In this document: positions 1 through 64,000 of the stretch, piece after piece
How positions within the stretch are numbered: the stretch's first letter is position 1
How the letters are laid out: the number at the start of each line of letters is the position of its first letter
Assembly (NCBI RefSeq): GCF_030503895.2
Contig: NZ_CP129970.2
Coordinates: 994,001 to 1,058,000 of the forward strand
From: Marivirga arenosa
GTDB taxonomy: Bacteria > Bacteroidota > Bacteroidia > Cytophagales > Cyclobacteriaceae
DNA: 64,000 bases
Direction of reading: 5' to 3'
Translations under genes and position numbers: made by a program
The notes under the pieces: model-generated
The model's database searches: none
Told to the model about the DNA's origin: nothing
The model's input: only the letters and a program-made list of their open reading frames with translations

Positions 1-2
1 TA

Positions 3-782
3 AGACCGATTGGCTTTATCATAGAAAAGCCCTATTGGCAAACAATTTGGTTTATTTCATTATCAATTTGTCTAATTGTGACCATCTCGTATTTATTCTT
101 CAGGTTTAGAATTAGACGATTAGCGGAAAAAGCTCTCCAATTGAAGGAATTAAACGAGGCCAAACTTCAGGCTTTACAATCCCAACTTGACCCTCATTTT
201 GTATTCAATGCCCTTAATTGTCTTCAAAATATGGTACTTGATGGAAACGTGATCAAAACCAATGATTACTTAGTTAAATTTGCTAATTTAATGAGAACAG
301 TTCTTGAACACTCTAGAAAGAAATTCATCCTTTTAAAACAAGAAATAGATGTAGTTAAAACCTATCTAGAACTTCAGGAGATCTACTATAAAAACAGTTT
401 TTCTTATCAAATAAACATTGACCCTAACATAGATCAAGAGACCTTTATGTTACCTCCAATGCTTATACAACCTTTTTTGGAGAATGCACTTGAACATGGT
501 ATACTTGGAAATGCCGGATTAATAACGCTAGATTTTGAGCTTCGGAAGGATTTCATAAACATAAAGATAACCGATAATGGTGTGGGATTATCAGAAGCCA
601 AAAAAAGAAAAAATGAGGAGCACAAATCTATTGGTACTGATATTATTAGAGAAAGAATAAGTAACTACAATGAAAAATATTTAACCAACTTAAAACTTTT
701 AATTTATGAATTAAAAGATGATAATGAGAGAGTTATTGGAACGAGAGTTGAGTTAAACATACCCTATGAAATAGCTTTTTGA
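3..782 (+). CDS. LytS-type sensor histidine kinase, 3' part
   Basis: This frame is open from the first bases of the window, so the gene continues upstream and the GTG at 78 is not its real start. The visible 259 residues begin with a short stretch typical of the region after a Y_Y_Y sensor domain, followed by one membrane segment (about residues 14-33). A His_kinase domain (PF06580) follows, with the phospho-acceptor motif QLDPHFVFNALN (His codon at 195-197), then a HATPase domain with the N box NALEHG and G box DNGVG. It would autophosphorylate and pass phosphate to the LytTR regulator that starts 19 bp downstream. The signal it senses is not in the window. Confidence 0.93.
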   Translation, partial: RPIGFIIEKPYWQTIWFISLSICLIVTISYLFFRFRIRRLAEKALQLKELNEAKLQALQSQLDPHFVFNALNCLQNMVLDGNVIKTNDYLVKFANLMRTVLEHSRKKFILLKQEIDVVKTYLELQEIYYKNSFSYQINIDPNIDQETFMLPPMLIQPFLENALEHGILGNAGLITLDFELRKDFINIKITDNGVGLSEAKKRKNEEHKSIGTDIIRERISNYNEKYLTNLKLLIYELKDDNERVIGTRVELNIPYEIAF

Positions 783-801
783 TAAAAAGATAGTCACCAA
801 T

Positions 802-1545
802 ATGCGCACAGTTATAATTGACGATAATGAACCTACTCGTAAGAAGATAAAAACATTGCTTAGTTTATATACTCCTGAAATAGATATTATTGGAGAAGCT
901 GATGGTGTTGAAACTGGATTTAAATGTATTAATAATACTAAACCAGAACTTGTACTGTTGGATATTGAAATGGGTGATGGAACAGGATTTGACCTACTTA
1001 ACTTATATAAGAATCCGGAATTTGTAGTTGTATTTATAACAGCTCATGATGGTTACGCAATAAGAGCATTTCAGAGTAGCGCTATAGGTTACATATTAAA
1101 ACCTATTGATTCATCAAACTTAATTGATACAATAAACAAGGCAAAAGAACAAAGCACACTGCTCAACAATGAATTAACAATTCAAACTCTACTAAAAAAC
1201 ACGAAATCTAACAATAAACTTGAAAAACTAATATTGTCTGATACTGAAAACTTCTACTTGATAGACATTTCAGATGTTATTAGATGTGAATCAGAGAGCA
1301 ACTACACACGTTTTCACCTAGTAGATAATCAAAGAATACTGATTGCTAAAACAATGAAATCTTATGAAGAAATTCTTGAAGCAAATGGATTCTTCAGAGT
1401 ACATAGATCTCATCTAATTAATCTGAACTATTTTACCCGACTTGATAAGAAAGATGGTGGAACAATTTTTCTCAAAGATGGTAGTGATGTTCCACTAGCT
1501 ACTAGACGTAAGAATCTTTTAATTGAGGCTTTAAGTAAGCTTTAG
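802..1545 (+). CDS. LytTR-family response regulator
   Basis: The 247-residue protein has a REC domain (about 1-120) with acidic pocket D7/D8, phospho-acceptor D54 (LLDIEMGDG), T80 and K100 (YILKPID). A LytTR DNA-binding domain (about 140-245) follows, with the family pattern FFRVHRSHLINL near residue 200. It is the partner of the kinase just upstream, with which it must be co-transcribed given the 19-bp gap. LytTR regulators bind direct repeats in promoters; the target is unknown. The long surface-protein gene downstream is one candidate, by proximity only. Confidence 0.95.
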   Translation: MRTVIIDDNEPTRKKIKTLLSLYTPEIDIIGEADGVETGFKCINNTKPELVLLDIEMGDGTGFDLLNLYKNPEFVVVFITAHDGYAIRAFQSSAIGYILKPIDSSNLIDTINKAKEQSTLLNNELTIQTLLKNTKSNNKLEKLILSDTENFYLIDISDVIRCESESNYTRFHLVDNQRILIAKTMKSYEEILEANGFFRVHRSHLINLNYFTRLDKKDGGTIFLKDGSDVPLATRRKNLLIEALSKL

Positions 1546-1951
1546 TTAATTTTTGAAGCCATTAAATAAAAATCTTATAGTGTTGGAATCAATATATTTG
1601 GTACATATTAAAACTATCCTCTAGAATCATTAAGATTAATAAAAATCAGTATTTATCTTCTTTATCTCATCACTTCTCAAAACACTAACTCGAGATAAAC
1701 TAACACTAAATCAATAAACTCTAGCGCTTACTAGATAGCTAAAATATAGCGAAAAGTCCTTCATAGTTTTGTTTTGTGAATGCAGACTAAAGCTTGAATT
1801 CTATCATTAATTACAGCCTATTATAAGAAATACTTCTCATAAGTATTAGGAAAGAGGGTAAACACCTACCAGCTTCATCTTATTTAGGACAATCCATTAA
1901 TGCACTGATAATTAAGCTAAAGCCAGCTTATTTTAACAAACAATTTAAATT
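1546..1951. other. intergenic region, 406 bp
   Basis: No gene is visible. It holds two matches to the Bacteroidota -7 element TAnnTTTG on the plus strand (1593-1600 and 1764-1771). It also has a 7-bp hairpin, AATACTT/AAGTATT with a 5-nt loop, at 1829-1847. The region is very AT-rich, so chance matches are expected. If 1764 is used, the downstream mRNA has a leader of roughly 180 nt. Confidence 0.4.
1764..1771 (+). promoter_or_regulatory. candidate -7 element for the cadherin-repeat lipoprotein
   Basis: TAGTTTTG matches the Bacteroidota -7 consensus TAnnTTTG. It lies about 180 nt upstream of the start at 1952. No clear -33 TTTG is present at 19-20 nt spacing. Confidence 0.3.
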
Positions 1952-4897
1952 ATGAAAACAAACTCAAGGCTAAACTTGCTTCTTTTTCTAATCTCGATCT
2001 TGATATTTACTAATTGTAAAAGAGATGAGGAGGGTATAGATGTTATCATCACTATTAGTGACACATCTCTAAGTATAGATGAAAACAGTAATGAAGATGT
2101 CATAATTGGTTCTATAAATGCCAGCACCTCTTTTGGTGAAATTATCTTTTCAGTAGACTCTCAGTCTCCTGAAGGCGCTATCGAGATTAATCCAGCCACG
2201 GGAGAAATTAATATAGCTGATGCCAGCATTTTCGATTTTGAAAACCATCAAACCATAACTGCAACTGTTTCGGCTGCTGTAGAAGATGAGTCAGAATCAG
2301 CTAATCTTATAATTACTATCAATGACATGCCAGAAACAGTCACCACTTCAAGCTTCATAATAGATTTAGATGAGAATCCTGATGCTAATATAAGTATCGG
2401 GACGGTTTCGGCTATAACTGATGGCAACGTTGATTTGGTGTATAATCTTTTACCGGACTTAAATGGCAATGCCTTAGCTATAGATGAAAATACAGGTGAG
2501 CTATCTGTTGCAAAACCTAGTGATTTTGACTACGAAATAAATCCAATACTAATGGCTTATTACCAAGCTGAAAATGGAGTGGTGACTGCAAAGGATACCA
2601 TTATTATAAATCTAAAAGATATAACCGAAACAATTAATCTAGCTCCATTTTCTACGACCATTAATGAAAACCCAAGTACTGATCAAGTACTTGGCACTGT
2701 TACTGCATCATCAGATGCTGGGGCCACACTTACTTACTCAATTTTGAGTAGTGAAGATGCAACAGCCTTTAATATCAATAATACTACAGGTGAACTCAGT
2801 GTAGCTGACCCTATTCAGTTTGACTTTGAGACAAAACCAAAATTAACAGCCAGTTATGAAGTGAGTAATGGGACTGTAAGAGCACAAAGTACCATAACAG
2901 TAAATTTGAATGATGTAGCTGAAGCCATTACAGCCTCTCCTTTTACAGCTACTATAGATGAAAACCCTGCAGCTAACCAAGTGTTGGGATCAGTTAATGC
3001 CACTTCTTCGGATGGAACTAGCTTAACTTATTCCTTAGTAGCAGATGGAGACGCTTCAGCATTTGCGATAAACACTAGTTCTGGAGAATTAACTGTAGCC
3101 GATATAGCCAAATTTGACTTTGAAACCAATCCTACATTAACTACCATCTACGAGGCTACTAATGGAACTACAACAGCACAAGGTAGTATTACTATAACTT
3201 TGAATGATTTAGCAGAGGGAGTAACTGCTAATGCATTTACAGTGACTATAGATGAAAATCCTGCTGCTAATCAGGTGTTGGGAAAAGTAAGTGCCACTAC
3301 TGCAGATGGTACTAGTTTAACATATTCCTTAGTAGCAGACGGAGACGCTTCGGCATTTGCTATAAACGCTAGTTCTGGGGAATTGACTGTAGCCGATGTG
3401 GCTCAGTTTGACTTTGAAACTAACCCAATACTTACGGCCACCTATGAGGTGAGTAACGGAACTGAAAGTGCACAAGGTAGCATAGCAGTTAATTTGAATG
3501 ATGTTAATGAAACAATAACAGCTAATGATTTTACAGTTACCATAGATGAAAATCCTACAGCAAGTCAAGTAATAGGTATTGTTTCTGCTTCTTCTGCCAA
3601 TAATGCTACGCTAACATATTCCATGGTTAGTGGAGATGATGCTACTGCATTTGCGATTGATGCTAATTCTGGTGAACTAACTGTTGATGATGTAGCTCAG
3701 TTTGACTATGAAAGTAAAACGAGTTTAACAGCCAACTATGAAGTGAGTAATGGTACAACATCAGCACAAGCTAGTATTACTGTTAATCTGAATGATGTAT
3801 TCGAAACTATCATTGCAAACCCCTTTGAGGTTACCATAGATGAAAATCCTACTAATAATCAAGTACTTGGCGTCTTGAGTGCCACTGCAGATGGGGCTCC
3901 CACATTTACCTATCAACTCCTTGGTAATTCACCTTTTAGTTTAGACCCCAATACAGGAGAACTAAGTGTGGCAAATAGCTCAAAGTTTGACTACGAATTA
4001 AATACTGTTTTATCAGCTACATATTCTGTTAGCGGTACTGCAAGCAATGGTTCTTTAGGTGCCACTGGTACTATAACCGTAAACCTTAATGATGTTTTTG
4101 AAGCTGCTCCAGGTTCAATTCCATTCATAACCACTTGGCAGACTTTAACCTCCAATGAAACAATTATTATCCCCACAAATCCGAATTATGGAACTCCTGT
4201 TTACAATTATACCGTAGACTGGGGAGATGGAACAATTGAGAGTGGTCTAAATTTTAATCCTACCCATACCTATGCATTGCCAGGAACTTATACTGTTAGT
4301 ATTACAGGAAAATTTGCTGCTATACACATAAGTAATGCTGCAATAAAAAGCCGTTTACTATCCATTGAACAATGGGGTAATATAGAGTGGAGGTCAATGG
4401 AGAACGCTTTTTGGGGCTGTCAGAATCTTTCCTATAATGCCACAGATACTCCCGACCTATTTCGTGTAAGGAATATGAATTATATGTTTGCTAGCAGCTC
4501 ATTTAATGGCGATATAAGTAATTGGGATGTTTCTCTAGTTACTAGTATGGAAGGAATGTTCACTTTTAATACTGCTTTTAATCAAGATATATCTTCTTGG
4601 GATGTAAGTAGCGTAACTAGTATGAGATTTATGCTTGATGGTGCTAATGCTTTTGATCAAAACCTTGGAAATTGGAATCTTTCTAGTGTAACAGATATGT
4701 CCAGAATGCTCTATAATACCAATATTTCTATCTCAAATTATGATGCTATTCTGAATGGCTGGGCCAATGGAGCTAATACGCCATCTAATATCACGCTTGG
4801 AGCTGATGGACTTACCTATTCTCCCACTGGAGCAGTTGGAAGAGACAAATTGATTAACCAGTTCAATTGGGTTTTCGATGGTGATTCGCCCCAATAA
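1952..4897 (+). CDS. surface lipoprotein with seven cadherin-like repeats, PKD and BspA-type domains
   Basis: The 981-residue protein starts with a lipoprotein signal (LLLFLISILIFTNC, Cys at about 23). Seven repeats of about 98 residues follow, each with an IDENP...VLG...GELTVAD...FDFE...LNDV pattern as in cadherin-like domains. A PKD-like domain (WGDGTIES...HTYALPGTYTV) lies near 765-800. The end is a BspA/DUF285-type region with MNYMF, NWDVS and VTSM repeats. At DNA level the middle repeats have a period of 294 bp. Such proteins are usually exposed adhesins or matrix proteins. No type IX sorting domain is visible at the C terminus. A strong terminator follows. Confidence 0.85.
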   Translation: MKTNSRLNLLLFLISILIFTNCKRDEEGIDVIITISDTSLSIDENSNEDVIIGSINASTSFGEIIFSVDSQSPEGAIEINPATGEINIADASIFDFENHQTITATVSAAVEDESESANLIITINDMPETVTTSSFIIDLDENPDANISIGTVSAITDGNVDLVYNLLPDLNGNALAIDENTGELSVAKPSDFDYEINPILMAYYQAENGVVTAKDTIIINLKDITETINLAPFSTTINENPSTDQVLGTVTASSDAGATLTYSILSSEDATAFNINNTTGELSVADPIQFDFETKPKLTASYEVSNGTVRAQSTITVNLNDVAEAITASPFTATIDENPAANQVLGSVNATSSDGTSLTYSLVADGDASAFAINTSSGELTVADIAKFDFETNPTLTTIYEATNGTTTAQGSITITLNDLAEGVTANAFTVTIDENPAANQVLGKVSATTADGTSLTYSLVADGDASAFAINASSGELTVADVAQFDFETNPILTATYEVSNGTESAQGSIAVNLNDVNETITANDFTVTIDENPTASQVIGIVSASSANNATLTYSMVSGDDATAFAIDANSGELTVDDVAQFDYESKTSLTANYEVSNGTTSAQASITVNLNDVFETIIANPFEVTIDENPTNNQVLGVLSATADGAPTFTYQLLGNSPFSLDPNTGELSVANSSKFDYELNTVLSATYSVSGTASNGSLGATGTITVNLNDVFEAAPGSIPFITTWQTLTSNETIIIPTNPNYGTPVYNYTVDWGDGTIESGLNFNPTHTYALPGTYTVSITGKFAAIHISNAAIKSRLLSIEQWGNIEWRSMENAFWGCQNLSYNATDTPDLFRVRNMNYMFASSSFNGDISNWDVSLVTSMEGMFTFNTAFNQDISSWDVSSVTSMRFMLDGANAFDQNLGNWNLSSVTDMSRMLYNTNISISNYDAILNGWANGANTPSNITLGADGLTYSPTGAVGRDKLINQFNWVFDGDSPQ
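2641..4110 (+). repeat. tandem 294-bp in-frame repeats (cadherin-like units)
   Basis: Five of the seven cadherin-like units show a strict period of 294 bp (unit starts near 2641, 2935, 3229, 3523 and 3817). The units starting near 2935 and 3229 are nearly identical over long blocks, for example around 3033-3077 and 3327-3371. This indicates recent duplication or homogenisation within the gene. All repeats keep the reading frame. Confidence 0.85.
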
Positions 4898-4920
4898 ATA
4901 ATTCAAATAACAACTTATTT

Positions 4921-4950
4921 AACAGAAGGCAGCAGGCGCTGCCTTCTGTT
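4921..4950 (+). terminator. hairpin terminator after the cadherin-repeat gene
   Basis: Perfect 13-bp stem AACAGAAGGCAGC / GCTGCCTTCTGTT with loop AGGC, 23 bp after the stop codon. The U tract is short (TGTTT), so termination may be moderate. Confidence 0.75.
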
Positions 4951-4995
4951 TACACTATAACATTCATATTATTATCTATTTAAATTTTTATAAAA

Positions 4996-6075
4996 ATGAA
5001 TTATTTACGTTTATCAATGATCACTTTAATTACCATATTTTCTTTTCAATTACGAGGAATTGCACAAGAAATTCTTAGCCAAAGTGAAGAGATAAGAAAC
5101 ATGAAAATTGGGGAGTATAATGTGTATCGTGTCATTCTTCAAGAGAATGGAAGCGCCACTTTTGAAAGCTTTGACTATGTGGATGCAATCACCGAAAAGA
5201 AACCAGAAAAAAACTTTCCTAATGAACACTTTCAAGTATTGGGAAAACTACAAAACTCAAGTGCTTCATTCTTACCCGATAACTGGGCATTTCCTGCCAC
5301 CTACATACAGAAAGGATATGAAGGCAATAAGCAGATGCAAGAAGACTTTGGCTATATTCCTCAGAAGATCCATAAAAATGATAATCATGAAGAAAGAGTA
5401 GTGTATTTAAATGGATGGATTTTTAATCTATCTGATTGGAAAAATAAAGATGATTATACCCTTTGGACTATTTCCATTCCAAAATTATCGAATGAGGAAA
5501 GAGAAGCACTGAAAGAAAAGCAAAAAGCAGAAGAGAATATAAATGACAAAAAGAAAAAAGGCTTGAAAGGTAAACTTCTAGCTTTACAAGAAAGTGCAAT
5601 GAGCCCAGAGTATCGAGCGCTACATAATGCAAATGCACTGAAGATGCTACAAGATTATTTAGATGCTGCTTTTGCCAAGCAAGAAAAAGAATATGCTGCT
5701 TGGATTAAAAATCCGGGGAATGCGAAGTTTGTAGAAAATGTAGAGTTAATCAGAGAAACCATGATTAAATTCTATAAAAAGGATAAAGAGGAATATTACA
5801 ATTCTGAAGAATACAGGCGTATAAAGGCGAATAATGAAGCAGCAGACCAAGCAAGAGCAAATAGTACAGTAACTCTTAAAAATGAATCGGGTGGAACTAT
5901 CTGTGTGACCACCGGAGGAAGCTCAAAAACCATTGGGCCAGGCGGTTCTTCCTCTTTCCAATGTAGTAAAGACATATACTATGGGCAGATGAATGGAAAT
6001 ACTTGTAGTACTACAAAAGGGAGTCTAATTGTGAGTGCCAACCAAAGTTGTGGAGATACAATTACAGTACAATAA
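4996..6075 (+). CDS. secreted protein of unknown function with a Cys-rich C-terminal domain
   Basis: I do not recognise this 359-residue protein. It begins with a signal peptide ending near residue 24 (FQLRGIAQE). The middle is rich in Lys/Glu and predicted helical (about 160-285). The last 70 residues form a separate Gly/Ser/Thr-rich domain with four cysteines (ICVTTGG, FQCSKD, NTCSTT, QSCGDT) that looks like a small disulfide-bonded beta domain. The ATG at 4996 is well placed for the signal peptide. The 98-bp gap with a terminator separates it from the lipoprotein gene upstream. Confidence 0.6.
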   Translation: MNYLRLSMITLITIFSFQLRGIAQEILSQSEEIRNMKIGEYNVYRVILQENGSATFESFDYVDAITEKKPEKNFPNEHFQVLGKLQNSSASFLPDNWAFPATYIQKGYEGNKQMQEDFGYIPQKIHKNDNHEERVVYLNGWIFNLSDWKNKDDYTLWTISIPKLSNEEREALKEKQKAEENINDKKKKGLKGKLLALQESAMSPEYRALHNANALKMLQDYLDAAFAKQEKEYAAWIKNPGNAKFVENVELIRETMIKFYKKDKEEYYNSEEYRRIKANNEAADQARANSTVTLKNESGGTICVTTGGSSKTIGPGGSSSFQCSKDIYYGQMNGNTCSTTKGSLIVSANQSCGDTITVQ

Positions 6076-6134
6076 TCACGCTAAAATAATTTCTCTTAAT
6101 ACTTCTGTGTGTTGTTAATACAAATTCTTTTACA

Positions 6135-6674
6135 ATGAACTTCTCTAAAAAAGACAAAATTGAAATATTTGAAAATGCGATAAGCTGGGTTGTAGTTATG
6201 GCCATGTTCATTTACGGTGGGGGGAAAATGGTGCAATTTGTGGATGCTGTTGATCCTAGCAAAACGGTAGCCGAGATGACTGGCATGGAATTGATGTGGG
6301 CCTTTTACAGCTATTCAAAGTCATTTGTAATTACTTTAGGAATTTTTGAAGTAATAGGAGGAGTTTTGATTCTGATTAAAAGAACTAGATTACTAGGTTG
6401 CTTATTTATAACCGCTATTCTTTTTAATGTCATTCTTCAAGACATCTATTTCGGAGTTCACTTAGGAGCTTTAAAAGCTGCAATACTATATCAAATTTTG
6501 ATATTGATTATTCTGTGGCTGAACAAAGAAAAAATAATCAAAAGTATAAAGATTTTAATGACCTCTGAACAAAGAGCGACTCAAACTAAGAGGAAAGTTT
6601 TTACAAAGTTGCTATTGGCGTTCGGAATCTTTGTTGTCGTAAGAGTTTTTGAATACTACATCACTATCCCTTAA
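6135..6674 (+). CDS. DoxX-like integral membrane protein
   Basis: The 179-residue protein has four to five membrane segments with the DoxX-like layout: an early TM with FIYGGGKM, TM2 near 65-82 ending in an acidic residue (GIFEVIGGVLIL), and further segments at about 85-105, 112-128 and 155-175. DoxX-like proteins are small membrane proteins linked to redox or quinone-related functions; the substrate here is unknown. It precedes another membrane protein by 57 bp and may be co-transcribed with it. Confidence 0.65.
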   Translation: MNFSKKDKIEIFENAISWVVVMAMFIYGGGKMVQFVDAVDPSKTVAEMTGMELMWAFYSYSKSFVITLGIFEVIGGVLILIKRTRLLGCLFITAILFNVILQDIYFGVHLGALKAAILYQILILIILWLNKEKIIKSIKILMTSEQRATQTKRKVFTKLLLAFGIFVVVRVFEYYITIP

Positions 6675-6731
6675 AAAAATCAGAAATAGATACTCAAAAC
6701 TCTCAAGCATTTGAGCCCTAAAAGCTTTACT

Positions 6732-7730
6732 ATGAAATCAATAATCGCAAAATTCACAGATAATAAATATTCGATAGTTTTACTCTTTTTTTTGTGGAGT
6801 AAGTATATTTTTTATACAAAATTTGGATTGCATTATTTTGATTATAACCAAGGGGATAGTGAATTTTTAGCAAAACTAGTATATTCAATAAACCCACTGC
6901 AATTAGACTTATTCATTCTATTATGTTTATTTATTCAAAAAAGGATCTTCTACTTTATAGGTATTGTTCTTTGTTTAGTACAGATTGTTCTCTCCGACTC
7001 TGTTAGCATTCAACATCATATTGCTTCATGCTGTATATTCATCTGGATATTTGTTAATCAGCTTAACCTCAAGAAGCCTCAACTACTTTTTGGACGAATT
7101 ATAGGTAGTTTTATTTTAGCGGGAGCTCTTTTTACAAATTTAACGCCCGACTTGTTTAGTACAGAGCACAAATCGGAGTTTCTAAACGTCATCAGTGAGT
7201 TTGTAAATATACCGTACTTAAATCTAATTGTTAAAACTACTGTTGTAGTTTTATCTTTCACATTTTTACTCTTGGGGTTAAGTGCTTCATTACCAATAGC
7301 AACTGCATTTGGCATAGTAGTTTCGATATCATTTGGAATATTCGATGTTTTAGGACCAATAATAGGACTCATGCTGACTTTAGTAATCTTGAAATTTCAT
7401 AAGACTACTATTCTCACAGTATATTTTGACCAAAATTGTGGTATCTGCATGAAAGTTTACAAAATCTTCGAAACACTTAATTCGAGCTATTTAAAGCTAT
7501 CCTTATTACAGGAAGCTAATAATGAGATTAATCAAGAGATGGCCTACACTTACATAGCCTCAAAAAGTATGGAAAAATCTTATTACGGCTATGATACTTA
7601 CCATGAAATTCTTTCTAGAATTCCTGTTTTTTCATTACTGTACCCGATCATGAAGCTGGAACTAGTATCAAAAATAGGGCGGAGTATTTATCGGAAAGTA
7701 GCAAATAGTCGTACATGTAAAATTTCTTAA
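6732..7730 (+). CDS. membrane protein with C-terminal DCC (DUF393) thiol-oxidoreductase-like domain
   Basis: I place the start at the ATG at 6732 rather than the upstream TTG, giving 332 residues. About six membrane segments span residues 10-225. The C-terminal about 100 residues match the DCC family: a beta strand then FDQNCGICMK (C236, C239), and an end of the form GRSIYRKVANSR. DCC proteins have a thioredoxin-like fold with a CxxC; here the usual D-x-x-C is Q-N-C. Fusion with an HTTM-like membrane domain is known in the family; whether this N-terminal domain is HTTM is uncertain. Confidence 0.65.
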   Translation: MKSIIAKFTDNKYSIVLLFFLWSKYIFYTKFGLHYFDYNQGDSEFLAKLVYSINPLQLDLFILLCLFIQKRIFYFIGIVLCLVQIVLSDSVSIQHHIASCCIFIWIFVNQLNLKKPQLLFGRIIGSFILAGALFTNLTPDLFSTEHKSEFLNVISEFVNIPYLNLIVKTTVVVLSFTFLLLGLSASLPIATAFGIVVSISFGIFDVLGPIIGLMLTLVILKFHKTTILTVYFDQNCGICMKVYKIFETLNSSYLKLSLLQEANNEINQEMAYTYIASKSMEKSYYGYDTYHEILSRIPVFSLLYPIMKLELVSKIGRSIYRKVANSRTCKIS

Positions 7731-7777
7731 AATATACTGTTGCAACTCTTAAGTTGGCTTTTATTACGAACAAACAA

Positions 7778-8452
7778 ATGAACATTATTAAATTTATAAG
7801 AAATCCAAAAGAAAAAATTGAGAAAGACCAATCAATCTTTCAAATGATATTGGAATTCATTGTGCTTTTCTTTTTATGTATAGGTTTAGGAGCCATTGCA
7901 TTGTTTTTAACAGAACTACTAAGGAATTCGGGACTCATTCCACAATATGTTAGAGAATATGACGAAACGACAAAGGCTATAAGAAGCAATATTTTATTTG
8001 TTGCAATTCTTTTTCCGATCATGGAGGAATTAGCCTTTAGACTTTACTTACTTCGAAGTAATTTAAATATTTTTATCTCTAGTTTATTTATAACACATAT
8101 GATTTCTTCGGCATTTATTTTTCAAACATCTTCCTTTTCGTTGGAGGAATATGGAGTGCTGAGAACTGTAATTAGTTTTTCTACTGCCTTCTTGGTCTTG
8201 CTTATTTATAGAAGCAAAACAATTTCATTAGGATTTAAGTCACTGTATTTTGCCTCAGCATTTTTTTTTGGACTAGTTCATATCTATAATTACGATTATA
8301 CAAATTTTCAAATATTTATATTCGCTATCCTTATTTGTACACCTCAAATTATTGGAGGTTTTATCTTTGGATATACAAGGATAAAATATGGTATAGTTGG
8401 AGCTATAATTTTACACGGATTAGTAAATGGAGTACCACAAATGATTTTATAA
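7778..8452 (+). CDS. CPBP family intramembrane metalloprotease
   Basis: The ATG at 7778 is preferred over the TTG at 7754, giving 224 residues. The three CPBP motifs are present: EELAFR (E83, E84, R88), FFGLVH in a later membrane segment, and HGLVN near the C terminus. About six to seven membrane segments are visible. The family includes eukaryotic Rce1 and bacterial proteins tied to bacteriocin immunity or envelope processing. The adjacent genes do not identify a substrate. Confidence 0.88.
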   Translation: MNIIKFIRNPKEKIEKDQSIFQMILEFIVLFFLCIGLGAIALFLTELLRNSGLIPQYVREYDETTKAIRSNILFVAILFPIMEELAFRLYLLRSNLNIFISSLFITHMISSAFIFQTSSFSLEEYGVLRTVISFSTAFLVLLIYRSKTISLGFKSLYFASAFFFGLVHIYNYDYTNFQIFIFAILICTPQIIGGFIFGYTRIKYGIVGAIILHGLVNGVPQMIL

Positions 8453-8454
8453 CA

Positions 8455-8596
8455 AAATGCCAACAATAATATGTGCTATAGTGCATAGCGGGTTCAGTAA
8501 GATTTTGGAGCTTTATCATTCGCCCGTATTTCGGTGCTATTTTGAAAGTTAAATCTCAAGTAATCCGCTACGACACCAAACACCAACCGTTATTAA
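8455..8596. repeat. GC-shifted intergenic element, possibly a dispersed repeat
   Basis: This non-coding stretch is richer in G and C than its surroundings and has no reading frame. It contains an inverted pair TAGCGG (8486-8491) and CCGCTA (8565-8570), a local GCTAT/ATAGC hairpin at its left, and CGGG/CCCG pairing. Its left end (TGCCAACAATAAT) and right end (CCAACCGTTATTAACC) are partly complementary. The composition and folded-strand look resemble repeated intergenic elements of marine Bacteroidota or integron attC-like sites, but canonical attC core sites are not present. The assignment is inference. Confidence 0.35.
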
Positions 8597-8977
8597 CCCT
8601 TTTATCTAAGTCAATTCTTTAATTTTATTAATAAATATATAGTTAGTATTATTTCAATTTTTCTCTTTAGCTGTTCCTTCGGCAATGCGCAGAGCCCTAT
8701 CCTAAGGCCTGATTTCATTAATGTAATAGGTGATTCTTCACAAATAGATTTAATTTGGAATGAATTAAATTCTTTTTTCTCAGAATTAGAAAAAGGAGAT
8801 ATAAATGAAAGTATGCTTGTTAGCAAAAATAAAAAACTTACTATTGCTACCCTTAATCAACTGGTCAATTGGGAGAATAAAAAAAACGGAATATCCCAAA
8901 AACAGCTAATGAATTTAAAACCGACCGCAGCTAATGAATATTTAATTACAATAGGTTATGTATCTACTTTTTCATAA
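8597..8977 (+). pseudogene. 5' part of a secreted peptidase-like gene, no start codon and frameshifted
   Basis: Reading from 8597 in this frame gives a convincing export signal (NKYIVSIISIFLFSCSFGNAQ) and about 100 further residues with coding character, ending at TAA 8975-8977. No ATG, GTG or TTG occurs in frame before the signal. Near the end, removing one T from the TTTTT run at 8968-8972 joins this frame to the ORF at 8958-9779, so one gene seems split by a +1 slip in a homopolymer. Either the gene is decaying, or the assembly has an error and the start is non-canonical (ATT or ATA). Confidence 0.6.
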
Positions 8978-9779
8978 TACACATATAAATAAATACATAG
9001 TAGATCTTAAAGCCATTTTTAAAGAAGGCAGAGTGCTTTTCTCTATTCCTTTACAATACTACACCCGTTATTGGAAGAAGGAGCAAGTGGGCAATATAAC
9101 CTATTACTTTAGGGATAAGTTAAATAAAGAAAATGCTCAACTATTTGTTATTAAAAATAGAATAATAGCAGAAAAATTTGGGCTTCAGCCTGAGGACTTT
9201 GAGTTTTACCTCACTGATAATTACCAGGAGATTTTACAACTCAGAGGTTTTCGGTATTCAGTTAATGCAAATGGAGATTACATGGATGGTTATGGGGTGG
9301 TAGACAATACTATTTTTGCAGTTGGGGGTAATGAAGACTTTTCGCATGATTTAGTTCATTATTATTCCAAGAAGGTGAATAATAACAGAAATTGGTTAGC
9401 TGAGGAAGGTACTGCTTACCTTTGGGGAAATGCCTATTATAATCAGGGAAATGGGCATACAATAAGTATGGATCAACTTCACAAAGAATTTACTATTTAC
9501 ATGAAAAACAATCCTGATAAGGATATACAAAAGTTATTTATTGAAGATGAAAATATTATGAATCATATATCACCTTATATATCAATACGATCTTTCATAA
9601 GTTCCATTATAATAGATACTATCGAACAAAAACATGGCAAAAATGGTGTTTTACAATTAATAAACTCTGGAAACAGTCAACCGCTGAATAATTTTCTGAC
9701 CATTACAAATGAGCTAATCGATTTCAATAAAGAAAATTTTGAATCCGAGATAAGAAAATACCTGCAACTGGAGGATTAG
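8958..9779 (+). CDS. gluzincin-like peptidase domain protein (3' part of the frameshifted gene)
   Basis: The open 3' part encodes 273 residues from an ATG that is probably internal to the original gene. It contains SHDLVHYY (H130, H134) and then WLAEEGTAYLWG, the layout of a gluzincin metallopeptidase (HExxH ... WxxEGxA). The catalytic Glu of HExxH is Asp here, so activity is doubtful. Without the upstream signal peptide it would stay in the cytoplasm. Family membership is by motif pattern only. Confidence 0.6.
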   Translation: MYLLFHNTHINKYIVDLKAIFKEGRVLFSIPLQYYTRYWKKEQVGNITYYFRDKLNKENAQLFVIKNRIIAEKFGLQPEDFEFYLTDNYQEILQLRGFRYSVNANGDYMDGYGVVDNTIFAVGGNEDFSHDLVHYYSKKVNNNRNWLAEEGTAYLWGNAYYNQGNGHTISMDQLHKEFTIYMKNNPDKDIQKLFIEDENIMNHISPYISIRSFISSIIIDTIEQKHGKNGVLQLINSGNSQPLNNFLTITNELIDFNKENFESEIRKYLQLED

Positions 9780-10026
9780 CAGCTTTAGAAGCTAAGCAGT
9801 ATTCTCAATTGACTTAGCAACATTCGCTTAGAATCTGATCTTGATGCAAAGCCTGGCTGTGACGGTAATTAGAACTTATTCTTTGTGTAACATATTTTTG
9901 TATTTAAGTAAAATAGGTGGTAATTCTCCTAATTAAAAACAAGGGAAATGGTCGAGAATATACATTTGACCAATAAAAGATATACCCATTCGCTTCTTTA
10001 AAAAGATAATCTGATTTGGAATTTAG
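9780..10026. other. intergenic region after the peptidase-like gene
   Basis: No ORF of note. A plus-strand TATTTTTG (9893-9900) fits the -7 consensus, and a small dyad TAGG/CCTA surrounds 9915-9932. With the terminator at 10027-10055 this could delimit a short transcript of about 150 nt. There is no further support. Confidence 0.2.
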
Positions 10027-10055
10027 AAAGAGTTTGAATAGTCATCAAACTCTTT
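10027..10055. terminator. terminator between convergent genes
   Basis: Perfect 11-bp stem AAAGAGTTTGA / TCAAACTCTTT with a 7-nt loop, followed on the plus strand by a T tract. It lies between the convergent genes ending at 9779 and 10075. Confidence 0.8.
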
Positions 10056-10074
10056 TTTATGCTTCTTTGGTATA

Positions 10075-10935
10075 TCATTTTGATTTAGCAATTTCATTTA
10101 AAAGCTTATTTAATATTTCATTTTTATATTCTGATTTATACCCACTAAAGTATTTTTTCATTTCTCCTTCCGAATTAAAAATAATGAAGAAAGGATATGA
10201 TTTTAAACCCATACTTTTCAATAAGCGATTATTCGCATCTACGTATATTTTGGATTTGTCAGTTATGTGTTTATAGTTCAATATGGAATCTAATGCTAAT
10301 GACTTTGATGAATTAGACTGATATAAATAAATGTGATGAAAGCTATTATATGAACCTAAATCATCCTCCATTTCCTTAATAGAGGCAATACATGGTTTAC
10401 ACGTTTCATTCCAGGTTTCAATTAACACTGGCTTCCTTTGAGTATCTATATGGACAGTATCTTTCAGATAATTTATAAATTCATATTCTAACAACAAATC
10501 AGGTTTCCTGATGTAATCATATTCTTTACTGAAATTTAAAAAGCTTGGTTCTTCCTCCTTTAATTCATCCTTAAAAATAAAAGCTATTATGATAAAAAGT
10601 ATAAAAATATGGCTGCGCAATAATTTTAATTCCCCAAATAATAGAAGAATGATAAACATGAAATAAATCCAAGTAATTGGAAAAAGTATCAATTCATCAA
10701 TGGGCCGGATTATAATAGTTGCTACCATATAGAATGTAGGACCTATCAATAATACCCCTTTATTAATCATTTGCTTATATTTCAAAAATAGAATTATATA
10801 TGCTGTAAATAAAAAGGTGAGCAATCTTGTAAAATCATTGGCAATATCAATCTGCAATAAGCCTAATCCCCATAATGGAATAAGAAGCAATGAATAGAAT
10901 ACTTGAAGTAATTTAGATTTAAAGTTTGGATTCAA
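10075..10935 (-). CDS. membrane-anchored thioredoxin-like protein
   Basis: The 286-residue protein has four to five N-terminal membrane segments (about 8-30, 35-52, 62-80, 83-102, 108-125) and a C-terminal thioredoxin-like domain. The active site is ETWNETCKPC, and SYPFFIIF supplies the cis-proline. No ATG is available near the N terminus; the first usable codon is TTG at 10935, and a stop lies a little upstream, so the start is uncertain. A periplasm-facing thioredoxin domain would reduce or exchange disulfides. It stands alone between a terminator and the tRNA-Ser region. Confidence 0.75.
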   Translation of the reverse strand: MNPNFKSKLLQVFYSLLLIPLWGLGLLQIDIANDFTRLLTFLFTAYIILFLKYKQMINKGVLLIGPTFYMVATIIIRPIDELILFPITWIYFMFIILLLFGELKLLRSHIFILFIIIAFIFKDELKEEEPSFLNFSKEYDYIRKPDLLLEYEFINYLKDTVHIDTQRKPVLIETWNETCKPCIASIKEMEDDLGSYNSFHHIYLYQSNSSKSLALDSILNYKHITDKSKIYVDANNRLLKSMGLKSYPFFIIFNSEGEMKKYFSGYKSEYKNEILNKLLNEIAKSK

Positions 10936-11114
10936 TTGTAATGGATTTAATGGCTAATAAATACTATTAATAAGTTTCAATAATTATACCATATTCGAAA
11001 ATCACAAGGGTCAAATACAAAAATCCATTATCAAATAGCTTTTGAAATTCTTATCAACGATTATGCACTCTCTTAAAATAATTCAAATCTTAAAGCTTTA
11101 TTTTGAGCATAAAA

Positions 11115-11144
11115 AAACCCTGATAGTTTTCGCTATCAGGGTTT
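11115..11144 (-). terminator. intrinsic terminator of tRNA-Ser
   Basis: On the minus strand a 12-bp stem (AAACCCTGATAG / CTATCAGGGTTT, 6-nt loop) is followed by a run of seven T. It begins about 8 nt after the tRNA 3' end. Confidence 0.9.
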
Positions 11145-11152
11145 AATTTCTG

Positions 11153-11237
11153 CAGAGGCGGAGGGATTCGAACCCCCGGTACCTCGCGGTACATTGGTTT
11201 TCAAGACCAACGCAATCGACCACTCTGCCACGCCTCT
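11153..11237 (-). tRNA. tRNA-Ser (anticodon UGA)
   Basis: The minus strand folds as a class II tRNA: acceptor AGAGGCG/CGCCTCT, discriminator G (usual for tRNA-Ser), an anticodon arm with the loop reading CTTGAAA (anticodon TGA), a long variable arm GTACCGCGAGGTAC, and T arm with GGTTCGAATCC. CCA is not fully encoded, which is normal in this phylum. It decodes UCA and, with modification, other UCN codons. A strong promoter lies upstream and a terminator follows. Confidence 0.97.
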
Positions 11238-11275
11238 AAATAATAAGAATGATTCGTTTTGTGCGAATCGGACTG

Positions 11276-11306
11276 CAAATGTATGCGAAAATATTTTTTG
11301 TGCAAA
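11276..11306 (-). promoter_or_regulatory. promoter of tRNA-Ser
   Basis: On the minus strand, TTTG (11303-11306) is separated by exactly 19 nt from TACATTTG (11276-11283). This matches the Bacteroidota -33/-7 consensus TTTG-N19-TAnnTTTG. A 6-bp hairpin GATTCG/CGAATC (11251-11269) lies in the short leader. Confidence 0.85.
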
Positions 11307-11326
11307 CGTATTTTTAAAAAATATTT

Positions 11327-12256
11327 TCAACAATCAATTTTATTCTCTTTTGCCTTGTCCAAAGTCACATTTACCTCTAGTCCAATTATTAAAAATAAGG
11401 ATAAAAACGAAAACCAAATCATGATCGCAATAAGGGCTCCAATAGACCCATATAATTTATTATAGGTTCCGAAATTATTAATGTAAAACGAAAAGCCAAA
11501 GGAGGCTGCTAAACACAAAAAAGTAGCGAAAATAGAACCCGGATTAAAAAAATGCCATCTCTTATGAATGGCAGGTGCCCAATAATAAATCACCGAAATA
11601 GCAATTTGGAATAAGAAAAAGATAACTAAAAACCGTAAACCTATAAATATGTAAACTTCTAAGTTGTCATTTATTATGCCAAAATCTTCGAGAAAAAAGA
11701 TGACCTGTTGTGCTACGATTAATAAAAGAATAGAAGCTACAAGTACAAAGGCTAATAGGAAAGTCAGGCCAATAGCGATGGCTTTTGCTTTGATAAACCC
11801 TCTACTATCCTTTGTTCGATAAGTCTGATTAAAGGCAGTCATCAGTGCACTTGTTCCGTTCGTAGCAAAATACAATGCAAAAATAAAACCTACAGAAAGT
11901 AAGTCTCCTCTCGACTTTGACAAAATGTCAATGATGGTTGATTGAGCAACTTCGTAAACAGATGCCGGCATGGTTTCTTCTAACAAGCCCATGACCTCCA
12001 TCTGTAAATTATCTATCGGCAAATAAGGGATAAGTGTGAATAAAAATATTATCGCAGGAAAAATGGCCAGAGTAAATTGAAAGGCGACATTATTGGCTCT
12101 TTCTATCAAATTATGATCCCCTAACTCATTCAAAAATATCTTGACAAGAGTAAAATAGGAAACACCACTCCTTTTCAAACGCTTTCTTTTTAAGAAATGA
12201 ATTAAATTCCTTAAAAAGCCAATAGACATTATGATTCTTAAATATTTAAACTTCAT
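11327..12256 (-). CDS. YihY/BrkB family inner-membrane protein
   Basis: The 309-residue protein has six membrane segments and the YihY signature ERANNVAFQFTLAIFPAII near residues 52-70, followed by the later GTYNKLYGSIGALIAIMIWF segment. The family was once annotated as ribonuclease BN; that is no longer accepted, and its role is unknown. Its ATG overlaps the stop of the thioesterase gene upstream (ATGA at 12253-12256), so translation is coupled. MSIG at 12229 is an alternative start. Confidence 0.9.
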   Translation of the reverse strand: MKFKYLRIIMSIGFLRNLIHFLKRKRLKRSGVSYFTLVKIFLNELGDHNLIERANNVAFQFTLAIFPAIIFLFTLIPYLPIDNLQMEVMGLLEETMPASVYEVAQSTIIDILSKSRGDLLSVGFIFALYFATNGTSALMTAFNQTYRTKDSRGFIKAKAIAIGLTFLLAFVLVASILLLIVAQQVIFFLEDFGIINDNLEVYIFIGLRFLVIFFLFQIAISVIYYWAPAIHKRWHFFNPGSIFATFLCLAASFGFSFYINNFGTYNKLYGSIGALIAIMIWFSFLSLFLIIGLEVNVTLDKAKENKIDC

Positions 12257-12657
12257 TTAAAATAGGGATTCATAATTTTAGCTAAAATTTCAGGCATTTT
12301 ACAAGGTTTCCCTGTATTTCTATCTACAAACACTAAAACTGTATATCCTTTATGAATTAACTTCTCTTCTTTATAAAGTTCATATTCATATCTGATTCGG
12401 GTATCAGGTAATTTAGGGATTGATAATTTAATAGTCAATTCATCATCATATCGAGCAGGTCTTAAATATTTCGAATAATTTTCTAACACAGGCATTATCA
12501 CACCTTCCTCCTCAATTTCTCGGTAAGTTAAACCAAGGCTACGAATAGATTCAGCCCTGGCTACCTCAAAATAAGTAGCGTAATTACCATAATAAACATA
12601 ACCCATTTGGTCCGTTTCCGCATAGCGGACTCTCATTTTATGCTCAAATTGATACAT
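12253..12657 (-). CDS. YbgC-like acyl-CoA thioesterase
   Basis: The 134-residue hot-dog fold protein carries the 4HBT active-site pattern AETDQMGYVYYGNYATYFE, with the catalytic Asp near residue 16. The length is typical for YbgC/FadM-like thioesterases. Such enzymes hydrolyse acyl-CoA or 4-hydroxybenzoyl-CoA-like thioesters. The gene lies 2 bp after mltG and overlaps yihY, so mltG, this gene and yihY form one operon. Confidence 0.9.
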   Translation of the reverse strand: MYQFEHKMRVRYAETDQMGYVYYGNYATYFEVARAESIRSLGLTYREIEEEGVIMPVLENYSKYLRPARYDDELTIKLSIPKLPDTRIRYEYELYKEEKLIHKGYTVLVFVDRNTGKPCKMPEILAKIMNPYFK

Positions 12658-12659
12658 AA

Positions 12660-13694
12660 TTATCTATAAATATTTGAACGATTCAATGCGTTTTGATAAG
12701 CTCTGGCATTAATATTATGCTGCCTTAAATTAGTGGCAAAAGTATGATATCCAGAAAAGTCAGGCTTAGCACAGAAATAAAGATAATTATGATCATCGGG
12801 ATTCAAAACTGCATCAATTGATTCTATTTCAGGTAAATTAATTGGCCCTGGTGGTAAACCTCTGTATTTATACAAATTGTAGGGAGAATCTACCTCTTTA
12901 TGAACATTTAGCACTCTTTTAATAGTAAAATCACCCACTGCAAATACTAAAGCAGGATCTGCCTGAAGTGCCATATTTCGCTCCAGTCTATTTAAATATA
13001 CTTCAGCAATTTTTGGTCTTTCATCTGACTGAACACTCTCTGCCTGAACGATAGAAGCTAAAGCACTTACCTCTAAAGGCGTTAGACCTAATTTTTCTGC
13101 TTTTTGTTTTCTTTCATCTGTCCAGAATCTTTGATATTCGGCATACATTTTATCAAATAAAGCTTGCTCTGAAATAGTATAATACACTTCATAAGTATTA
13201 GGAATGAACATACTCATGATGTTTTGCTGATTAAAACCATATGCAGTAATCAATGAATCATTATTCAATAACTTCAGAAACTGAGCTGAATCTGCCTGAA
13301 GATTATCTGTAATTTTGCCTGCTAAATCCGGTTTTAATCTAACATTATTAAAAGTAGTAGAGGTAGGAACCTGATTACCTGCCCTAAGCATTCTTACTGC
13401 TTGAAGATTGGTCATATCCTTTTTCATCAAATACAAACCCGGCTTCATATTCTCTTGGTATTCCAGAATTTTAGCCACAAAACTAAAGGACAACATATCA
13501 TTTACAATTCCTCTATCATACACCATATCCTGCAAATCCTTGAAATCCATATCCTCTTCTATCAAAATAATTTCATCTCCCTTTTCCACTAAAATATTTT
13601 CAGAGAAGAACACTTGATAGAAGTAAAAGACAAAGGATGTTAGTAAGATAGAAAACACTACTACAAAACCTATTAAAAATTTATTTCTATTCAT
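12660..13694 (-). CDS. mltG: endolytic murein transglycosylase MltG
   Basis: The 344-residue protein has an N-terminal membrane anchor (about 7-29), a LysM-like region, and the YceG catalytic domain with ASIVQAES (catalytic Glu) and the conserved ending RGLPPGPINLPEIESI...NYLYFCAKPD...HTFATNLRQHN. MltG cleaves nascent glycan strands at the inner membrane and releases the chain end. It is the first gene of the mltG, thioesterase, yihY operon. Confidence 0.96.
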   Translation of the reverse strand: MNRNKFLIGFVVVFSILLTSFVFYFYQVFFSENILVEKGDEIILIEEDMDFKDLQDMVYDRGIVNDMLSFSFVAKILEYQENMKPGLYLMKKDMTNLQAVRMLRAGNQVPTSTTFNNVRLKPDLAGKITDNLQADSAQFLKLLNNDSLITAYGFNQQNIMSMFIPNTYEVYYTISEQALFDKMYAEYQRFWTDERKQKAEKLGLTPLEVSALASIVQAESVQSDERPKIAEVYLNRLERNMALQADPALVFAVGDFTIKRVLNVHKEVDSPYNLYKYRGLPPGPINLPEIESIDAVLNPDDHNYLYFCAKPDFSGYHTFATNLRQHNINARAYQNALNRSNIYR

Positions 13695-13723
13695 ACACTT
13701 ATTGATTTCTACATTTTAAAATG

Positions 13724-13731
13724 CAAATTTA
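13724..13731 (-). promoter_or_regulatory. candidate -7 element of the mltG operon
   Basis: The minus strand reads TAAATTTG, a match to TAnnTTTG, 30 nt upstream of the mltG start. There is no clear -33 TTTG. Confidence 0.55.
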
Positions 13732-13788
13732 GAAATTTTGTTTGGGCTAGAACTATCTTAATTCACTTCAAATTGATTATAATTGTAT

Positions 13789-14409
13789 ATGGCTGCAGAA
13801 TTTATAAAATTATTTGAAGAAAATCCTGATCCTAGGAAAATCAAGCACATAGTTGAGCGATTAAAAGATGGTGCCGTTGTCATCTACCCTACTGATACTA
13901 TTTACGGATTAGGCTGTGATTTAACCAATAGAAAAGCCATTGATAAACTATGCTGGGTAAAAGGAATAAAGCCAGGGAAGATTAATTTGTCTTTTATATG
14001 TGAAGATATGAGCCATATCTCTGATTATGTAAAAAACCTGTCTACTCCTACCTTCAAAATCATGAAGAAAAATTTACCGGGCCCTTTAACATTTATTTTA
14101 CCTGCAAACAGTAATGTTCCTAAAATCGTAAATGCGAATAAAAAAACGGTTGGGATAAGAATCCCTAACAATAATATTCCTATTGAAATAGTGAAAAGTT
14201 TAGGAAACCCCTTGATTTCGACCTCAATTCGTGAAGATGATGACATAGTGGAATACCCAACTGATCCTGAAAAGATTTATGAGAATTTTAAAAATCTTGT
14301 GGATATCGTGATTGATGGTGGTTATGGTAAAAATATCCCATCTACCGTTATTGACTGCACTGTTGAGCCAGCAGAAATTATCCGTGAAGGACTAGGAGAG
14401 GTTCAATAA
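13789..14409 (+). CDS. Sua5/YciO/YrdC family threonylcarbamoyl-AMP synthase-like protein
   Basis: The ATG at 13789 (MAAEFIK) is chosen over the TTG two codons earlier; length is 206 residues. The YrdC domain shows [31 protein letters not shown] and GIRIPNN, the ATP/threonine-binding strands of the family. TsaC/Sua5 makes threonylcarbamoyl-AMP for the t6A tRNA modification. The short YciO-type length means that a YciO role cannot be excluded. Confidence 0.88.
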
Positions 14410-14461
14410 TCCTATTTCTCAACTCTTTATTTTTCAAATCAACTTGGAAAATCACATATTC

Positions 14462-15091
14462 ATGGAAAACTCCATATTAATAGACTTACAATACCTTCCT
14501 TCTATTGCTTTTTTTTCTGCTATTGAAGGTCAAAATGAATTAATTCTTGAAGCAGAGGAATATTTTGAAAAGCAAACCTACAGAAATAGGTGTCATTTAT
14601 TATCCTCACAGCAAATTGAAGTATTGACTGTTCCACTATTTGGCGCGAATAAAAAAATTAAAAGCAAGGATATTAAAATAGATAATTCTCAATCTTGGAA
14701 TAAAAAACACTGGAGAACCATTCAAACCTGCTATGGTAAATCTCCTTTTTTCGAATTTTTTGCTGAAGAATTTAAATCCATCTATGAGAAGAAATATAAT
14801 TTGTTATGGGATTTAAATTTTGATTTACTGACAATCTGTCTCAAAATCACAAATCAACCTATAAAAATTACCGAATCAGTCAGCTATAAAAAAAGTGTTT
14901 CAGGAAACGTTATAGACGCCAGATCGTTAATACATCCTAAAAAAGCCAATTTTTTAAACAAATTTTATAAGTCCATTCCCTATGGCCAAAGTTTTGGCAA
15001 TGAATTTGAGTCAAATTTAAGTGTATTGGACTTGATCATGAATGAAGGACCAAACACAAAAACTGTTATTAAACAGTCAAAAATTAAATAA
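14462..15091 (+). CDS. WbqC family protein
   Basis: The ATG at 14462 (MENSILIDLQYLPS) gives 209 residues. The pattern LIDLQYLPSIAFF near the start, then YRNRCHL...LTVPL...W..KHWRTIQTCYGKSPFFEFF, matches WbqC-like proteins of Bacteroidota. These occur near polysaccharide or glycoprotein genes; their biochemical role is not settled. It starts 52 bp after the YrdC-like gene and precedes clpC by 92 bp. Confidence 0.82.
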   Translation: MENSILIDLQYLPSIAFFSAIEGQNELILEAEEYFEKQTYRNRCHLLSSQQIEVLTVPLFGANKKIKSKDIKIDNSQSWNKKHWRTIQTCYGKSPFFEFFAEEFKSIYEKKYNLLWDLNFDLLTICLKITNQPIKITESVSYKKSVSGNVIDARSLIHPKKANFLNKFYKSIPYGQSFGNEFESNLSVLDLIMNEGPNTKTVIKQSKIK

Positions 15092-15139
15092 ATTAAACCT
15101 TAAGTTTTTTATTTAGTTTTTATAATAGTTACATTTAAT

Positions 15140-15155
15140 TATGTCTTCGGACATA
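15140..15155 (+). promoter_or_regulatory. UUCG-tetraloop hairpin in the clpC leader
   Basis: TATGTC-TTCG-GACATA forms a 6-bp stem closed by the extra-stable C(UUCG)G tetraloop, 28 nt upstream of the clpC ATG. It could affect mRNA stability or mark a processed 5' end. Confidence 0.45.
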
Positions 15156-15183
15156 TAATTTTAGAATATCGAGCAGTAAGCAT

Positions 15184-17742
15184 ATGGAAGCAAAATTTTC
15201 AAACAGAGTTAAAGAGGTTATTTCTTTAAGCCGAGAAGAGGCTTTAAGATTGGGCCACGACTATATAGGTACAGAGCACTTACTTTTAGGTATGGTAAGA
15301 GAAGGTGAAGGTGTGGCGATCAGTCTTTTGAAAAAGCTTGGCGTTTCGCTCGATGAACTTCGTGGCGAATTAGAAAGAAGTACAAGAGGAACTGCTACAA
15401 ATAATGTTAAAAACTTAGCAAATATTCCTCTTACGAAGCAGTCTGAAAAAGTATTAAAAATTACTTATTTAGAAGCAAAGATTTTTAAAAGTCAATTAAT
15501 TGGTACTGAGCACTTATTACTTTCTATTCTTAGAGATGAGGACAATATTGCCTCTCAAGTAATGGAGAAGTTTGATGTTAATTATGACGTTATTAAAGAG
15601 CTTTTAGAATATCAAACACAAAATCCTATGGCATCTTCTGATACTGAAGACAGCGATGAGGATTCTGGTAAGATTTTTGGCGGAGGTTCAAGAGAATCCG
15701 GTAGTTCAGGAGGATCAAAATCAAGCGAAAAATCTAAAACTCCTGTTTTAGATAATTTTGGCCGTGATTTAACCAAAATGGCAGAGGAAGATAAGCTTGA
15801 TCCTATTGTAGGCCGTGAAAAAGAAATTGAACGGGTAGCCCAAATTTTATCAAGAAGAAAGAAAAACAACCCAATCTTGATTGGTGAGCCAGGTGTTGGT
15901 AAAACAGCCATTGCTGAAGGTCTTGCTTTAAGAATTATTCAAAGAAAAGTATCAAGAGTACTCTTCAATAAAAGAGTAGTTACCTTAGACCTTGCTTCAT
16001 TAGTGGCAGGTACCAAATATCGTGGACAGTTTGAGGAGAGAATGAAAGCTGTAATGAATGAATTGGAGAAATCTCCAAATGTCATTCTATTTATTGACGA
16101 GCTTCATACTATAGTTGGCGCTGGTGGTGCATCAGGATCATTAGATGCGAGCAATATGTTTAAGCCAGCTTTAGCAAGAGGCGAAATACAATGTATTGGT
16201 GCCACAACTTTAGATGAGTATCGTCAATATATTGAAAAAGACGGTGCATTAGCAAGACGTTTCCAAATGGTAATGGTAGATGCTACTACTCCTGAAGAAA
16301 CAAAAGAGATATTAGACAATATTAAAGATAAATACGAAGATCACCATAATGTAAATTTCACTAGCGAGGCTATTGATGCGTGTGTGAAGTTAAGTGATCG
16401 ATATATCTCTGATAGATTCTTGCCTGATAAAGCAATTGATGTGATGGATGAAGCTGGGGCTAGAGTTCACTTAAATAATATCCATGTTCCAGATTCAATT
16501 GTTAAGTTAGAAGCTTCAATTGAAGACATCAAAAAAGAAAAGAATAAAGTTGTAAGAAGTCAGAAATACGAAGAAGCAGCTCGATTAAGAGATACTGAGA
16601 AAAAGCTTATTGAGGACTTAGAAACTGAAAAGAGAAAGTGGGAAGATGAAACCAAAGCAAAGCGATATACCGTAACGGAAGAGAATGTTGCTGAGGTAAT
16701 AGCTATGATGACTGGCGTTCCTACTAAACGTGTGGCTGAAAACGAAAGCGTTAAACTTAAAGGAATGGCAGATGACCTTCAAGGTCATGTAATTGGTCAG
16801 GATGAAGCAATTCAAAAACTTTCAAAAGCAATTCAAAGAACCAGAATTGGATTGAAAGATCCTAAAAAACCAATTGGTTCATTCGTTTTCTTAGGCCCAA
16901 CTGGTGTTGGTAAAACTGAGTTAGCAAAGGTTTTATCTACTTATTTATTCGATAAAGAGGATGCTCTAATCAGAATTGATATGAGTGAGTATATGGAGAA
17001 ATTCTCCGTATCAAGACTAGTGGGTGCGCCTCCGGGTTATGTTGGGTATGAAGAGGGTGGTCAGCTTACTGAAAAAGTAAGAAGAAAACCTTATTCGGTA
17101 GTTTTATTAGATGAGATTGAAAAAGCTCACCCTGATGTGTTTAACCTATTGCTTCAAGTATTGGATGATGGGATCCTTACTGACGGTTTAGGAAGAAGGG
17201 TAGACTTTAGAAATACAATTATTATCATGACTTCAAATATTGGAGTGCGTGATCTTAAAGACTTTGGTGCTGGAATAGGATTCTCAACAGCCGCAAAAGA
17301 GGAGAACTCTAATGAGGTGATGAAATCAACCATTCAAAATGCCTTGAAAAAAGCATTTAGTCCTGAATTCCTAAATAGATTGGATGATGTTATTGTATTT
17401 AATAGTCTTGAAAGAGAGCACTTACATAAAATCATTGATATTTCATTGAAAAAAGTATTTGACAGAATGCTTTCTTTAGGATATGATATTGATTTAACTG
17501 AAGCAGCTAAAGACTTCTTATCTAAGAAAGGATATGATCAACAATATGGCGCAAGACCATTGAACAGAGCTATCCAAAAATATTTAGAAGATTTAGTAGC
17601 GGAAGAAATATTAAATGAAAAAATAAAAATTGGTGATTCCATCATAGCAGATCACGATGGCAAGAGCGAACACCTCTTTATTAAGCAGAAGAAAAAGAAG
17701 AAGGACGATAAGAAAGAAAATAAAAAAGAGGATACGAAATAA
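15184..17742 (+). CDS. clpC: ClpC AAA+ ATPase, Clp protease subunit
   Basis: The 852-residue protein has two Clp_N repeats (about 1-145), a Ser/Gly-rich linker, AAA+ domain D1 with Walker [10 protein letters not shown] and Walker B LFIDELH, a middle region with a UVR-like motif ([15 protein letters not shown]), AAA+ D2 with GPTGVGKTE, and a ClpB-type D2 small domain ending in a Lys-rich tail. It unfolds substrates and feeds them to ClpP. The UVR-like motif places it in ClpC rather than ClpA or ClpB. Monocistronic, with a terminator directly after. Confidence 0.97.
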
Positions 17743-17748
17743 TAAAAG

Positions 17749-17777
17749 AGACCGATAGAAATATCGGTCTTTTTTTA
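17749..17777 (+). terminator. clpC terminator
   Basis: 9-bp stem AGACCGATA / TATCGGTCT with loop GAAA, followed by eight T, 6 bp after the stop. Confidence 0.92.
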
Positions 17778-17962
17778 TGACTAACATCCTACTGATAATA
17801 TATTTCAATAATTTCATGAAATATTACATATGTAATATGAGATTTCTATCCTTGAATTAGAGGAATTAATACCCTATTTGTTGCACTTAACCGATAATTA
17901 ATAGAATTAATTTGAATTTAAGATTTATTAAACGAGATTTAACTTAAATAAAATAGGGAATC

Positions 17963-18226
17963 ATGCACACAGCCGTATCAAAAAAAGAAAATATAATTGA
18001 TAAATTCAGCAGCTTAATTGATTTAAGTGGTGGGAACAGTTCTGAATGGAAAATTGGAATAGCTTCCATTGAACGAGCATCACTTCTTAACGTTAAAGAC
18101 GAAATATCTTTCCAAAAAGTACAAATTGATGAGGCAAAAGAAATCTTATTTCATTTCATTGCTCAAGGAGTTCAGACTTGTAATATGAGCAAATCTAATT
18201 ATAACGGAATATATCTATACAGATAA
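17963..18226 (+). CDS. 87-residue protein of unknown function beside the tRNA-like array
   Basis: I do not recognise this protein. It starts at an ATG with normal upstream spacing and reads as a soluble alpha/beta chain without signal peptide or membrane segment (IIDKFSSLIDL ... EWKIGIASIERASL ... EAKEILFHFIAQG). The codon use looks like the neighbours, and the low-complexity bias of shadow ORFs is absent. Its stop lies only 3 bp before the 3' end of the first tRNA-like unit on the opposite strand, so a transcript of the array that failed to end would be antisense to it. Confidence 0.5.
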   Translation: MHTAVSKKENIIDKFSSLIDLSGGNSSEWKIGIASIERASLLNVKDEISFQKVQIDEAKEILFHFIAQGVQTCNMSKSNYNGIYLYR

Positions 18227-18229
18227 AAG

Positions 18230-18387
18230 CTGTAAGGGAAGGATTCGAACCTTCAAGAAGCAGTTAGGCAACAGATCCCACGATAAACTACTTTGGGATA
18301 CATAAATTATCGTGAAACAGCTGTGCTTTATTCCAAACCTTCACCCCCGAGACAGGAGGGCATGTTTGCCAATTCCATCACCCTACA
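18230..18387 (-). ncRNA. tRNA-like RNA with 89-nt variable region, copy 1 (promoter-distal)
   Basis: On the minus strand the 158-nt unit folds as a tRNA: acceptor TGTAGGG/CCTTACA (one G-T pair), TG at positions 8-9, a Leu-like D arm (GGAATTGGCAAACAT), anticodon stem CCCTC/GGGGG with loop CTGTCTC (anticodon GUC at 18351-18353), T arm GAAGG-TTCGAAT-CCTTC, and G at the discriminator. Between the anticodon and T arms lie 89 nt instead of 4-20. They include an 8-bp helix CACGATAA/TTATCGTG. G73, GUC, G2-C71 and C38 equal E. coli AspRS identity elements. Position 37 is U, not a purine, so normal decoding is doubtful. CCA is not encoded. Confidence 0.75.
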
Positions 18388-18407
18388 GTGTAATAGCTTA
18401 AGTTAAC

Positions 18408-18433
18408 GACAAGTACAAAAGATTGTACTTGTC
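18408..18433. other. perfect 10-bp hairpin between tRNA-like copies 1 and 2
   Basis: GACAAGTACA and TGTACTTGTC pair perfectly around a 6-nt loop. On the minus strand no T run follows, so it may be a processing or stability element rather than a terminator. It lies in the 143-nt spacer (18388-18530), where I see no gene. Confidence 0.6.
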
Positions 18434-18530
18434 AAATAACCACGCTTAATAAAAGTTAACCTTTCAACTCTGATCACTAGAGATCTCAACAATCAAATTG
18501 ATAAAATACAAAGCTCTTCATTGCATTTTG

Positions 18531-18694
18531 CTGTAAGGGGAGGATTCGAACCTCCAAAGAGCAGTTAGGCTACAGATTTCACGATAAACTACTTTGAGAT
18601 TCCCAAAAGGAAATTATCGTGAAACGACTGTGCTTTATCCCAAACCTCCACCCCCGAGACAGGAGGGCATGTTTGCCAATTCCATCACCTTACA
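18531..18694 (-). ncRNA. tRNA-like RNA with 95-nt variable region, copy 2
   Basis: The 164-nt unit has a fully paired acceptor (TGTAAGG/CCTTACA), the same D and anticodon arms as the other copies (anticodon GUC at 18658-18660), and T arm GGAGG-TTCGAAT-CCTCC. The T stem differs from copy 1 by a compensated pair, which supports the fold. The 95-nt insert has an 11-bp helix (TTTCACGATAA/TTATCGTGAAA) and possible outer pairing AGCA..CAG with CTG..TGCT. The discriminator is G; CCA is not encoded. Confidence 0.77.
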
Positions 18695-18708
18695 ATTTAT
18701 TTTAATAA

Positions 18709-18733
18709 AAAGTAAACCGTTTATACTTTTTGC
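18709..18733. other. imperfect dyad between tRNA-like copies 2 and 3
   Basis: AAAAAGTA and TACTTTTT pair around a short loop in the 38-nt spacer. On the minus strand the 3' arm ends in a T run, so weak termination or RNA processing between the units is possible. Confidence 0.35.
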
Positions 18734-18885
18734 TGTAAAGGGAGGATTCGAACCTCCAAGGAGCAGTTAGTCCCAAGTGATCACAATAAACTACATTAAT
18801 GTAAATTATAGCGCTCATTCGGGATTTATCCCAATTCTCCACCCCCGAGACAGGAGGGCATGTTTGCCAATTCCATCACTCTACA
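18733..18885 (-). ncRNA. tRNA-like RNA with 84-nt variable region, copy 3 (promoter-proximal)
   Basis: The 153-nt unit has acceptor TGTAGAG/CTTTACA (one G-T pair; the A-T pair at position 6 replaces G-C of the other copies), identical D and anticodon arms (GUC at 18849-18851), and T arm GGAGG-TTCGAAT-CCTCC. Its 84-nt insert is the most diverged. It keeps GGGATAAA, GTAGTTTAT and CTAACTGCT blocks, has a local GGGAT/ATCCC hairpin, and its main helix carries one mismatch and a G-T pair. It is the first unit after the promoter. Confidence 0.72.
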
Positions 18886-18925
18886 AAATTTATTCTGATC
18901 AGTACTTTTTGCTTTTCTGATATTT

Positions 18926-18933
18926 CAAAGGTA
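18926..18933 (-). promoter_or_regulatory. candidate -7 element of the tRNA-like array
   Basis: The minus strand reads TACCTTTG, an exact TAnnTTTG match, about 40 nt upstream of copy 3. At the -33 position (18953-18956) the minus strand reads ATTT instead of TTTG, and this lies inside the palindrome at 18953-18973. Confidence 0.55.
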
Positions 18934-18952
18934 ATAAAAAGATCAATTACTT

Positions 18953-18973
18953 AAATATTATTTAATAATATTT
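18953..18973. promoter_or_regulatory. perfect 21-bp AT-rich palindrome, candidate operator
   Basis: AAATATTATT, a central T, then AATAATATTT is a perfect inverted repeat. It overlaps the -33 region of the array promoter and lies 72 bp before the Lrp/AsnC start. Lrp-family proteins bind AT-rich partial palindromes, often next to their own gene. Binding here is inference. Confidence 0.45.
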
Positions 18974-19045
18974 GATTATAAATAGAGATACAATAATTTT
19001 AAACTATATTTATTAATTATTATGTAATTTAAAATCATATATCAT

Positions 19046-19516
19046 ATGGAAAATTATCAACTTGATAATACGGATTTAGCCATATTAAATATCCTAATGC
19101 AGGATGCACGAAAACCCTATACTGAAGTAGCCGAAGAAGTATTTGTTTCTCCAGGGACTGTCCATGTCAGAATGAGAAAGATGGAAAAACTAGGCTTAAT
19201 TAAAAATTCTCAGCTACAAGTTGATTTGTCAAAACTAGGTTTGGATGTAACGGCATTTTTAGGAGTGTATCTCCAAAAAAGCTCTTTATACGATGATGTG
19301 GTGGCAGCCTTAAAGGAAATACCTGAAATAGTCGATTGCCATTATACTACAGGGGCATATTCTATGTTTGTAAAAATAGTTTGTAGGGACACCAATCACC
19401 TTAAAAACATATTACATGATTCAATTCAGCCTATTTCCGGAATAGAAAGAACAGAGACTTTTATATCTTTGGAGGAAAGTATAAATAGGCAAGTTCAACT
19501 AAACCCTAAAAAGTAA
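19046..19516 (+). CDS. Lrp/AsnC family transcriptional regulator
   Basis: The 156-residue protein has an N-terminal winged HTH (about 6-52; LDNTDLAILNILMQDARKPYTEVAEEVFVS...VHVRMRKMEKLGLI) and a C-terminal RAM effector/oligomerisation domain (about 70-150; TAFLGVYL, YTTGAYSMFVKIVCRDT). The length is standard. These proteins sense amino acids and often control a divergent neighbour; here that is the tRNA-like array. The effector cannot be read from sequence. Confidence 0.94.
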   Translation: MENYQLDNTDLAILNILMQDARKPYTEVAEEVFVSPGTVHVRMRKMEKLGLIKNSQLQVDLSKLGLDVTAFLGVYLQKSSLYDDVVAALKEIPEIVDCHYTTGAYSMFVKIVCRDTNHLKNILHDSIQPISGIERTETFISLEESINRQVQLNPKK

Positions 19517-19529
19517 AACCTTCGATCCA

Positions 19530-20963
19530 ATGAGACACTACCCTCTACTATTTTTATTCATCACTTTTATTTCTTGTTCGGAAAAATCAAAAAAAATAGA
19601 TTTTCAAACAAAGGCTTATGCAACTTTAGAAATCATAAAAAAAGAATCCAATCAAGATTCTATTTCTGTATCTATAAGCCACGTATCTATCTTACCAGAT
19701 GATTACTTTAATGCGGATTATGTTCTAAATCAAAAGTCTAACTTTATTTACCTGCCTTTAGACAGACCATCCAAAGCAAAAGTCAATATTAATGACCACT
19801 ATCAAAACATTTGGGTGGGGCCAAATGACACTCTAACAATTCATTTATCTTCTTCAGGAAAGCTAAACTTCTCAGGGAAATATATCAAGGAAAATCAATA
19901 TTTCAGGAATAAAAGAGAAGCTATTGGCTTTACTGATATCAATAAACCAATCAACCAAATAATAGGAAGCTTAAAAACTTATGATGAACATAAGATCGCA
20001 GTAGACTCCTTGTCAAAGATTGAATTAGAATTCTTACAAAACTATCAAGGGGAAATCTCCAACTCATTCAGAGACGCGGAAGAAATGCAAATATCTTACG
20101 ATGCAGCACTCTATAAAGCCTCATTTCCTTTATATAATCAGGCAATGAATATCATTAAGAGTCCAATGCCCGATGATTTCTATAGCTTTGTCAAGGATTT
20201 GAAATTAAATAATACCCCAGCAATTCCAATAGATTCATATTTTGGCTTTCTAACCAACTACTTTTGGAGAGATGTTGATCAAAACAAACTAAAATCTCTG
20301 AATGGCAAAAAAAGAAACCTATATCTGAAAAATCATTTAGTTGATAAAGCTAATGAAGAATTGAAACCTGAAATCAAAGACTATTTTCTTGCTCATCACA
20401 TATGCGATTTGATTAAGTACTATAACAAGATAGAATTAGATTCAATAGCTAAAGAATGGAATATCAATTCAAGTAAAAAGCTAATCACAGAAATCATAGA
20501 TCAAAAGGTTCTATCAAATGAAGTTTATCAAGTTGAAAGTAAAGTGGAAGATTTCGAAATGTATAAATCAAACGGAAATAAAGTTAAAATCAGCGACTTT
20601 AAAGAAAAAATTGTTTACCTAAACTTTTGGGCAACATGGTGCAAACCCTGCATTGCAAATATTCCACAATTGAACTCAACCATTAAAGATTATCAAAAAG
20701 AAGAGAATATTGTATTCATCAATTTAGCTATAGAAAGTGATCGAGAAAAATGGATAGAAAGCATTAAAAAATATAATATTGAAGGGTTGAATCTTTTTAT
20801 CCCTGAAGAAAAAAAATACAAACAAATTCAAGCAAAATTTGGGATTATTGGAATACCTCATTACGTTATATTAGGAAAAGACAACATTTTAAAAGTCAAT
20901 TATGCCAATAAAGCTCCTAAAGTAAAATCAGAATTAGATACAATATTAGAGGCAAATAATTAA
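19530..20963 (+). CDS. TlpA-like thioredoxin-domain lipoprotein
   Basis: The 477-residue protein has a lipoprotein signal (LFLFITFISC, Cys near 16), a long N-terminal region of the type found in Bacteroidota AhpC/TSA-redoxin proteins, and a C-terminal thioredoxin domain with LNFWATWCKPC (C371, C374) and the cis-Pro segment GIIGIPHYVILG. It would face the periplasm, tethered to a membrane, and act on disulfides. It follows the regulator by 13 bp and precedes lgt by 29 bp, so the three may be co-transcribed. Confidence 0.9.
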   Translation: MRHYPLLFLFITFISCSEKSKKIDFQTKAYATLEIIKKESNQDSISVSISHVSILPDDYFNADYVLNQKSNFIYLPLDRPSKAKVNINDHYQNIWVGPNDTLTIHLSSSGKLNFSGKYIKENQYFRNKREAIGFTDINKPINQIIGSLKTYDEHKIAVDSLSKIELEFLQNYQGEISNSFRDAEEMQISYDAALYKASFPLYNQAMNIIKSPMPDDFYSFVKDLKLNNTPAIPIDSYFGFLTNYFWRDVDQNKLKSLNGKKRNLYLKNHLVDKANEELKPEIKDYFLAHHICDLIKYYNKIELDSIAKEWNINSSKKLITEIIDQKVLSNEVYQVESKVEDFEMYKSNGNKVKISDFKEKIVYLNFWATWCKPCIANIPQLNSTIKDYQKEENIVFINLAIESDREKWIESIKKYNIEGLNLFIPEEKKYKQIQAKFGIIGIPHYVILGKDNILKVNYANKAPKVKSELDTILEANN

Positions 20964-20992
20964 CATCTTTACCTTTTACAAACATACATATT

Positions 20993-21799
20993 ATGCTCAA
21001 CTACATTATCTGGAATCCTGATGGAATATTATTTGATTTTGGTTTCTATCAATTAAGATGGTATTCCATTCTTTTTGGAATAGGATTTGTTTTAGGCTAT
21101 CAATTCGTAAAATGGCGCTTTAAAAGAGATAATGTTGATACTAAGCTACTAGATAATTTAGCTGTTTATTTAGTAATCGGAACAGTGATAGGAGCTCGGT
21201 TGGGGCATTGCATATTTTATGATTGGGAATATTATCAAAACCATCTTTCAGAAATTCTACTTCCTTTTCGATTCTCCCCTACTTTTGAGTTTATTGGATA
21301 TCAAGGCTTAGCTAGTCATGGCGGTGGAGCTGGAGTTATTATAGCACTTATTATTTTCTCCTGGCAAAATAAACTCAGCAAAATATGGATGATAGATACT
21401 ATTGCACTAGTCGTTCCATTAGCTGGGGCTTCAATAAGATTAGGTAATTTAATGAATTCTGAAATTATTGGTAAGGCCACGAATGTAAGTTGGGCATTTG
21501 TCTTTAAACAGATAGATAACATTCCCCGACATCCAGCACAATTATATGAAGCCCTATCCTATCTCCTAATATTTGGAATTCTATTTTGGGTAGACAAAAA
21601 GCAGAAATTTAAAAACGGATTTGTATTTGGTTTAATGCTTGTATTAGTATTCATAGCTCGTTTTTTCATTGAATTTGTGAAAGCTGATCAATCTGCATTC
21701 GAAGCGGATATGACATTAAATATGGGGCAATGGCTCAGTATTCCTTATTTTATTTTAGGCTGGATATTTATTTATAGAGGGATCAAAAAATCTAATTAG
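20993..21799 (+). CDS. lgt: prolipoprotein diacylglyceryl transferase
   Basis: The 268-residue integral membrane protein contains the Lgt signature: YSILFGIGFVLGY, GARLGHCIFYDWEYY, the GQGLASHGG-like segment (YQGLASHGGGAGV), GRxxN-like RLGNLMNSEIIG, and RHPAQLYEALSYL. It transfers diacylglycerol from phosphatidylglycerol to the lipobox Cys of prolipoproteins, the first step for the several lipoproteins in this window. About seven membrane segments. Confidence 0.97.
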   Translation: MLNYIIWNPDGILFDFGFYQLRWYSILFGIGFVLGYQFVKWRFKRDNVDTKLLDNLAVYLVIGTVIGARLGHCIFYDWEYYQNHLSEILLPFRFSPTFEFIGYQGLASHGGGAGVIIALIIFSWQNKLSKIWMIDTIALVVPLAGASIRLGNLMNSEIIGKATNVSWAFVFKQIDNIPRHPAQLYEALSYLLIFGILFWVDKKQKFKNGFVFGLMLVLVFIARFFIEFVKADQSAFEADMTLNMGQWLSIPYFILGWIFIYRGIKKSN

Positions 21800-21869
21800 A
21801 ATTTATCTTTCCTAAAACGAAACAATCCTCTATGCTATTTTGTAAATTAGCAGGTTAGAAATTTAGAGG

Positions 21870-24734
21870 ATGAGTTTAACAAAAGAAGCCAAAAACAATA
21901 CACAAAACGCTACTATAGCGAGTCAGGAAGAGTTTATTGAAGTAATTGGTGCCAGAGAGCATAATTTAAAGAATATAGACATTTCGATACCTCGAGATAA
22001 ACTTGTGGTAGTTACAGGTATTAGCGGTAGTGGCAAATCAAGCTTAGCTTTTGACACAATTTATGCGGAGGGGCAAAGACGGTACATGGAAAGCTTTTCT
22101 GCCTATGCCCGTTCTTTTATTGGGAATATGGAAAGACCAGATGTTGACAAAATTAATGGACTATCCCCCGTTATTTCAATAGAACAAAAAACCACCTCTA
22201 AAAACCCAAGATCGACTGTCGGCACCCTAACCGAAATTTATGATTTCTTGAGGGTTTTATATGCAAGAGCTGGTGAAGCCATTTCTTACAAAACTGGCAA
22301 GAAAATGCAGCGCCAGACTGAAGATCAAATTATTGAACATCTAATAAGTGAATTCCCTGATGCAAAACTTAGCATACTAGCTCCAGTTGTAAAAGGGCGA
22401 AAAGGTCATTACAGAGAACTCTTTCAACAAATTAGAAAGATGGGCTTTACAAAAGCCCGTGTGGACGGAGTGATTCTAGAAATCGATGCTCGTATGCAGG
22501 TTGACCGATACAAAACTCATGATATCGAGATAGTGGTTGACCGTATAGTTGTAGATGAAAAAGATAAATATCGTATTACTCAATCTGTAAAAACAGCCTT
22601 AAAGCACGGTAATGGTATCATGATGGTGAGAGATACTGATGGTAATGTTCATCATTTCTCTCAAAACTTGATGGACCCTGAAACTGGTTTAGCTTATGAC
22701 GAACCTGCTCCTAATAGTTTTTCATTTAACTCACCTTATGGAGCCTGTCCGACTTGTAAAGGTTTAGGAGAATTAGAAAACATTACAAAAGAAACCGTAA
22801 TCCCTAATCCTAAATTGAGCATTAGCAGGGGTGGAATAGCTCCTCTAGGTGAATATAGGGATATATGGATCTTTAAAAAGGTAGATGCTCTATTAAAGAA
22901 TACGGATGTAAACCTTAGCACCCCAATTGAGAAATTTCCAGAAGAAGTATTAAATATTCTACTCTATGGGAGTAAAATGAAGGTTGAGGTTAATTCTAAA
23001 AAATATCCAGGTACAAAATGGAGTACTAGTTTCGAAGGAATTATTAAGTTTCTCCAAAAGCAGCAGGAAAGTGGGACAGATAAAATGCGTGACTGGCTTG
23101 AAGAGTATACAGTCATTCAGAAATGTCCTGACTGTAATGGACTTAGGCTAAAAAAAGAATCACTACACTTTCTGATTGATGGTAAAAACATCTCCGAATT
23201 AGCATTGATGAGCATTGGAGATTTAGGGAATTGGTTTGAAGGGATTGAAAGTAGATTATCAGAAAAACAAAACCTTATTGGAGCTGAGGTATTAAAAGAA
23301 ATTAGGAAGCGATTAGGTTTTATGCTTGATGTAGGACTAGACTATTTATCCTTAGACCGACCTTTAAAAACACTCTCGGGTGGAGAAGCACAAAGAATAA
23401 GACTTGCCACACAAATAGGAACTCAATTAGTAGGCGTTCTTTATATTTTAGACGAACCCAGTATTGGATTACACCAGAGAGATAATACAAAGCTTATAGC
23501 CGCTCTGCAAGACCTAAGAGACCTAGGGAACACTGTTATGGTAGTCGAACATGATAAAGATATGATGCTGGCATCAGACTTTATATTAGACATTGGGCCA
23601 GGAGCCGGCAGACATGGCGGAAAGATTGTTGCAGCAGGTAATCCTGAAGAATTCTTAAAACAAAACAGTAAAACCGCTAAATACCTAAAAGAAGAATTAG
23701 CCATTGAAATCCCAAAGGAAAGAAGAAAAGGAAATGGCAAGAAACTTCAATTAAAAGGGGCCAAAGGAAATAATCTTAAAAATGTTAATGTAGACTTCCC
23801 TCTAGGGACCATGATGTGTGTTACGGGTGTTTCTGGTAGTGGTAAATCTACTCTGATCCATGATACCCTCTATCCTATTTTGAATCAGAAATTCTATCGA
23901 TCTAAAAAAGATCCGATGGAACATGATTCTATTAAAGGATTAGAGCACTTAGACAAAGTAATTGAAGTAGATCAGTCTCCTATAGGTAGAACCCCAAGGT
24001 CAAATCCGGCTACCTATACTGGAGTTTTTACTGACATAAGAGCATTATTTAGTAATCTTCCTGAAGCTAAAATTAGAGGTTACAAACCGGGTAGGTTCTC
24101 ATTTAACGTAAAAGGAGGAAGATGTGAAACCTGTGAAGGAGCAGGAATGAAACTAATTGAAATGGACTTCTTGCCGGATGTTCACGTTCCTTGCGAAACC
24201 TGTAAAGGCAAAAGATATAATAGGGAAACCTTAGAAGTTCGATTTAAGGGGAAATCTATTTCGGATGTATTAGATATGACGGTTGAACAAGCAGTTGAGT
24301 TTTTTACTAATCAACCTAAAATCTTAAGAAAAATAAAGACATTATCAGAAGTTGGTTTAGGATATATTACGCTTGGCCAACATGCTACTACTCTTTCAGG
24401 GGGTGAAGCTCAAAGAGTAAAATTAGCCACTGAACTATCGAAAAAAGATACTGGAAATACATTCTATATTTTAGATGAACCGACAACAGGTCTGCATTTC
24501 CAAGATATTGAGCACCTTTTAACAGTTTTGCAAAAACTGGTTGATAAGGGAAATACTGTTCTAGTTATTGAACATAATATGGATGTGATAAAAGTGGCTG
24601 ATTATCTAATTGATTTAGGGCCTGAAGGTGGAACTGGCGGTGGAAATATTGTATTCACAGGTACACCAGAAAAAATTATAAAATTAAAAAATAGCTATAC
24701 TGGTAAATTCCTCAAGGCAGAATTGAAAGCTTGA
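21870..24734 (+). CDS. uvrA: UvrA, excinuclease ABC subunit A
   Basis: The 954-residue protein has two ABC ATPase modules with Walker A GISGSGKSS and GVSGSGKST, two LSGGEAQR signatures, and zinc-binding Cys pairs (CPTCKG/CPDCNG in the insertion, CETCEG/CETCKG near 745-770). The sequence ARSFIGNMERPDVDKINGLSPVISIEQK is typical. It recognises DNA lesions with UvrB in nucleotide excision repair. GAGG just before the ATG at 21870 could serve as a ribosome-binding site. Confidence 0.98.
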   Translation: MSLTKEAKNNTQNATIASQEEFIEVIGAREHNLKNIDISIPRDKLVVVTGISGSGKSSLAFDTIYAEGQRRYMESFSAYARSFIGNMERPDVDKINGLSPVISIEQKTTSKNPRSTVGTLTEIYDFLRVLYARAGEAISYKTGKKMQRQTEDQIIEHLISEFPDAKLSILAPVVKGRKGHYRELFQQIRKMGFTKARVDGVILEIDARMQVDRYKTHDIEIVVDRIVVDEKDKYRITQSVKTALKHGNGIMMVRDTDGNVHHFSQNLMDPETGLAYDEPAPNSFSFNSPYGACPTCKGLGELENITKETVIPNPKLSISRGGIAPLGEYRDIWIFKKVDALLKNTDVNLSTPIEKFPEEVLNILLYGSKMKVEVNSKKYPGTKWSTSFEGIIKFLQKQQESGTDKMRDWLEEYTVIQKCPDCNGLRLKKESLHFLIDGKNISELALMSIGDLGNWFEGIESRLSEKQNLIGAEVLKEIRKRLGFMLDVGLDYLSLDRPLKTLSGGEAQRIRLATQIGTQLVGVLYILDEPSIGLHQRDNTKLIAALQDLRDLGNTVMVVEHDKDMMLASDFILDIGPGAGRHGGKIVAAGNPEEFLKQNSKTAKYLKEELAIEIPKERRKGNGKKLQLKGAKGNNLKNVNVDFPLGTMMCVTGVSGSGKSTLIHDTLYPILNQKFYRSKKDPMEHDSIKGLEHLDKVIEVDQSPIGRTPRSNPATYTGVFTDIRALFSNLPEAKIRGYKPGRFSFNVKGGRCETCEGAGMKLIEMDFLPDVHVPCETCKGKRYNRETLEVRFKGKSISDVLDMTVEQAVEFFTNQPKILRKIKTLSEVGLGYITLGQHATTLSGGEAQRVKLATELSKKDTGNTFYILDEPTTGLHFQDIEHLLTVLQKLVDKGNTVLVIEHNMDVIKVADYLIDLGPEGGTGGGNIVFTGTPEKIIKLKNSYTGKFLKAELKA

Positions 24735-24785
24735 AAGCGATGATTTTTTCAAGGTCAGCATTATAAATTTTCATATATTCGCTTT

Positions 24786-25688
24786 ATGAATATGGATGAA
24801 GTAACGCTTAATTTCAATAGCGAAAGCTTATTGTTGTTAAATTTTTTGTTGGGCTTTATCATGTTTGGTGTTGCACTAGACTTGAGAGTGGAAGATTTTA
24901 AAAGAGTTCTTTTAAACCCTAAAGCATCATTAGTTGGGCTGATTTCTCAGTGGGTTATCTTACCCATCATAACGTTAATCCTTATTTTTATTTTTGAGCC
25001 AAGCCCTAGTATGGCACTAGGAATGATTCTGGTAGCCTGTTGTCCTGGCGGTAATATTAGTAATTTTATCAGCAAATTAGCTGGGGGCGATGCAGCATTA
25101 TCTGTTAGTTTAACAGCATTAACCACTTCAGCTGCTATTTTCATGACACCATTTAGCTTTGCTTTTTGGTCATCATTTGTATCAAGTGCTGAAAGTTTAA
25201 AGAGCAGCATTTCCCTTAATGTATGGGATATGTTTTCAACCATTTTATATCTGATTTTAATACCTGTGGTATTAGGAGTTAGCTTTGCTAAATATAAACC
25301 TCAGATTGCAAACAAAATCAGAAAGCCCGTGAACATCCTTTCAATTGTTATCTTTGCTGCTTTTGTTGTAATTGCTTTTATGAAAAACGCCAATTATTTC
25401 ATTGAATTCATTCACATCATTTTTGTAATTGTTTTATTCCACAATGGCTTAGCATTCTTAAGTGGCTATTGGATGGGGAAATTAAGTGGATTAGAAGAAA
25501 AAGAAAGAAAGGCCATTTCTATTGAAACCGGAATACAAAATTCAGGTCTTGGCCTTGTTTTAATTTTCAACTTTTTTGATGGTATAGGTGGAATGGCGAT
25601 AATTGCAGGTTGGTGGGGAATATGGCATATTATTGCAGGGCTTACCATCGCTTTTATTTGGTCAGGAAGAAAAGTATTTGCTCAGTAA
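24786..25688 (+). CDS. bile acid:sodium symporter family (BASS) transporter
   Basis: The 300-residue protein has nine to ten membrane segments and the BASS motifs MFGVALDL near the start, ACCPGGNISNFISKLAGGDAALSVSLTA (sodium-site region) and ETGIQNSGLGLVL. BASS proteins import organic anions with sodium. The substrate is not evident; bacterial members carry pyruvate, pantoate or sterol acids. It ends one base before the convergent DUF4834 gene. Confidence 0.93.
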   Translation: MNMDEVTLNFNSESLLLLNFLLGFIMFGVALDLRVEDFKRVLLNPKASLVGLISQWVILPIITLILIFIFEPSPSMALGMILVACCPGGNISNFISKLAGGDAALSVSLTALTTSAAIFMTPFSFAFWSSFVSSAESLKSSISLNVWDMFSTILYLILIPVVLGVSFAKYKPQIANKIRKPVNILSIVIFAAFVVIAFMKNANYFIEFIHIIFVIVLFHNGLAFLSGYWMGKLSGLEEKERKAISIETGIQNSGLGLVLIFNFFDGIGGMAIIAGWWGIWHIIAGLTIAFIWSGRKVFAQ

Positions 25689-25931
25689 TTATACTTCTTC
25701 GTAATCTACATATTCACCACCCTTAAAATTACCTCCGGATCTTTTACCCTTTTGGTTAGGGATATGATCTATATGAACTCCATCTTTAGTGGTTCTTCCT
25801 TTATTGTTTTGTTGATATTGTCTTTGTTGGGCAGCTTTTGCTGTTCTTCCTAAAAATAATCTGAATATAAATCCTCCTATCTTGAAAAATAAGTATCCAA
25901 TTAAAAAGAGAATTAATAAAAACTTAAACAT
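25689..25931 (-). CDS. DUF4834 family small membrane protein
   Basis: The 80-residue protein has one N-terminal membrane segment (about 3-24), a basic Gln-rich stretch and the conserved ending GGEYVDYEEV, with VHIDHIP before it. This matches the Bacteroidota DUF4834 family, whose function is unknown. It ends tail-to-tail with the BASS gene; no terminator lies between them. Confidence 0.85.
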   Translation of the reverse strand: MFKFLLILFLIGYLFFKIGGFIFRLFLGRTAKAAQQRQYQQNNKGRTTKDGVHIDHIPNQKGKRSGGNFKGGEYVDYEEV

Positions 25932-25983
25932 ATTTCTTTTTCTAAGGCTATTGCCAATATTAGTTCACTACTATAAAAAACAA

Positions 25984-26026
25984 CAAATTCCTTTAGCTAA
26001 GGTTCCTGCTAAACCAAAGGAATTTG
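25984..26026 (-). terminator. carB terminator
   Basis: An 11-bp outer stem CAAATTCCTTT / AAAGGAATTTG with a 21-nt inner part. On the minus strand it is followed by a TTGTTTTTT tract. Confidence 0.65.
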
Positions 26027-26039
26027 CTATTAATATTTA

Positions 26040-28853
26040 CTATCTACTTAAGTAAAGGTTTCGTTCTGATACAATTTTAAGGAAATAATCATCCATTAAA
26101 TCATCAATAAAATAGATTGATTCCCCGGTTGATTTCATTTCTGGACCTAATTCCTTATTCACATTCGGGAATTTATTGAAGGAGAATATTGGCTCTTTAA
26201 TAGCATATCCTTTCTTCGTTGGATTAAATTTAAAGTCTTTCACTTTCTTTTCACCCAACATCACCTTAGTAGCATAATTTACATAAGGCTCATTATAAGC
26301 CTTGCAAATAAATGGAACGGTTCTGGAAGCTCTCGGATTTGCCTCAATTATATAAACTGTATCATTCTTAATTGCAAACTGAATATTGATCAAACCTTTA
26401 GTCTCTAGTGCTAAGGCAATCTTTTTAGTGTAATTTTCAATTTGTGTGATAATTAAATCTCCCAAATTATAAGGAGGCAATACAGCATATGAATCACCAG
26501 AGTGAATCCCGGCCGGTTCCACATGTTGCATTATCCCAATGATGTAAACATCTTCACCATCACAAATTGCATCAGCTTCCGCTTCAATAGCACCATCCAA
26601 GAAATGATCTAACAATACTTTATTACCTGGAATGTCTCTTAAAACATCTACAACATGTTCTTCCAACTCCTGCTCATTGATCACAATCTTCATTCCTTGT
26701 CCACCCAATACGTATGATGGCCTTACGAGCATAGGAAACCCAATATCCTTAGAAACCTCAAGAGCATTATCTGCATCTTCCACTACGGTGAATTTAGGAT
26801 ACGGAATATCATTATCAGCTAACAACTTAGAGAATGAACCTCTATCTTCTGCTAGATCTAAAGCTTCATAAGAAGTCCCTATGATTTTGATACCATAACG
26901 GTTTAGTTTTTCAGCTAATTTAAGAGCTGTTTGACCTCCTAATTGAACAATTACACCTTCAGGCTTTTCATGAAGGATAATGTCATAAATATGTTCCCAG
27001 AATACAGGTTCGAAATATAATTTATCAGCAGTATCAAAATCAGTAGAAACCGTTTCAGGATTACAGTTGATCATGATAGTTTCATAACCGCATTCTTTAG
27101 CGGCCAATACACCATGAACACATGAATAATCGAATTCAATTCCCTGACCAATTCTATTTGGTCCAGAACCTAAAATGATGATTTTCTTTTTATCGCTGGA
27201 TTCAGATTCATTCTCTTCCTGAAAAGTTGAGTAGTAATATGGTGTTTGAGCCTCAAATTCAGCAGCACAAGTATCAACCAATTTATAAACTCGCTTGATT
27301 CCCATTTCTTCTCTCTTCTTATAGACTTCACTTTCAAGACATCTTACTAAATGGGCAATTTGTCTGTCAGCATAGCCCTTCTGCTTCACTTCGAGCATCA
27401 ACTCTTTCGGAAGGTTTTCTATATGATATTTCTCAACCTCTTTCTCAAGCACTAATAGCTCCTCAATTTGCTCTAAGAACCATTTGTCAATTTTGGTAAG
27501 TTTTTGTATTGTTTTGAAAGGGATTCCCAATTTAAAGGCATCATAAATATGGAATAATCTATTCCAACTAGGATTTTCTAAACTGTAAAGGATTTCATCC
27601 TGCTTTCTTAATTCTTTCCCATCGGCTCCCAGTCCATTTCTTTTTATCTCTAAAGACTGACAAGCTTTTTGTAGGGCCTCTTGGAAATTCCTTCCAATCC
27701 CCATAGTTTCCCCTACTGATTTCATCGAAAAACCTAATCTTCTATCAGAGCCAGGGAATTTATCAAAGTTCCATCTTGGCACTTTCACGATCACATAGTC
27801 TAATGATGGCTCAAAAAATGCAGAAGTATTTTTTGTAATTTGATTTTTTAATTCATGTAAATCATAACCGATTGCCAATTTAGCCGCAATTTTTGCAATT
27901 GGATAACCAGTTGCTTTTGAAGCCAAAGCCGATGATCTTGAAACCCTAGGATTAATTTCAATACCGATTATATCATCATTTTCAGGATTAACAGCAAACT
28001 GTACATTACACCCTCCAGCAAAATTACCTATGCCTTTAATCATTTTGATGGCAAGGTTTCTCATTTCTTGGAAAACTGTATCAGGTAAAGTTTGAGCAGG
28101 TGCAACCGTAATGGAATCACCAGTATGAATTCCCATGGGATCGAAATTCTCTACCGAACATATCACAATTACATTCCCAATATTATCTCTTAGAATTTCT
28201 AATTCATATTCTTTCCAACCTAAAATACTCTGTTCAATTAGGACTTCATGTATTGGAGAGGCGTGTAAACCATCTTTAAGAGCGTTATCAAATTCTGCGG
28301 GATCTTTTACAATAGCCCCACCTAATCCACCAAGCGTAAAAGATGATCTTAATACTAATGGAAAGCCTATTTTCTGTGCGATTTCTTTTCCTTGTAAGAA
28401 AGAAGTAGCAGTCTCTCCTCTACAAACTCCTACACCAAGCTCTTCCATCTTCAAACGGAACAACTCTCTATTTTCAGTAGTGTCAATGGCATCCACATCA
28501 ACACCTAACATTTTTACTCCGTATTTTTTCCAAACCCCTGATTTATCACATTCTATAGCGAGGTTTAAGGCAGTTTGACCTCCCATAGTGGGCAATACTG
28601 CATCAATATCATGCTTTTCAAGAATTTCAACTATTGATTTCTTAGTAAGCGGTTTAAGGTAAATATTATCTGCTGTAACCTCATCCGTCATAATAGTTGC
28701 CGGATTGGAGTTAATTAAGGTTACTTCTATTCCCTCCTCTCTTAGAGATCTTGATGCTTGAGAACCGGAGTAATCGAATTCGCAAGCTTGACCAATGATA
28801 ATAGGACCTGAACCGATGATAAGAACTGACTTGATGCTGTTGTCTTTAGGCAT
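26040..28853 (-). CDS. carB: carbamoyl-phosphate synthase large subunit
   Basis: The 937-residue protein has the two homologous ATP-grasp halves of CarB: GSGPIIIGQACEFDYSG at the start of the first and GSGPNRIGQGIEFDYS of the second, with glycine loops LRSSFTLGGLGGAI and VRPSYVLGGQGM. It joins ammonia, bicarbonate and two ATP to make carbamoyl phosphate for pyrimidines and arginine. E. coli CarB has about 1,073 residues; this one stops right after the second ATP-grasp half (IVSERNLYLSR) and lacks the MGS-like allosteric domain that binds UMP and ornithine. carA is not adjacent. Confidence 0.97.
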   Translation of the reverse strand: MPKDNSIKSVLIIGSGPIIIGQACEFDYSGSQASRSLREEGIEVTLINSNPATIMTDEVTADNIYLKPLTKKSIVEILEKHDIDAVLPTMGGQTALNLAIECDKSGVWKKYGVKMLGVDVDAIDTTENRELFRLKMEELGVGVCRGETATSFLQGKEIAQKIGFPLVLRSSFTLGGLGGAIVKDPAEFDNALKDGLHASPIHEVLIEQSILGWKEYELEILRDNIGNVIVICSVENFDPMGIHTGDSITVAPAQTLPDTVFQEMRNLAIKMIKGIGNFAGGCNVQFAVNPENDDIIGIEINPRVSRSSALASKATGYPIAKIAAKLAIGYDLHELKNQITKNTSAFFEPSLDYVIVKVPRWNFDKFPGSDRRLGFSMKSVGETMGIGRNFQEALQKACQSLEIKRNGLGADGKELRKQDEILYSLENPSWNRLFHIYDAFKLGIPFKTIQKLTKIDKWFLEQIEELLVLEKEVEKYHIENLPKELMLEVKQKGYADRQIAHLVRCLESEVYKKREEMGIKRVYKLVDTCAAEFEAQTPYYYSTFQEENESESSDKKKIIILGSGPNRIGQGIEFDYSCVHGVLAAKECGYETIMINCNPETVSTDFDTADKLYFEPVFWEHIYDIILHEKPEGVIVQLGGQTALKLAEKLNRYGIKIIGTSYEALDLAEDRGSFSKLLADNDIPYPKFTVVEDADNALEVSKDIGFPMLVRPSYVLGGQGMKIVINEQELEEHVVDVLRDIPGNKVLLDHFLDGAIEAEADAICDGEDVYIIGIMQHVEPAGIHSGDSYAVLPPYNLGDLIITQIENYTKKIALALETKGLINIQFAIKNDTVYIIEANPRASRTVPFICKAYNEPYVNYATKVMLGEKKVKDFKFNPTKKGYAIKEPIFSFNKFPNVNKELGPEMKSTGESIYFIDDLMDDYFLKIVSERNLYLSR

Positions 28854-28888
28854 GAGATTTTTATTTGTGTTGGGCTAAATAAATTGGG

Positions 28889-28896
28889 CAAAATTA
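28889..28896 (-). promoter_or_regulatory. candidate -7 element of carB
   Basis: The minus strand reads TAATTTTG, matching TAnnTTTG, about 35 nt upstream of the carB start. TTTC stands 19 nt upstream, close to the -33 TTTG. Confidence 0.6.
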
Positions 28897-28927
28897 AGAT
28901 GATAATTCCGAAATCGAAAGGAGTTCG

Positions 28928-29530
28928 TCATTCAATCTTTTGATAAATTTTGGATTCTATCATAGAATGGAAAAAAGAGGCTTTTGATTTCAAAATAAAA
29001 TCATGCTTTTTAAAAATGGTATCAAAATCGGGTAGTTTTGATGTGCTTAAACCTGTGGCCAAATTAAAAAACCAATACATTAGCTTCACTAAAACTTTTT
29101 GCCATATCTTTTTGGGGTAAAAATCTGTATGAATCCAGACTGTAGCTGTATGATTAATAGCTTCAATCTTTGAGAATATAATATGTAACTCATTTTCTTT
29201 AAAGCAATCTAGTATAAAAGGAGTGATAACGTAGTCATAATGCTGAATAGAATGAAAATTTAAAATATCTGCATTAATAAATTTAACTTCAGCATTAGTT
29301 CTTACCTTTTTAGCTTTTTCAATCATTTTAGATGACAGCTCAACATAGCTTATTTTGTGAGTATTATCAAAGCACTTTAATAATTGCCCGCTGCCCCCAC
29401 CTATTATTATAATCGAGCTATTTTGAGATATATCCTTCAAGAAGTGTTGAGCTGCATTTTCTAGTTGATCTTTGAAAACTATTTTTTTCAAAGCATCATA
29501 AATCCCAGCAATGCGATTGAAATTAGCCAT
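28928..29530 (-). CDS. class I SAM-dependent methyltransferase
   Basis: The 200-residue protein has a Rossmann-like methyltransferase core: motif I IIIIGGGSGQLL (about 36-47), an acidic end of strand 2 (ISYVELSSKMIEKAKK), and motif with NADILNF near residue 88. The start MANFNRIAGIYDALKKIVF resembles UbiE-type small-molecule methyltransferases. It overlaps the UbiA-like gene upstream by 8 bp, so the two are translationally coupled and probably act on the same membrane lipid or quinone-like product. The substrate is not determined. Confidence 0.82.
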   Translation of the reverse strand: MANFNRIAGIYDALKKIVFKDQLENAAQHFLKDISQNSSIIIIGGGSGQLLKCFDNTHKISYVELSSKMIEKAKKVRTNAEVKFINADILNFHSIQHYDYVITPFILDCFKENELHIIFSKIEAINHTATVWIHTDFYPKKIWQKVLVKLMYWFFNLATGLSTSKLPDFDTIFKKHDFILKSKASFFHSMIESKIYQKIE

Positions 29531-30362
29531 CGATTAAAAGAATTTCTAATATTGGTAATACAAAAACTATATCACCTATTACCCTATACCATTCTTCTTG
29601 TCGTAGAACAATCTCCTTACTTAACACCATTGCTAATACGGATGCCATGAAAATAAACATCGCTTGGTAATCTAAAAGCTCCTCCGCTTTAAATAATAAA
29701 AAGGATGATGACCAAATGAGGACAAAAGCAAACAATAAAAATAAAATGACTCTTCTTGAAAAATCAGCTCCTTTAATGGTAGCAAATGAGTTAAAACCAT
29801 TTTGCTTATCCGTTTTATACTCAATCATATTAAACAGTATCAAATTAATACTTGCCAGAATAAAAAGCTGCAACCAAAAGTAAATTAAGATAAGCGGGAT
29901 TTCTTGTATATAAGAAAAGGTAGGAAGGCATATACCTGAAGCGTAAACTAGTGCAATGAACCATTCTTTTGCCCAGATTGCAGTTTTTTGAATGAAATGA
30001 ACATAAATCAAATAGCAAAAGACTACAAATCCTAAAGCTAATCCATAGCCAATTAGATAGGGTTTTAAACTTTGTAAAATAAAAATTAAAACCATAGTTA
30101 CCACCGCAATTAAGCCAAAAATATACGGAGCATTTTTATGATGAATAGCATGTCGTAGGAATACGTCTTTCGATTTGAGCTTTCTGGCATCCAACAAATG
30201 ATCAATAGTATAAATTAGCCACACAGTGAGACCAAGGGCTAAAATTGCTTCGGTAGGGATATCTGCATTAAAGTAATTTCCAATCCATCGAGCGCTGATT
30301 ACAGCACCTGCAACCACATCTAAACTGAAGGCTCTTATGTATTGATAAAACTTAGCAAACAT
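29523..30362 (-). CDS. UbiA-like prenyltransferase family membrane protein
   Basis: The 279-residue protein has eight to nine membrane segments. After TM2 it carries YTIDHLLDARK and after TM6 NMIEYKTDKQNGFNSFA, at the places of the two Asp-rich motifs of UbiA enzymes (NDxxDxxxD and DxxxD). The first motif keeps two Asp (IDHLLD), the second is degenerate. It may transfer an isoprenoid or be a diverged homologue. It overlaps the methyltransferase gene by 8 bp. Confidence 0.65.
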   Translation of the reverse strand: MFAKFYQYIRAFSLDVVAGAVISARWIGNYFNADIPTEAILALGLTVWLIYTIDHLLDARKLKSKDVFLRHAIHHKNAPYIFGLIAVVTMVLIFILQSLKPYLIGYGLALGFVVFCYLIYVHFIQKTAIWAKEWFIALVYASGICLPTFSYIQEIPLILIYFWLQLFILASINLILFNMIEYKTDKQNGFNSFATIKGADFSRRVILFLLFAFVLIWSSSFLLFKAEELLDYQAMFIFMASVLAMVLSKEIVLRQEEWYRVIGDIVFVLPILEILLIDG

Positions 30363-30435
30363 CAGTGTAAAAATAGAATAAATCTAAGAATTTATTCACT
30401 TAATCGTTTTAAATATGATCCTAATCGAAAAAAAA

Positions 30436-30461
30436 AGGCGATTATGTTTCCATAATCGCCT
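30436..30461 (-). terminator. rplS terminator
   Basis: 11-bp stem AGGCGATTATG / CATAATCGCCT with 4-nt loop, followed on the minus strand by a run of T. It lies 23 bp after the rplS stop. Confidence 0.92.
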
Positions 30462-30483
30462 CTTGTATGTTGAATGTAAATCC

Positions 30484-30834
30484 TTAGATTTTTTCTTTAA
30501 TTCTAGCAGATTTACCCTTTCTACCTCTTAAGTAGTATAATTTTGCTCTTCTAACTGAACCTCTTCTTACCACTTCGATTTTATCGATAGCAGGAGAGAT
30601 TAAAGGAAAAATTCTTTCAACACCAATTCCACTAGAAATTTTTCTTACAGTGAAAGTAACAGAGTTACCAGAACCTCTTTTTTGAATTACAGTTCCTTGG
30701 TATTGCTGAATACGCTCTTTATTTCCTTCTTTAATTCTTACGTGAACATTCACTGTGTCCCCTGCTTTAAATTCAGGAAACTTGCTTACTGCTTCGTGAT
30801 ATTCTTTTTCAATTTCTTTGATCAAATCGCTCAT
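30484..30834 (-). CDS. rplS: ribosomal protein L19
   Basis: The 116-residue protein shows the L19 pattern [52 protein letters not shown] and [23 protein letters not shown]. Length is normal. It lies at the 30S-50S interface. It follows trmD as in many bacteria, but a promoter-like site in the 102-bp gap suggests separate expression. Confidence 0.98.
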
Positions 30835-30889
30835 GGCTCTTTCTTTTTTCCGATAATGGTTTCGGTTCTATATCCCGAAAAATGGAGTG

Positions 30890-30897
30890 CAAATATA
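30890..30897 (-). promoter_or_regulatory. candidate -7 element of rplS
   Basis: The minus strand reads TATATTTG followed by CACTCC. The run TTTGCACTCC is shared with the rpsP promoter at 32810, so both probably start transcription at the same short motif. The -33 element is not clear. Confidence 0.6.
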
Positions 30898-30936
30898 AGG
30901 ATAATTTTATTCTTTGCATCCCATATTAATATTTTT

Positions 30937-31617
30937 TTATTCTTTTTTCAATAAATCTGGCCTTCGTTCCTCAGTTCTTTTTACAGCTTGCTCAAAACGC
31001 CACTTTTCAATGTTGGCAGCATGGCCGGAAAGAAGCACATCTGGAACTTTCAATCCTTTAAATTCCGCTGGTCTACTGTACACTGGCGGTGCTAATAATC
31101 CATCCTGATAGGAATCTGTTAAGGCTGAGGTTTCATCTGATAGTACTCCAGGAATCAACCTGATCACCGCATCAGTTACTACCGCTGCAGCTAACTCCCC
31201 TCCAGAAATCACATAATCGCCAATACTAATTTCACGAGTAATATAATGCTCTCTTACACGCTCATCAACTCCTTTATAGTGACCACACAATATAAGTAAG
31301 TTGCCTTTTAAGGCTAACTCATTAGCGATAGGTTGACTAAACTGTTCACCATCAGGACTCATATAGATTATCTCATCATACGCATGTTGAGATTTAAGGT
31401 CATCAATGGCAGCAGCAATAGGCTCAATTTGCAAAACCATTCCTGCTCCACCACCATAAGCATAATCGTCAATACTTCTCTGCTTATGGGTTGAATATTG
31501 TCTTAAATCATGCACATAAATTTCAGCTAATCCTTTTTCTTGAGCTCTTTTAAGTATACTATCAGAAAATGGACCCTCTAATAATTTGGGCAAGCAAGTG
31601 ATTATATCAATCCTCAT
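30937..31617 (-). CDS. trmD: tRNA (guanine-N1-)-methyltransferase TrmD
   Basis: The 226-residue SPOUT enzyme has the knot motif region [28 protein letters not shown] and [14 protein letters not shown], all TrmD-specific. It makes m1G37 in tRNAs that have G36, using SAM. The gene overlaps rimM by 11 bp. It starts at ATG 31617, inside rimM. Confidence 0.98.
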
Positions 31618-32143
31618 TTTCTTCTAAATATAACTCTAGTAAACCTTCAGGCAAATTCACTTCTATGCTTGATTCTTCTCTATTGACATTAAGAATTACA
31701 TCATCATTAATAGGGATCAAAACTTCTTTCCCCTGATATTCCATACCTATTAAATCTTGATGACCTGCTTCAAACACCTCCTTAACAATCCCTAACTCAC
31801 CTTTCTGTACATCGAAAACCTTAAATCCATCAATCTCATGAAAATAAAATTGATTGCCAGTTAATTCAGGTAATTGTGTTAGTGGCAAATGAAGCGTTGA
31901 TCCTCTTAAATTTAAGGCTGATTCCTTGCTGTCAATATCATCAAACTTTACTAAGGCTTCTTTATTTTTTAATTGAATACGCTCAATAAAAAATGGAACC
32001 AACTTTCCATTTTGTGATAGAAAGACTGATTCCATTTCCGCATAATCCTCTGGATAATCAGTATCCAAAGAGATATATAATTCTCCTTTTAAACCATGAG
32101 GCTTCAATACCATACCTAACTGAAAGCATTGGTCAAGCTTCAT
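31607..32143 (-). CDS. rimM: 16S rRNA processing protein RimM
   Basis: The 178-residue protein has the RimM N-terminal barrel ([23 protein letters not shown], residues 9-31) and a PRC-like C-terminal barrel ([40 protein letters not shown]). It binds S19 and helps 30S maturation. It sits 12 bp after rpsP in the conserved order rpsP, rimM, trmD. Confidence 0.97.
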
Positions 32144-32155
32144 GGGGAAATTATT

Positions 32156-32752
32156 TTAATCTTCTTTTTTCTCTTCTGAGTTTTCTTCAGATGCTTCAGC
32201 TTTTGGAGCCTCTTCAGTAGCAGCCTCATCAGCCGGTGCTTCTTCAGTTGCCTCCTCTGCTGGAGCTTCAGCAGCTTTCGCTTCAGCCTCAGCTTCTTCT
32301 TGACGCTTACGGATTGCTTCCGCTCTTGCCTCATTAACTTTAGCTTCTGCTTCTAATCTTGCTTTCTTCTCAGCTGCTGTTTTATCAGCAATAGATTTTT
32401 CTTTTCCTTCAATAGCAGCTTGTTTATCCTTTAACCAAGCCTCTAGTTTTTTGTCAGCTTCTTCTTGAGTTAAAGCACCTTTTATCACACCAATTTGTAA
32501 ATGCTTTTTATAAAGCAATCCACGGTATGATAACATAGCTCTAACTGTATCAGTAGGCTGAGCACCATTCATTAACCACTGAAAAGCCTTGTCATTGTCA
32601 AGCTCGATAGCTGCAACAGGCGTATTTGGGTTATAAGTACCTATTTTTTCAATAAAGCGACCATCACGTGGTGCACGGGCGTCAGCTACGACTACATCGT
32701 ATATCGCCAGTTTTTTACGGCCTCTTCTGGCCAATCTAATTTTTACTGCCAT
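32156..32752 (-). CDS. rpsP: ribosomal protein S16 with long acidic tail
   Basis: Residues 1-80 are S16: [38 protein letters not shown] split across the first strands, then [13 protein letters not shown] 115-residue extension follows: first a Lys/Glu coiled-coil-like helix (about 90-155), then an Ala/Glu/Pro-rich tail ending KKED. Standard S16 has 80-90 residues. Extended S16 proteins occur in Bacteroidota; the role of the tail is unknown. Confidence 0.97.
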
Positions 32753-32809
32753 TTTCTATTTTATTTTAGCAATTACGAAGGATCACGTCCCTCTTTTATA
32801 TTTGGAGTG

Positions 32810-32817
32810 CAAAGGTA
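32810..32817 (-). promoter_or_regulatory. promoter -7 element of the rpsP operon
   Basis: The minus strand reads TACCTTTG, then CACTCC, about 60 nt upstream of rpsP. TTG lies about 22 nt further upstream. Confidence 0.65.
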
Positions 32818-33325
32818 TATAATTTTCTGAAAAGAAACACAAGTTTAGTAATTTTTAAAAATTAGTTATAATCTGTAGAAACTTAATAATCAATAAGTTA
32901 ATGAGTTTATGCTAAAATTCTCAAATAAAATTAGTGCTTTCAAAATCCTTTGAATCAGCTTCTACCCCATCCTCTAAGCTTTTCGATCGATTCATTTACG
33001 ATGAAAAAATCTAAGTTTGAGTCTTTCCTGATTACATTAAAACAATAAATTACTGCAAATCCATTCCTAAATCACAGTTCGCGATACCAAAATATTCAAA
33101 ATATAGATAATATTAACTCTTTTAAAGTCTTTTGAAATGACTACTAATTATAAACGACCAAAGCCTATTGCCTATTAAAACTTTGCACAATCTAGATCTA
33201 CATTAAGTAATTGCCAATTTTTAAAACACCAAGTGTATTAAGACCGTTATTAGTGCCAACATATTTGAAAATCAATTGATTCCGCTTAATCGCATAAGCA
33301 ATTTTAATAGTTTTTCATAAGTGTT

Positions 33326-33333
33326 TATATTTG
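33326..33333 (+). promoter_or_regulatory. candidate -7 element of the sucA operon
   Basis: TATATTTG, an exact TAnnTTTG match, 27 nt upstream of the sucA ATG. TTTA stands at the -33 position. Confidence 0.6.
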
Positions 33334-33360
33334 CTTATCAATAAATAAAACAATTCCATA

Positions 33361-36099
33361 ATGGATAAATACACCTATATAGCCAATGCACATGGCAATT
33401 ATATCGAGGAACTTTATCAATCATATAAAAATGATCCTGAATCAGTAGATGATTCATGGCAAAAGTTCTTTGAAGGTTTTGAATTTTCTCAACAAGATTT
33501 TGGTGGAAATGGCGAAGCTACAGATTTAAAGGTCTCTTCAAAAGAAACTCATGTTCGTAATCTGATACAGGCATACAGAATGAGAGGTCATTTGAAATCT
33601 AAAACCAATCCGGTTAGAGAAAGAAGACCGCATGATGCTAGAATAAGCTTAGAAGAATTCGACCTTAAAAAGGAGGATTTGAACGAGAAATTCTCAATTG
33701 GACAAGAAATAGGAATCGGTAAAGCTAGCTTAAAAGAAATAGTTGATGCCTTAGATAAAATATATATTGGTTCCATAGGGTTCGAATATATGCATATACG
33801 TGATCCAAAAATCGTGGATTGGTTTATTGATAAAGCTGAAAAATCAAAAGGTGACTATCAGCCTCAATTAGAAGAAAAGAAAAGAATTTTATCAAAACTA
33901 AATGAAGCAGTTGTCTTTGAAAACTTCCTGCATACAAAATTCTTAGGTCAGAAAAGATTCTCACTTGAAGGTGGAGAGAACACCATCCCATTTTTAGATA
34001 AAGTTATTAATAGATCTTCTGAATTGGGTACGAAAGAGGTAGTAATCGGGATGGCTCACAGAGGTAGGTTAAATGTTTTAGCTAACATTATGAATAAAAC
34101 CTACGAGCAAATTTTCGCGGAGTTTGAAGGAAACACAGATCCTGATCTTACTATGGGAGATGGAGATGTAAAATATCATATGGGGTATTCAAGTCATTTA
34201 GAAACTACAAGTGGCAAAAAAACTTATGTTAAATTAACACCTAACCCTTCTCACCTTGAAGCTGTAAATTCCGTTGTTTTAGGATACACTCGAGCACAAA
34301 TTGATGACGAATACAATGACAATGCAGATGCAGCAGTTCCAATTTTAATCCATGGAGATGCAGCTGTTGCCGGACAAGGAATAGTTTATGAAACTACTCA
34401 AATGTCATTATTGGAAGGTTATTCTACTGGAGGAACCATCCATTTAGTAATCAATAATCAAGTAGGTTTTACGACTGATTATGACGATGCACGTTCATCA
34501 ATCTATTGTACAGATATTGCTAAAATGATTGATGCTCCTGTATTACACGTAAATGGCGATGATGCAGAAGCAGTAAATTTTGCCGCAAATTTAGCAGTTG
34601 AATATAGACAAAAATTCCATAAAGATATCTTCATCGATTTATTATGCTACAGAAGACATGGACATAATGAAAGTGATGAACCTAAATTTACTCAGCCTAA
34701 ACTTTACAATAAAATTGCGAAGCATGCCAACCCTAGAGAGGTTTATGTAAAGAAATTGACTGAAAGAGGTGATTTAGACAATGATTCAATCAAAAAACTT
34801 GAAAAGGATTTCAAAAAGCAACTTCAAGATCGATTGAATGAGGTTAAACAAAAGCCATTACCTTATAAACCTCAAAAAATAGAAGAAGAATGGAAACAGC
34901 TAAGAAGAGCTAAATCTGACGATTTTTTAGCATCTCCAGACACTTCTATCTCTCAAGAATTGGTTGACAAAATTGGAAAAGCTTTAACTAGTCTACCAAA
35001 AGGTTTCAAACCTCTTAAGCAAATTGATAAATTATTTAAAGATAGAAAGAAGAATTTCTTTGATGAGAAAATGTTAAACTGGGCTGATGCAGAATTATTA
35101 GCTTATGGTTCCTTACTATCTGAAAATACTATCGTTAGAATGTCTGGTCAGGATGTGAAAAGAGGAACTTTCTCTCACAGACATTCTTATGTTTTTGATG
35201 CAGAAACAAACGAACCTTATTGCAATCTTGATCATATTGAGGAAAATCAACAGCAGAAATTTAAAATCTTTAACTCTTTATTATCAGAATTTGGCGTATT
35301 AGGTTTTGAATATGGTTATGCCATGGCTACTCCAAATGCATTAGTTATTTGGGAAGCACAGTTTGGTGACTTTGCAAATGGTGCTCAAGTAATGATTGAT
35401 CAATTCATCACTTCAGCAGAAAGTAAATGGCAGAGAATGAATGGTCTTGTGATGTTATTACCACATGGTTATGAAGGACAAGGACCTGAACACTCGAATG
35501 CTAGACCTGAAAGGTTCTTACAATTAGCAGCAGAGGAAAACTTAGTGGTAACCAATATCACTACTCCTGCTAACTTATTCCATATGTTTAGAAGACAGGT
35601 AAAATGGGAGTTTAGAAAACCATTGGTTCAATTTGCTCCAAAATCATTACTACGTCATCCGAAAGTAATTTCTCCAATATCAGAATTCACTGATGGTAAA
35701 TTCAGAGAAATTTATGAAGATGATTATGTAACTAATAAAAACGTAAAAAGAGTATTGTTGTGTACTGGTAAAGTATATTATGACCTTTTAGAAAAGCAAC
35801 AAGCTGATAAACGTAAAGATGTTGCCATCATAAGAATAGAGCAACTACACCCATTCCCGATGAATCAAATCGATAAAGCATTGAAGAAATTCAAAGATCC
35901 TGAAATATTCTGGGTACAAGAAGAGCCTTCAAATATGGGATATTGGACTTATATGCTAAGAACTATTGCTAATAAAGCAGGCTTGCAGTTGATTTCAAGA
36001 AAATCTAGTGCATCTCCAGCTACAGGATATGCAAAAGTGCATAAGGCAGAACAAGAAGCATTAGTTGAAAAAGCTTTTGATTTAGATAATAAGAAATAA
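33361..36099 (+). CDS. sucA: 2-oxoglutarate dehydrogenase E1 component
   Basis: The 912-residue protein starts with the lipoyl-domain-docking N terminus of OGDH E1 (SYKNDPESVDDSWQKFFEGF), followed by thiamine-diphosphate domains: MAHRGRLNVLANIMNK, HGDAAVAGQGIVYE, and GHNESDEPKFTQP. The C-terminal transketolase part has RGTFSHRHSYVFD and LLPHGYEGQGPEHS. It decarboxylates 2-oxoglutarate and passes succinyl to the E2 encoded 27 bp downstream. TCA-cycle enzyme, cytoplasmic. Confidence 0.98.
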   Translation: MDKYTYIANAHGNYIEELYQSYKNDPESVDDSWQKFFEGFEFSQQDFGGNGEATDLKVSSKETHVRNLIQAYRMRGHLKSKTNPVRERRPHDARISLEEFDLKKEDLNEKFSIGQEIGIGKASLKEIVDALDKIYIGSIGFEYMHIRDPKIVDWFIDKAEKSKGDYQPQLEEKKRILSKLNEAVVFENFLHTKFLGQKRFSLEGGENTIPFLDKVINRSSELGTKEVVIGMAHRGRLNVLANIMNKTYEQIFAEFEGNTDPDLTMGDGDVKYHMGYSSHLETTSGKKTYVKLTPNPSHLEAVNSVVLGYTRAQIDDEYNDNADAAVPILIHGDAAVAGQGIVYETTQMSLLEGYSTGGTIHLVINNQVGFTTDYDDARSSIYCTDIAKMIDAPVLHVNGDDAEAVNFAANLAVEYRQKFHKDIFIDLLCYRRHGHNESDEPKFTQPKLYNKIAKHANPREVYVKKLTERGDLDNDSIKKLEKDFKKQLQDRLNEVKQKPLPYKPQKIEEEWKQLRRAKSDDFLASPDTSISQELVDKIGKALTSLPKGFKPLKQIDKLFKDRKKNFFDEKMLNWADAELLAYGSLLSENTIVRMSGQDVKRGTFSHRHSYVFDAETNEPYCNLDHIEENQQQKFKIFNSLLSEFGVLGFEYGYAMATPNALVIWEAQFGDFANGAQVMIDQFITSAESKWQRMNGLVMLLPHGYEGQGPEHSNARPERFLQLAAEENLVVTNITTPANLFHMFRRQVKWEFRKPLVQFAPKSLLRHPKVISPISEFTDGKFREIYEDDYVTNKNVKRVLLCTGKVYYDLLEKQQADKRKDVAIIRIEQLHPFPMNQIDKALKKFKDPEIFWVQEEPSNMGYWTYMLRTIANKAGLQLISRKSSASPATGYAKVHKAEQEALVEKAFDLDNKK

Positions 36100-36126
36100 A
36101 ATTTTTTAAGATAGAATTCAGAAAAC

Positions 36127-37710
36127 ATGAGTTTAGAAATAAAAGTACCTGAAGTAGGCGAATCAATCACTGAAGTGACCATAGCATCATGGTTAAAGAA
36201 AGATGGTGATTATGTTGAACAAGATGAAATTATAGCAGAATTAGAATCTGATAAAGCAACATTCGAACTACCCGCTGAAGTGTCTGGCGTTTTAAAAATA
36301 AAAGCTGAAGAAGATGAAACCATCGAAGTAGGGGCTGTAATTTGTGAGATTGATGAAAATGCTGAAGGTTCGGGATCTAAATCAGAAGATAAGGCTGAAT
36401 CGAAAGAAGAAGAAAAGTCAGAACCAAAATCTGATAGTAGTAATTCTTCTTCAGGCAGCGGTCCTAAAAAGACAGGTGAAGTTCATGAAATGGTAGTTCC
36501 TACTGTGGGAGAATCTATCACAGAAGTTACCATTAGTTCATGGTTAAAGTCTGATGGTGATTATGTAGAGATGGATGAAGTAATCGCTGAAGTAGAGTCT
36601 GATAAAGCTACTTTTGAATTACCAGCAGAAGCTAACGGATTCTTGAAAATTGTTGCTCAGGAAGATGATACCATCGAAATAGGTGCTACTATTTGTAAAA
36701 TCGAAGTAACTGAAGGAGGTGCTCCTAGCGACTCTTCTTCTGAAAGTAGTTCATCTTCAAGTGAATCATCATCAAGTGGTCAGGAAGATGGAAAAGAAAC
36801 TTATGCAACAGGACATGCCTCTCCTGCTGCCGCAAAAATATTGAAGGAGAAAGGTATTGATCCAGCAAACATAAAAGGAACGGGTAAGGACGGTCGCATC
36901 ACAAAAGAAGATGCGGAAAATGCAGAAAAGCAGCAGTCTAAACCATCACCTCAAAAAGATAAAGCTGAAGACAAAATTGAAACTCAAAGTGTTCCAGCTT
37001 CATCAGATGCTAGAGCTCAGAACAGAGAGAAAATGTCGAGCTTACGTAAGACTGTCGCAAGAAGATTGGTAAGCGTTAAGAATGAAACGGCTATGTTAAC
37101 CACTTTTAACGAGGTGGATATGAAGCCAATCATGGACTTACGTAAAAAATACAAAGAGCAATTTAAAGAGAAATATGAAGTAGGCTTAGGCTTTATGTCA
37201 TTCTTTACAAAAGCTTGTACTATGGCTCTAAAAGAATGGCCAGCGGTTAATGCTCAAATTGATGGTAATGAAATGGTATATTCGGACTATGTAGATATGT
37301 CAATTGCTGTATCATCTCCAAAAGGTTTAGTAGTTCCTGTAATTAGAAATGCAGAGAAACTATCTTTCAATGAAATTGAAGGAGAAGTAGTAAGACTAGC
37401 TAAAAAAGCTAGAGACGGTAAATTGAGCATAGAGGAAATGAGCGGAGGTACCTTCACCATCACTAATGGTGGTATTTTTGGCTCAATGCTTTCTACTCCT
37501 ATAATTAACGCTCCTCAATCAGCAATTCTGGGTATGCATAATATTGTAGAAAGACCAGTTGCAATTAATGGTCAAGTGGAAATTAGGCCTATTATGTATG
37601 TAGCCTTAAGCTATGATCACAGAATTATTGATGGAAAAGAGTCAGTAAGCTTCTTGGTAAGAGTAAAAGAATTACTTGAAGATCCAACTAGATTATTGTT
37701 GGGAGTTTAA
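36127..37710 (+). CDS. sucB: dihydrolipoyl succinyltransferase (OGDH E2) with two lipoyl domains
   Basis: The 527-residue protein has two lipoyl domains (about 1-78 and 122-200), each with the lipoylation site [12 protein letters not shown], separated and followed by Ser/Glu-rich linkers. A peripheral-subunit-binding domain (about 230-265; [17 protein letters not shown]...[11 protein letters not shown]) precedes the acyltransferase core ending in SYDHRIIDG near 495. Classical SucB has one lipoyl domain; two are seen in some phyla. The neighbour sucA marks it as the succinyltransferase. Confidence 0.96.
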
Positions 37711-37737
37711 CGCTTTGATATCAAAAGTACAGAGATA

Positions 37738-38132
37738 TAAGTACAAAGTATTGAGAATAAAATGCATAAATTTCAAGATCTTCAAATATGGAAACAGTCA
37801 ATGAATCTTGCTGAAATTATTTATAAAATAACATCAGCTTTTCCTAATGAAGAAAAATTTGGACTAACATCCCAAATGAAGAGAAGTGCGGTATCAATCC
37901 CTTCTAATATAGCTGAAGGTGCTGGTAGAAATAACCCTAAAGAATTTTATCAATTCTTAGGAATTGCTTTGGGATCTCTAGCAGAACTAGAAACTCAAAG
38001 CAATCTTTCTAACCGACTTTCATATATTAATGAAAAGAGTTTTGAAGAAATAATAGAAAGAATAAGTGAAATAAGAAGAATGACTTACTCTTTACAACAA
38101 AAACTGATTTAAAACCCTGTACTTTGTACTTA
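37738..38132. repeat. 13-bp perfect inverted repeats bounding the four-helix-bundle gene
   Basis: TAAGTACAAAGTA at 37738-37750 and its exact reverse complement at 38120-38132 flank the 351-bp gene. The right flank continues with iterated TAGTACT units. The 395-bp unit sits between sucB and lpdA, breaking an otherwise tight operon. The arrangement looks like a small mobile or mobilised cassette; no target duplication is visible. Confidence 0.6.
37762..38112 (+). CDS. four helix bundle protein (23S rRNA IVS-type)
   Basis: The 116-residue protein starts HKFQDLQIWKQSMNLAEIIY and has FGLTSQMKRSAVSIPSNIAEGAGR, the hallmark of TIGR02436/IVP four-helix-bundle proteins first seen in intervening sequences of 23S rRNA. 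Members are common as solitary genes in Bacteroidota; the function is unknown. Older annotations call it ribosomal protein S23, which is wrong. It lies between inverted repeats inside the sucA-sucB-lpdA operon. Confidence 0.93.
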   Translation: MHKFQDLQIWKQSMNLAEIIYKITSAFPNEEKFGLTSQMKRSAVSIPSNIAEGAGRNNPKEFYQFLGIALGSLAELETQSNLSNRLSYINEKSFEEIIERISEIRRMTYSLQQKLI

Positions 38133-38158
38133 GTACTTAGTACCTAAAATAAAAAGAA

Positions 38159-39562
38159 ATGTCAAAATACGATGTAACAGTAATTGGTTCTGGTCCTGGT
38201 GGTTATGTGGCAGCTATCAGATGCGCACAACTAGGCATGAAAACAGCCATTATTGAAAAATATAATACTTTAGGAGGAACTTGTCTTAATGTTGGATGTA
38301 TCCCATCAAAAGCTTTATTAGATTCTTCAGAGCATTACCATAATGCTGAAACTACTTTTAAAGAGCACGGGATAAACCTGAGCAACCTGAAAGTAGACAT
38401 TAAGCAGATGATCAACCGCAAAGCAGATGTTGTGAAACAAAATGTAGACGGTATTGCCTTCTTAATGAAGAAAAATAAAATTGATGTACATACTGGTGTT
38501 GGATCATTTAAAGATAAAAACACTGTTGTTGTTACAAAATCTGATGGCAAAACGGAAGAACTCAGCACTGACAAAGTAATTATTGCAACAGGCTCAAAAC
38601 CTATAGAGTTGCCATTTGCTAAATTTGATAAGAAAAGAATTATCAGCAGTACTGAGGCTTTAGAGTTAAAGGAAGTGCCTAAACATATGATTCTTATCGG
38701 AGGTGGTGTAATCGGCTTAGAATTAGGCTCAGTGTATAAAAGAATTGGTGCGGATGTTACTGTATTAGAATTTGCTGACAGCCTTATTCCTACTATGGAT
38801 GGAAGCATGGGGAAAGAAATGAAGAAGAGCATGAAAAAGCTCGGAATGGATGTAAAGCTAAAACATAAAGTAACTAAAGTTGAAAATAAAGGAAAAGAAG
38901 TAGAAGTTACTTTTGAGACAGATAAAGGAAAAGAAGAGACTATCAAAGGAGACTATTGCTTAGTGGCAGTGGGTCGGAAACCTTATACAGATGGGTTAAA
39001 TCTTGAGGCTGCTGGCCTAAAAACTGATGATAAAGGTAAAATTTCAGTTGATGATAATCTCAAAACTGAAGTTGATAATATTTATGCAATCGGTGATGTC
39101 GTAAGAGGTGCTATGCTCGCACATAAAGCTGAAGAAGAAGGTGTTTTTGTAGCTGAAACTATGGCCGGACAAAAACCTCACATTCATTACAAATTAATTC
39201 CTAATGTAGTGTACACTTGGCCAGAAGTTGCGGGTGTTGGCTACACTGAAGAAGAATTAAAGGATGAGGGAAAAAAGTATAAAACTGGCTCATTCCCATA
39301 TAAAGCATTAGGTAGAGCTCGCGCTAGTATGGATTTGGAAGGTTTAGTTAAAGTAATTGCTGATAAAAATACAGATGAAATTTTAGGTATTCATATTATT
39401 GGAGCTAGAGCGGCTGATATGATTGCTGCTGGTGTAACTGCTATGGAATATAGAGCTTCCGCTGAAGATGTTTCTCGTATGTCTCATGCACACCCTACTT
39501 ATATGGAAGCAGTTAAGGAGGCTTGCCTAGCCGCAACAGATAATAGACCTATTCATATGTAA
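38159..39562 (+). CDS. lpdA: dihydrolipoyl dehydrogenase (E3)
   Basis: The 467-residue flavoprotein has the FAD GxGxxG (VIGSGPGGYVAAI), the redox disulfide GGTCLNVGCIPSKALL, the NAD-binding GGGVIGLELGSV, AIGDV for FAD, and the C-terminal catalytic HAHPTYMEA. It reoxidises the lipoyl arms of E2 and makes NADH. As the last gene of the OGDH operon it serves this complex and possibly pyruvate dehydrogenase. Terminator follows. Confidence 0.98.
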   Translation: MSKYDVTVIGSGPGGYVAAIRCAQLGMKTAIIEKYNTLGGTCLNVGCIPSKALLDSSEHYHNAETTFKEHGINLSNLKVDIKQMINRKADVVKQNVDGIAFLMKKNKIDVHTGVGSFKDKNTVVVTKSDGKTEELSTDKVIIATGSKPIELPFAKFDKKRIISSTEALELKEVPKHMILIGGGVIGLELGSVYKRIGADVTVLEFADSLIPTMDGSMGKEMKKSMKKLGMDVKLKHKVTKVENKGKEVEVTFETDKGKEETIKGDYCLVAVGRKPYTDGLNLEAAGLKTDDKGKISVDDNLKTEVDNIYAIGDVVRGAMLAHKAEEEGVFVAETMAGQKPHIHYKLIPNVVYTWPEVAGVGYTEEELKDEGKKYKTGSFPYKALGRARASMDLEGLVKVIADKNTDEILGIHIIGARAADMIAAGVTAMEYRASAEDVSRMSHAHPTYMEAVKEACLAATDNRPIHM

Positions 39563-39581
39563 AATAGGCTTTGCAGTTTTA

Positions 39582-39611
39582 AAAAATCCCGATAAAACTA
39601 TCGGGATTTTT
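39582..39611 (+). terminator. terminator after lpdA
   Basis: 13-bp stem AAAAATCCCGATA / TATCGGGATTTTT, 4-nt loop, followed by further T. It may also serve the convergent gene ending at 39626. Confidence 0.93.
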
Positions 39612-39625
39612 TTATTTTGAATCTT

Positions 39626-40231
39626 TTAAGCTGCTCCTTTGCCTGAAGAATAAGGTCGATAGGCATAATATTGCATCACAGTTTCTAATGCTATTTTAAT
39701 AGCCTTATTTATGGGTAATATATCCCTGGCTAACTGAAAATCTATTTGCATTAATTTCTGATAGTATTCAGTAAACACAGGTACTTTTACATTATTTTTC
39801 AATAAAACGATAGCTTTAGTATAATTTTCAATCTGGCCATCTTTTATCAATTTGCAAGTTAATAGTCTTAGTTCTCCGTACTTATCTCGGTTTGCGCCAT
39901 AGCCAAACAATCTACAAATTAATCCTCTGTAAGGATATTCACTGCAACTGCCTTGGTTTTGATCTAGAATTGACAACGGACTATAAACTATGCAGTTTAA
40001 GGATTGATTATTTTCAAGCTTATCATAAAATTCTTGTGCTCGGCCAGTTTTAAACCAATGAAAAGCAAGTGGCAAAAACTCCAGTGGACTTGCCTCTATA
40101 TCGTGTTTATTACAGCATTTTCCACATGAAGAATAACAATATATTCCCGTAAAACTTTTAAAATGGGATATCTCCTGATCGAGGCTACTGAATAATTTTT
40201 CAACCGCCTCAACTTTTTGTTTGATGGTCAT
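39626..40231 (-). CDS. YkgJ family cysteine cluster protein
   Basis: The 201-residue protein carries the zinc/iron-chelating cluster pattern CYSSCGKCCNKHDIEASPLEF (read as CxxCxxCC then acidic residues, about 30-50), with later conserved Cys in GSCSEYPYRGLICRLFGYG and LLTCK. The family (UPF0153/CxxCxxCC) is thought to bind a metal; its reaction is unknown. Confidence 0.88.
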   Translation of the reverse strand: MTIKQKVEAVEKLFSSLDQEISHFKSFTGIYCYSSCGKCCNKHDIEASPLEFLPLAFHWFKTGRAQEFYDKLENNQSLNCIVYSPLSILDQNQGSCSEYPYRGLICRLFGYGANRDKYGELRLLTCKLIKDGQIENYTKAIVLLKNNVKVPVFTEYYQKLMQIDFQLARDILPINKAIKIALETVMQYYAYRPYSSGKGAA

Positions 40232-40304
40232 ATTTTGAACACAAATGTAATCCTAAAAACGATGGCTTAGATTTACATCATCAAAATATTTTTTTCGAGT
40301 GAGA

Positions 40305-41564
40305 TTAAGCGACCTTAATCACACAATATTCTTCAGAAAAATACTTTTTACTGATTTCTAAAATCCTTTCAGCCGTGATATTTCTGATACTTTTAACATA
40401 GGCATCAAAATAATCAATGTAATCAGCACCCTCTGATAGCTTAACTTTGTAATTCTCTGATTGGTGAAAAACCGTATCCAAACTACTGGCTATTTTACCG
40501 AGCATATAGTTCTTAATGGTTTCAATCTCCTCCTCCGGCACCCGATTAGTTTTTAGATCTTCCATCTCATGATACACTTCCTGAATAGTGTCCTCAATGT
40601 GGTCAATCTTCACATCAGCTCCGATTATATGATAATCGACATGCTTATAATTGATTAAAACAGAATAAATACCATATGTGTATCCTTTATCTTCTCGAAT
40701 ATTCTTCATTAAACGAGAACCGAAATATCCGCCTAGTATTTCATTGGTAATAGATAAGTCAAAGTAATCTGGATGGTCTCTAGGAATAGAAATAGCCCCC
40801 ATTCTTATAGAAGCTTGAACAGAGCCCTCTCTTTCAATCTTCTTTTCCTCTAAATTGGGATTAAGTTTACCTGTATACTGCGGTTCATTTGGTTTAAATT
40901 CCAGGTTACCAAAATACTCATCAAAGTAGTTAAAAATATCTTCATCAAAATCACCTGCTACAATAATATCAGGCTGAAGAGCAAAATACTTATTAAAATA
41001 ATTTTCTATATCTTCCTTATGAATGGCATTTAACTCATCTTCCTCAAGTATGCTAGCATAAGGTGTTCCTTGTAAAAGGTTTTTCCTAAGATTTCGAGTA
41101 GCGATTAAAGAGTTCTTTTGATTATTAACCCTAATTTTTTGAAGTTGCTGAAGCTTTATTTTTTCAAAATCCTTATCTTCAAAAAGCGGTTCTTTGATAG
41201 CACTTTTTAGAACAGGCAATAAGGTATTTATATGTTCTTTTAAACATAAAAGACTTACGGTTGTATAATCATAATCTACTGCAAAATCCAGATGCGCTCC
41301 ATAATGATCTAACAATTCTTGCAGCTCACTTCCAGGGTAGCTCTTTGTTCCCTCTACTAAAACCTTTGCACATATAAGCGATTCCCCTGGTTTATTATCA
41401 TTTGTTCTTCCAGCAGGATATAGTATATCAATTTTTAAAACAGGATTAGTATCATCCTGAATAATATGAACTGAAACATCATTTGAAAGCTTTTTAACTT
41501 CAGGCTTTGTTAATGATAAATCCTTCAGCATATATGCTTTTGGAGCAACTTGTCTATTAAGCAT
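40305..41564 (-). CDS. M16 family peptidase-like protein lacking the HxxEH site
   Basis: The 419-residue protein has the M16 fold layout: an N-terminal Peptidase_M16 domain, then M16_C with GGYFGSRLMKNIREDKGYTYGIYS near residue 277-300. At the place of the zinc motif HxxEH the sequence is SLICAKVLVEGT, with no His or Glu pair. It is therefore a probable non-catalytic subunit, like PqqF-beta or MPP-alpha-type partners. No active M16 partner lies next to it. It follows porV in the same direction with a 31-bp gap. Confidence 0.9.
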   Translation of the reverse strand: MLNRQVAPKAYMLKDLSLTKPEVKKLSNDVSVHIIQDDTNPVLKIDILYPAGRTNDNKPGESLICAKVLVEGTKSYPGSELQELLDHYGAHLDFAVDYDYTTVSLLCLKEHINTLLPVLKSAIKEPLFEDKDFEKIKLQQLQKIRVNNQKNSLIATRNLRKNLLQGTPYASILEEDELNAIHKEDIENYFNKYFALQPDIIVAGDFDEDIFNYFDEYFGNLEFKPNEPQYTGKLNPNLEEKKIEREGSVQASIRMGAISIPRDHPDYFDLSITNEILGGYFGSRLMKNIREDKGYTYGIYSVLINYKHVDYHIIGADVKIDHIEDTIQEVYHEMEDLKTNRVPEEEIETIKNYMLGKIASSLDTVFHQSENYKVKLSEGADYIDYFDAYVKSIRNITAERILEISKKYFSEEYCVIKVA

Positions 41565-41595
41565 AATGAATTTTTAAATGAAAATTTACTTGGAA

Positions 41596-42768
41596 TTACT
41601 CTGCAACAGAGGCTTTTGCAATCCCTAAGTTTTCAAATTTGAAAACCGCTGTGAACCTAAGCGTTTCTGCTAATGGATTGTTTTGCTGAGTTGGGATTAA
41701 GTAAGAAAAATCTAAACCTAACACTTGGTATCTGAATCCTAATCCAGCAGTGAAATATTGTCTACCTCCTTTGGTAATATGTTCGTAAAAATATCCGGTT
41801 CTGACCGCAAAAATATTATTATACCAGTATTCTACACCTGAAGAAATTGTAATTTCTCTTAATTCTTCTTGAAAACCAGCAGGTGCGTCACCAAATGAAC
41901 CAAACATACCTTCAAGTAGAGTTGCTGGAATAGTATCTCCTTCATTAGGTGTAGGAACCATTAATTTATTAAAATCAACTGAAATAGTTAATTTATTATA
42001 AGGATCCAAATTAGAGGTAAAGGCTGATCCTATTTTCAAATTAATCGGTAAGAACTGTTCATTATCATCTCCACTGTACGAAACCTTATTAGAAATATTA
42101 GCGATCTGCATTCCTGAAGAGAACTCAGAATCCTTTCCACTAAACAATAATTCTTTTGTATAGAAAATTCCCAAGTCAACCCCTACCGCTGTTGCTGGGC
42201 TTGGATTTGATTGATTATTATTCGTGTAGTTTCCAAATAAATTAGACCTAGCAAATTTACCTGTCAAAGACGCACTTAAATTATCGCTTAACTTTCTGGA
42301 ATAAGCAGCAGAAATTGAAAAATCTTTTGGAGAAAAATCAGTCCCTGTATTACCATCATCTGTGAAGAATATATTTCCTAAATCGAAATACTTCATTGAT
42401 AAGCCAACTACTTGCTCTTTGGATATTTTATAATAACCACTTAAATATGAAATAGACATATCCGTAACGCCTATACTCATTAACCATGGGGAATAAGAAA
42501 TAGAAGCGCCAATTTCATTATCAACAAATGCTAATCTAGCTGCATTCCATTGCATAGCATTAGCATCAGCCGAAAGCGCTACGCCCACGTCTCCCATTCC
42601 TGCAGAACGGGAATCGGGTGATATTAATAAAAAAGGCATAGCTGTAGTGATAACATTTCTTTCAGCATCTTGCCCAGAAATTGTAGTAGGTGGACCAGTA
42701 ATTTGGCCTAAAGCTTGGGTTGATAAAACGGTTAAAGCCGTTAAAAATATTAATTTCGCTGCTCGCAT
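41596..42768 (-). CDS. porV: type IX secretion outer membrane protein PorV
   Basis: The 390-residue protein has a signal peptide (FLTALTVLSTQALGQ) and the PorV start TAMPFLLISPDSRSAGMGDVGVALS, then a FadL-like 14-strand barrel pattern with alternating aromatic strands to the end. PorV shuttles T9SS cargo to the PorU sortase on the outer membrane. It lies 25 bp after porU in the same operon. Confidence 0.95.
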   Translation of the reverse strand: MRAAKLIFLTALTVLSTQALGQITGPPTTISGQDAERNVITTAMPFLLISPDSRSAGMGDVGVALSADANAMQWNAARLAFVDNEIGASISYSPWLMSIGVTDMSISYLSGYYKISKEQVVGLSMKYFDLGNIFFTDDGNTGTDFSPKDFSISAAYSRKLSDNLSASLTGKFARSNLFGNYTNNNQSNPSPATAVGVDLGIFYTKELLFSGKDSEFSSGMQIANISNKVSYSGDDNEQFLPINLKIGSAFTSNLDPYNKLTISVDFNKLMVPTPNEGDTIPATLLEGMFGSFGDAPAGFQEELREITISSGVEYWYNNIFAVRTGYFYEHITKGGRQYFTAGLGFRYQVLGLDFSYLIPTQQNNPLAETLRFTAVFKFENLGIAKASVAE

Positions 42769-42793
42769 TTTATTTTGGTTTACTCAAATATAC

Positions 42794-45700
42794 TTAATTG
42801 ATTATAATTAGCTTTTTAATTTGGTCAGTTTTTGCATTATCTTCTACAGAACGTACAAAAAGCCTGACAAAATATAATCCTGGTGAAAGTTTTTCGCCAT
42901 TTTGGTTTCTTAAGTCCCATTGATCTATTCTGAAGTCTTCATTAGTAGTGTATTCATGGGAATACACTAATTGACCCTGGTTATTTATGATTTGATACTG
43001 AACCATAACCTGCGCATTTTTTCTATTCTGACGTAATCGAATATTAACATTGGATTGGGCTGGATTTGGATATATAGCAAAATCTAACAATTCGATATCG
43101 TCCTCACCAATTACCTCAAACTCTATGGTCGCTTGTGATTTATTATTATAAACATCAGAGGCTTTAATAGTTATGTAATGATTCCCCTCTTTTAAATTTT
43201 GTAGATCATATTCAATGGTCCCCTCTTGGTAGGAATCTTTATCGTAATAGAAAAAATCATTAAGTTTTATATCTTCCCCACCATCAATTGAATAGGTAAT
43301 ACCTGGATTCACATTGCTATTTGAAATACTTATTCCATGCTCATCAAACAAATCTACTATTAAAGTAGCATCATTCCCTACTCTATTACCATTTTCAAAT
43401 TCTCTATCATTTAGGTATAACGCCAAATCAGGACCAGCAGTATCATTATTTGACATGAGAGAACTACCTCCTACAATGAAATCATTATTAAAACCTGATG
43501 CATCTTCTAATTGATTGTCATTCTTCGCATAAAAACTAAACTTGCCTTTATCAATGCGGTAATCTATTTCAGTGGGAACATAAAAACTGAAGCTAAATTC
43601 CCCATTTTGAATACTTGACTTCCCTCTGTAGATCACTTGATCAAATGTCATAAAGTTAAATTCACTTTCTGCTTTATCGATTGTAGAAGATGCTTGGGGC
43701 TTATCATAAAGTTCAATGGTTAGTTCACCATCAAAATCTGACATGATTTGTTTTAGATTGTTCTCAATTAAACCCGATACTGTGATTTTAGACATACTTT
43801 TAAGAGTATCCGTTTCACCCTCTTCATTCATAATATTGGTAATTTGAACATTACTTTCAGGTTCAGCCAAAGTTACAGCTGGATCACCTAGCAAAATAAA
43901 ATTTCGGTTCTTAACCCCTACAATCCCTGAGTTTTTAGTTTGCCTAATAATATCCCCTAATTTTTTAGGTTTAGTGTTTTGAGATTTAAATACATGTTGA
44001 AAAAAAGATCGATTTAAAGTGGCATTTGAACTTGACTCCACAGGCCTTGAAGTAGTTAATAATGCAATAGCACCACCATCAGGTTTAAGTAACATTCTCT
44101 GAGCGCCTGATTCTATATTTGGATTATCAAATCGGCCGAATTCGCAAGTTGCTGTGACAAATAGCGGCAGTTTATCAATATTATTCCATTCTTCAACCAT
44201 GCTTACATTAAGAATAGATTCATTCGTCCAGCTACTTTCCGAACCATGACCAATGTAATTCACTATTAATGCGCCCTTATTTGCCATATCATTTATGGCT
44301 TCTCTCATTTTTGGTGAACGCTGTGTACTGGCAAAAACTTCCTGTTCAAATGCTCCTAAATAGAGTTTGTTGATATTATAAAATCCAAAATTATCAATTA
44401 CATATTTACTTAGTTCTTCTGAATCACGATGAAAAATATTGCCATCTTCATCATCTGCAATGAAATAAATATCATTTCTCCATTTGTTAAAGGCTTGAGG
44501 ATTCGTTTCATAGTAAATTATTTTATTTACTGCGTCCGCAGCTTCCTTTTTTGTTTTTGCGGGTATTCTTCCAATGCCTAGGTCAAGCTCATCAATATTA
44601 TTCGATTCTTCTGCCCAAAAGCCTTCATTTTGATTCATGAATCCATAAAAATCATCAGAGGCATAAGTAAAAACCGGATGTAGCGAATTTCTAGATTGAT
44701 ATACTGGGACTAAATTAGTGTTATTAGCTATTCTATCTTTAAAATCATAGGATGATGCACCCAAAAGAAGCACATATTTAAGTTTGTCTGGATTTTTTAA
44801 ATAGTAATAGCGGATATAATTTCGGATGGCAGAAACGTCTCTTCTACCTGAACCAAACTCATTAAATATTTCAGAAATTTTAGCTACCTCCACACTAAAA
44901 TTATTATGATTTTCTCGATATGAAGCTAGCTTTTGTGCACTTTCATTAAAGCCGTCAAAAGTAATGACTAAATAATCGGGAGAGGTAGATTTCTTTAGAT
45001 TTTGTGAATTTAATGTTCCTATATATTCCGGGCGTAATGCAGAATTAGCATTAAAAGTTACGAATTTTCTTTCCCTTCTCTCCTCAGTTTGAGAAAATTT
45101 AAAAGACCCATTATTCATGATTAATTCCTTAGAATTAATAGGGTCACTCACTTCCCATACATAATGATCATTTGAAAGATTACCTATTTTTAATTCATAA
45201 TTACCAATTTGCTGAAATCCCCTATTTCTAATTACGATTTGGGAATTTAAAACATTCAACTTTTGAGGAACCGTTAGAAACAAATAATCCAGATATCCAT
45301 CAGACCTACCAGCACCCAAAGCTTCATGTGTAAGCGAAATATTTAATTCTAATCCTGAAACTAATGAGCTTGCTATTGTTGATCGGTTTTCAAGCAATTT
45401 GCCTTTTTCACGATATGGAAAGATTGTAAAATCTGATACTCTTTCAAGTGACTCACTGGCTAACTCATATTCATTTAACCTGATTTTTAGATTTGCTTCA
45501 TTATAAGTTTGTGCTAAATAGTGAGTAGTAAGGCTTATTTCATCAGATGAAGCAATATCATTATTTAATTCAAAAGTAAAATCTTGAGTTCTATTTATAC
45601 TAAAAGATTCACCAAACCATTTTCTTCCAGATCTTAAAATATTTACTTCATCTACTTCATGAAAATAAACAGCATCATACCAATTAAAACTTTGATCTAC

Positions 45701-46168
45701 ATTGATATTTTCTGAGCTTATTGAAGCAATTGAATTGGTTTGTTCTGCATTTATATCAATAAAAAAGTAAATTGAATCACTGTATACATTATTGCTATAC
45801 TCATAAAATTCATTTTCAAAATTATAGTCGATATTATCTACAGCATCAGCATAAAAATAAACCGCTTCATTCTCCTCAAAAACAGCATTTGTATTGGCCT
45901 TAACTTTTATAGCTAAAGGTTGCGGATCATAAGGATAATCTATGGAGTTTGATTGTGGAATATGACCTCCGGGCATTCCATAAACCTGAATTTTATTAGG
46001 ATTTATTTCAGAAGGATTTTCTCCTGCTGCCTCTAAAAATTGAGAATCAATTTTATAAACTCCTTCCGTTGAAGTAGCTACTTTTATCATCCCATTCTTA
46101 TTCAAAACGGATTGAGCATACAAAATTTGTATAAAAAGGGTCAATATGATAGTGAAGGAGATTCTCAT
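42794..46168 (-). CDS. porU: type IX secretion sortase PorU
   Basis: I use the ATG at 46168 (MRISFTII), not the upstream TTG, giving 1,124 residues. After a signal peptide comes an N-terminal beta region and a gingipain-like C25 peptidase domain, with catalytic His in YIGHGSESSW (H641) and Cys in TATCEFGRF (C675). The C terminus is a type A sorting domain (LDFAIYPNPAQSNVNIRL ... SPGLYFVRL). PorU cleaves the sorting domain of cargo and attaches it to lipopolysaccharide. It is encoded directly before porV. Confidence 0.96.
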   Translation of the reverse strand: MRISFTIILTLFIQILYAQSVLNKNGMIKVATSTEGVYKIDSQFLEAAGENPSEINPNKIQVYGMPGGHIPQSNSIDYPYDPQPLAIKVKANTNAVFEENEAVYFYADAVDNIDYNFENEFYEYSNNVYSDSIYFFIDINAEQTNSIASISSENINVDQSFNWYDAVYFHEVDEVNILRSGRKWFGESFSINRTQDFTFELNNDIASSDEISLTTHYLAQTYNEANLKIRLNEYELASESLERVSDFTIFPYREKGKLLENRSTIASSLVSGLELNISLTHEALGAGRSDGYLDYLFLTVPQKLNVLNSQIVIRNRGFQQIGNYELKIGNLSNDHYVWEVSDPINSKELIMNNGSFKFSQTEERRERKFVTFNANSALRPEYIGTLNSQNLKKSTSPDYLVITFDGFNESAQKLASYRENHNNFSVEVAKISEIFNEFGSGRRDVSAIRNYIRYYYLKNPDKLKYVLLLGASSYDFKDRIANNTNLVPVYQSRNSLHPVFTYASDDFYGFMNQNEGFWAEESNNIDELDLGIGRIPAKTKKEAADAVNKIIYYETNPQAFNKWRNDIYFIADDEDGNIFHRDSEELSKYVIDNFGFYNINKLYLGAFEQEVFASTQRSPKMREAINDMANKGALIVNYIGHGSESSWTNESILNVSMVEEWNNIDKLPLFVTATCEFGRFDNPNIESGAQRMLLKPDGGAIALLTTSRPVESSSNATLNRSFFQHVFKSQNTKPKKLGDIIRQTKNSGIVGVKNRNFILLGDPAVTLAEPESNVQITNIMNEEGETDTLKSMSKITVSGLIENNLKQIMSDFDGELTIELYDKPQASSTIDKAESEFNFMTFDQVIYRGKSSIQNGEFSFSFYVPTEIDYRIDKGKFSFYAKNDNQLEDASGFNNDFIVGGSSLMSNNDTAGPDLALYLNDREFENGNRVGNDATLIVDLFDEHGISISNSNVNPGITYSIDGGEDIKLNDFFYYDKDSYQEGTIEYDLQNLKEGNHYITIKASDVYNNKSQATIEFEVIGEDDIELLDFAIYPNPAQSNVNIRLRQNRKNAQVMVQYQIINNQGQLVYSHEYTTNEDFRIDQWDLRNQNGEKLSPGLYFVRLFVRSVEDNAKTDQIKKLIIIN

Positions 46169-46209
46169 TAAAACTCTCAAAACAAAGTTCTAACAGTGTT
46201 TTTTCCAAA

Positions 46210-46893
46210 TTAATTTCTGGAGAAGAATGAATATTTTATAATTGATAAAATGATATAAATGAGGATAACGATTGGAACAGCTGAAAATTGAAAAATTGCC
46301 ACTAAAATTATAGCCATTATTATAGTCAGGTATCTGAAGATGTTATCCTGCCATTTCAAATTTTTAAACTTCAGTGCAATCATTGGGATTTCTGCCACAA
46401 GCAGATATGAAAAAAGAACCGCTATTATAATTAAGCTAGCTGTATCAAACAGATATTTCGAGAAAAAACTACCTTTTAAAAAAATCAAAAAACCTATGAA
46501 TAAGGCATTAGCGGGAGTTGGTAAACCTATAAATTCATCCGACTGACGAGTATCAATATTGAATTTAGCTAATCTGAATGCTGAAAAGACTGCTATTAAA
46601 AAGGCAATGAAACTCCATACCTCAGCTTCATTCAATTGAAGAAATTGAAAAAGTATGTAGGAAGGTAAAAAACCAAAAGTAACCATATCAGCTAAAGAAT
46701 CTAATTGTTTTCCAATTTCAGAATGAACCTTGAGCAATCGTGCTAACATTCCATCTAAAAAATCAAAAACAGCAGCCAACACTATGCAAAAAGCAGCCCA
46801 TTCGAATTCAAACTGACTAGTAAAATAAACTCCTACTGCACCAGTAAATAGATTCGCTGCTGTAATAGCATTAGGTATATTCTTTTTTATCAT
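46210..46893 (-). CDS. pssA: CDP-diacylglycerol-serine O-phosphatidyltransferase
   Basis: The 227-residue membrane protein has the CDP-alcohol phosphotransferase motif DGMLARLLKVHSEIGKQLDSLAD (DGxxAR, then GxxxDxxxD) near residue 47 and about seven membrane segments. It makes phosphatidylserine, the precursor of phosphatidylethanolamine. It lies between the MBL hydrolase gene (6 bp) and porU (41 bp). Confidence 0.93.
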   Translation of the reverse strand: MIKKNIPNAITAANLFTGAVGVYFTSQFEFEWAAFCIVLAAVFDFLDGMLARLLKVHSEIGKQLDSLADMVTFGFLPSYILFQFLQLNEAEVWSFIAFLIAVFSAFRLAKFNIDTRQSDEFIGLPTPANALFIGFLIFLKGSFFSKYLFDTASLIIIAVLFSYLLVAEIPMIALKFKNLKWQDNIFRYLTIIMAIILVAIFQFSAVPIVILIYIILSIIKYSFFSRN

Positions 46894-46899
46894 AGCAGT

Positions 46900-47544
46900 T
46901 TATTTTATAGCACAAAAAGGGTTTGATGCTTTCTCTTTTCCGAGTGTTGTAGTTGAACCGTGTCCACAATATACAACTACCTCATCATCATATTTAAATA
47001 GTTTATTTTGAATACTACTGATTAAAGTATCGTGATCACCACCAGGAAGATCTGTTCTACCTATGCTACCATCAAATAAAACATCCCCTCCTATAAATAC
47101 TTTCTCTTTTTCATTCATTAAACCAATGTGACCTGGAGCATGGCCTGGTAAAAACAACACCTCAAATTCTATATCTCCAATCTTGTGAATATCGCCTTCT
47201 TTAAGGAAGATATCAGGTTTAGAAATTTGATAATTGGCAAATCCATATGCGGCAGAATAAGTAGGGACTGCCTCTAAAATCGGTTTATCCTTCTCATGCA
47301 TATATAGCTTTACACCATATTTATCCTTCACAAATTGGTTTCCTAAAACATGATCAATATGACAATGTGTATTTATTAATTGCTGAACATTCAAGCCTTC
47401 ATCTTTTATGAAGTTTACCAACTCATCTTGCTCATAACCTTCATAACATCCTGGATCTATAACGGCAGCATTTTTATTATCATCATAAACCACATAAGTA
47501 TTCTCCATAAAAGGATTGAAAACAAATTGCTTAATGTGTATCAT
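46900..47544 (-). CDS. MBL-fold metallo-hydrolase, glyoxalase II-like
   Basis: The 214-residue protein has the metallo-beta-lactamase motif THCHIDHVLG (about 59-68), a later FLPGHAPGHIGL, GGDVLFDGSIGRTD and the last metal ligand in VYCGHGSTTT. This pattern matches YcbL/GloB-like thioesterases. It is the first gene of the minus-strand run ending with the M16-like protein. Confidence 0.92.
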   Translation of the reverse strand: MIHIKQFVFNPFMENTYVVYDDNKNAAVIDPGCYEGYEQDELVNFIKDEGLNVQQLINTHCHIDHVLGNQFVKDKYGVKLYMHEKDKPILEAVPTYSAAYGFANYQISKPDIFLKEGDIHKIGDIEFEVLFLPGHAPGHIGLMNEKEKVFIGGDVLFDGSIGRTDLPGGDHDTLISSIQNKLFKYDDEVVVYCGHGSTTTLGKEKASNPFCAIK

Positions 47545-47678
47545 ATCTCTATAGTTTGATGCAAATTTGTTGAAATTAAAGCTGATTGCCTAAAATATAT
47601 TTAATTATAGAAGGTGATTTGGATTGAAACAATCATAGTCTTTAATAATTTAATTCTTTTGAAAAGTAAAATTTCGTT

Positions 47679-48737
47679 ATGAAAGTTGATTACATTATAG
47701 TGGGTCACGGAATTGCTTCAGTTTCTGTAGTAGAGCATTTAAAGCTTCATAGAAAGTCGTTTGTTGTTATTTCAGAAAATAATCCTAATTCTAGTTCAAA
47801 AGTTGCAGCAGGTTTATACAACCCGATTACCGGAAGAAAAATGAAAAAAACCTGGTTAGCAGAACAGTTATTCTCCTATCTGGAAAGCTTTTATAGTAAT
47901 TTAGAAAAATCATTAAATACTAAATTCTTATATGACAAAGCCATATATCGACCTTTTCTATCTTTAGAAGATCAGAACGATTGGATGGCTAGAGAAGATG
48001 ATGCTACAGCATTTATAAAGCATACTTACACCAAATCTCATTTTACAAACTTTATTAAAGATCCATTTGGAGGCGTATTATTGAAGCATAGTGGCTTTTT
48101 AGATGTGAAAACTATGCTTGAAGCTCATCAGCAGTATTTAACTTCCATTAATGCCCTCATTGAAAAAAAGTTTGACTACAAAAGCCTGATTATAACTGAT
48201 GATACTATTGTATATCAAGAAATTAAAGCTCAAAATATAATTTTTTGCGATGGACCCCTAAGCGGAAATTCGTATTTTGATTGGGTTCCTACTGCACCAG
48301 TGAAAGGCGAGATTTTACATATTAAAACTGAAAAAGCTTTACCGGAAGATGTAATTTTTAATAGAGGAGTTTTTGTAGTAAAAAATACTCATCAAGACTA
48401 TTACAGAGTGGGTGCTACTTATGAATGGAAAAATCTTACATATGAACCTACTTCAAAAGCTAGAAATCAGCTTACAGAAAAATTAGATGACCTACTAAAT
48501 GTAAAATATGAGATTATAGATCAAGTAGCAGGAATTAGACCTTCAACAAAAGATAGGAGACCTTTAATTGGAAACCATCCTGCTCATAAGAACGTTTTTA
48601 TATTCAATGGATTAGGTACTAAAGGTGTATCATTAGCCCCATATTTTGCTAATGAGTTTGTGGAATCAATAATTAATTCAAAAAAATTAAATGATGAAGT
48701 AAACATTAAACGTTATTATCCATTATATTCAAGTTAG
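47679..48737 (+). CDS. FAD-dependent oxidoreductase (DAO family)
   Basis: The 352-residue protein opens with an FAD-binding segment YIIVGHGIASVSVVEHL and VAAGLYNPITGRKMKKTW, then a substrate domain and RPSTKDRRPLIGNHP...FIFNGLGTKGVSLAPYFANEF, the C-terminal FAD strand of DAO enzymes. The family oxidises amine groups; MnmC-like or glycine-oxidase-like substrates are possible. It ends one base before the next ATG. Confidence 0.85.
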   Translation: MKVDYIIVGHGIASVSVVEHLKLHRKSFVVISENNPNSSSKVAAGLYNPITGRKMKKTWLAEQLFSYLESFYSNLEKSLNTKFLYDKAIYRPFLSLEDQNDWMAREDDATAFIKHTYTKSHFTNFIKDPFGGVLLKHSGFLDVKTMLEAHQQYLTSINALIEKKFDYKSLIITDDTIVYQEIKAQNIIFCDGPLSGNSYFDWVPTAPVKGEILHIKTEKALPEDVIFNRGVFVVKNTHQDYYRVGATYEWKNLTYEPTSKARNQLTEKLDDLLNVKYEIIDQVAGIRPSTKDRRPLIGNHPAHKNVFIFNGLGTKGVSLAPYFANEFVESIINSKKLNDEVNIKRYYPLYSS

Positions 48738-48738
48738 T

Positions 48739-51700
48739 ATGAGATTAAGAACCTTTACATTCATTTTATTAATAGTAAGTATAACTTTTGCAAGTATTAC
48801 GCCTCAAGCTTTACGAGCACAAAACAGTGAGGAAACATTTGGTAAAAGTAGAATTCAATACAGATTTTTCGATTGGAAATATTATAGCACTTCTCATTTT
48901 GATGTTTATTATTACTATGGTGGACAAAAACTTGCTAAACAAGTTGCTAGCACTATAGAAGAGGATTTCCTACGGATTACAGACATCATGGGTTATGCAC
49001 CTTATAGTAAAACCAAAATTTTTATTTTTAATAGCAATATTGATTACAATCAAAGTAATGTTGGACTCAATGAGGCTCAGTTTGACATAAGTGGACAAAC
49101 TAATTTCCTCAAAACTCATTTAGAAGTTGCCTTCTCCGGTTCATTCGAAACACTTAGGAAAGAAATTAATTACAAAGTTTCAAAGCTATTCATCAAAGAC
49201 ATGCTTTTTGGCGGGGGCTTAGTATCTGAAGTTTTCCAATCCAATTCATTGTTTACAGTGCCAGAATGGTTCATTAATGGCGCAGCAGCCTACATAGCGT
49301 ATGGATGGAATGCAGAAATGGATGATTTCGTTAGGAATTATTTAATTGATCATAATCCCTCAAGCATTGAAAATTTGGAAGGAAAAGAAGCTGAACTAGC
49401 CGGTCAATCACTATGGAATTTTATTTCAGAAAAATATGGAAGAATTAATATTTCAAATACTCTCAACCTTACTAGAATTATAAGGAATGAAGAAAAAAGT
49501 ATTACCAACACCTTAGGAATACCTTTTAAAGCCTTTTTAAGTGAGTATAAATATTTCTACATTAATAACTTCACCAATATGGATACAGAAGAATTATCTT
49601 CTAAAAATCAAATTTCCAAACCGTGGATAGGTGAAGTAAAATACCAAACTAAAATTAGCCCAAATGGTGACTTCTTAGCATATTCAATAAATAACAGAGG
49701 GCATTTTAAAGTTAAACTTAGGAAGATAAGCAGCGGGCAAGAAAAAGTTATTTTTAGAGGGGGACAGAAAAGGTTAGAAAAATCTGAAGAAACTTTTGCT
49801 CCAGCTATGGACTGGGGTGATAGTGCTACTTTGGGTATTGTTAGTTACAATAGAGGTGTAAATCTTCTTAATCTTTACAATCCTTATACTGATAAAATTC
49901 AAAAACGTGACTTAAGAAAATTTGATCAAGTGAATCAAATTGACATCTATCCAAATGGTAAAACAGCGGTTGTAAGTGCTAATATTAATGCTCAATCCGA
50001 CCTTTATTTAATTAGTACAGGAAGACCTAATATCAGAAGATTAACTAATGATGTTTTTGACGATTTATACCCTGCTTTTATTCCAGATACAAAACGTATC
50101 GTTTTCTCAAGTAATCGAAAAACTGATAGTGTCTCCATAGATTATGGATATTCAGACATGGTAAGAAATTTTAACTTATTTGAATATGATATTGATAAGC
50201 CAAATGAGCTTAAACAAATTACCAAAGACTTCGGAGAAAATACTCAAATCGTAATTCCAGATAGTTCTACCCTCTTTTATGTTAGCGATAAATCAGGCAT
50301 TAACAATCTGTACCGATTCGACCTAGAAAAAGAGACCTCTACCCAAATTTCTGCCTATGGAACAGGGGTTCAAAATTATGATCTCAGACCTGAGCTGAAA
50401 CTCTATTCTGTAGTTCTGAATCAAAATGATACTGAAAAACTCTATCTAAAAGATGATTTCAGTGCTAATGAAGCTAAGTTTTTACCTTCCACATTAAGGA
50501 AGCAAGTTGAATTAAGCCGAAAATTAAATCCTAATCCAAGTATCAAGAATCAAGGGGCAGGGAAAAGCAATAACTTAGAAATACCCAAGGATAAAAACTT
50601 TAAAGAGGATTCAAATCTATCTAGTCTTCAAAAAAAGCTTAATCAAGGAAATGAAAACTCTACCAAGCTAGATGCAGATAACTTTGAATTTGAAGCACAA
50701 AAATTTGAACAAGACAAAGAAGAAAGCTCACTTTTAAAGAATTTAAGCAAACTAAGAAGTACTGCAAGCTTAATGGGGCCTTTTGATTATGAACCTACCT
50801 TCACAACAAATAATGTTACCGCCTCATGGAAAATCGATCCATTAATAGGACTTTCCATGTATTCAAGATATCAAATGAATGACTTAAGGGAGAATAATAA
50901 ATTCTACGGAGGATTTGATTTATCTCTACAGGATTTTAGAAGCGGTTCTATTTTTGGCGAATACCAATATCTTGAAAGATTGGTTGATTATAGTGTAAGG
51001 TTTGAAAGAGATGTTTATGCTACAAAACTTAATGACAGATTTACAGATCAAACTTATGCATTAAATAACATCAGTTTTGGTGGGGCTTTCCCCTTTTCAA
51101 ATAATAGTAGAATAAGTGTTAAGCCTCATGTTATCTACAGACAGTTTATAGAAAGTAGCTTTAATGTTCTGACTCAAGGTAACAATTTGGCTAAAAGCCC
51201 ACTTTCAAATGATTGGCTTTTTGGAGGTAAAATCGAATATATCTATGATGATTCAGAACCCATTGGTTTAAATATGCGCCAGGGTTTAAGAGGAAAAGTT
51301 GCTTTCGAGAATTATACAAGTGGTTTTGCGGCAGGTCAATCATTTAGTAAAATTTATTTAGATGTTAGAAACTATCAAAAGATATTTAGAGAAATCACAT
51401 TTGCCAGTAGACTTTATGTTGGCGGATTTTTAGGTCAGAATTCACCCTATTTTATGTTAGGTGGAGTTGAAAACTGGGTTTTCAGAAGAATTAATCAGCC
51501 CGCTTCTGGAGATGAAGTTACAATAGAGGAGAATCCTTTATCAATTACTTCATCTGAAAGTCCTATCTACAATGAGAATTTACTTTTCCATGAATTTATA
51601 ACTGGCTTAAGAGGTTTTCAGCTAAATGAATTCAGCGGCAAAAATGTTATCCTCTTAAGCAATGAATTAAGATTTCCTATTTTTAGAGTGTTAAGTAATA

Positions 51701-51999
51701 ATTCAATGAATTCTACTTTTGCTCGCAATTTCCAAGTTATAGGATTCTATGATATAGGAACGGCCTGGTTAGGAGGAAGCCCTTGGGCACAAGACAATAG
51801 TATAAACCGCCAGAATATAGAAGCTGATAATTTCAAAGCTGTTATTAGAAATTACAAAAACCCTTGGTTATCTTCGCTCGGATTAGGGCTTAGAACAACT
51901 TTATTAGGTTATTATATAAGATTAGATTACGCCTATCCTATTGAAGATTATATTGTTCAAGACCCCAAACTTAGTTTAAGTATAGGATACGATTTTTAA
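48739..51999 (+). CDS. large envelope protein: peptidase-MA-like, TolB-like propeller and C-terminal barrel
   Basis: The 1,086-residue protein has a signal peptide (cut near residue 28, LRAQNSEET), an N-terminal region like peptidase MA domains (SHFDVYYYYGGQKLA, VPEWFINGAAAYIAYG), TolB/PD40-like repeats (about 300-560; SPNGDFLAYSINNRG, YPAFIPDTKRIVFSSNRK), a charged linker, and a C-terminal part of alternating strands ending in Tyr-Asp-Phe as in outer-membrane barrels. Where gluzincins have WxxEG it reads WFINGA, so it is probably not an active protease. Its function is unknown. Confidence 0.75.
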   Translation: MRLRTFTFILLIVSITFASITPQALRAQNSEETFGKSRIQYRFFDWKYYSTSHFDVYYYYGGQKLAKQVASTIEEDFLRITDIMGYAPYSKTKIFIFNSNIDYNQSNVGLNEAQFDISGQTNFLKTHLEVAFSGSFETLRKEINYKVSKLFIKDMLFGGGLVSEVFQSNSLFTVPEWFINGAAAYIAYGWNAEMDDFVRNYLIDHNPSSIENLEGKEAELAGQSLWNFISEKYGRINISNTLNLTRIIRNEEKSITNTLGIPFKAFLSEYKYFYINNFTNMDTEELSSKNQISKPWIGEVKYQTKISPNGDFLAYSINNRGHFKVKLRKISSGQEKVIFRGGQKRLEKSEETFAPAMDWGDSATLGIVSYNRGVNLLNLYNPYTDKIQKRDLRKFDQVNQIDIYPNGKTAVVSANINAQSDLYLISTGRPNIRRLTNDVFDDLYPAFIPDTKRIVFSSNRKTDSVSIDYGYSDMVRNFNLFEYDIDKPNELKQITKDFGENTQIVIPDSSTLFYVSDKSGINNLYRFDLEKETSTQISAYGTGVQNYDLRPELKLYSVVLNQNDTEKLYLKDDFSANEAKFLPSTLRKQVELSRKLNPNPSIKNQGAGKSNNLEIPKDKNFKEDSNLSSLQKKLNQGNENSTKLDADNFEFEAQKFEQDKEESSLLKNLSKLRSTASLMGPFDYEPTFTTNNVTASWKIDPLIGLSMYSRYQMNDLRENNKFYGGFDLSLQDFRSGSIFGEYQYLERLVDYSVRFERDVYATKLNDRFTDQTYALNNISFGGAFPFSNNSRISVKPHVIYRQFIESSFNVLTQGNNLAKSPLSNDWLFGGKIEYIYDDSEPIGLNMRQGLRGKVAFENYTSGFAAGQSFSKIYLDVRNYQKIFREITFASRLYVGGFLGQNSPYFMLGGVENWVFRRINQPASGDEVTIEENPLSITSSESPIYNENLLFHEFITGLRGFQLNEFSGKNVILLSNELRFPIFRVLSNNSMNSTFARNFQVIGFYDIGTAWLGGSPWAQDNSINRQNIEADNFKAVIRNYKNPWLSSLGLGLRTTLLGYYIRLDYAYPIEDYIVQDPKLSLSIGYDF

Positions 52000-52008
52000 T
52001 ATTTTTCC

Positions 52009-52887
52009 ATGATCAAATCAATGACTGGCTTTGGTAATGCCGAAGCACAAAACGAGAATATTTCTGTTGAAGTAGAAATTAAAACACTCAATTCTAAATT
52101 TTTAGATTTATCATTAAAACTCCCTAAAACTCTTAATGCACAAGAGATTGAAATTCGAAATGTTATCAATAAGAAATTAATTAGAGGAAAAGCTGCTGTC
52201 AACATAAAAATCAGCACTAAGAATAAACAATTAGCATTACCTAACATTGATCAAGAATTATTCACGGCTTACTATGAAAAGCTTTCAGATCTTGAGGAGA
52301 CTAATGGAAGAAAGTTTAATGACCTTATGAAGATGACCTTAGAGGCTCCAGAAATCATGAAGTTTGAAGATGAGAACCTTTCTGAGGAAGATTTGAAATT
52401 AATAAATGATACGCTAAATAATGCAATAGATAGCTGTAATGATTTTCGTAAATCAGAAGGTCAAAAAGTAGGTTCTATTCTAGGAAGTTATGTGGATACC
52501 ATAGCAGAAAAATTAGAAAATGCTAAAATAATTGAACCTCAAAGGTTAGAGAAAATCCGAACTAGGCTACAAAACAATATTAAGGAACTTACTCAGTCGG
52601 TTGATTATGATCAAGATAGACTGGAACAAGAACTTATTTATTACTCAGAAAAATTAGATGTTCATGAGGAAATGGAGAGATTAGCTATTCACTTAAAATA
52701 TTTCTCTGATACACTTAACAGTAAAGCGGAATCTCATGGCAAAAAACTAGGGTTTATCAGTCAGGAAATAGGTCGTGAAATCAATACTCTGGGATCAAAA
52801 GCAAATGATTCAGACTTACAAGAGCAAGTGATTCAGATGAAGGAAGAGCTTGAAAAAATTAAAGAACAATCTTTAAATGTTTTATAA
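52009..52887 (+). CDS. yicC: YicC family endoribonuclease-like protein
   Basis: The 292-residue protein begins MIKSMTGFGNAEAQNENISVEVEIKTLNSKFLDL and ends in the YicC C-terminal domain (ERLAIHLKYFSDTL ... GKKLGFISQEIGREINTLGSKANDSDLQ). E. coli YicC is an endoribonuclease acting on small RNAs. It starts 9 bp after the envelope protein stop. A guanylate kinase gene often follows yicC; here it does not. Confidence 0.95.
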   Translation: MIKSMTGFGNAEAQNENISVEVEIKTLNSKFLDLSLKLPKTLNAQEIEIRNVINKKLIRGKAAVNIKISTKNKQLALPNIDQELFTAYYEKLSDLEETNGRKFNDLMKMTLEAPEIMKFEDENLSEEDLKLINDTLNNAIDSCNDFRKSEGQKVGSILGSYVDTIAEKLENAKIIEPQRLEKIRTRLQNNIKELTQSVDYDQDRLEQELIYYSEKLDVHEEMERLAIHLKYFSDTLNSKAESHGKKLGFISQEIGREINTLGSKANDSDLQEQVIQMKEELEKIKEQSLNVL

Positions 52888-52891
52888 AATG

Positions 52892-52921
52892 AAAGGCTTG
52901 GCACTAAAATACCAAGCCTTT
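52892..52921. terminator. terminator between yicC and the DUF6702 gene
   Basis: 10-bp stem AAAGGCTTGG / CCAAGCCTTT with a 10-nt loop and T tract on the plus strand. It lies between convergent genes and may work both ways. Confidence 0.85.
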
Positions 52922-52926
52922 ATTTT

Positions 52927-53427
52927 TTAATAATAATCAAATTCTACCTCCTGGGTTTCATCCCCATCAACCAGCCTAACTGTTTTGATCTCTCCTCCCA
53001 CTTCTGTATGGACTAAATTCGATTGCGTATCAAATTCATCGAATAATACAGTATTTGTAATTTTAAAAATATTCGGCTTTCGTACTTTGTATATCTCTTG
53101 GTAAATCCAAAGCACGTTTTCTTCTAGTTCACTACCGATATAAGTGATCTCTTGTAGTTTCCCATCTATCTCAACTGAAAATCTTTTTGAATAATAATCT
53201 TCTAACATCTCATCAATTTCAGCCGTATTCTTCATTGCCAAAATATCTAGATTTACATTATAATGCTTGTTCAAAGTCTGTTCGAAGTCATCTACGAATA
53301 CCTTATGCATGATTTGAACAGATTTGGTTTCTTCTTTATAGACCAAATCAGAAATGGAAACATAAAAGGGATGAACAACTCCGCTAAGCACCCATAAAAA
53401 ACCGATTATAAAATTGCTATATATCAT
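52927..53427 (-). CDS. DUF6702 family protein
   Basis: The 166-residue protein has an N-terminal hydrophobic export segment followed by HPFYVSISDLVYKEE and VQIMHKVFVDDFEQTLNKHYNVNLDIL, the layout of DUF6702 proteins of Bacteroidota. The family is exported and of unknown role. In relatives it is often found near HupE-like and M1 peptidase genes, and here both lie just across the divergent gap. Confidence 0.8.
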   Translation of the reverse strand: MIYSNFIIGFLWVLSGVVHPFYVSISDLVYKEETKSVQIMHKVFVDDFEQTLNKHYNVNLDILAMKNTAEIDEMLEDYYSKRFSVEIDGKLQEITYIGSELEENVLWIYQEIYKVRKPNIFKITNTVLFDEFDTQSNLVHTEVGGEIKTVRLVDGDETQEVEFDYY

Positions 53428-53512
53428 TTTAAAAAGTCTTATGTCTGTTTTGCAAAATTATGGTAATATTATGGTTTCTAAACAAATTAAACTGAAAATT
53501 ATATAGGTGGAT

Positions 53513-54100
53513 ATGTCTACTTTTAAAGCCTACTTTCTTGAAGGATTTCATCATATTTTAGATGTTAACGGATATGATCACATTTTATTTGTTTTGGCCT
53601 TATCAGCTATTTACTTAATGAAAGATTGGCGCAAAGTACTAATCTTGATTACAGCTTTTACTATTGGTCATTCCATAACGTTGGCACTTTCCACCTTAAA
53701 CATTGTAGAGATTAAAGCAGAATTAATTGAATTTTTAATTCCAGTTACAATTTTCATCACTGCCTTTGCCAATCTATTTAAAAAAGAGCGAAGTCTTAAA
53801 TCAACCAATAGCATGCAATTGAATTATATCTTTGCATTGTTGTTTGGGCTGATTCATGGCTTAGGGTTTAGTAATTACTTAAAAGCAATACTAGGTAAAA
53901 ACAGTTCTATTGTAATGGAGTTATTAGCTTTTAACATAGGACTTGAGATCGGTCAAATTATAGTAGTACTTAGTTTCTTACTTATATCTTTTATCTTTAT
54001 AGACATATTAGGAACAAAAAGACGAGATTGGGTGCTCATCATATCAAGTGCTATTGGTGGAATAGCCATTACAATCATGATGGAAACGAAATTTTGGTAA
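53513..54100 (+). CDS. HupE/UreJ family membrane protein
   Basis: The ATG at 53513 is preferred over the GTG two codons earlier; 195 residues. Six membrane segments with GFHHILDVNGYDHILFVLAL, TAFTIGHSITLALS and LFGLIHGLGFSNYL show the HupE/UreJ His/Asp pattern, fitting a nickel or other metal permease-like role. Hydrogenase and urease genes are absent nearby, so the metal is unknown. It starts 20 bp before the M1 peptidase gene and is probably co-transcribed. Confidence 0.85.
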   Translation: MSTFKAYFLEGFHHILDVNGYDHILFVLALSAIYLMKDWRKVLILITAFTIGHSITLALSTLNIVEIKAELIEFLIPVTIFITAFANLFKKERSLKSTNSMQLNYIFALLFGLIHGLGFSNYLKAILGKNSSIVMELLAFNIGLEIGQIIVVLSFLLISFIFIDILGTKRRDWVLIISSAIGGIAITIMMETKFW

Positions 54101-54120
54101 GTTTTAAATAATAAAATAAT

Positions 54121-56430
54121 ATGAAAAGACTATTTACAGCCTTTTTGGCATTTTTTGCTTTTGCTGCAACTGCACAAGAGTACCAAAACCAGGGCAAATT
54201 CGAGCAGTTAGATTATATGTTAAGGTCACCGAATGTTTACAGAACAGCTTCTGGTGCACCTGGTCATATTTATTGGCAACAAAGAGCTGATTATAAAATT
54301 GATGTTACATTAGATGAGAAAAAGAATCAAATTAAAGGTTCTGAAACCATTACATATGTTAACAATTCACCTGATGAATTAACTTATTTATGGGTACAGC
54401 TTGATCAAAATATGCGTGCTAAAAACAGCATGACGTATGATGTAGCTGAAAACAGTGTGCCTGATAGAGCTACTGAAGGGCAAATTGACGGAATGATGGG
54501 CTATCCAGATTATGATGGGGGTCATAAAATTCAAAAGTTAGTTGATGCTGAAGGAAATGATATGGAATATACCATCAACAATACTATGATGAGAATTGAT
54601 TTAGAAGAGCCTTTAAAAGCAGGTGAAGAAATCTCTTTCTCAATTGACTGGTATTATAACATTAATGACAGAGCTAGAATGGGCGGCCGTGGTGGTTTCG
54701 ATTATTTCGAAGGCGATGATAACACCGTTTATACCATCACGCAGTGGTTTCCAAGAATGGCAGTTTATAATGATTTTGAAGGATGGCAAAACAAACAATT
54801 CCTTGGAAGAGGTGAATTTGCCCTACCATTTGGTGACTATGAAGTGAATATAACAGTTCCTGAAGATCACATTGTCGCTTCTACTGGTGAATTGCAAAAT
54901 GCAGAAGAGGTTTTAACTGAAGATCAATTGGAAAGATGGGAGAAATCAAAAACTTCCGATGATCCTGTTTTAATCGTAACAAAAAAAGAAGCTGAGAAAG
55001 CAGAAAAAAGTAAAGCTTCAGGCACTAAAACTTGGACTTATAAGGCTGAAAACGTCAGAGATTTCGCGTTCGGATCATCTCGTAAATTCATTTGGGATGC
55101 AATGGGAGTTGACATTGAAGGCAGAACGGTAATGGCGATGTCATATTATCCTAAAGAAGCTTGGGGTTTATGGGATAAGTATTCTACAAGAGTAGTTGCT
55201 CATACCTTAAAAGTATATTCAAGAATGACTATTCCTTATCCTTATCCAGTTGCTATCTCAGTTGAGGCAGCAAATGGTATGGAATATCCGATGATTTGTT
55301 TCAACTACGGTCGTCCTGCTGAAGATGGCACTTATTCTGCAAGAACTAAATACGGGATGATCGGTGTGATTACGCACGAAGTGGGTCACAACTTCTTCCC
55401 AATGATTGTTAACTCTGATGAGCGTCAGTGGACATGGATGGATGAAGGTTTAAATAGCTTTGTTCAATTCATTGCTGAGCAAGAGTGGGAACCCAATTAC
55501 CCAAGTAGAAGAGGCCCTGCTGGAAACATTGTTTCTTATATGAAAGGAGATAAAGCAAATATACGCCCTATCATGACCAACTCTGAAAATATCATTCAGT
55601 TTGGTAATAATGCTTACGGAAAGCCAGCTACCGCTCTAAATATTTTAAGAGAAACTGTGATGGGAAGAGAGCTTTTTGATAAAGCCTTCAAAACTTTTTC
55701 TGAAAGATGGGCATTCAAACACCCAACTCCTTCAGACTTCTTTAGAACAATGGAAGATGCTTCTGCAGTTGATTTAGATTGGTTCTGGAGAGGATGGTTC
55801 TACAGTGTTGATCATGTAGATATTGCAATAAATGATGTTGAATGGTATAAATTCGATTCAAAAAATCCTGATGTAGAAAACAAAATTAAAAAAGAAAGAG
55901 CTGAAGCTGGTAGTTACCATGTAACACCAGACAAAAACGAAGCTGCGGGTATCACTACTGTAGTAGAGAAAAACCCAGAATTAAAAGACTTTTACAACTC
56001 ATATGATCCTTATAGTGTGGATAGTGATGATAAAAAAGCATATAAGACTTTCAGAGCTTCATTATCTTCAAAGGAAAAAGAGCTTTTAGATGGTGGATAT
56101 AATTTCTATGAAATTCACTATGAAAATAAAGGCGGTTTAGTAATGCCAATTATTCTGAAAGCAACATATAAGGACGGCAGCACTGAAACAGTAACTTACC
56201 CAGCCGAAATATGGAGAAGAAGCGAAAATAAGGCTACAAAAGTTTTCATCACTCAAAAAGAAGTGGTTCAGTTTCAATTAGATCCAAAAAGAGAAACAGC
56301 TGATACTGACGAAGAAAACAACTATTGGCCACCAAGAAATATTCCTAACAAATTCGAATTATATAAAAGAAGAAATGATACGCCTAGAGGTCAGTCGCCA
56401 GCTGATAACGAAATGAGTAGAAATAAATAA
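54121..56430 (+). CDS. M1 family metallopeptidase
   Basis: The 769-residue protein has a signal peptide (AFFAFAATAQEY, cut near 18), an N-terminal M1 beta domain, and the zinc site H419-E-V-G-H423 with E442 in WTWMDEGLN, exactly the HExxH-x18-E spacing. The aminopeptidase GxMEN motif reads NGMEYP, so exopeptidase specificity may differ. It is exported and probably cleaves peptides in the periplasm. Terminator follows. Confidence 0.94.
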   Translation: MKRLFTAFLAFFAFAATAQEYQNQGKFEQLDYMLRSPNVYRTASGAPGHIYWQQRADYKIDVTLDEKKNQIKGSETITYVNNSPDELTYLWVQLDQNMRAKNSMTYDVAENSVPDRATEGQIDGMMGYPDYDGGHKIQKLVDAEGNDMEYTINNTMMRIDLEEPLKAGEEISFSIDWYYNINDRARMGGRGGFDYFEGDDNTVYTITQWFPRMAVYNDFEGWQNKQFLGRGEFALPFGDYEVNITVPEDHIVASTGELQNAEEVLTEDQLERWEKSKTSDDPVLIVTKKEAEKAEKSKASGTKTWTYKAENVRDFAFGSSRKFIWDAMGVDIEGRTVMAMSYYPKEAWGLWDKYSTRVVAHTLKVYSRMTIPYPYPVAISVEAANGMEYPMICFNYGRPAEDGTYSARTKYGMIGVITHEVGHNFFPMIVNSDERQWTWMDEGLNSFVQFIAEQEWEPNYPSRRGPAGNIVSYMKGDKANIRPIMTNSENIIQFGNNAYGKPATALNILRETVMGRELFDKAFKTFSERWAFKHPTPSDFFRTMEDASAVDLDWFWRGWFYSVDHVDIAINDVEWYKFDSKNPDVENKIKKERAEAGSYHVTPDKNEAAGITTVVEKNPELKDFYNSYDPYSVDSDDKKAYKTFRASLSSKEKELLDGGYNFYEIHYENKGGLVMPIILKATYKDGSTETVTYPAEIWRRSENKATKVFITQKEVVQFQLDPKRETADTDEENNYWPPRNIPNKFELYKRRNDTPRGQSPADNEMSRNK

Positions 56431-56454
56431 TAGGAATAAAATATCAGAAAAAAC

Positions 56455-56484
56455 AAAAAGGCAGGGAACCACCCCTGCCTTTTT
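56455..56484 (+). terminator. terminator after the M1 peptidase gene
   Basis: 12-bp stem AAAAAGGCAGGG / CCCTGCCTTTTT with a 6-nt loop and T tract. Confidence 0.92.
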
Positions 56485-56552
56485 AATTATTGTTAACCTA
56501 CACTAAAATAAAACACACACCTGTATAGTACTTAAATCCTATAAATTCTTAG

Positions 56553-56936
56553 TTAAGATTTCAACCAAGTTCTAGCTTCTTCTAAGCTATTGAAATATTG
56601 AAAGTTGAGTTTCCCTTTCTGCTTATCTAAAATATTTTTTGCCGCAAACTTTCTAAATACATCCTTTGAAACTACAACGGCAATCTTATCTACTTCCTGA
56701 GCAGCACGCGGTATCAAATCATTTGAAACCCATTGTTGATCTTGTAATGATAAAACACCAGCATCAGTATTATTCTGTAACCAATTATTGATTTCTGGTT
56801 TTTTGCTTAATTCGTAATTAGCTTCCATTACCTGGCGATAATCATCAGTTGAAACAGCCCCTTTGAAAGTGATCATTGCAGCACTTAATTCTTGTACTTC
56901 TTCGATTTTAATGTTTTCTGAAATTGTTGTAGTCAT
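56553..56936 (-). CDS. STAS/SpoIIAA-like domain protein
   Basis: The ATG at 56936 (MTTTISEN) gives 127 residues. The pattern EEVQELSAAMITFKGAVSTDDYRQVMEANYEL ... VDKIAVVVSKDVFRKFAAKNIL ... YFNSLEEARTWL fits the SpoIIAA-like fold common in Bacteroidota: alternating strands and helices and the closing EEARxWL helix. These small cytoplasmic proteins have no assigned function. Single gene. Confidence 0.7.
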   Translation of the reverse strand: MTTTISENIKIEEVQELSAAMITFKGAVSTDDYRQVMEANYELSKKPEINNWLQNNTDAGVLSLQDQQWVSNDLIPRAAQEVDKIAVVVSKDVFRKFAAKNILDKQKGKLNFQYFNSLEEARTWLKS

Positions 56937-57203
56937 GTTCAATTGGAAATAAATAATAGTACAAAGCTAATATATAATTATAAGATAAAAGGAAGCAGGA
57001 ATTTAATAAAATTACAGAAGTAGTTAAAAAGTCTTTTTACAAGTTTTTCATTTAGATGAATCTGATTTAATGTTAAATAGTACCATTTAAAATACTTAAG
57101 GATTAAGAAACAATAATTACCGATTGATTACTTTTGAATTCTGCTTTAAATGAAGACGTAATAAAATTTTGTTTTATTTAATTTCGCCTATAAAATTAAC
57201 TGA

Positions 57204-57434
57204 ATGAAAAACTATAGCCCCCAGCAGTTAGCATTGAGGAACGGACAAGATAGAGAGGAAATATGGATTGCTTACAAAGGTATTATATATGATGTTAGCA
57301 ATTCTAGGTTGTGGAAAAATGGTACACATTACGAACACTGGTCAGGTCAAGACTTAACGGATGAGCTTAAGGATGCCCCTCATACAGAAAGAGTATTCGA
57401 AAAACTTGAAATTATTGGAAAACTAACGAACTGA
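57204..57434 (+). CDS. cytochrome b5-like heme/steroid-binding domain protein
   Basis: The 76-residue protein matches the short bacterial b5-like domain: YSPQQLALRNGQDREEIWIAYKGIIYDVSNSRLWKNGTHY split over the first strands, then HWSGQDLTDELKDAPHTERVFEKLEIIG. The two His (in THYEHW and APH) may be heme ligands. No membrane segment. Its 3' end overlaps the convergent Na/Pi transporter gene by 12 bp. Confidence 0.88.
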   Translation: MKNYSPQQLALRNGQDREEIWIAYKGIIYDVSNSRLWKNGTHYEHWSGQDLTDELKDAPHTERVFEKLEIIGKLTN

Positions 57435-58568
57435 ATCTTTTTTATCAGAATTATTAGCTTGATCTCGTTCCTCATTCAATTCAATTTTATGATCCCTTGC
57501 TTTAATGCCATCTTCTTTATTAAAAGATATCAGGATAAACGGAATTAAGAAGAAGGTCAGAATAATATAAGCAAAACCTGCTATTCTAAATCTCATCGCT
57601 AACCTGCCAAATGACTTAGCCATTTTAACCGGTATATTTCTAATGATTGGAAATGGAAGGAATATTAAAACTCCAATTAAATTAAAGAATAAGTGCACTA
57701 ATGCTATACTTACTGCTGCTTCAGATTTAAATAAAGCTGCAATTAATGCCGTGATCGTAGTACCAATATTAGCCCCCAAGATAAAAGTGAAACTTTGTTT
57801 TAAATTAATTTTACGAGTAGCCACAAAAGGTACAATTACTGAGGTAGTTACCGAACTACTTTGAACACCCGCAGTAAAAACGGTTCCCCAAAAAAATGAT
57901 TTATAAGGACTACCAAAGAAGTAACGCTGCAAAAATTCTTTTGAGCCACCTGTAATAGATTTATACAAAGTTTTAGATAGAAACTTAACCGCTACAGCAA
58001 GTAAAACAAAAGATAAAGTCGCTAACAATAACGGATATGGAATTAATTCACCTAAATAAAGAACAAAGGGTTTTGTCAATAAGAAATATCTAAATTCATT
58101 TTGTTGAGCAACATAATCAGCACCTAAAATAAAACTTGAGGTAGCCGAAGATAAACTAGATAATACTCCATAATTATATTCCAAAGGGAATAATATTGCA
58201 ACAACTAGTATATTAAAAAAATCATGGACAACCCCTGCACTAATTGCTTTTCTGAATTCATCTCGCTGTGTAATAAAGCTTAAGGATACTAGAGTACTGG
58301 TTAAAGTAGTTCCAATATTAGCTCCCATTATCATGGGAATAGCATCGGAAAAATCTAAAGAGCCAGAAGCCACCACTGCCACTATCATGGAAGTACTTGT
58401 ACTACTACTCTGAATTATGGCAGTAATTAATAAGCCAATAAACAAACTAATAAATGGATTTGCTGTAAGGTTAATGATAGAGTCAGCAACATCTTTATTT
58501 AAAAGTCGGAAAGAATACCCTATAAAATCTATAGCTAATAGAAATAGAAAAATATTAAACGCAATCAA
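57423..58568 (-). CDS. Na/Pi cotransporter family protein
   Basis: The protein has the duplicated PNaS signature: IIQSSSTSTSMIVAVVASG near 49 and GVQSSSVTTSVIVPFVATR in the second half, each followed by MGANIGTT/LGANIGTT. About eight membrane segments and a charged C-terminal tail. It imports phosphate with sodium. The start is unclear: the TTG at 58568 is preceded by AAAGGGGAG, but the frame stays open to a stop near 58636 and the extra residues (SWQSILKRGA) look coding, without an ATG. Confidence 0.92.
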   Translation of the reverse strand: MIAFNIFLFLLAIDFIGYSFRLLNKDVADSIINLTANPFISLFIGLLITAIIQSSSTSTSMIVAVVASGSLDFSDAIPMIMGANIGTTLTSTLVSLSFITQRDEFRKAISAGVVHDFFNILVVAILFPLEYNYGVLSSLSSATSSFILGADYVAQQNEFRYFLLTKPFVLYLGELIPYPLLLATLSFVLLAVAVKFLSKTLYKSITGGSKEFLQRYFFGSPYKSFFWGTVFTAGVQSSSVTTSVIVPFVATRKINLKQSFTFILGANIGTTITALIAALFKSEAAVSIALVHLFFNLIGVLIFLPFPIIRNIPVKMAKSFGRLAMRFRIAGFAYIILTFFLIPFILISFNKEDGIKARDHKIELNEERDQANNSDKKDSVR

Positions 58569-58658
58569 TGCTCCCCTTTTCAGGATCGATTGCCAACTTT
58601 GTTTAGTATGTAGAACAGAGGTTTTAATGATTTAATATTTTAAGGTTATTTCAAAGTG

Positions 58659-58666
58659 CAAAAATA
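58659..58666 (-). promoter_or_regulatory. candidate -7 element of the Na/Pi cotransporter gene
   Basis: The minus strand reads TATTTTTG, matching TAnnTTTG, followed by CACTTTG. It lies about 90 nt upstream of the TTG start and 30 nt upstream of the open frame's first codon. Confidence 0.5.
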
Positions 58667-58852
58667 TAATCTTAAAAAAGGAATTTTGCATTTAAGAAGT
58701 AAAACAATTGTTAAGAATAAAAGTGCAGAAAAACAGCAAATAAAGCTATTTTTAAATTTTAACTTAAAAGTAAATTAAGTTAATGTGAATACTATTAATA
58801 ATTAAGTAATATAGTTAATCATTTTTTAACTCATTGTTTCACTAAGAATAAT

Positions 58853-58860
58853 TAGATTTG
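58853..58860 (+). promoter_or_regulatory. candidate -7 element of the PiT-like gene
   Basis: TAGATTTG matches TAnnTTTG, 50 nt upstream of the ATG. A TTG stands 16 nt upstream. Confidence 0.5.
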
Positions 58861-58910
58861 TGCTTGAAAAATAAAATTGCTTAAGCGGCAATATTGAATA
58901 ATATTATTTT

Positions 58911-60050
58911 ATGGCTAAAAAAGCATTTGAAAAGTATAATAGAAGCCGGGTCACAGAGGTAACTTACCGCACCTTTGAGATTGCCAGAAGAGAAAAAGCT
59001 TTTATTACCCTTATCGCTGTTTTAACTTTCCTTTGTGGAATATTTACTCCTTATCCTAATATTGCAATGTGGATAGGTTTTGGTATTGCTGCTTATTCGG
59101 CAATTGCAAATGACAGTATTCAAACTATAGGAACCTTTATCGCTTCTAACAGCCATAGAAAATGGTGGATTCTCTGGTTATTCATGGGCTTAATATTTTT
59201 AGCAACGGTTACCTACAGTTGGGTTGTTTATGATGGCGATGTGAGTCATCAACGATTAGCCTCAAAAGGATTTAATGAAGCCCCTGAAACTTTTAGCTTT
59301 TTACAATTAGCCGCTCCTGTTTTACTCTTAATCTTAACCAGATTAAGAATGCCTGTATCTACTTCTGTACTACTTTTAAGTGCATTTTCTACTCAGGCAA
59401 GTTCAATAGGAAAAGTATTATCAAAAAGCTTCTCAGGTTACATTTTAGCTTTTGTAGTGGCTTTTATAGTATGGATTTTAGTTAAAAAGTTAGTCTCAAA
59501 ATATTTTACAAGTAGAAAGCCTGCAAAATTCTGGACTCCTTTGCAATGGGTAACAAGTGGAGCACTTTGGTCCATTTGGATTGCTCAAGATGCTGCCAAC
59601 ATTGCTGTATTTTTACCTAGAAGTTTAGGCATTTATGAATTTATTGGATTTGCCGGATTCATTTTTATTGGTTTAGGCGTACTATTCTTCCTAAAAGGAG
59701 ATCGAATTCAAGGCATTGTAAATGAAAAAGCTGGAGTAACCGATGTAAGAGCTGCTACTTTAGTTGACTTAATATATGCCATACTTTTATACTATTTCAA
59801 AGTAATAAGCACCATTCCTATCAGTACTACATGGGTATTTATAGGTTTATTGGGTGGAAGAGAATTAGCGATTGCGCTAGGAAAAAAACGAGCAAAGAAA
59901 CGCAAGAAGTCTTCTGCTAAGGCAGGTAAACTCTTGGGAAGAGATTTCCTTTACGCTACTATAGGTTTGATTCTTTCTTTACTATTAGCATTCGCTATTA
60001 ATTCTGATTTAAGAGAAGACGTTTTGGAAAGTATCACAAGTGTGTTTTAA
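58911..60050 (+). CDS. PiT-family inorganic phosphate transporter-like protein
   Basis: The 379-residue protein has nine to ten membrane segments and the PHO4/PiT motif AIANDSIQTIGTFIAS (about 61-76), with a second, weaker copy in the half where IAQDAANIAVFLPR stands. PiT proteins take up phosphate with protons or cations. The family in this phylum often carries such shortened second motifs, so transport of another anion is possible. Divergent to the Na/Pi cotransporter gene. Confidence 0.82.
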   Translation: MAKKAFEKYNRSRVTEVTYRTFEIARREKAFITLIAVLTFLCGIFTPYPNIAMWIGFGIAAYSAIANDSIQTIGTFIASNSHRKWWILWLFMGLIFLATVTYSWVVYDGDVSHQRLASKGFNEAPETFSFLQLAAPVLLLILTRLRMPVSTSVLLLSAFSTQASSIGKVLSKSFSGYILAFVVAFIVWILVKKLVSKYFTSRKPAKFWTPLQWVTSGALWSIWIAQDAANIAVFLPRSLGIYEFIGFAGFIFIGLGVLFFLKGDRIQGIVNEKAGVTDVRAATLVDLIYAILLYYFKVISTIPISTTWVFIGLLGGRELAIALGKKRAKKRKKSSAKAGKLLGRDFLYATIGLILSLLLAFAINSDLREDVLESITSVF

Positions 60051-60074
60051 ATACTCTTTTTAGCTAAGTGAATT

Positions 60075-60479
60075 CTACCAGATAGACTCACCAGTCTGTT
60101 CTTTCCAAACTGTTGAATCGTCTATTCTTAATAATTCATTATTCTGGATAATTTTAAATTCAATATTTTCAAATTGGGAATTACCACCTTCTTCTGAAAA
60201 GATGATGACTTTGTTTTTTTTAACAGTATAGCTAACCTCATAAATTATATCGGTTAACATAATCGTGGCATTATCTTCATCAATGAACTCAAGTTGCTGA
60301 TGGCAATTAATGAAAAAATTAGAATCAACTTGAGCTTTTTCACATTCCTCTTCAGTATCATAAAAAAGATGATTGTAAATCTTACCTGAAAAATTAGCAT
60401 TCAAGTCATTGATACTTGAACATTGGAATGATATTAACGCAAATAAACAGGAAATTATCAAAAATATTAAAGGCCGCAT
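60075..60479 (-). CDS. small lipoprotein of unknown function
   Basis: The ATG at 60479 (MRPLIFLIISCLFALISFQC) gives 134 residues with a lipobox Cys near 20. The rest is a short beta-rich chain with two further Cys (EECEKAQ, NCHQQLEF) that could form a disulfide. I do not recognise the family. It ends 24 bp after the convergent PiT-like gene. Confidence 0.65.
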   Translation of the reverse strand: MRPLIFLIISCLFALISFQCSSINDLNANFSGKIYNHLFYDTEEECEKAQVDSNFFINCHQQLEFIDEDNATIMLTDIIYEVSYTVKKNKVIIFSEEGGNSQFENIEFKIIQNNELLRIDDSTVWKEQTGESIW

Positions 60480-60558
60480 AACTTGAATTTTAGTGATTGA
60501 CAACTATAACTAATAATTAGTTGGAAGTTAAAATAAAGAATAAGAACTAGAATCTATA

Positions 60559-62025
60559 TTATAAAAGAGAGTCTCCTTTAAATATTTCCATTTCTAATAG
60601 ATCCTGTTCAGCAGCTATTCTTTCAGGACTTTTTGTCTCTAATCCTCTTAAGTGCCGATCGAAAAATGAGATCGTCAACTCAGTTATTATTCTGTTTCCT
60701 AAATAAGGATTAATCTCACCCGTTCCTGCTACTGAATTAAGTGTTACCATGAACGGTATATCCATGAAATTTGCATGAGCTGATTTTAACAACTTTGCTT
60801 CATAGAAATAATCAGTACTCTTTTTCTTATAGATATGGGAGTTGATGTCTTCATGATCAGCCGGCCAATCTGCGGAAACATATAAATACGGGATATGGTA
60901 AACTGTATCAATTTTACTACCCCATTGAATTCCGTCTAAATTAACAGCAGCCTTAATTCTATTATCTTTCATAGCCAAATTTCCAGCTGTACCCCCTCCA
61001 ACGGAGTGACCTAATGCCCCTATCCTATCCAAATCAAGCTTTCCTTTCAATAAACCCTTATTGTTCCAATCATTCAGTAAATTGGTGATAAAAACCATAT
61101 CTTTTGCCCATCTATCTTGAATATGGCCTTCAAAATAGTCTTGGATTGCATCTCTAACGATCGGATGTCTTTGATCATAACTCAGACTATCTTTAAAAGC
61201 ATCAATAACAGGCCCCATTTTCTCCATGAAATGAGCTGATATCTTTCTCTGATAATCATAATCAAAATATTTTTTACGACCATCTGGAAAAGTAACACCC
61301 AGGCTTTCATAAGTATGGTTCATATTAATAATTACATAACCATGACTAGCAAGTTCAGTTAGCAAAGCATAATAAGCTGTAGCTTTAGAACCATAACCGT
61401 GTGAAAATAAAATTACAGGAAATTTCCCATCGGCCACTTGAGCATTTTTATAAACATATGTTTCAACCTGATCTAAATAATTAAGAGCAGATGCAGGTAA
61501 ACCATACTTTGTGGCAAAGCCTTCTCTACTTGCTTGATCTACATAGCGTTCAGCTTCTAATTCTTCTTTTTCTGTCTGAACTGGGTACCAGACTTTCACC
61601 ATTAGTTCTCTTTTATCTGTAGGATCTTCTGTAATCAATTCATCCAGATTAGTTTTTACATAAAAGGATTCAGATCCGACCTTATACTCACCAGTAGGTT
61701 TTGGGAGATCAAAAACGGGTAATACAATAGGTAAAAGCCAAGAAACACTTAATACTATAAGCATTAAAAAATAGCCTAATCCTCTTAAAAAACTAAACTT
61801 AGCTTTTTGACTAATATCTACAGCTTTTATGCGCCATACTAATACAACTACAAGCAAATAAGCTGGGAACATTTGCCATCGAAAACCCTCTATTAAAAGG
61901 TGTAGAATTAAAACTGATCCTAAAATTGCAAATAAATAGTTTGACTTAATCCTTTGTAATAAAGGGCGCTTAATAAATGGAAGAATTGTAACACATAACA
62001 ACAAGATAATTTCAAAGAGTCTCAT
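60559..62025 (-). CDS. PAF-acetylhydrolase/dienelactone hydrolase-like membrane-anchored protein
   Basis: The 488-residue protein has three to four N-terminal membrane segments (about 1-115) and an alpha/beta-hydrolase domain like PAF acetylhydrolase (PF03403): VWYPVQT, VILFSHGYGSKATAYYAL (oxyanion region) and the nucleophile in GALGHSVGGGTAG. The catalytic His is probably in LKSAHANFMD. It hydrolyses an ester or lipid; the substrate is unknown. Confidence 0.85.
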   Translation of the reverse strand: MRLFEIILLLCVTILPFIKRPLLQRIKSNYLFAILGSVLILHLLIEGFRWQMFPAYLLVVVLVWRIKAVDISQKAKFSFLRGLGYFLMLIVLSVSWLLPIVLPVFDLPKPTGEYKVGSESFYVKTNLDELITEDPTDKRELMVKVWYPVQTEKEELEAERYVDQASREGFATKYGLPASALNYLDQVETYVYKNAQVADGKFPVILFSHGYGSKATAYYALLTELASHGYVIINMNHTYESLGVTFPDGRKKYFDYDYQRKISAHFMEKMGPVIDAFKDSLSYDQRHPIVRDAIQDYFEGHIQDRWAKDMVFITNLLNDWNNKGLLKGKLDLDRIGALGHSVGGGTAGNLAMKDNRIKAAVNLDGIQWGSKIDTVYHIPYLYVSADWPADHEDINSHIYKKKSTDYFYEAKLLKSAHANFMDIPFMVTLNSVAGTGEINPYLGNRIITELTISFFDRHLRGLETKSPERIAAEQDLLEMEIFKGDSLL

Positions 62026-62199
62026 AATATTCTTGATTTGATTTTATATGAACCAAAGCTAGAACTAGGCTATTTTAAAATCAATGTCATATAACACCCT
62101 AAATAAGTTATCTATCGATAATTCTAAAATTAACTGAGAATCAAAATCTTTTAAGTGATTTTGATAACTGAAGAATTCAAAATGTATACTATTCGCTAT

Positions 62200-63246
62200 C
62201 TAAACTGCTTGTGTTTTAAAATATTTATTGCGCAGCCAAAAAGATACTTTTACCAATAAAATTAGTGCTGGAACTTCAACTAATGGTCCAATTACTCCCG
62301 CGAATGCCTGACCTGAGTTTAGGCCAAAAACTGCAATCGCAACTGCAATGGCTAATTCAAAATTATTACCCGCTGCCGTAAAGGCTACAGAAGCCGTTTT
62401 ATCATATTTTGCTCCTACAGCTTTTGAAATAAAAAAGCCTATTAGAAACATTAAAGCAAAGTAAATTAATAGAGGAACGGCTATAATAAGAACATCCATT
62501 GGTATTTTTACAATTAGTTCTCCTTTCAAAGAAAACATAACAAGAATCGTAAACAGCAGTGAAATTAAAGTTAAGGGAGAAATAGTTGGTATAAATATTT
62601 CTTTATACCACTTTTCTCCTTTCCAGTTCACTAAAATAATTCTGCTTAGTATTCCTAATAAAAAGGGGATACCTAAATATATCGCTACACTTTCAGCAAT
62701 TGTAGTAATTGAAATATCCACGATAGATCCTTCAAATCCAAAATAGGGCGGAAGTATGGTTATAAAAATCCATGCATAAAATGAATAGGCAAAAACTTGA
62801 AAAATACTGTTTAGCGCTACTAATCCTGCTCCATATTCACTATTTCCATCAGCTAGGTCGTTCCAAACTAAAACCATGGCTATGCAACGAGCTAATCCTA
62901 TTAAAATTAAGCCCACCATATATTCTGGGTAATCACTTAGAAAAATGATAGCCAGGAAAAACATTAAAAATGGACCTATAATCCAGTTTAACACAAGTGA
63001 AGTGGATAGTATTTTAACGTTTTTGAAGACCTTTGGAAGTAATGCATAATTAACTTTTGCTAGAGGTGGATACATCATTAGAATCAATCCAATTGCAATT
63101 GGGATATTTGTAGTACCTGATTTAAATGTATTGATAACTTCGGGTAAATTAGGAAAAAAGTATCCTAGACCAACTCCTGCAGCCATCGCTGCAAAAATCC
63201 AAAGTGTTAGGTTTTTATCTAAAAAACTTAATTTCTTCACTGCCAT
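62200..63246 (-). CDS. acr3: arsenite efflux permease ACR3
   Basis: The 348-residue protein has ten membrane segments and ACR3 motifs: [29 protein letters not shown] (with the essential Cys), and [18 protein letters not shown]. It exports arsenite using the membrane potential. Its start overlaps the last base of the arsenate reductase gene, so both are co-translated. Confidence 0.96.
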
Positions 63247-63860
63247 TATCTATTATTAATTTGAGAGAATACATAATAAAACTCTGATGCAATCTGCATA
63301 CTTCTTTCTATATATTTTTCTTTCTGGATTTCGGTATTATCAAATTGCTTAGGGTCTTCAAAAGTAATAGCAAATTTCTGATCGGCACCATTCACAATAG
63401 GACAAGCTTCATATGCAGCATCACAGGTCATAATAGCACCAAAGTTTGATTTTGGATTAAAATTATGCTTAAGGCCCTTAGAAAATCCTATTATAGGATG
63501 TGCATTATCAGCATATTTAATACTGTAAACAGGATTGGAGCCTGCAGAAAGTTTATTTATCACAAATCCCGAAGATTCTAATACATTAACCACCTCTGGA
63601 AACAAAGCGGTAGCTTCAGTACCCGCTGAATAACAATTAACTCCATTTATGCCAAAATAATAAGAAAAAGTTTGAGCCCAAATTTGCGATAAATGACTTC
63701 TTCTCGAATTATGGGTGCAAATAAAATTCAAATTAACCTTTTCCTGATTATTAATTTTATGCTGGATATATTCAATAAGAGGTTTTAGATTTTCTTCCCT
63801 TTCTAAAGAAATTGAAAAATCTCGAATTTGCTCTATTGTTACTTTTAGATTTTCAAACAC
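63246..63860 (-). CDS. arsenate reductase, low-molecular-weight phosphatase type
   Basis: The 204-residue protein has the phosphatase loop CTHNSRR (C48, R54, CX5R) as in ArsC/LMW-PTP proteins, and [15 protein letters not shown] with the resolving Cys pair. It reduces arsenate for export by ACR3. The start is GTG at 63860, since a stop lies shortly upstream and no ATG is available. Bacteroidota ars operons often contain this longer form. Confidence 0.93.
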
Positions 63861-63889
63861 GGTATGTTAGTTTCTATTTTTATCTTCTA

Positions 63890-64000
63890 TTAACAACAGT
63901 TTCCGTTTGGATCGCAAACTGATTCATTTAAATCAGCTAGCTTTAATTTTGGTTTACTATTAGGTATACCACAATTATCTTTTACCAAACAATCAGTTTG
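63890..64000 (-). CDS. C-terminal end of a DUF6428-like ars operon protein
   Basis: Only the last 36 residues are in the window; the gene continues beyond 64000. They contain DCLVKDNCGIPNSKPKLKLADL and end in a Cys-rich tail (VCDPNGNCC). Proteins of this type (DUF6428) sit between ArsR and ArsC in Bacteroidota arsenic operons and end in CC. The 29-bp gap to the arsenate reductase gene fits one operon. The family call rests on this short tail and context. Confidence 0.55.
   Translation of the reverse strand, partial: QTDCLVKDNCGIPNSKPKLKLADLNESVCDPNGNCC

Follow-up and report, generated by a model that had tools for sequence, protein, structure and literature searches.

Oversized tRNA-like RNAs of Bacteroidota and viral contigs: an apparently undescribed family

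Three tRNA-like units in the Marivirga arenosa genome

The window, a stretch of 64,000 nucleotides, corresponds to positions 994001-1058000 of the single-contig Marivirga arenosa genome of 3,942,954 bases. It contains three tRNA-like units on the minus strand and, divergent from them, an Lrp/AsnC-family regulator gene (Table 1). As an earlier note on this DNA had proposed, the units are full cloverleaves with greatly extended variable regions, and their lengths up to G73 are 153, 164 and 158 nt for units 1, 2 and 3. All three have a 7-bp acceptor with UGU at its start and ACA at its end, a D stem made of A10-U25, U11-A24 and G12-C23, an anticodon stem CCCUC/GGGGG with the loop CUGUCUC, and the T loop UUCGAAU, after which come G73 and C74. 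The identical run over the D and anticodon arms that had been pointed out previously is present in all three, and it extends over 40 consecutive nt instead of 39. Compensating changes distinguish the units in the T stem (GGAGG/CCTCC versus GAAGG/CCTTC), as the note had also observed, and likewise in the stem of the variable arm (GGAG/CTCC versus GAAG/CTTC).

Table 1. Positions of the tRNA-like units and neighboring features in the window (variable-region lengths were counted by hand on the sequence)
Feature	Position	Strand	Remarks
Unit 3, tRNA-like RNA	18230..18387	-	89-nt variable region
Unit 2, tRNA-like RNA	18531..18694	-	95-nt variable region
Unit 1, tRNA-like RNA	18733..18885	-	from acceptor through G73, with C74 at 18732; variable region of 84 nt
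TACCTTTG	18926..18933	-	match to TAnnTTTG, the Bacteroidota -7 consensus; about 40 nt before unit 1
AT-rich inverted repeat	18953..18973	.	arms of 10 bp; lies within the spacer; possible Lrp operator
Lrp/AsnC-family regulator gene	19046..19516	+	divergent from the units; PF01037, PF13412 and PF13404 over cut-off

The hairpin type of unit 1 is common to one unit each in two other genomes (L007:1255-1407 in G006 and L011:1501-1654 in G015), and units 2 and 3 belong to another type; since the unit 1 type recurs in these genomes and units 2 and 3 differ from it, two paralogous lines have seemingly been kept. An 87-amino-acid open frame on the plus strand (17963-18226) ends 4 bp from unit 3, which lies on the opposite strand. 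Elsewhere in the same genome, a weak tRNA match of 36 bits (L067:610-681; G000:C1:884709-884780), uncalled by ARAGORN, resembles a tRNA-Val about 500 bp off and is perhaps a decayed copy.

ARAGORN left units 1-3 uncalled, its sole call in the window being a tRNA-Ser at 11152-11237, and the same tRNA-Ser was the only match to Rfam at gathering scores across the whole window. When 17800-19100 was compared with Rfam at E values up to 10, nine matches were obtained, every one below its gathering score. No match to Rfam 15 above gathering score was obtained on the units of the window, of ten further loci or of L389.

Conservation of the fold

The compensating changes had been taken in the earlier note as evidence for selection on pairing, and larger sets of units agree with that view. 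An alignment of 38 units has 96.3% paired cells, and both sides vary in 13 of its 28 pairs, a value that 0 of 500 shuffles reached; with the DNA matches in 44 of 59 genomes reported below, this argues against a chance resemblance. A second alignment of 40 units (27 viral and 13 host) gave 97.7% pairing cells, 26 of 37 pairs varying on both sides and a covariation score of 0.512, compared with 0.164 for shuffles (0 of 500 as high) and at most 0.101 for the slid alignment, although the relatedness of the sequences has possibly inflated the shuffle test. Covariation is found in the acceptor, D, anticodon and T stems and in every other helix that varies, and the 7-bp acceptor and 5-bp T stem (a 7/5 domain) hold across the aligned units.

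The variable region does have helices of its own, as previously suggested. Covariation among the 40 units supports three of them in the variable arm. The first is the variable stem itself; the second is short, and each of its pairs shows 17 to 22 double changes; the third is longer and ends in a cap formed by a conserved element of the GGUNGACCAC type. An A-rich GAUAAA/CUAA loop lies between variable-arm helices. An alternative fold of the D and anticodon arms, proposed by RNAalifold, was set aside; its deficit relative to the cloverleaf is only modest (0.459 versus 0.512 in covariation, 97.2% versus 97.7% in paired cells).

Distribution among Bacteroidota

A DNA search with the units produced matches in 44 of 59 genomes, the genome of origin and all eight others of the same genus among them; the weakest match (G041) covers the T arm only. 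For the phylum as a whole, a covariance model was built from the 38 units and 296 sampled genomes were scored. Family members at 87 bits or more were present in 31 of the 296, a count that rests on ten scored candidates per genome and may miss weak members. Matches outside the family reached at most 62 bits and were tRNA-Leu wherever identified, and one match, of 72.5 bits in G048, is ambiguous. The homologues extend beyond close relatives, the 31 RNA-positive genomes spanning seven families, of which three are in the order of M. arenosa, three in its class and one in another class. The sampled genomes of five large families (f24, f25, f34, f35 and f41) had no family RNA.

A pattern with 20 fixed bases matched at least 120 stretches in a species-genome collection, and all the listed ones are from Bacteroidota, most of them falling within Cytophagales, Chitinophagales and Saprospirales. 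Named cultured genera with members are Marivirga, Chitinophaga, Algoriphagus, Dyadobacter and Hymenobacter. Since this pattern fixes positions 35-39 (UCUCG), conservation of the anticodon loop was counted from other sets of units (55 host and 71 viral). Plasmids gave no match when one viral unit was used as the query. In Phaeodactylibacter xiamenensis, four near-identical units of 110 nt are repeated with a period of 151 bp (L204:312-874), which suggests recent growth of the array. The three window units thus belong to a family of oversized tRNA-like RNAs that is widespread and has apparently not been described, with members in Bacteroidota and, as detailed below, in viral contigs.

Promoter box and association with an Lrp/AsnC regulator

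TAnnTTTG is the -7 promoter consensus of Bacteroidota. It was found before 91 of 132 unique host units, compared with a shuffled mean of 9.8 (maximum 17) and 14 for the reverse motif, and this enrichment is good evidence that the units are transcribed. Before viral units there was no enrichment (6 of 70; shuffled 2.65, maximum 8). Across 17 spacers, the mean best arm of a candidate operator palindrome was 6.4, versus 5.7 when shuffled, a difference that does not establish an operator.

A divergent pair of unit and Lrp/AsnC gene was present in 17 of 21 contexts (20 hand-picked and that of the window), while the other neighbors change; a putative suf-like operon, named from its sequences, was present in 7 of the 21. 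The unit is divergently adjacent to lrp in 21 of the 31 RNA-positive genomes and not adjacent in ten. A subgroup of Lrp proteins scoring at least 160.7 bits was found in 31 of 31 RNA-positive genomes versus 3 of 265 others (G048, G060 and G179), the 160-bit cut-off having been picked after the scores were seen; at the preset cut-off of 1e-40, 57 of the 296 genomes were positive, comprising all 31 with the RNA and 26 of the 265 others. Among the host loci listed by the pattern scan, 73 of 118 had the divergent pair, 2 had the gene nearby and 43 were without Lrp, some of these stretches ending near the unit. No Lrp gene was found in the 118 listed viral stretches.

Several genomes depart from the general arrangement. 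G060 and G179 have an lrp gene above 196 bits, yet no match to the family RNA. Two genomes from the family of M. arenosa (G022 and G035) have neither a DNA match to the RNA nor a close Lrp, and G018 and G052 have a close Lrp without a unit beside it, the whole-genome RNA search there being by DNA only. In G055 a unit lies beside lrp, though the DNA search had missed this genome. The region upstream of lrp in G179 (L363) retains, divergent from the gene, a TACATTTG box along with a hairpin that resembles a terminator, with no unit between; a unit may have been lost there.

Lrp-type regulators often control a divergent target, and the Lrp/AsnC partnership points to a part for these RNAs in amino-acid physiology.

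Viral copies

The pattern with 20 fixed bases matched at least 120 stretches in IMG/VR, and a second pattern that left the anticodon free matched 113. In most viral copies the extra domain is present together with a palindrome, and many viral copies lie within tRNA arrays. A short viral form lacks the cap, has a 96-nt class II tRNA shape and is called tRNA-Asp by ARAGORN; still shorter forms exist. In a tree computed from the 83-nt core of 253 sequences (82 viral), the host or viral label changes 10 times, versus 69.6 when shuffled, so that the two pools are largely separate.

Among 61 distinct viral segments, 50 contain a perfect palindrome, 6 to 12 nt long, directly 3' of the GACCA element. 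Its sequence takes 25 different forms (for example GCGCGC, GCATGC, GCCGGCCGGC and TTGTGCACAA), and mononucleotide shuffles yield 16 such segments on average and at most 26. These counts refer to anchored segments, with 13 of 79 viral units that had no anchor left out, and the independent events are fewer than 50 since the phages are related. Self-complementarity that is kept while the sequence varies is the trace expected of an RNA homodimer contact; the viral palindromes, which we presume to be comparable to the dimerisation loop of HIV-1, suggest that these RNAs may form dimers. Host segments at the same place had a palindrome in 15 of 65 cases, which is the chance level (15.9 when shuffled), and the palindrome was therefore rejected as a general feature of the family. 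The centers of host short hairpins were palindromic over at least 6 nt in 23 of 100 cases (shuffled 20.0) and over at least 8 nt in 12 of 100 (shuffled 4.7, maximum 11), a marginal signal. The D loop is enlarged in seventeen viral units, and in five of them (L248, L264, L289, L295 and L312) the insert contains a perfect palindrome of 6-20 nt, which may be another site of self-pairing.

A terminase-like gene, one member of which matches PHROG 6681 (E value 1.6e-7), is present in 50 of the 118 listed viral loci (L240-L354) with the unit at a median of 449 bp, and these terminase-linked loci are probably one phage group. With the L240 unit as query, a full-length copy was found among the tRNA genes of LR756504.1, a named uncultured phage of 636 kb; L257, the window stretch, L309 and L264 as queries gave no match in named phages. 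In two loci a tmRNA gene lies within about 1 kb of the viral unit (L264:1341-1734 and L289:1076-1460).

Of 99 non-duplicate viral loci that have other tRNAs, 14 also contain an ordinary tRNA-Asp of 73-77 nt, and since these loci keep it, replacement of the phage tRNA-Asp was rejected as a general role. No ordinary tRNA-Asp was found in the viral stretches L248, L251, L260, L339 and L433, each of which has 11-15 tRNAs within the part of the phage covered. The frequent position of viral copies within tRNA arrays, together with the tRNA-Asp-type loop and the tandem copies, would also fit a role in host-phage conflict, with the RNA drawing off nucleases or competitors that attack tRNA-Asp, either as a decoy or as a spare target, but we consider this unlikely, as neither the Lrp association nor the extra domain would be explained.

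tRNA-Leu-like body and aspartate-type identity elements

The units were compared with 31 distinct tRNAs recovered from the same genome, a set from which tRNA-Ile(GAT) is absent. They resemble tRNA-Leu in a D loop of the AAUUGG(U/C)AGAC type and in the bases that flank the variable stem (U44 on its 5' side, G-U48 on its 3' side), and tRNA-Leu(gag) scores 57 bits under the covariance model of the family. They differ from it in having G73, where the four tRNA-Leu genes have A73, a GUC-type loop with U37, a variable region of 84-95 nt with extra helices, and a regulator of their own. With tRNA-Asp the units share G73, G34, U35, C36 and C38, and their anticodon loop deviates from that of tRNA-Asp at position 37 alone (U for A37), whereas U1-A72, A10, the class II body, the pyrimidine at 37 and the huge variable arm set them apart. 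In the recovered set, G73 occurs in the tRNAs for Asn, Asp, Ser and Trp only, and in combination with U35, C36 and C38 in that for Asp only. C74 follows the discriminator in the units, as it does in 31 of 31 of these tRNAs.

G73, G34, U35, C36 and C38 are the five strong aspartate determinants in the portion of PMC9976931 that treats them, and the earlier note, which had found these in the three window units, was right that they are there; beyond the three copies, U35, C36 and C38 were present in 55 of 55 host units. The GUC loop is less uniform than three copies could suggest, since G34 was found in 44 of 55 host units, with A in 10 and C in 1. Viral units had G34 in 70 of 71, U35 and C36 in 71 of 71, and C38 in 70 of 71. 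However, G1-C72, described in the same portion of that paper as strictly conserved and crucial in bacterial tRNA-Asp, is replaced by U1-A72 in 38 of 38 units of one alignment and 39 of 40 of the other, and G10, which the note had already reported as missing, gives way to A10-U25 in 32 of 38 and 30 of 40 units; U1-A72 and A10 argue against a complete aspartate set. Judged from its sequence, the family has a tRNA-Leu-like body, with the five strong aspartate determinants held in the loop and discriminator.

Charging by SerRS instead of AspRS, with the same use outside decoding, would draw on the bacterial serine elements G73, G2-C71, R4-Y69 and a large variable region, as far as these are set out in PMC9976931. 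Set against this are A72 in place of C72, a C11-G24 pair in only 7 of 40 units (U11-A24 in 25 and U-G in 8), a Leu-type base of the variable arm and the keeping of U35, C36 and C38, which serine would leave unexplained, and we regard it as highly improbable.

An RNA that is never charged could also have kept the tRNA shape for its maturation and stability and act as a structural or regulatory RNA that binds a protein (Lrp or a synthetase) or an mRNA. The large covarying domain of the variable arm, the constant regulator partner, and U1-A72 with the unusual loop would agree with this, and the Bacillus cereus pseudo-tRNA is a precedent as presented in part of PMC3399842. The joint keeping of C74, G73 and the aspartate-type loop would be left without explanation, and such a role seems to us rather unlikely.

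Prospects for decoding

A pyrimidine occupies position 37 in all 55 host units and in 70 of 71 viral units, compared with a purine in 31 of 31 tRNAs of the same genome, and U33, which is likewise found in all 31, was present in 51 of 55 host and 68 of 71 viral units. Since the pyrimidine at 37 argues against decoding and U33 is not always kept, codon reading by the family RNAs looks unlikely, in line with the earlier suspicion that U37 would hinder it. A specialized, translating tRNA-Asp with an enlarged variable arm would account for the GUC anticodon of most units and for the ARAGORN call on the 96-nt viral form. We nevertheless think it very unlikely, given positions 37 and 33, the AUC and CUC anticodons of some host units, and the ordinary tRNA-Asp encoded both in the M. 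arenosa genome and in the fourteen viral loci.

A possible non-decoding aspartyl-RNA

The conserved fold, the wide family, the host promoter box, the association with one Lrp/AsnC subgroup and the viral copies are supported computationally. With respect to function, we tentatively favor a chain of events in which an Lrp-controlled RNA is aspartylated and does not decode, a reading that we hold to be possible, if somewhat short of an even chance. The units would be copies of a tRNA-derived RNA that joins a Leu-type class II body to a structured variable-arm domain. The Lrp regulator would sense an amino acid and control the array, and the transcript would go through tRNA-type maturation, receive CCA and be aminoacylated with aspartate by AspRS. 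Outside decoding, the charged RNA might hold or pass on aspartate, or occupy AspRS; the phage version, self-pairing through its palindrome, might modulate or overrule the same step in infected cells.

Points for this aspartyl-RNA chain are the covariation, C74, the Asp-type loop with G73, the pyrimidine at 37 and the Lrp subgroup, and the fourteen viral loci that have an ordinary tRNA-Asp as well are also counted in its favor. Against it count U1-A72 and the usual lack of G10, a long variable arm of a kind that AspRS does not normally meet, and the 11 host units, out of 55, that have A34 or C34. The separation of RNA and lrp in 10 of 31 genomes, the lrp genes of G060 and G179 that have no RNA, the lack of a unit beside lrp in G018 and G052, the lack of lrp in viral stretches, the failure of the spacer palindromes to establish an operator, and the several viral stretches of 11-15 tRNAs without an ordinary tRNA-Asp count against it too. 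The fuller proposal, that of a new class of Lrp-regulated, non-decoding aspartyl-RNA which descends from tRNA-Leu, serves as an amino-acid signal or donor, and was copied by phages as a self-dimerising version with varying palindromes, is in our estimation doubtful. The reading first given to this locus was sound as to a structured family, and it had missed the tRNA-Leu-like body, the Lrp/AsnC link and the viral copies.

What emerges is a family of structured RNAs that descend from tRNA and occur in several bacterial families of the Bacteroidota as well as in many viral contigs; since members occur in named cultured genera, its charging, control and function are directly testable. If charged, the RNA would represent a non-ribosomal use of an aminoacyl-RNA under its own regulator. 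The viral copies, whose palindromes differ from one to the next, would provide a naturally occurring series of RNA homodimers.

Comparison with known systems

In tmRNA and in YrlA/Y RNA, tRNA mimicry is found within a larger RNA; the units of this family, unlike these, have a complete anticodon arm. No tmRNA match at gathering score was found on the units of the window and of ten further loci. A YrlA/Ro60 system was rejected, as there is no TROVE gene (PF05731) in the M. arenosa genome (G000), the sole genome searched. Phage-encoded tRNAs are similar in that viral copies are often in tRNA arrays, but most of these copies have the extra domain and palindrome. Nothing similar was seen in the sections consulted of a survey of viral tRNA genes (PMC6409571).

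As the earlier note had supposed, the family appears not to have been described: there was no Rfam match on the units, and no account of it was found in the text, as distinct from the figures, of the open-access literature. Absent from Rfam 15 and missed by ARAGORN in the window, it has as its nearest known kinds the pseudo-tRNA of B. cereus and the allo-tRNAs. The latter, like the irregular tRNA polycistrons, are similar in being tRNA-like genes of odd structure, some with a GUC anticodon, and some members of the irregular polycistrons are not charged by E. coli enzymes (PMC7609411, in part). The allo-tRNAs described in that part of the paper have 8/4 or 9/3 acceptor domains and come from Clostridia, Proteobacteria and Acidobacteria; our units, with a 7-bp acceptor and 5-bp T stem (7/5), Bacteroidota hosts and a structured variable domain, were therefore not identified as allo-tRNAs. 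The tRNA-Other of B. cereus is also a tRNA-like RNA, reported to be non-translational and tied to regulation, but as portrayed in part of PMC3399842 it is one iron-responsive gene flanking an island, whereas the RNAs described here form a family of many genera that is tied to Lrp.
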